Assembly: GCA_025350985.1 (NCBI GenBank)
Contig: JANXWU010000194.1
Location: forward strand, 1-10,105
Length of the DNA stretch: 10,105 bases
Direction: 5' to 3'
DNA from: Spartobacteria bacterium
GTDB taxonomy: Bacteria; Verrucomicrobiota; Verrucomicrobiia; Chthoniobacterales; Chthoniobacteraceae
In this document: in pieces, positions 1 to 10,105 of the stretch
Layout of the letters: each line of letters begins with the position of its first letter
How positions within the stretch are numbered: the stretch's first letter is position 1
Made by a program: the position numbers and the translations under genes
Notes under the pieces: generated by a model
The model's input: only the letters and a program-made list of their open reading frames with translations
Told to the model about the DNA's origin: nothing
Databases searched by the model: none

Positions 1-700
1 GCCAGTCGTAATGAAACTTTTTCCGCACCGGCGCTTTTTTCTCCGCCGGCCCGCACCAGAGATCGAAATCGACGGTCTCGGGAATGGTGACCGGCCCGTC
101 TGCTTTGCCGATGCTCGGACGCGGCTTGTAGCACATGCCGCGGGCCACGGTGATTTTGCCCATCTCGCCTTTTTTCATCCACTCGACGCATTCGATGATG
201 CCACGCCCCGAGCGGCTCTGCGTGCCGCCTTGCACGATGCGGTTGTATTTTTCCGCCGCGGCGACCATCTGCCGGCCTTCCCAAATGTTGTGCGAAATCG
301 GCTTCTCGACGTAAACGTCCTTGCCCGCCTGACAGCCCCAGATGGTCGCGAGCGCGTGCCAGTGATTCGGAGCCGCGATCGAGATGGCGTCGAGGTCTTT
401 TTTCTCGAGCAATTTGCGGATGTCGGTGAACGACTCCACGTCGATATTTTTCTTTTTCAAACCGGCCACACCGCGCTCGAGCACGGCGGTGTCCACGTCG
501 CACAGTGCGACGATGCGCACGCCGGGAATCGCACCCAGGTCGGCGATGTGGGAGCCGCCGCGCGAGTTGAAGCCGACGACGGCGACGCGGATGTCGCCGT
601 TCGCGCCGGAGGCTTTGGACCAGACGCGCGCAGGCAGGGAAAGGGCGGCACCGGCGAGGGCGGTGTTTTTGAGAAAATTACGGCGGGTGAGCTGGTTCAT
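1..700 (-). CDS. Gfo/Idh/MocA family oxidoreductase, Tat-exported (3'-partial)
   Basis: Predicted NAD(P)-dependent sugar or cyclitol oxidoreductase of the Gfo/Idh/MocA family, exported folded by the Tat pathway. The visible 233 residues start at the ATG at 698-700 and run off the left edge. A twin-arginine signal (T5-R-R-N-F-L-K11) is followed by a hydrophobic alanine-rich stretch to about residue 30. The Rossmann fold starts near residue 38 (VAVVGFNSRGG, 39-49), with an acidic strand end at CDVD (67-70). The family EKP motif is at 132-134, where the lysine is expected to be catalytic, and APNHWH at 110-115 is also typical. Family proteins are usually about 400-450 residues, so roughly half is missing. 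No clear Shine-Dalgarno sequence precedes the start, although TAAAAT-like sequence lies upstream. The exact substrate cannot be read. Family identity is seen in the motifs; the role in carbohydrate metabolism is inferred. Confidence 0.93.
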   Translation of the reverse strand, partial: MNQLTRRNFLKNTALAGAALSLPARVWSKASGANGDIRVAVVGFNSRGGSHIADLGAIPGVRIVALCDVDTAVLERGVAGLKKKNIDVESFTDIRKLLEKKDLDAISIAAPNHWHALATIWGCQAGKDVYVEKPISHNIWEGRQMVAAAEKYNRIVQGGTQSRSGRGIIECVEWMKKGEMGKITVARGMCYKPRPSIGKADGPVTIPETVDFDLWCGPAEKKAPVRKKFHYDW

Positions 701-780
701 GGGAGGGATTGGCTTTTCTATTTTAATGCGCCCGACATCGACTTTGGGGGGCTTGTTTTACTCGGGATGAAGGAGCTTCA

Positions 781-1377
781 CTATTTGATCAGACGGCCGG
801 TGTTGCGTTCTTTGACATTTGGAACCCAGCCCCCGTCAAACTCATCGAACAAGCTGTTGAAGTTGAATTCCCGATTGCCGGTGATCCAGATTTTTGCCTT
901 TTCCAGCGCGTGCCACTCAATCGGTTTTCCATCGATCGTGGCGGTTGTCGCGCCGGTGAATGCCAGTTTCTTGGGCACGCCCAAAAATTTGTCGTTGTCG
1001 TAATAATTCCAACGGGTGCCGACGAGGTAGCGCTCCAAGGCCTCCGGCGTCCGGGCTTGGGGACGTCTCCGCGGGGAGTCTGGCTCGCTTTGACGCTCCT
1101 GCTCTCCTCGAGCACCGCCGAGAGCCCCCGTGCGAGATCCTTTTGCCAACTGCTCCTTTTCCCGATCGATCAGAGCGATGGCTTCGGGTTGGTCGGCGTA
1201 GAGTCGTTGGAGCCGTTCGAGGGCGGTCGCGCAGTCCGCGACGGCGTCACGGATGGCTTTCTCCCGCTGCGTGCGGAGTTGAGCGATTTGCTCGGTGATG
1301 GAATCGTCCGCCTGCGCCAAGGGAGACGCGGCAAGGCAGGAAACAAGGGTGAATTTGAGAGCGTCGTAGATGTTCAT
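781..1377 (-). CDS. Exported hypothetical protein with coiled coil and C-terminal Trp-rich domain
   Basis: Not recognised as a named family. The 198-residue product has a likely Sec signal peptide (hydrophobic 8-20, cleavage near AQA-DD at 21-25). A charged helical stretch (26-79) rich in Glu, Gln, Arg and Leu is likely coiled coil. A Gly/Arg/Pro-rich linker (80-110) leads to a C-terminal domain (about 113-185) with LVGTRW at 118-123 and several aromatic residues (WNYYD, EWHAL, IWITG). This W-start beta-rich pattern resembles small domains in many exported Verrucomicrobia and Planctomycetes proteins, but I cannot name it. The start ATG lies only 10 bases after the CCA end of the tRNA-His gene, and no Shine-Dalgarno sequence fits in that gap, so it may be cotranscribed with the tRNA. 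The signal peptide and codon use support a real gene; the function is unknown. Confidence 0.75.
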   Translation of the reverse strand: MNIYDALKFTLVSCLAASPLAQADDSITEQIAQLRTQREKAIRDAVADCATALERLQRLYADQPEAIALIDREKEQLAKGSRTGALGGARGEQERQSEPDSPRRRPQARTPEALERYLVGTRWNYYDNDKFLGVPKKLAFTGATTATIDGKPIEWHALEKAKIWITGNREFNFNSLFDEFDGGWVPNVKERNTGRLIK

Positions 1378-1387
1378 TTTGAGGAAA

Positions 1388-1463
1388 TGGGGTGGCCGAC
1401 GGGACTCGAACCCGCAACAACCAGAATCACAATCTGGGACTCTACCATTGAGCTACGGCCACC
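1388..1463 (-). tRNA. tRNA-His (anticodon GTG)
   Basis: Read on the minus strand, the sequence folds as a complete tRNA. The 7-bp acceptor GTGGCCG pairs with CGGCCAC, and an extra 5' G (G-1) faces the discriminator C, the identity mark of tRNA-His. The D arm is GCTC/GAGT. The anticodon stem CCAGA/TCTGG encloses loop TTGTGAT with anticodon GTG. The T arm is GCGGG-TTCGAGT-CCCGT with one G-T pair. The 3' CCA is encoded at 1388-1390. The extra 5' G together with anticodon GTG makes the amino acid assignment secure. It is followed 10 bases later on the same strand by the exported hypothetical gene. Confidence 0.97.
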
Positions 1464-1752
1464 ATGGTTTTGCAGAATCCCAGCCGCCGATTCAACGCGG
1501 CGGACAGGACTCTGGGGGCGCACAGCCTAGAGCAAAAACCAGAAATCGGAAGTCGAAATTTTTCCGCCGCGGCGCGCTCCGCAGACCGGCGCGGCTGGCA
1601 ACCGCGCGCCGCCGCGAAGCCGATTTGAAATTGGCCAACCGGCCCGGAACCTTTTATGCCGCCTATCCTTTCATGGCTGTGGCCCTCGCCGCCTGCGCCC
1701 TCGCGCAGGGAGCGCATGTTTCGTCCGGTGCTGCGAGGGGCAACCGCCTGAA
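1464..1752. other. Intergenic region between divergent tRNA-His and flavoprotein genes
   Basis: This 289-bp stretch should hold the promoters for the tRNA-His gene on the minus strand and the flavoprotein gene on the plus strand, which diverge here. I see no convincing -35/-10 pair for either. The content is a moderately AT-rich part (about 1535-1565), a GC-rich hairpin at 1565-1616, and a smaller interrupted hairpin near 1695-1717 (TGCGCCCT against AGGGAGCGCA with a two-base bulge). A weak Shine-Dalgarno-like GAGGGG lies at 1735-1740, 12 bases before the flavoprotein ATG. Open frames crossing the region look non-coding because they include tRNA antisense sequence. Confidence 0.6.
1565..1616. 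repeat. GC-rich inverted repeat (hairpin) in intergenic DNA
   Basis: Positions 1565-1577 pair with 1604-1616: nine contiguous base pairs (1569-1577 with 1604-1612), one mismatch, then three more pairs, around a 26-base loop. It lies about 140 bases upstream of the flavoprotein start and about 100 bases from the tRNA 5' end. No T run follows on either strand, so it is not an obvious intrinsic terminator. It could be a dispersed extragenic palindrome or a structured leader. GC-rich DNA produces such pairings by chance more easily than average DNA, so the confidence is limited. Confidence 0.45.
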
Positions 1753-3207
1753 ATGAATTCCCGTCCGGCGAAAGGCGCGGGAATCTACAACGCGGTGGTC
1801 ATCGGCGCGGGCACGGCGGGACTGGTCACCGCTGCCGGCACGGCCGGCTTGGGCGGACGCGTCGCGCTCGTCGAGCGCAACCAAATGGGCGGCGACTGCC
1901 TGAACTTCGGCTGCATTCCGAGCAAGGCTCTCATCTCCTCGGCGCGCTTGATCGGGCACATTCGCGATGCGGAAAAGTGGGGTTTGGAGAAACAGGAGCC
2001 GCAGTTTCAGTTCGCAAAAATTTTCGAGCGGATGCGCGCGCGCCGCGCGAAAATCGCACCAAACGATTCGCAGGAACGGTTCGAGTCGCTCGGCGTCGAT
2101 GTTTTTCGCGGCGAGGCGCGTTTCGTTTCGCCGCAGGAAGTCGAAGTGAGCGGACAAAAGCTGCGCGCTAAAAATTTTGTCATTGCCGCCGGGAGTCGCG
2201 CCGTGTTGCCCCCGATCGAAGGCCTGCGCGACGTGCCTTTTTTCACCAACGAAACGATCTTCGACCAACTCCAGACCCAGCCCGAAAGCCTGATCGTGCT
2301 CGGGGCCGGACCCATCGGCTGCGAACTCGGCCAAGTCTTTTCGCGCCTGGGCGTCAGGGTCACCGTGGTCCACACCGGCACGCAGATTTTGATGAAGGAA
2401 GATCGCGACGTCGCGGAATTTATGCAGCGGCGCTTCGAGGCGGAGGGGATGGAGTTCGTGCTCGGCGCGGAGCCGGTGCGCGCGCGGATGGTCGGCGGAC
2501 GCGCGCATTTTGAAATGACAACGGGCGCGCCGCTGATTGCCGACGCGGTGCTCGTCGCCGCCGGGCGGATTCCAAATGTCGAAACGCTAAACCTCGAAGC
2601 CGCGGGCGTGAAATACAGCCAGCGCGGCGTCGAGGTGAACGCCTTTTTGCAAACTTCACAGCCGCACATTTACGCCGCGGGCGACGTCGCCGGCTCGTTT
2701 CAATTCACGCATACCGCCGATTTCATGGCGCGCACGGTGATCCGCAACCTGCTGATGCCGCTGCCATTTCTCCGTCAGAAAGTCGATCTCTCCGTCGTCC
2801 CGTGGGCGACCTACACCGAGCCCGAAGTTGCGCGGGTCGGCCTGAACGAAGCCGGCGCAAAAAAGCAAAATGTCGCCTACGATTTGATCCGCGTGCCGCT
2901 CGAAGAAGTGGATCGCGCCGTGGTCGAAGACGAAGACCAGGGCTTCGTGAAAGTGCTCACGCGCAAGGGCGGCGACCAGATTCTCGGCGTCACGCTCGTC
3001 GGCGCGCACGCGGGCGACTTGCTGCACGAATTCGTGCTCGCGATGAAAATGAAAATCGGCCTTGGCGCGATTGCTTCGACCATGCACGCGTATCCGACTT
3101 TCGCCGAACTCGCGCGCAAAGCCGGCGACAAGTTCAACCGGAAAAGACTCACCCCTCGCGCGAAGAAAATCTTCACCTGGCTTTATGAAAGAGCCCGCCG
3201 TTCATGA
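1753..3207 (+). CDS. FAD-dependent pyridine nucleotide-disulfide oxidoreductase, mercuric-reductase-like
   Basis: Class I flavoprotein disulfide reductase of 484 residues, probably cytoplasmic. FAD-binding GAGTAG is at 18-23 with acidic E41. The redox disulfide is GGDCLNFGCIPSK, with C49 and C54. An AAG motif is at 145-147, the NAD(P)-binding GAGPIG at 184-189, the second FAD motif AAGD at 308-311, and the dimerisation domain covers about 345-460. In HAYPTFAE (445-452) the position of the catalytic His of lipoamide dehydrogenase, just before Pro, is Tyr447, as in mercuric reductases, while Glu452 is kept. There is no N-terminal metal-binding domain and no C-terminal vicinal Cys pair (tail ends YERARRS), so true Hg(II) reductase activity is unlikely. 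It overlaps the downstream TVP38/TMEM64 gene by 4 bp. I know this pairing, including fused forms, from other bacteria; its substrate is not settled. The start is fixed by the FAD motif 18 residues in. Confidence 0.93.
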   Translation: MNSRPAKGAGIYNAVVIGAGTAGLVTAAGTAGLGGRVALVERNQMGGDCLNFGCIPSKALISSARLIGHIRDAEKWGLEKQEPQFQFAKIFERMRARRAKIAPNDSQERFESLGVDVFRGEARFVSPQEVEVSGQKLRAKNFVIAAGSRAVLPPIEGLRDVPFFTNETIFDQLQTQPESLIVLGAGPIGCELGQVFSRLGVRVTVVHTGTQILMKEDRDVAEFMQRRFEAEGMEFVLGAEPVRARMVGGRAHFEMTTGAPLIADAVLVAAGRIPNVETLNLEAAGVKYSQRGVEVNAFLQTSQPHIYAAGDVAGSFQFTHTADFMARTVIRNLLMPLPFLRQKVDLSVVPWATYTEPEVARVGLNEAGAKKQNVAYDLIRVPLEEVDRAVVEDEDQGFVKVLTRKGGDQILGVTLVGAHAGDLLHEFVLAMKMKIGLGAIASTMHAYPTFAELARKAGDKFNRKRLTPRAKKIFTWLYERARRS

Positions 3208-3911
3208 GCCGATCGCCGTCTTTTTTTGCGAAATATTGGAAGTGGTTTGGCGCGGTCATGCTGCTGTTGGCCTTCGGCGCGGCCTGGCATTTTTTCCCGG
3301 TCAAGGAATGGGTGCAGGCGTTCAGCCAATGGGTCGAGCAGCGCGGCGCGTGGGGCGTCGTGGTCTTCATCGCCGGTTACGCGCTCGGCACCGTGCTCTT
3401 TTTTCCCGGCGCACTGCTGACGATTGGCGCGGGGCTCGCGTTTGGATTATGGCGCGGCGTTTTGGTGGCCTCGGTCTCGTCCGTTCTCGGAGCGAGTCTC
3501 GCCTTTTTGGTCGCCCGCCATCTCGCGCGGCATCGCATTGAGGCTTATGCGAAGAAGAATGAAAAGTTCGCGGCGATCGACCAGGCGATTGGCGCGCAGG
3601 GTTGGAAAATAGTCGCGCTGCTGCGCCTCAGCCCGCTGCTGCCTTTCAACGCCAGCAACTATTTTTACGGCGTCACCGGCATCGGCTTTTGGCCTTACGT
3701 CGCCGCGAGTTGGGTGGGGATGCTGCCCGGCACGTTCCTCTACGTCTATCTCGGCGCGGCGGGCAAGGAAGCCTCCGGTGTCGAAGCGGCGGGCCCATGG
3801 AAATGGACGCTCTTCGGACTTGGCCTCTCGGCGACGATTGTGGTCACGGTGATCATCACGCGCGTCGCCCGGCAGTCGCTCAAAAAGAGCGCAGTCGGTT
3901 CAAAAAAATAA
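3204..3911 (+). CDS. TVP38/TMEM64 family membrane protein (VTT/DedA-type domain)
   Basis: Integral inner-membrane protein of 235 residues with the VTT (SNARE-associated Golgi, DedA-like) fold. Hydrophobic segments lie at about 14-31, 50-64, 68-105, 134-145, 157-187 and 203-219. Family signatures are FFPGALLTIGAGLAFG (66-81), the glycine-spaced run up to FLVARHLAR (101-109), and LLRLSPLLPFNASNYFYG (139-156). These form the paired re-entrant hairpins with conserved Arg and Pro found in DedA-superfamily transporters. Members have been linked to lipid scrambling or undecaprenyl-phosphate and ion transport, but this subgroup has no settled substrate. Its ATG overlaps the flavoprotein stop (ATGA at 3204-3207), so translation is probably coupled and the two products probably act together. 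The tail is Lys-rich and likely cytoplasmic. Family identity is strong; the function is inferred. Confidence 0.93.
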   Translation: MSRSPSFFAKYWKWFGAVMLLLAFGAAWHFFPVKEWVQAFSQWVEQRGAWGVVVFIAGYALGTVLFFPGALLTIGAGLAFGLWRGVLVASVSSVLGASLAFLVARHLARHRIEAYAKKNEKFAAIDQAIGAQGWKIVALLRLSPLLPFNASNYFYGVTGIGFWPYVAASWVGMLPGTFLYVYLGAAGKEASGVEAAGPWKWTLFGLGLSATIVVTVIITRVARQSLKKSAVGSKK

Positions 3912-3921
3912 CCGCATAGAG

Positions 3922-3988
3922 GTGGCAGGCCCTCGGGCCGCTCTGCGAAAAAAGATCAACGGACCTGCGCTTGCCACGATTCGAATCG
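3922..3988. promoter_or_regulatory. Palindromes in spacer upstream of exported 531-residue gene
   Basis: The 97-bp gap between the TVP38 gene and the next gene contains a perfect 12-bp palindrome, CGATTCGAATCG, at 3977-3988, ending 20 bases before the proposed ATG at 4009. It also contains an outer inverted repeat, GTGGCA at 3922-3927 with TGCCAC at 3972-3977. A GGCC-CTCG-GGCC hairpin sits between. The short palindrome has the size and place of a repressor or activator site, and the outer repeat could mark a small dispersed element. No T run follows, so it is not a standard terminator. The function is inferred from geometry only. Confidence 0.35.
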
Positions 3989-4008
3989 CGGCGATTTTCC
4001 ACGTTCTC

Positions 4009-5604
4009 ATGCGCAAGTTTTTCCTCCGACTCCTGCTCGCGGCGTACGCAACCGGCGCGCTCTCCGCCGCGGAACCAGCGGTCTCACAATCTCCGCCGGC
4101 CACGCTGCAAAACAGCTTCTGCATTTTCGCCATCTGGGACGGAATCATGGGCGCGCCGGAGGCGAAAATTCGCGAGCAGATGGACCGGCTCAAAACTCAA
4201 TTCGGCACCGGCAACCGCTACCACCGCACGGGCTTCGCGTTCATCAAACCCGGCAAGGAACAACTGCGGCTCATCTGCCGGCTGGCGAAGGAAAAAGGAC
4301 TGAACATCGGCGTCATCACCGGCGAGCAGACGCACTCGAACGGCGGGTTCAAAAAGGCGTTCGCGCAAGACCTGCGCTGCTACCAATGGCGCGCGAACGG
4401 GAAAAACTGGCAGGGCTATTACGTCGGAAAAAATGACGCGGGCAAAGTCGAAGTGAGCGAAAACTCACGCGACCATCTCGTGCCGACGCCGTCGCGGTAT
4501 TGCAAACTCGTGCGCGATTATTTGTTCGCGCGCGACCGCACGAAGGCGCGCGAACTGCACGAGGTGATGACGGAATTTCCCGGCGTGATCATGGTCGTCA
4601 ACGGCGTAATCGAGGAAGAACTCGCCATCGCCGCCGCGTCGATGAAAGGCCCCGACGCTGAAGGTTATCTCGCCGATTACTCGCCGTTTGCCGTGACGGA
4701 ATTTCGCGATTGGCTGCGGCACACGGGGCTCTACGACGCGGACACCGGAGCCTGCGCCGGACAAGGCGCGCCGGAAGCCATCGTCGGGCCCTTCGCGGTG
4801 ATCAAAGGCAAAAAGCGCAGTCCGTTTTACGACGATCCAAATCCCGGCTACGCCTACGGCGGCGGCAAAAGTTTCAACGACTCCTTCGGCACTTTTTTCA
4901 CGACGTGGAAGTTGCGTTACTGGGATCTCGAAGCATTCCCGGAACCGATTACCGACCAGAATTTCGACCCCTCGCCCCAGAGTGGACGCGGCTTTGTCGA
5001 AGGCGGCTTCGACCCGCCGCGCCTGCGCAACAAGAGCGCGTGGTGGAGCGCGTGGAGTTGGGAAAATGACGACCACGGCAAGAAGTTTCCCCCGGGTTAT
5101 CCGCAGAAGGCCGCCTACGGCTTCCGCCAAGTGCTCGTCGCAAATTTCGTGCGGGACACGTTCGATGAGTTCGCGAAGGAAGGGCTGTCGCGTGAACTCA
5201 TGTTCGCCCACCAAATTCCCGGTGAACGAATGGGCGGTCGCGCTTTGAGCAGCGCCTCCACGATTTGGTCCGGCTGGTTGCCGAAAAGCGGCACGGTCGG
5301 CGTCACGCAATTCGGGCGTGTGGACCCGGCGCAAATCACGCCGCTCGCGCCGCGCTGGGGAATTTTCGAGTGGCACCCGCTGCCGAATTCCAAGCCTGAC
5401 GAACAGAAGCTTTACGACACCGCCACGCGCGACTTGCTCGCTTATTACAACAGCGGCTGCTGCGCGCTTTTCGCCGGCTGGTGGCTCAATGATTTGAAGG
5501 CCAACGCGCGCACGATCTTCCCGCTCGACGACAGCAACTTCGCACGCGCCATCCACGATTTCCTCGCCGCGCGGCCCGACGAACCGCGCACCCTGCGGCG
5601 ATGA
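4009..5604 (+). CDS. Exported protein of unknown family, possibly glycoside-hydrolase-like
   Basis: A 531-residue product with a Sec signal peptide (MRKFFLRLLLAAYATGALSA, cleavage near residue 20-21). I chose ATG 4009 because it puts the signal at the N-terminus; an upstream in-frame GTG at 3922 would bury it behind 29 residues of spacer-encoded sequence. The mature part is rich in Trp, Tyr, Phe and Asp. Alternating strand-like and helical segments (FCIFAIWDG 38-46, GLNIGVITGEQ 97-107, GVIMVVNGVIEEE 192-204, VGVTQFGRV 430-438, WGIFEWHPL 450-458) resemble a TIM barrel. DYSPFAVTEFRDWLRHTGLYD (223-243) recalls phrases in beta-galactosidase-like enzymes. E202-E204 and E454 at strand ends are candidate acids, by inference only. 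Cysteines C484-C485 are adjacent. I cannot assign a CAZy family. It is followed by convergent genes. Confidence 0.7.
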   Translation: MRKFFLRLLLAAYATGALSAAEPAVSQSPPATLQNSFCIFAIWDGIMGAPEAKIREQMDRLKTQFGTGNRYHRTGFAFIKPGKEQLRLICRLAKEKGLNIGVITGEQTHSNGGFKKAFAQDLRCYQWRANGKNWQGYYVGKNDAGKVEVSENSRDHLVPTPSRYCKLVRDYLFARDRTKARELHEVMTEFPGVIMVVNGVIEEELAIAAASMKGPDAEGYLADYSPFAVTEFRDWLRHTGLYDADTGACAGQGAPEAIVGPFAVIKGKKRSPFYDDPNPGYAYGGGKSFNDSFGTFFTTWKLRYWDLEAFPEPITDQNFDPSPQSGRGFVEGGFDPPRLRNKSAWWSAWSWENDDHGKKFPPGYPQKAAYGFRQVLVANFVRDTFDEFAKEGLSRELMFAHQIPGERMGGRALSSASTIWSGWLPKSGTVGVTQFGRVDPAQITPLAPRWGIFEWHPLPNSKPDEQKLYDTATRDLLAYYNSGCCALFAGWWLNDLKANARTIFPLDDSNFARAIHDFLAARPDEPRTLRR

Positions 5605-5654
5605 CGCAGGCAGGATGCCTGGTGTTCCGGCATGCGGCCTTTGTCGAATAGATT
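5605..5654. terminator. Possible terminator hairpins between convergent genes
   Basis: This 50-bp gap separates two convergent stop codons. It can form CAGGC-AGGAT-GCCTG (5607-5621), or alternatively ATGCC/GGCAT (5615-5619 with 5629-5633), extendable by AGG/CCT across a bulge. There is no good T tract on either strand, so efficient intrinsic termination is doubtful. A terminator is expected here because opposing transcripts meet, but the sequence support is weak. Confidence 0.3.
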
Positions 5655-7259
5655 CTAGAACTCCGCCGGGCCACTCGTGCCGCCGCCCGCGTCGCTCCAT
5701 TGCTCCGGTTGCCCCTTGATGAAATCGACGACCTGCTTTTGCGCGCGCAGTTTTTTTTGCAATTCCGGCACGTCAATTTCCTGCACGGGCTTCCCTGATT
5801 TCACCGCCATCGCCGCCGCGATGCCCGCAGCGTGACCGCCGATCATCCAGACGCTTTCGAGCCGGTAGGTGCAAAACGCGACGTGCGAAAAACTCGCCGC
5901 GCCGGGCACGAGCAAGTTCGTGCATTCCGCCGGCTTCGGCGTGAGCGCGCGATAGGGGATTTGGTAGGCGCGGCTCGTGCGCCAGATGCGGCCTTCGTTC
6001 ACAAATTCCGTCTGCGAAAGGGCGACGCGTTGGACGTGGTGGCAGTCGATGAAATGGCTGGAGATGCCGATGGAATCTGGCTTCCGGCGCTCTTCCTGCA
6101 CATCTTTTTGCGTCATTACAAACGCGCCGCGCATCCGCCGCGCCTCGCGGACGTAGAGCTGGTACGGGAAGTTTCCGTTGTCGGCGAACTCGTCCTTGTG
6201 CAGGCCCCATTCGCTCATTTCGGCGCGCAGTTTTTCCGGCACGCTCGCATCGACGAGCAGAAAATGCAGCAGCCCGAGCGTGTAGTTTTTGTGGTCGGCA
6301 AAAATCGTGTCGCGCGTCGCGTAGTCGCCGTCCGGCCAGTCGAACTGCCCGCCGAAATGCCCCAGTGAAATCACCGCCGCCTGTTTGTTGTTCACCTCGA
6401 ACTTGCCGTGGCGGCGCGGGTAAAAATCCAGCACGTCGGTCAGTTTCACGTTCTCGCCGCGCGCGCCTTTTTCGCGCAGCCAGTTCTCCAAAATCCGGTA
6501 GCGCCGGCGGTCGTAATGCGTTGGCGGCGGAATCGCAACCTTGTGCTCCGCGTCCTTCGCGAACGTGAGGCGGAAGTTGTAATTCATCACGCCCGGATGC
6601 GCGTCGCCCTCCTTCAAATCTTTCGCCCACGCGCTGATGCCCGGCAGCAATTCGCCACGATCATCGACCGTCGCGGCCTTGCGCGGCGTCTTGTCAAAAC
6701 GGACGCCCGCCGCCTCCTCGCCGAACTCCGCGCGGCTCTCGCGCCCGACGGCGTATTTCACGCCCGCGCGCGCCATCAAGTCGCCTTCGTAACTCGCGTC
6801 CACGAACAAATGCGCGGCCACCGTCGAGCCGTCGGTGAGCGTGACCGCGCGGATTTTTTTCGCGTCATCCTTTTCCACCTTCACCACGGCGCTGCCGAAT
6901 CGCACCTCGACTTTTGCCTCGCGCAGCAAGTCGTTGAAAACCTTTTCCGCCACACTCGACTCGAAGAAATATTCCGCCTTGTTCGTGCCGTATTCTTTGC
7001 CGAGACGTTCGTAAAATTCGAGCGCGAACCCGCCAATCGTCCACTTGAGCATGTGCTCGCTTTCCGCCGTGTTGATCCCACTCGTGCTCAAGCCGCCGAG
7101 GTGTTTTGTCGGCTCGAGCAGCGTGACTTTTGCGCCCTCGCGCGCCGCGGCGACGGCAGCCGCGATGCCGCACGGAGTGCCGCCGTAAACGACGACATCC
7201 ACCGGTTCGACGGCGGCAGCGGGCAGGGCGAAAAGCAGGCACGCGAGAAAGATTTTCAT
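5655..7259 (-). CDS. Exported FAD-dependent oxidoreductase (FAD_oxidored type)
   Basis: Secreted or periplasmic flavoprotein of 534 residues. The Sec signal is MKIFLACLLFALPAAA (1-16). The dinucleotide fold follows directly: VDVVVYGGTPCGIAAA (20-35) with GGTPCG in the GxGxxG position, acidic E49 and HLGGLSTSG (53-61). DASYEGDLMARAG (154-166), YVREARRMRG (369-378) and the C-terminal WMIGGHAAGIAAAMA (471-485) are the other conserved blocks of the large FAD-dependent oxidoreductase family (PF12831-like) abundant in Verrucomicrobia, Planctomycetes and Bacteroidetes. These are often found with glycosidases and are sometimes annotated as xanthan-lyase-related. The length is normal and the gene looks intact. 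The start codon overlaps the stop of the upstream cytochrome gene (ATGA at 7256-7259), so translation is likely coupled. The substrate is unknown; a sugar- or alcohol-derived substrate passing electrons to the neighbouring haem protein is inference. Confidence 0.92.
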   Translation of the reverse strand: MKIFLACLLFALPAAAVEPVDVVVYGGTPCGIAAAVAAAREGAKVTLLEPTKHLGGLSTSGINTAESEHMLKWTIGGFALEFYERLGKEYGTNKAEYFFESSVAEKVFNDLLREAKVEVRFGSAVVKVEKDDAKKIRAVTLTDGSTVAAHLFVDASYEGDLMARAGVKYAVGRESRAEFGEEAAGVRFDKTPRKAATVDDRGELLPGISAWAKDLKEGDAHPGVMNYNFRLTFAKDAEHKVAIPPPTHYDRRRYRILENWLREKGARGENVKLTDVLDFYPRRHGKFEVNNKQAAVISLGHFGGQFDWPDGDYATRDTIFADHKNYTLGLLHFLLVDASVPEKLRAEMSEWGLHKDEFADNGNFPYQLYVREARRMRGAFVMTQKDVQEERRKPDSIGISSHFIDCHHVQRVALSQTEFVNEGRIWRTSRAYQIPYRALTPKPAECTNLLVPGAASFSHVAFCTYRLESVWMIGGHAAGIAAAMAVKSGKPVQEIDVPELQKKLRAQKQVVDFIKGQPEQWSDAGGGTSGPAEF

Positions 7260-10105
7260 TTTGGCGTGGGGCTCAGCAGATAGGAAAGCAGGTCGTTGAA
7301 CTCATCGGCTTTGAGTGCCTCGCCGAAGCCCGGTGGCATCAAGGAAAGATTCGACTGCGCCCGCGACTTTACGCGCGTTTTGGCGACCGTCGTTTCCTGT
7401 CCCGCGACGTCGCGCACGAAGAGATTTCCACCTTCCTCGCGCTGCACCATGCCGGTCATCTGCTCGCCATTTTCGAGCGTGAGCGTGGTCAGGCGAAAAG
7501 CCGGATCGACGTTGCGATTCGGGTCGATGATGTCCTCGCACAGCCGTTGCACGCCGCGCGCCGAGACGCCGTCGAGATTCGGTCCGACATTGCCGCCGTC
7601 GTTGCGGAAGCGGTGGCAGATCGCGCACGTTTGCTGAAAAATTTGCGCGCCGTGTTTCGGGTCGGGCTTCGCGTCGGCGAACGCCTTCACGCGCTGTGCG
7701 ATCAGCGCGTCGAGACGCGCGTCTTCGGACGGCAAACCTTGGACGAGCTTCGCGGCGCGGGCGCGCAGTTCGGGCGCGCGCGTTTCCATCACGGCGGCGA
7801 AAAACTTGCCGCGCAAAACGGTGGCGGAGACTTTACCGGCCTCGACCAAATCAAGCAGCCGCGTCGCGCTGTCATCGGTTTTTGCCAGGACGACCGCCAG
7901 AATATTTCCCAGTTCGGACGGAGCGGCGGGCAGCGCGGCGAGACTGGCGGTGGCGGCTTTTTCGCCGACTCGCTGTCCGAGCAATTCGGCGGCGCGTTTG
8001 CGCACGGCGAGGTCGCCGGGGTCGTTCAAGGCCGCCACGAGTGCGTCGAGGCCGGGCTCCAGATTGGCCAGCGCGTTGAGCGCGGCGACGCGGAGTGCGG
8101 TCGGCCGTTTCGGATCGGTGGCGACGGCGGCGAGCGGCGAAAGTTTCGCGTCGAGCTTCGTCTCGCGCAGGGCTTCGAGCGCGCGCTTGAGCGTGGCTTC
8201 GTCGGGACTCGCGAGCGCGTCGAGCAGCGTGCGGTCGATCCACGTGGCGGTCGCTTGGGGAAAATGGAGGCTGCGTTTGCGGGCGGCGTCGTTGAGCGCG
8301 TCGGCCATCGCCAGCCGCTGCGCGAGCGGCGCAGCGCGGAATTTTTCCACGAACGCAAACAGCGCGGGCAGTTTCTCCGGCGCGATGTGCAGCGCGGCGT
8401 GTTTGAAAAACTCGCCCGCGCGCGGCGTGGCGAAGTGGGTGCGTTCGAGGTGCGCGAGGAGGAAGTCGGCGGAGTTGGGTGTGGGAATCGCGAGCGAAAC
8501 TTCTGCCACGAATGACATCAGCGCGGAAAACGAGCGAATAATTTCCAGATTTGGATTGGTGCCCTGCGGGTAGTCAGGAACCTCAATTTTGGTAATATGC
8601 GAGTAGCCTTCCGAGCTGAGCAGATAATCCCGGAGCAACATTTTAGCTGCATACTCCGCAACTGGGTCCCGCCCTCGGTAAAGAGCGGCGAAGTCGCTAA
8701 TGATATGCAAATAGGCTTCGCCCAGTATTGCTTTAGGAGAGCTTGCGAAAACAAAAAAACGGCTAAGCAAGCCGCGCGCATCAGCGTAGTGATTTGTCTC
8801 TTCAACGGCGAAAAAGCTGACAGATGCAGTTTTGCCTGCGCGATCTCGATCGATATCAGCCAATGTTCTTCCGAGGAGGAGCCAATCAGGTCGCATAGAA
8901 AGATCGTTTACGCTGCGTGAGTAGTAGCGAACAAGAATGCTCGCCGCATGAAGCTCTTGTGGTGTGGCGATGCCGAGTCTCTCTGCCACCCAAAACAGAT
9001 AAGCAAGCCCTACAGGCTTGTCAGTGTAGGTGGGCTCGATCTCGTCATCTTTACTTATCCCATTCTGCCACGCCTTCAGATTTGTAGGGACTAAGTGCTT
9101 TTGAAGCTGGCTACGAAAGGTTGATGAGTCTCTACAAACCAACTCATTCGTCGCCAGCCGGCGCACTTCGAGGTTCGGGTCGCCGAGTTTTTCGACGAGC
9201 GCTTTCGCGTCAAGCTTCGTGAGGTCGGGGAGCGCACGCGCCTCGCGTGCTGGTCGCGGCGCCTCGCCGCGACGAACTTCCTCGACGGACGAATTTCGCT
9301 GCGCGACGTTTTTTCCTTCGACCGCGTCGGCGGAAGTTCGCGAAGGCGGGGCGCCTTCGCCAGCACGCGAGGCGCGTGCGCTCCCCGAAGCTGCCGCTTC
9401 CGCCTTCGCGGCATTTTGTTTCTCCGCTTCTGCCACCGCGGTGCGCGCGTCTTTTTCCCCGACATACACGACGCGCCAGATGCGCCCGTGCGTGTGGTCG
9501 CGGTGCGGGTCGGTCAGCGGCACTTCGTAGTGGCCGATGATCGCGTTGTAAAAATCCGCGATGTAAAGCGCGCCGTCGGGGCCGAGCTTGAGGTTCACCG
9601 GGCGGAACCACGGGTCGTCGCAGGTGACGAAATCCGGCTGCCGGAGCGCGCGCGGCGTCGAGCCGTGCCATTCGAGTTTGTCGCGATTCACGCGGCGCGT
9701 GACGGGGTTGCCGTTGAAAAGATTGCCGCGAAATTCCTCGGGCCATTTGTCGTCGGCGTAGTACGCGATGCCGCCGATGGCGCTCGATCCGTGGTCGTCG
9801 TCGGTGATGCGCGGCGCGAAGCCGAGTCCGTCGTGCTGTTTGCCGATGCCCTCGTAGTAGCCGCCGCGCAGGAGGAGATAGACGGGCTTCGAGTGCGAGT
9901 CGGCGCTGTAGAGATTGCCGAGCGGGTCGAACGCGAGGCCGAACGGATTGGTCTGGCCGTGCGTGAAAATTTCAAACCTCGATCCGTCGGGGCGAAAACG
10001 AAATGTATTGCCGCTGTCGAGAACGGTGAGGTTGCCCGCGCGGTCGCGGACTTCGGAGTGATTGCGAAAACCGTGCGTGCCGTAAATCCAGCCGTCGATC
10101 CAATA
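7256..10105 (-). CDS. PVC-type membrane-bound dehydrogenase / HEAT / cytochrome c protein (5'-partial)
   Basis: The frame is open to the right edge, so the true start lies outside; 949 residues are visible (numbered from the edge). Residues 1-215 are the C-terminal part of a six-bladed sugar-dehydrogenase-like propeller (GGYYEGIGKQHDGLGFAP near 84-101, LGPDGALYIADFYNAIIGHYE near 174-194, HGRIWRV near 206-212). This matches the Pirellula/Verrucomicrobium N-terminal domain family (TIGR02604-like). Residues 240-293 come from an in-frame palindromic repeat. Alpha-helical HEAT-like repeats cover about 297-800. The C-terminus is a mono-haem c-type domain (TIGR02603-like) with CAICH at 827-831; Met923 in NLSLMPPGFG is a plausible axial ligand. 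It is probably periplasmic or membrane-attached and oxidises sugars or alcohols, by family inference. Residues about 320-535 have lower GC and atypical codon use. The downstream flavoprotein overlaps it by 4 bp. Confidence 0.93.
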   Translation of the reverse strand, partial: YWIDGWIYGTHGFRNHSEVRDRAGNLTVLDSGNTFRFRPDGSRFEIFTHGQTNPFGLAFDPLGNLYSADSHSKPVYLLLRGGYYEGIGKQHDGLGFAPRITDDDHGSSAIGGIAYYADDKWPEEFRGNLFNGNPVTRRVNRDKLEWHGSTPRALRQPDFVTCDDPWFRPVNLKLGPDGALYIADFYNAIIGHYEVPLTDPHRDHTHGRIWRVVYVGEKDARTAVAEAEKQNAAKAEAAASGSARASRAGEGAPPSRTSADAVEGKNVAQRNSSVEEVRRGEAPRPAREARALPDLTKLDAKALVEKLGDPNLEVRRLATNELVCRDSSTFRSQLQKHLVPTNLKAWQNGISKDDEIEPTYTDKPVGLAYLFWVAERLGIATPQELHAASILVRYYSRSVNDLSMRPDWLLLGRTLADIDRDRAGKTASVSFFAVEETNHYADARGLLSRFFVFASSPKAILGEAYLHIISDFAALYRGRDPVAEYAAKMLLRDYLLSSEGYSHITKIEVPDYPQGTNPNLEIIRSFSALMSFVAEVSLAIPTPNSADFLLAHLERTHFATPRAGEFFKHAALHIAPEKLPALFAFVEKFRAAPLAQRLAMADALNDAARKRSLHFPQATATWIDRTLLDALASPDEATLKRALEALRETKLDAKLSPLAAVATDPKRPTALRVAALNALANLEPGLDALVAALNDPGDLAVRKRAAELLGQRVGEKAATASLAALPAAPSELGNILAVVLAKTDDSATRLLDLVEAGKVSATVLRGKFFAAVMETRAPELRARAAKLVQGLPSEDARLDALIAQRVKAFADAKPDPKHGAQIFQQTCAICHRFRNDGGNVGPNLDGVSARGVQRLCEDIIDPNRNVDPAFRLTTLTLENGEQMTGMVQREEGGNLFVRDVAGQETTVAKTRVKSRAQSNLSLMPPGFGEALKADEFNDLLSYLLSPTPK
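8490..9150 (-). other. Low-GC, codon-atypical in-frame island within the cytochrome gene
   Basis: Counted in 60-base lines, GC here is mostly 40-57% (about 50% overall), against well over 60% on either side. Codons rare in the neighbouring genes appear together: ATA, AGA, TGT, TCA, CCT, GTT and CGA. The reading frame stays open and the encoded segment still looks helical and HEAT-like (AYLFWVAERLG, then a long non-repetitive part), joining more ordinary HEAT sequence at both ends. No inverted ends, transposase or direct repeats were seen at the borders, which are only approximate. Recombination with a homologue from a lower-GC relative is the simplest explanation; relaxed or ancient sequence is the alternative. 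Confidence 0.6.
9227..9386. repeat. Nested palindromic element inserted in frame in the cytochrome gene
   Basis: Positions 9227-9253 and 9360-9386 are perfect inverted copies of 27 bp. Each arm contains a hairpin, GCACGCG/CGCGTGC with a 3-base loop (9234-9250 and 9363-9379). Next inward are two more hairpins, TCGCGGCG-CCT-CGCCGCGA (9254-9272) and CGAAGGCG-GGG-CGCCTTCG (9341-9359), then a perfect 9-bp pair (9273-9281 with 9332-9340). The middle two hairpins differ in sequence but each pairs fully, so the changes are compensated. The cytochrome frame reads through, adding about 53 Ala/Arg/Glu/Pro-rich residues between propeller and HEAT region. Because it is palindromic, both strands encode near-identical peptide ends (SARASRAG and REARALP). 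No clean target-site duplication was found. It resembles a non-autonomous (MITE- or REP-like) element. Confidence 0.88.

Follow-up and report, generated by a model that had tools for sequence, protein, structure and literature searches.

The 160-bp palindromic element found inside a coding region of the window, as the whole 10,105-nt stretch of DNA analysed here is called, can with good confidence be read as an in-frame REPIN that is probably moved by a RAYT transposase nested within PriA of the same genome, relatives of which are nested in host proteins in a like manner. Sequence comparison points to this reading through a repeat family, in-frame residence, absence of the insert from homologues, identity between the REP and those flanking the RAYT, nesting of the RAYT itself and catalytic motifs that are mostly retained. 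The term REPIN is used here as it reportedly is in a paper that bears the word in its title.

A nested inverted repeat of about 160 bp, with perfect 27-bp arms and four hairpins and lying in a coding region without breaking it, had been reported in a preliminary description of the window, and both statements held: the arms and the predicted folds agree, and the minus-strand frame is free of stops throughout, including across the element (Table 1). Beyond the perfectly matching outer arms, longer arms of 57 nt each (9225–9281 and 9332–9388) are 84% complementary and separated by 50 nt. Each end of the element is laid out as GGGGAG, hairpin H1, TG, hairpin H2 and GAACTT, with the 50-nt spacer separating the ends, and fold prediction returned the four hairpins together with a central pairing of GAACTTCC and GGAAGTTC. 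The DNA fold reached -84.1 kcal/mol (z -10.4) and the coding-strand RNA fold -129.2 kcal/mol (z -10.6), with none of 200 shuffles equally stable in either case.

Table 1 Features of the window element and its host gene, with positions in the window.
Feature	Position	Strand	Basis
REPIN-like element, head-to-head REP dimer, 160 bp	9227..9386		inverted repeat and copies elsewhere in the genome
Left outer REP, made up of a GGGGAG tail and hairpin H1 (stem 7 bp, loop CCT)	9227..9253	+	identical 27-mer at other places, including beside the C300 RAYT; GGAG-core pattern count
Left inner hairpin H2, 9-bp stem, sequence unlike right H2	9253..9273	+	REP-half comparison
GAACTTCC, partner 9332–9339	9274..9281	+	inverted repeat and RNA fold
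Spacer, 50 nt	9282..9331		inverted repeat
GGAAGTTC, partner 9274–9281	9332..9339	+	inverted repeat and RNA fold
Right inner hairpin H2	9340..9360	-	REP-half comparison
Right outer REP, inverted	9360..9386	-	inverted repeat, perfect 27-mer
Codons of inserted peptide GSARASRAG...PAREARALP, about residues 240–293 of the 949-aa frame	9227..9388	-	nine of 11 homologues are without it
Host gene, PVC-type heme-binding CxxCH protein, open at window edge	7259..10105	-	open frame, Pfam and TIGR profiles

The host protein matched TIGR02604 (PVC-type heme-binding CxxCH protein) and TIGR02603 (heme-binding domain), both above cut-off. Pfam placed DUF7133 at residues 3–214, N-terminal to the insert, and, far C-terminal to it, HEAT_2 at 669–725 (below its cut-off) and cytochrome c from residue 815 on. 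The peptide had been described as a linker between two domains; given these boundaries, it does follow the N-terminal domain but is not adjacent to the cytochrome domain. Among 11 homologues from 10 other genomes belonging to the same family, nine lack the linker and continue directly behind the N-terminal domain, in keeping with the earlier proposal of an inserted element rather than an inherited linker. At this same site the homologue from genome G011 (L084) carries an unrelated repetitive insert of approximately 230 residues, rich in Asn, Val and Gly, while the nearest homologue (L065 from G022, 46% identical) carries a different palindromic REPIN with the same layout. At 160 bp the element does not amount to a whole number of codons, so its junctions can be placed only approximately. 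An ordinary GC-rich linker, palindromic by chance and inherited with the gene, would suit the position behind a domain and the high GC content (0.72), but is scarcely credible and was ruled out, as the same REP lies at 26 places in the genome, nine of the 11 homologues are without the linker and the fold has a z-score of about -10; the linker is thus neither shared by all orthologues nor without further genomic copies.

Those 26 places, on 25 contigs, were located by sequence search (E up to 0.0014, rows merged by hand) in a genome of 2.74 Mb in 542 contigs that is 88% complete. The GGAG-core pattern, allowing up to three mismatches, occurs 25 times in the genome versus 0 for a reversed control, and REP matches were present in 12 of the 38 genomes searched (own included). 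Inverted REP dimers occur in the genome, some copies being single ends, and the tail is mostly GGGGAG, with GTAG in contig C74 and GGGTAG in several relatives. Sorted by context, the copies bear out the suggestion of a repeated REP-type family residing both in genes and outside them. Four lie in frame within genes whose sequence is conserved to either side of the element (the window gene, an HSP70, a GT2 glycosyltransferase and a Ser/Thr kinase), three represent one insertion, in priA, and one (C454) links an HrpB fragment with a UbiD fragment. A further five lie in frame upstream of a domain (ApbE, GntP permease, DUF1501, CsbD and an esterase-like protein) and may be outside the true gene. 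None of the remaining 13 breaks into a recognised gene. Scans of one to four neighbouring frames, which covered 11 of them (those other than C273 and C260), found no domain split across the element; the frames beside the C20 copy hold no domain, and C105, where a PQQ-type protein stops short of the element, is an ambiguous case.

The intragenic copies differ in how they sit in their hosts. In the glycosyltransferase, PF00535 matches to profile position 50 before the element and PF13641 from its position 52 after it, and in the kinase gene a kinase match precedes the element and TPR and LRR matches follow. The HSP70 copy lies within the domain match and is not a pure insertion, replacing approximately 30 residues of homologue L177, so that the HSP70 protein may be impaired. 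Outside priA these copies measure 160, 127, 107 and 141 bp, which rules out a fixed insert length that is a multiple of three. A special design for freedom from stops was not supported: 64 of 90 frames in 15 full copies are open versus 57.8 expected from shuffles, and base composition (GC 0.72) mostly accounts for this.

The inner hairpins vary in sequence while keeping their pairing. Across 37 REP halves fitting a fixed grammar (three of 40 halves were excluded as non-fitting), the six loop-distal base pairs of H2 are 94.1% Watson–Crick over 23 different arms, compared with 50.9% (maximum 62.2% in 2000 rounds) when the 3' arms were re-dealt, and wherever both ends of an element could be read (13 elements), their H2 stems differ. 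The two ends of an element are therefore distinguishable, and differing stems would keep each end self-folding.

A search with the PF01797 profile identified three Y1 transposases in the genome, with the RAYT on contig C300 above cut-off. This RAYT is flanked on both sides by REPs of the window family, one of them the identical 27-mer of the window element, so the RAYT or other transposase anticipated for the family is present. The C300 frame of 463 aa comprises the PriA 3'-DNA-binding domain followed by the RAYT and runs without a stop to the contig end, while contig C510 begins in a REPIN and continues in the same frame into the PriA helicase. Both the N-terminal domain of PriA (C300) and the helicase part (C510) are present in a single copy in the genome; aligned with four references, the two parts leave 0 to 12 residues unaligned between them, and the contig ends have 27 nt in common. 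From this we infer that priA is continuous across C300 and C510, the parts meeting at a repeat. In another genome (L277), PriA-RAYT-PriA lies on a single contig, with a RAYT that is distant on the tree. The sole PDB relative was TnpArep (4er8; whole-sequence E 6.5e-6), neither stretch of the match being significant by itself. In G022, one REP within the insert of the homologue shares an identical 25-nt run with a REP that flanks the RAYT nested in RecG of that genome. As the REP matches RAYT flanks in both genomes, the two species hold different, apparently cognate families at one site, and the two stem types found there suggest that cognate elements either entered independently or were replaced.

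Nesting is widespread among relatives of this transposase. The C300 RAYT had 28 matches in 17 of 38 genomes (own included), and the eight best besides its own are nested in frame in RecG (5), AlaRS (2) and ThrRS (1). Weaker relatives are nested in ValRS (L156), CarB (L160 and L167, the latter by eye) and ClpB (L166 and L172), two weak matches (L159 and L174) lie in long frames with no clear host, L155 is a doubtful case, and 11 others, in frames of 151–418 aa, appear stand-alone. The ValRS, CarB and ClpB loci form a second, more distant RAYT group with flanking linkers of its own.

Nine nested domains were used to scan named genomes, and of 444 relatives the best 80 were evaluated. In 61 of these 80 loci, 100 or more residues of the frame lie to either side of the RAYT; the other 19 include eight stand-alone cases (four outside the Verrucomicrobiota), nine cut by a contig end, one with AlaRS downstream only (L219) and one with a stop soon after a partial RAYT (L276). 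A stand-alone gene, the criterion for a RAYT, was thus found as a short frame of its own in only eight of the 80, that label being based on short frames only. In 52 of the 80, sequence homologous to the host lies in the RAYT's frame both before and after it (AlaRS 25, RecG 21, ThrRS 5, PriA 1), and Pfam added MetH (L206, L211, L233) and GcvP (L278) as hosts. The labels MetH, GcvP and methylase were first assigned by eye, and Pfam agreed for L206, L211, L233, L278, L270, L280 and L283, gave only a weak DUF1156 match for L279, and the host labels of L209 and L210 are by eye. The MetH frame of L233 apparently holds a RAYT domain at each of two sites, the first of which is truncated where the contig ends. 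Insertion sites recur among the matches listed, AlaRS site 1 accounting for 22 of 31, the two RecG flanking motifs being present together in 18 of 23 and the ThrRS site recurring in 5 of 5. Under a strict tail-plus-hairpin rule, which misses diverged copies, 28 of these best 80 loci have REPs flanking the RAYT on both sides, and 48 have them on one side or both. Judging from such frames, the RAYT clade across the Verrucomicrobiota is mostly nested in frame in housekeeping proteins.

Nearly all of these loci come from MAGs, and the fusions might be ascribed to misassembly at repeats. In Ereboglobus sp. PH5-10, whose record is not labelled a MAG, an AlaRS fragment (L243) has a RAYT at the end of a contig. 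Contig breaks do fall at these repeats, and on C454 the HrpB and UbiD fragments meet at such an element, but the same host, site and frame recur in many separate assemblies, including a RecG-RAYT on a 2.7-Mb contig (L257), which leaves misassembly highly improbable.

Among 240 genomes sampled evenly across the phylum (own included), six had strong matches (E under 1e-60), so the clade is rare in the phylum; the frames of all six measure between 463 aa, where a contig ends, and 1164 aa, the identified hosts being PriA (own) and AlaRS (G100). The same sample gave five weak matches (E near 1e-26, four genomes) in frames of 209–438 aa. An AlaRS census found a match in 143 of 145 genomes, with most frames of 590–1000 aa; that of G100 (1099 aa) is the single one in which a RAYT was seen. 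In G030, G049, G101, G123, G134, G153 and others, the AlaRS profile match stops near 372–392, approximately the position of RAYT insertion. These genomes are outside the nine with a RAYT match in the even sample, G030 alone among them being on record as searched without one, and the breaks are possibly older inserts at the same site.

Catalytic motifs are largely kept in the 72 nested loci among the best 80 of 444 relatives, with HUH in 71 (exception L234) and Y-[IV]-x-x-N in 66; three of the six tyrosine-motif misses retain the Tyr with a different neighbour, L260 and L267 are truly without the motif and L276 is cut off. The dN/dS of the nested domain was 0.03–0.20 in 24 of 33 pairs, dS being saturated in the other nine. 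A RAYT tree of 82 sequences (79 of the best 80 of 444 loci, L276 being left out, plus three other rows) required 19 changes of host label on the best tree versus a minimum of 8 and 44 with shuffled labels, stand-alone counting as a label, and well supported forks alone force fewer changes. The AlaRS and RecG labels are clustered on this tree, suggesting that nesting is long-lived, and the overall pattern fits long residence combined with repeated moves between genes.

It is unlikely, though by no means negligibly so, that the element is instead an old REP remnant of an immobile family, with the nested RAYTs as domesticated domains serving a host function, an explanation that differs from the favoured one in mobility only. 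The clustered AlaRS and RecG labels and the purifying selection on the nested domain would agree with domestication, as would the abstract of PMC8266576, in which TnpAREP is reportedly termed a domesticated transposase. However, the excess of label changes over the minimum suggests repeated moves, albeit fewer on well supported forks alone, and REPIN and RAYT flank are identical over 25–27 nt within a genome.

An AlphaFold2 model of a RecG-RAYT protein (18 sequences, mean pLDDT 74, pTM 0.57) places the RAYT domain at approximately residues 404–545, in blocks mostly of 73–91 with dips to 55–60, and the REP-encoded stretches at 349–403 and 545–576, either side of the RAYT, are of low confidence. 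A structure search with this model ranked RecG (1gm5) highest, though at TM-scores no better than 0.45/0.54, and TnpA was not named among the best 50 of 1696 matches; assignment of the RAYT fold therefore rests on Pfam and sequence.

Inteins reside in frame in housekeeping genes and at recurrent sites, and the nested RAYTs resemble them in both respects. The inserts might accordingly be removed at the RNA or protein level, by intein-like splicing or ribosomal bypassing, yet they are stop-free and in frame, neither of which removal needs, and Pfam scans of 22 nested frames matched neither a Hint splicing domain nor a homing-endonuclease domain. An intein reading was ruled out on the absence of Hint from these frames, and removal by any such route is very improbable. 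Unlike an intein, the insert is predicted to stay.

Under the favoured explanation, a REPIN in which two inverted REPs each carry an inner hairpin specific to that end, and which depends as a non-autonomous partner on a RAYT, would have entered the PVC-type cytochrome gene behind the N-terminal domain and been kept as it was stop-free and in frame, the host thereby gaining a peptide of approximately 54 residues. The likely transposase lies in frame in priA of the same genome, between the DNA-binding part and the helicase, and would cut at the GGAG tail and move the REPIN. Fused proteins would be made in which host and transposase both work, and selection would remove out-of-frame insertions.

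The system shares with REPINs and the REP-RAYT system (IS200/IS605-related TnpAREP) an inverted REP pair, a loosely GGAG/GTAG-like tail and a hairpin, as well as a RAYT with inverted REP flanks, HUH and Tyr. It differs in having a second hairpin per end, with a variable but self-complementary stem, and in that the transposase and some REPINs lie in frame in housekeeping genes. The preliminary description had known of no established equivalent in the phylum, which was wrong: parts of PMC3733652 describe intragenic REP dimers, including those of Opitutus terrae of the same phylum, and state that dimers or groups encode 20 to 30 residues. The Opitutus terrae GTAG repeats, compared here by description, are likewise REP dimers in ORFs, whereas RAYT nesting is, next to those parts of PMC3733652, a feature of the present system. 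Rickettsia palindromic elements are also palindromic in-frame inserts in unrelated genes, but the CGTC tag given for them in the same parts of PMC3733652, where they seem to be without a dedicated transposase, was not found, the tail here being GGGGAG/GTAG. No description of nested in-frame RAYTs was found in the literature searched, which covered neither subscription papers nor preprints. RAYT surveys such as PMC6006769, part of which sets unexpectedly long TnpA proteins aside as fusions or annotation errors, may have missed the nested group.

Taken jointly, these observations make possible, though as yet tentative, a class of transposons that persist inside essential proteins as domains that are translated and not spliced out. 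The transposase would be expressed only within AlaRS, RecG, ThrRS, MetH, CarB or PriA, on disordered REP-encoded linkers, and would be active there, repeatedly re-entering the same permissive sites and spreading in-frame REPINs, with essentiality of the host guarding against deletion. Such a mobile-DNA lifestyle would stand between inteins and insertion sequences, without splicing and without a separate gene, in essential proteins, and it makes testable both the tolerance of a mid-protein transposase by a helicase or tRNA synthetase and the persistence of REPINs.

At C454 (L114:1861-3462), the HrpB helicase fragment and the UbiD-family fragment are joined in frame, reflecting either recombination of two copies or an assembly chimera. 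A GTAG-tailed copy at C74:2893-2949 (L099) terminates the frame of a 4-alpha-glucanotransferase, the stop being the TAG of the tail.
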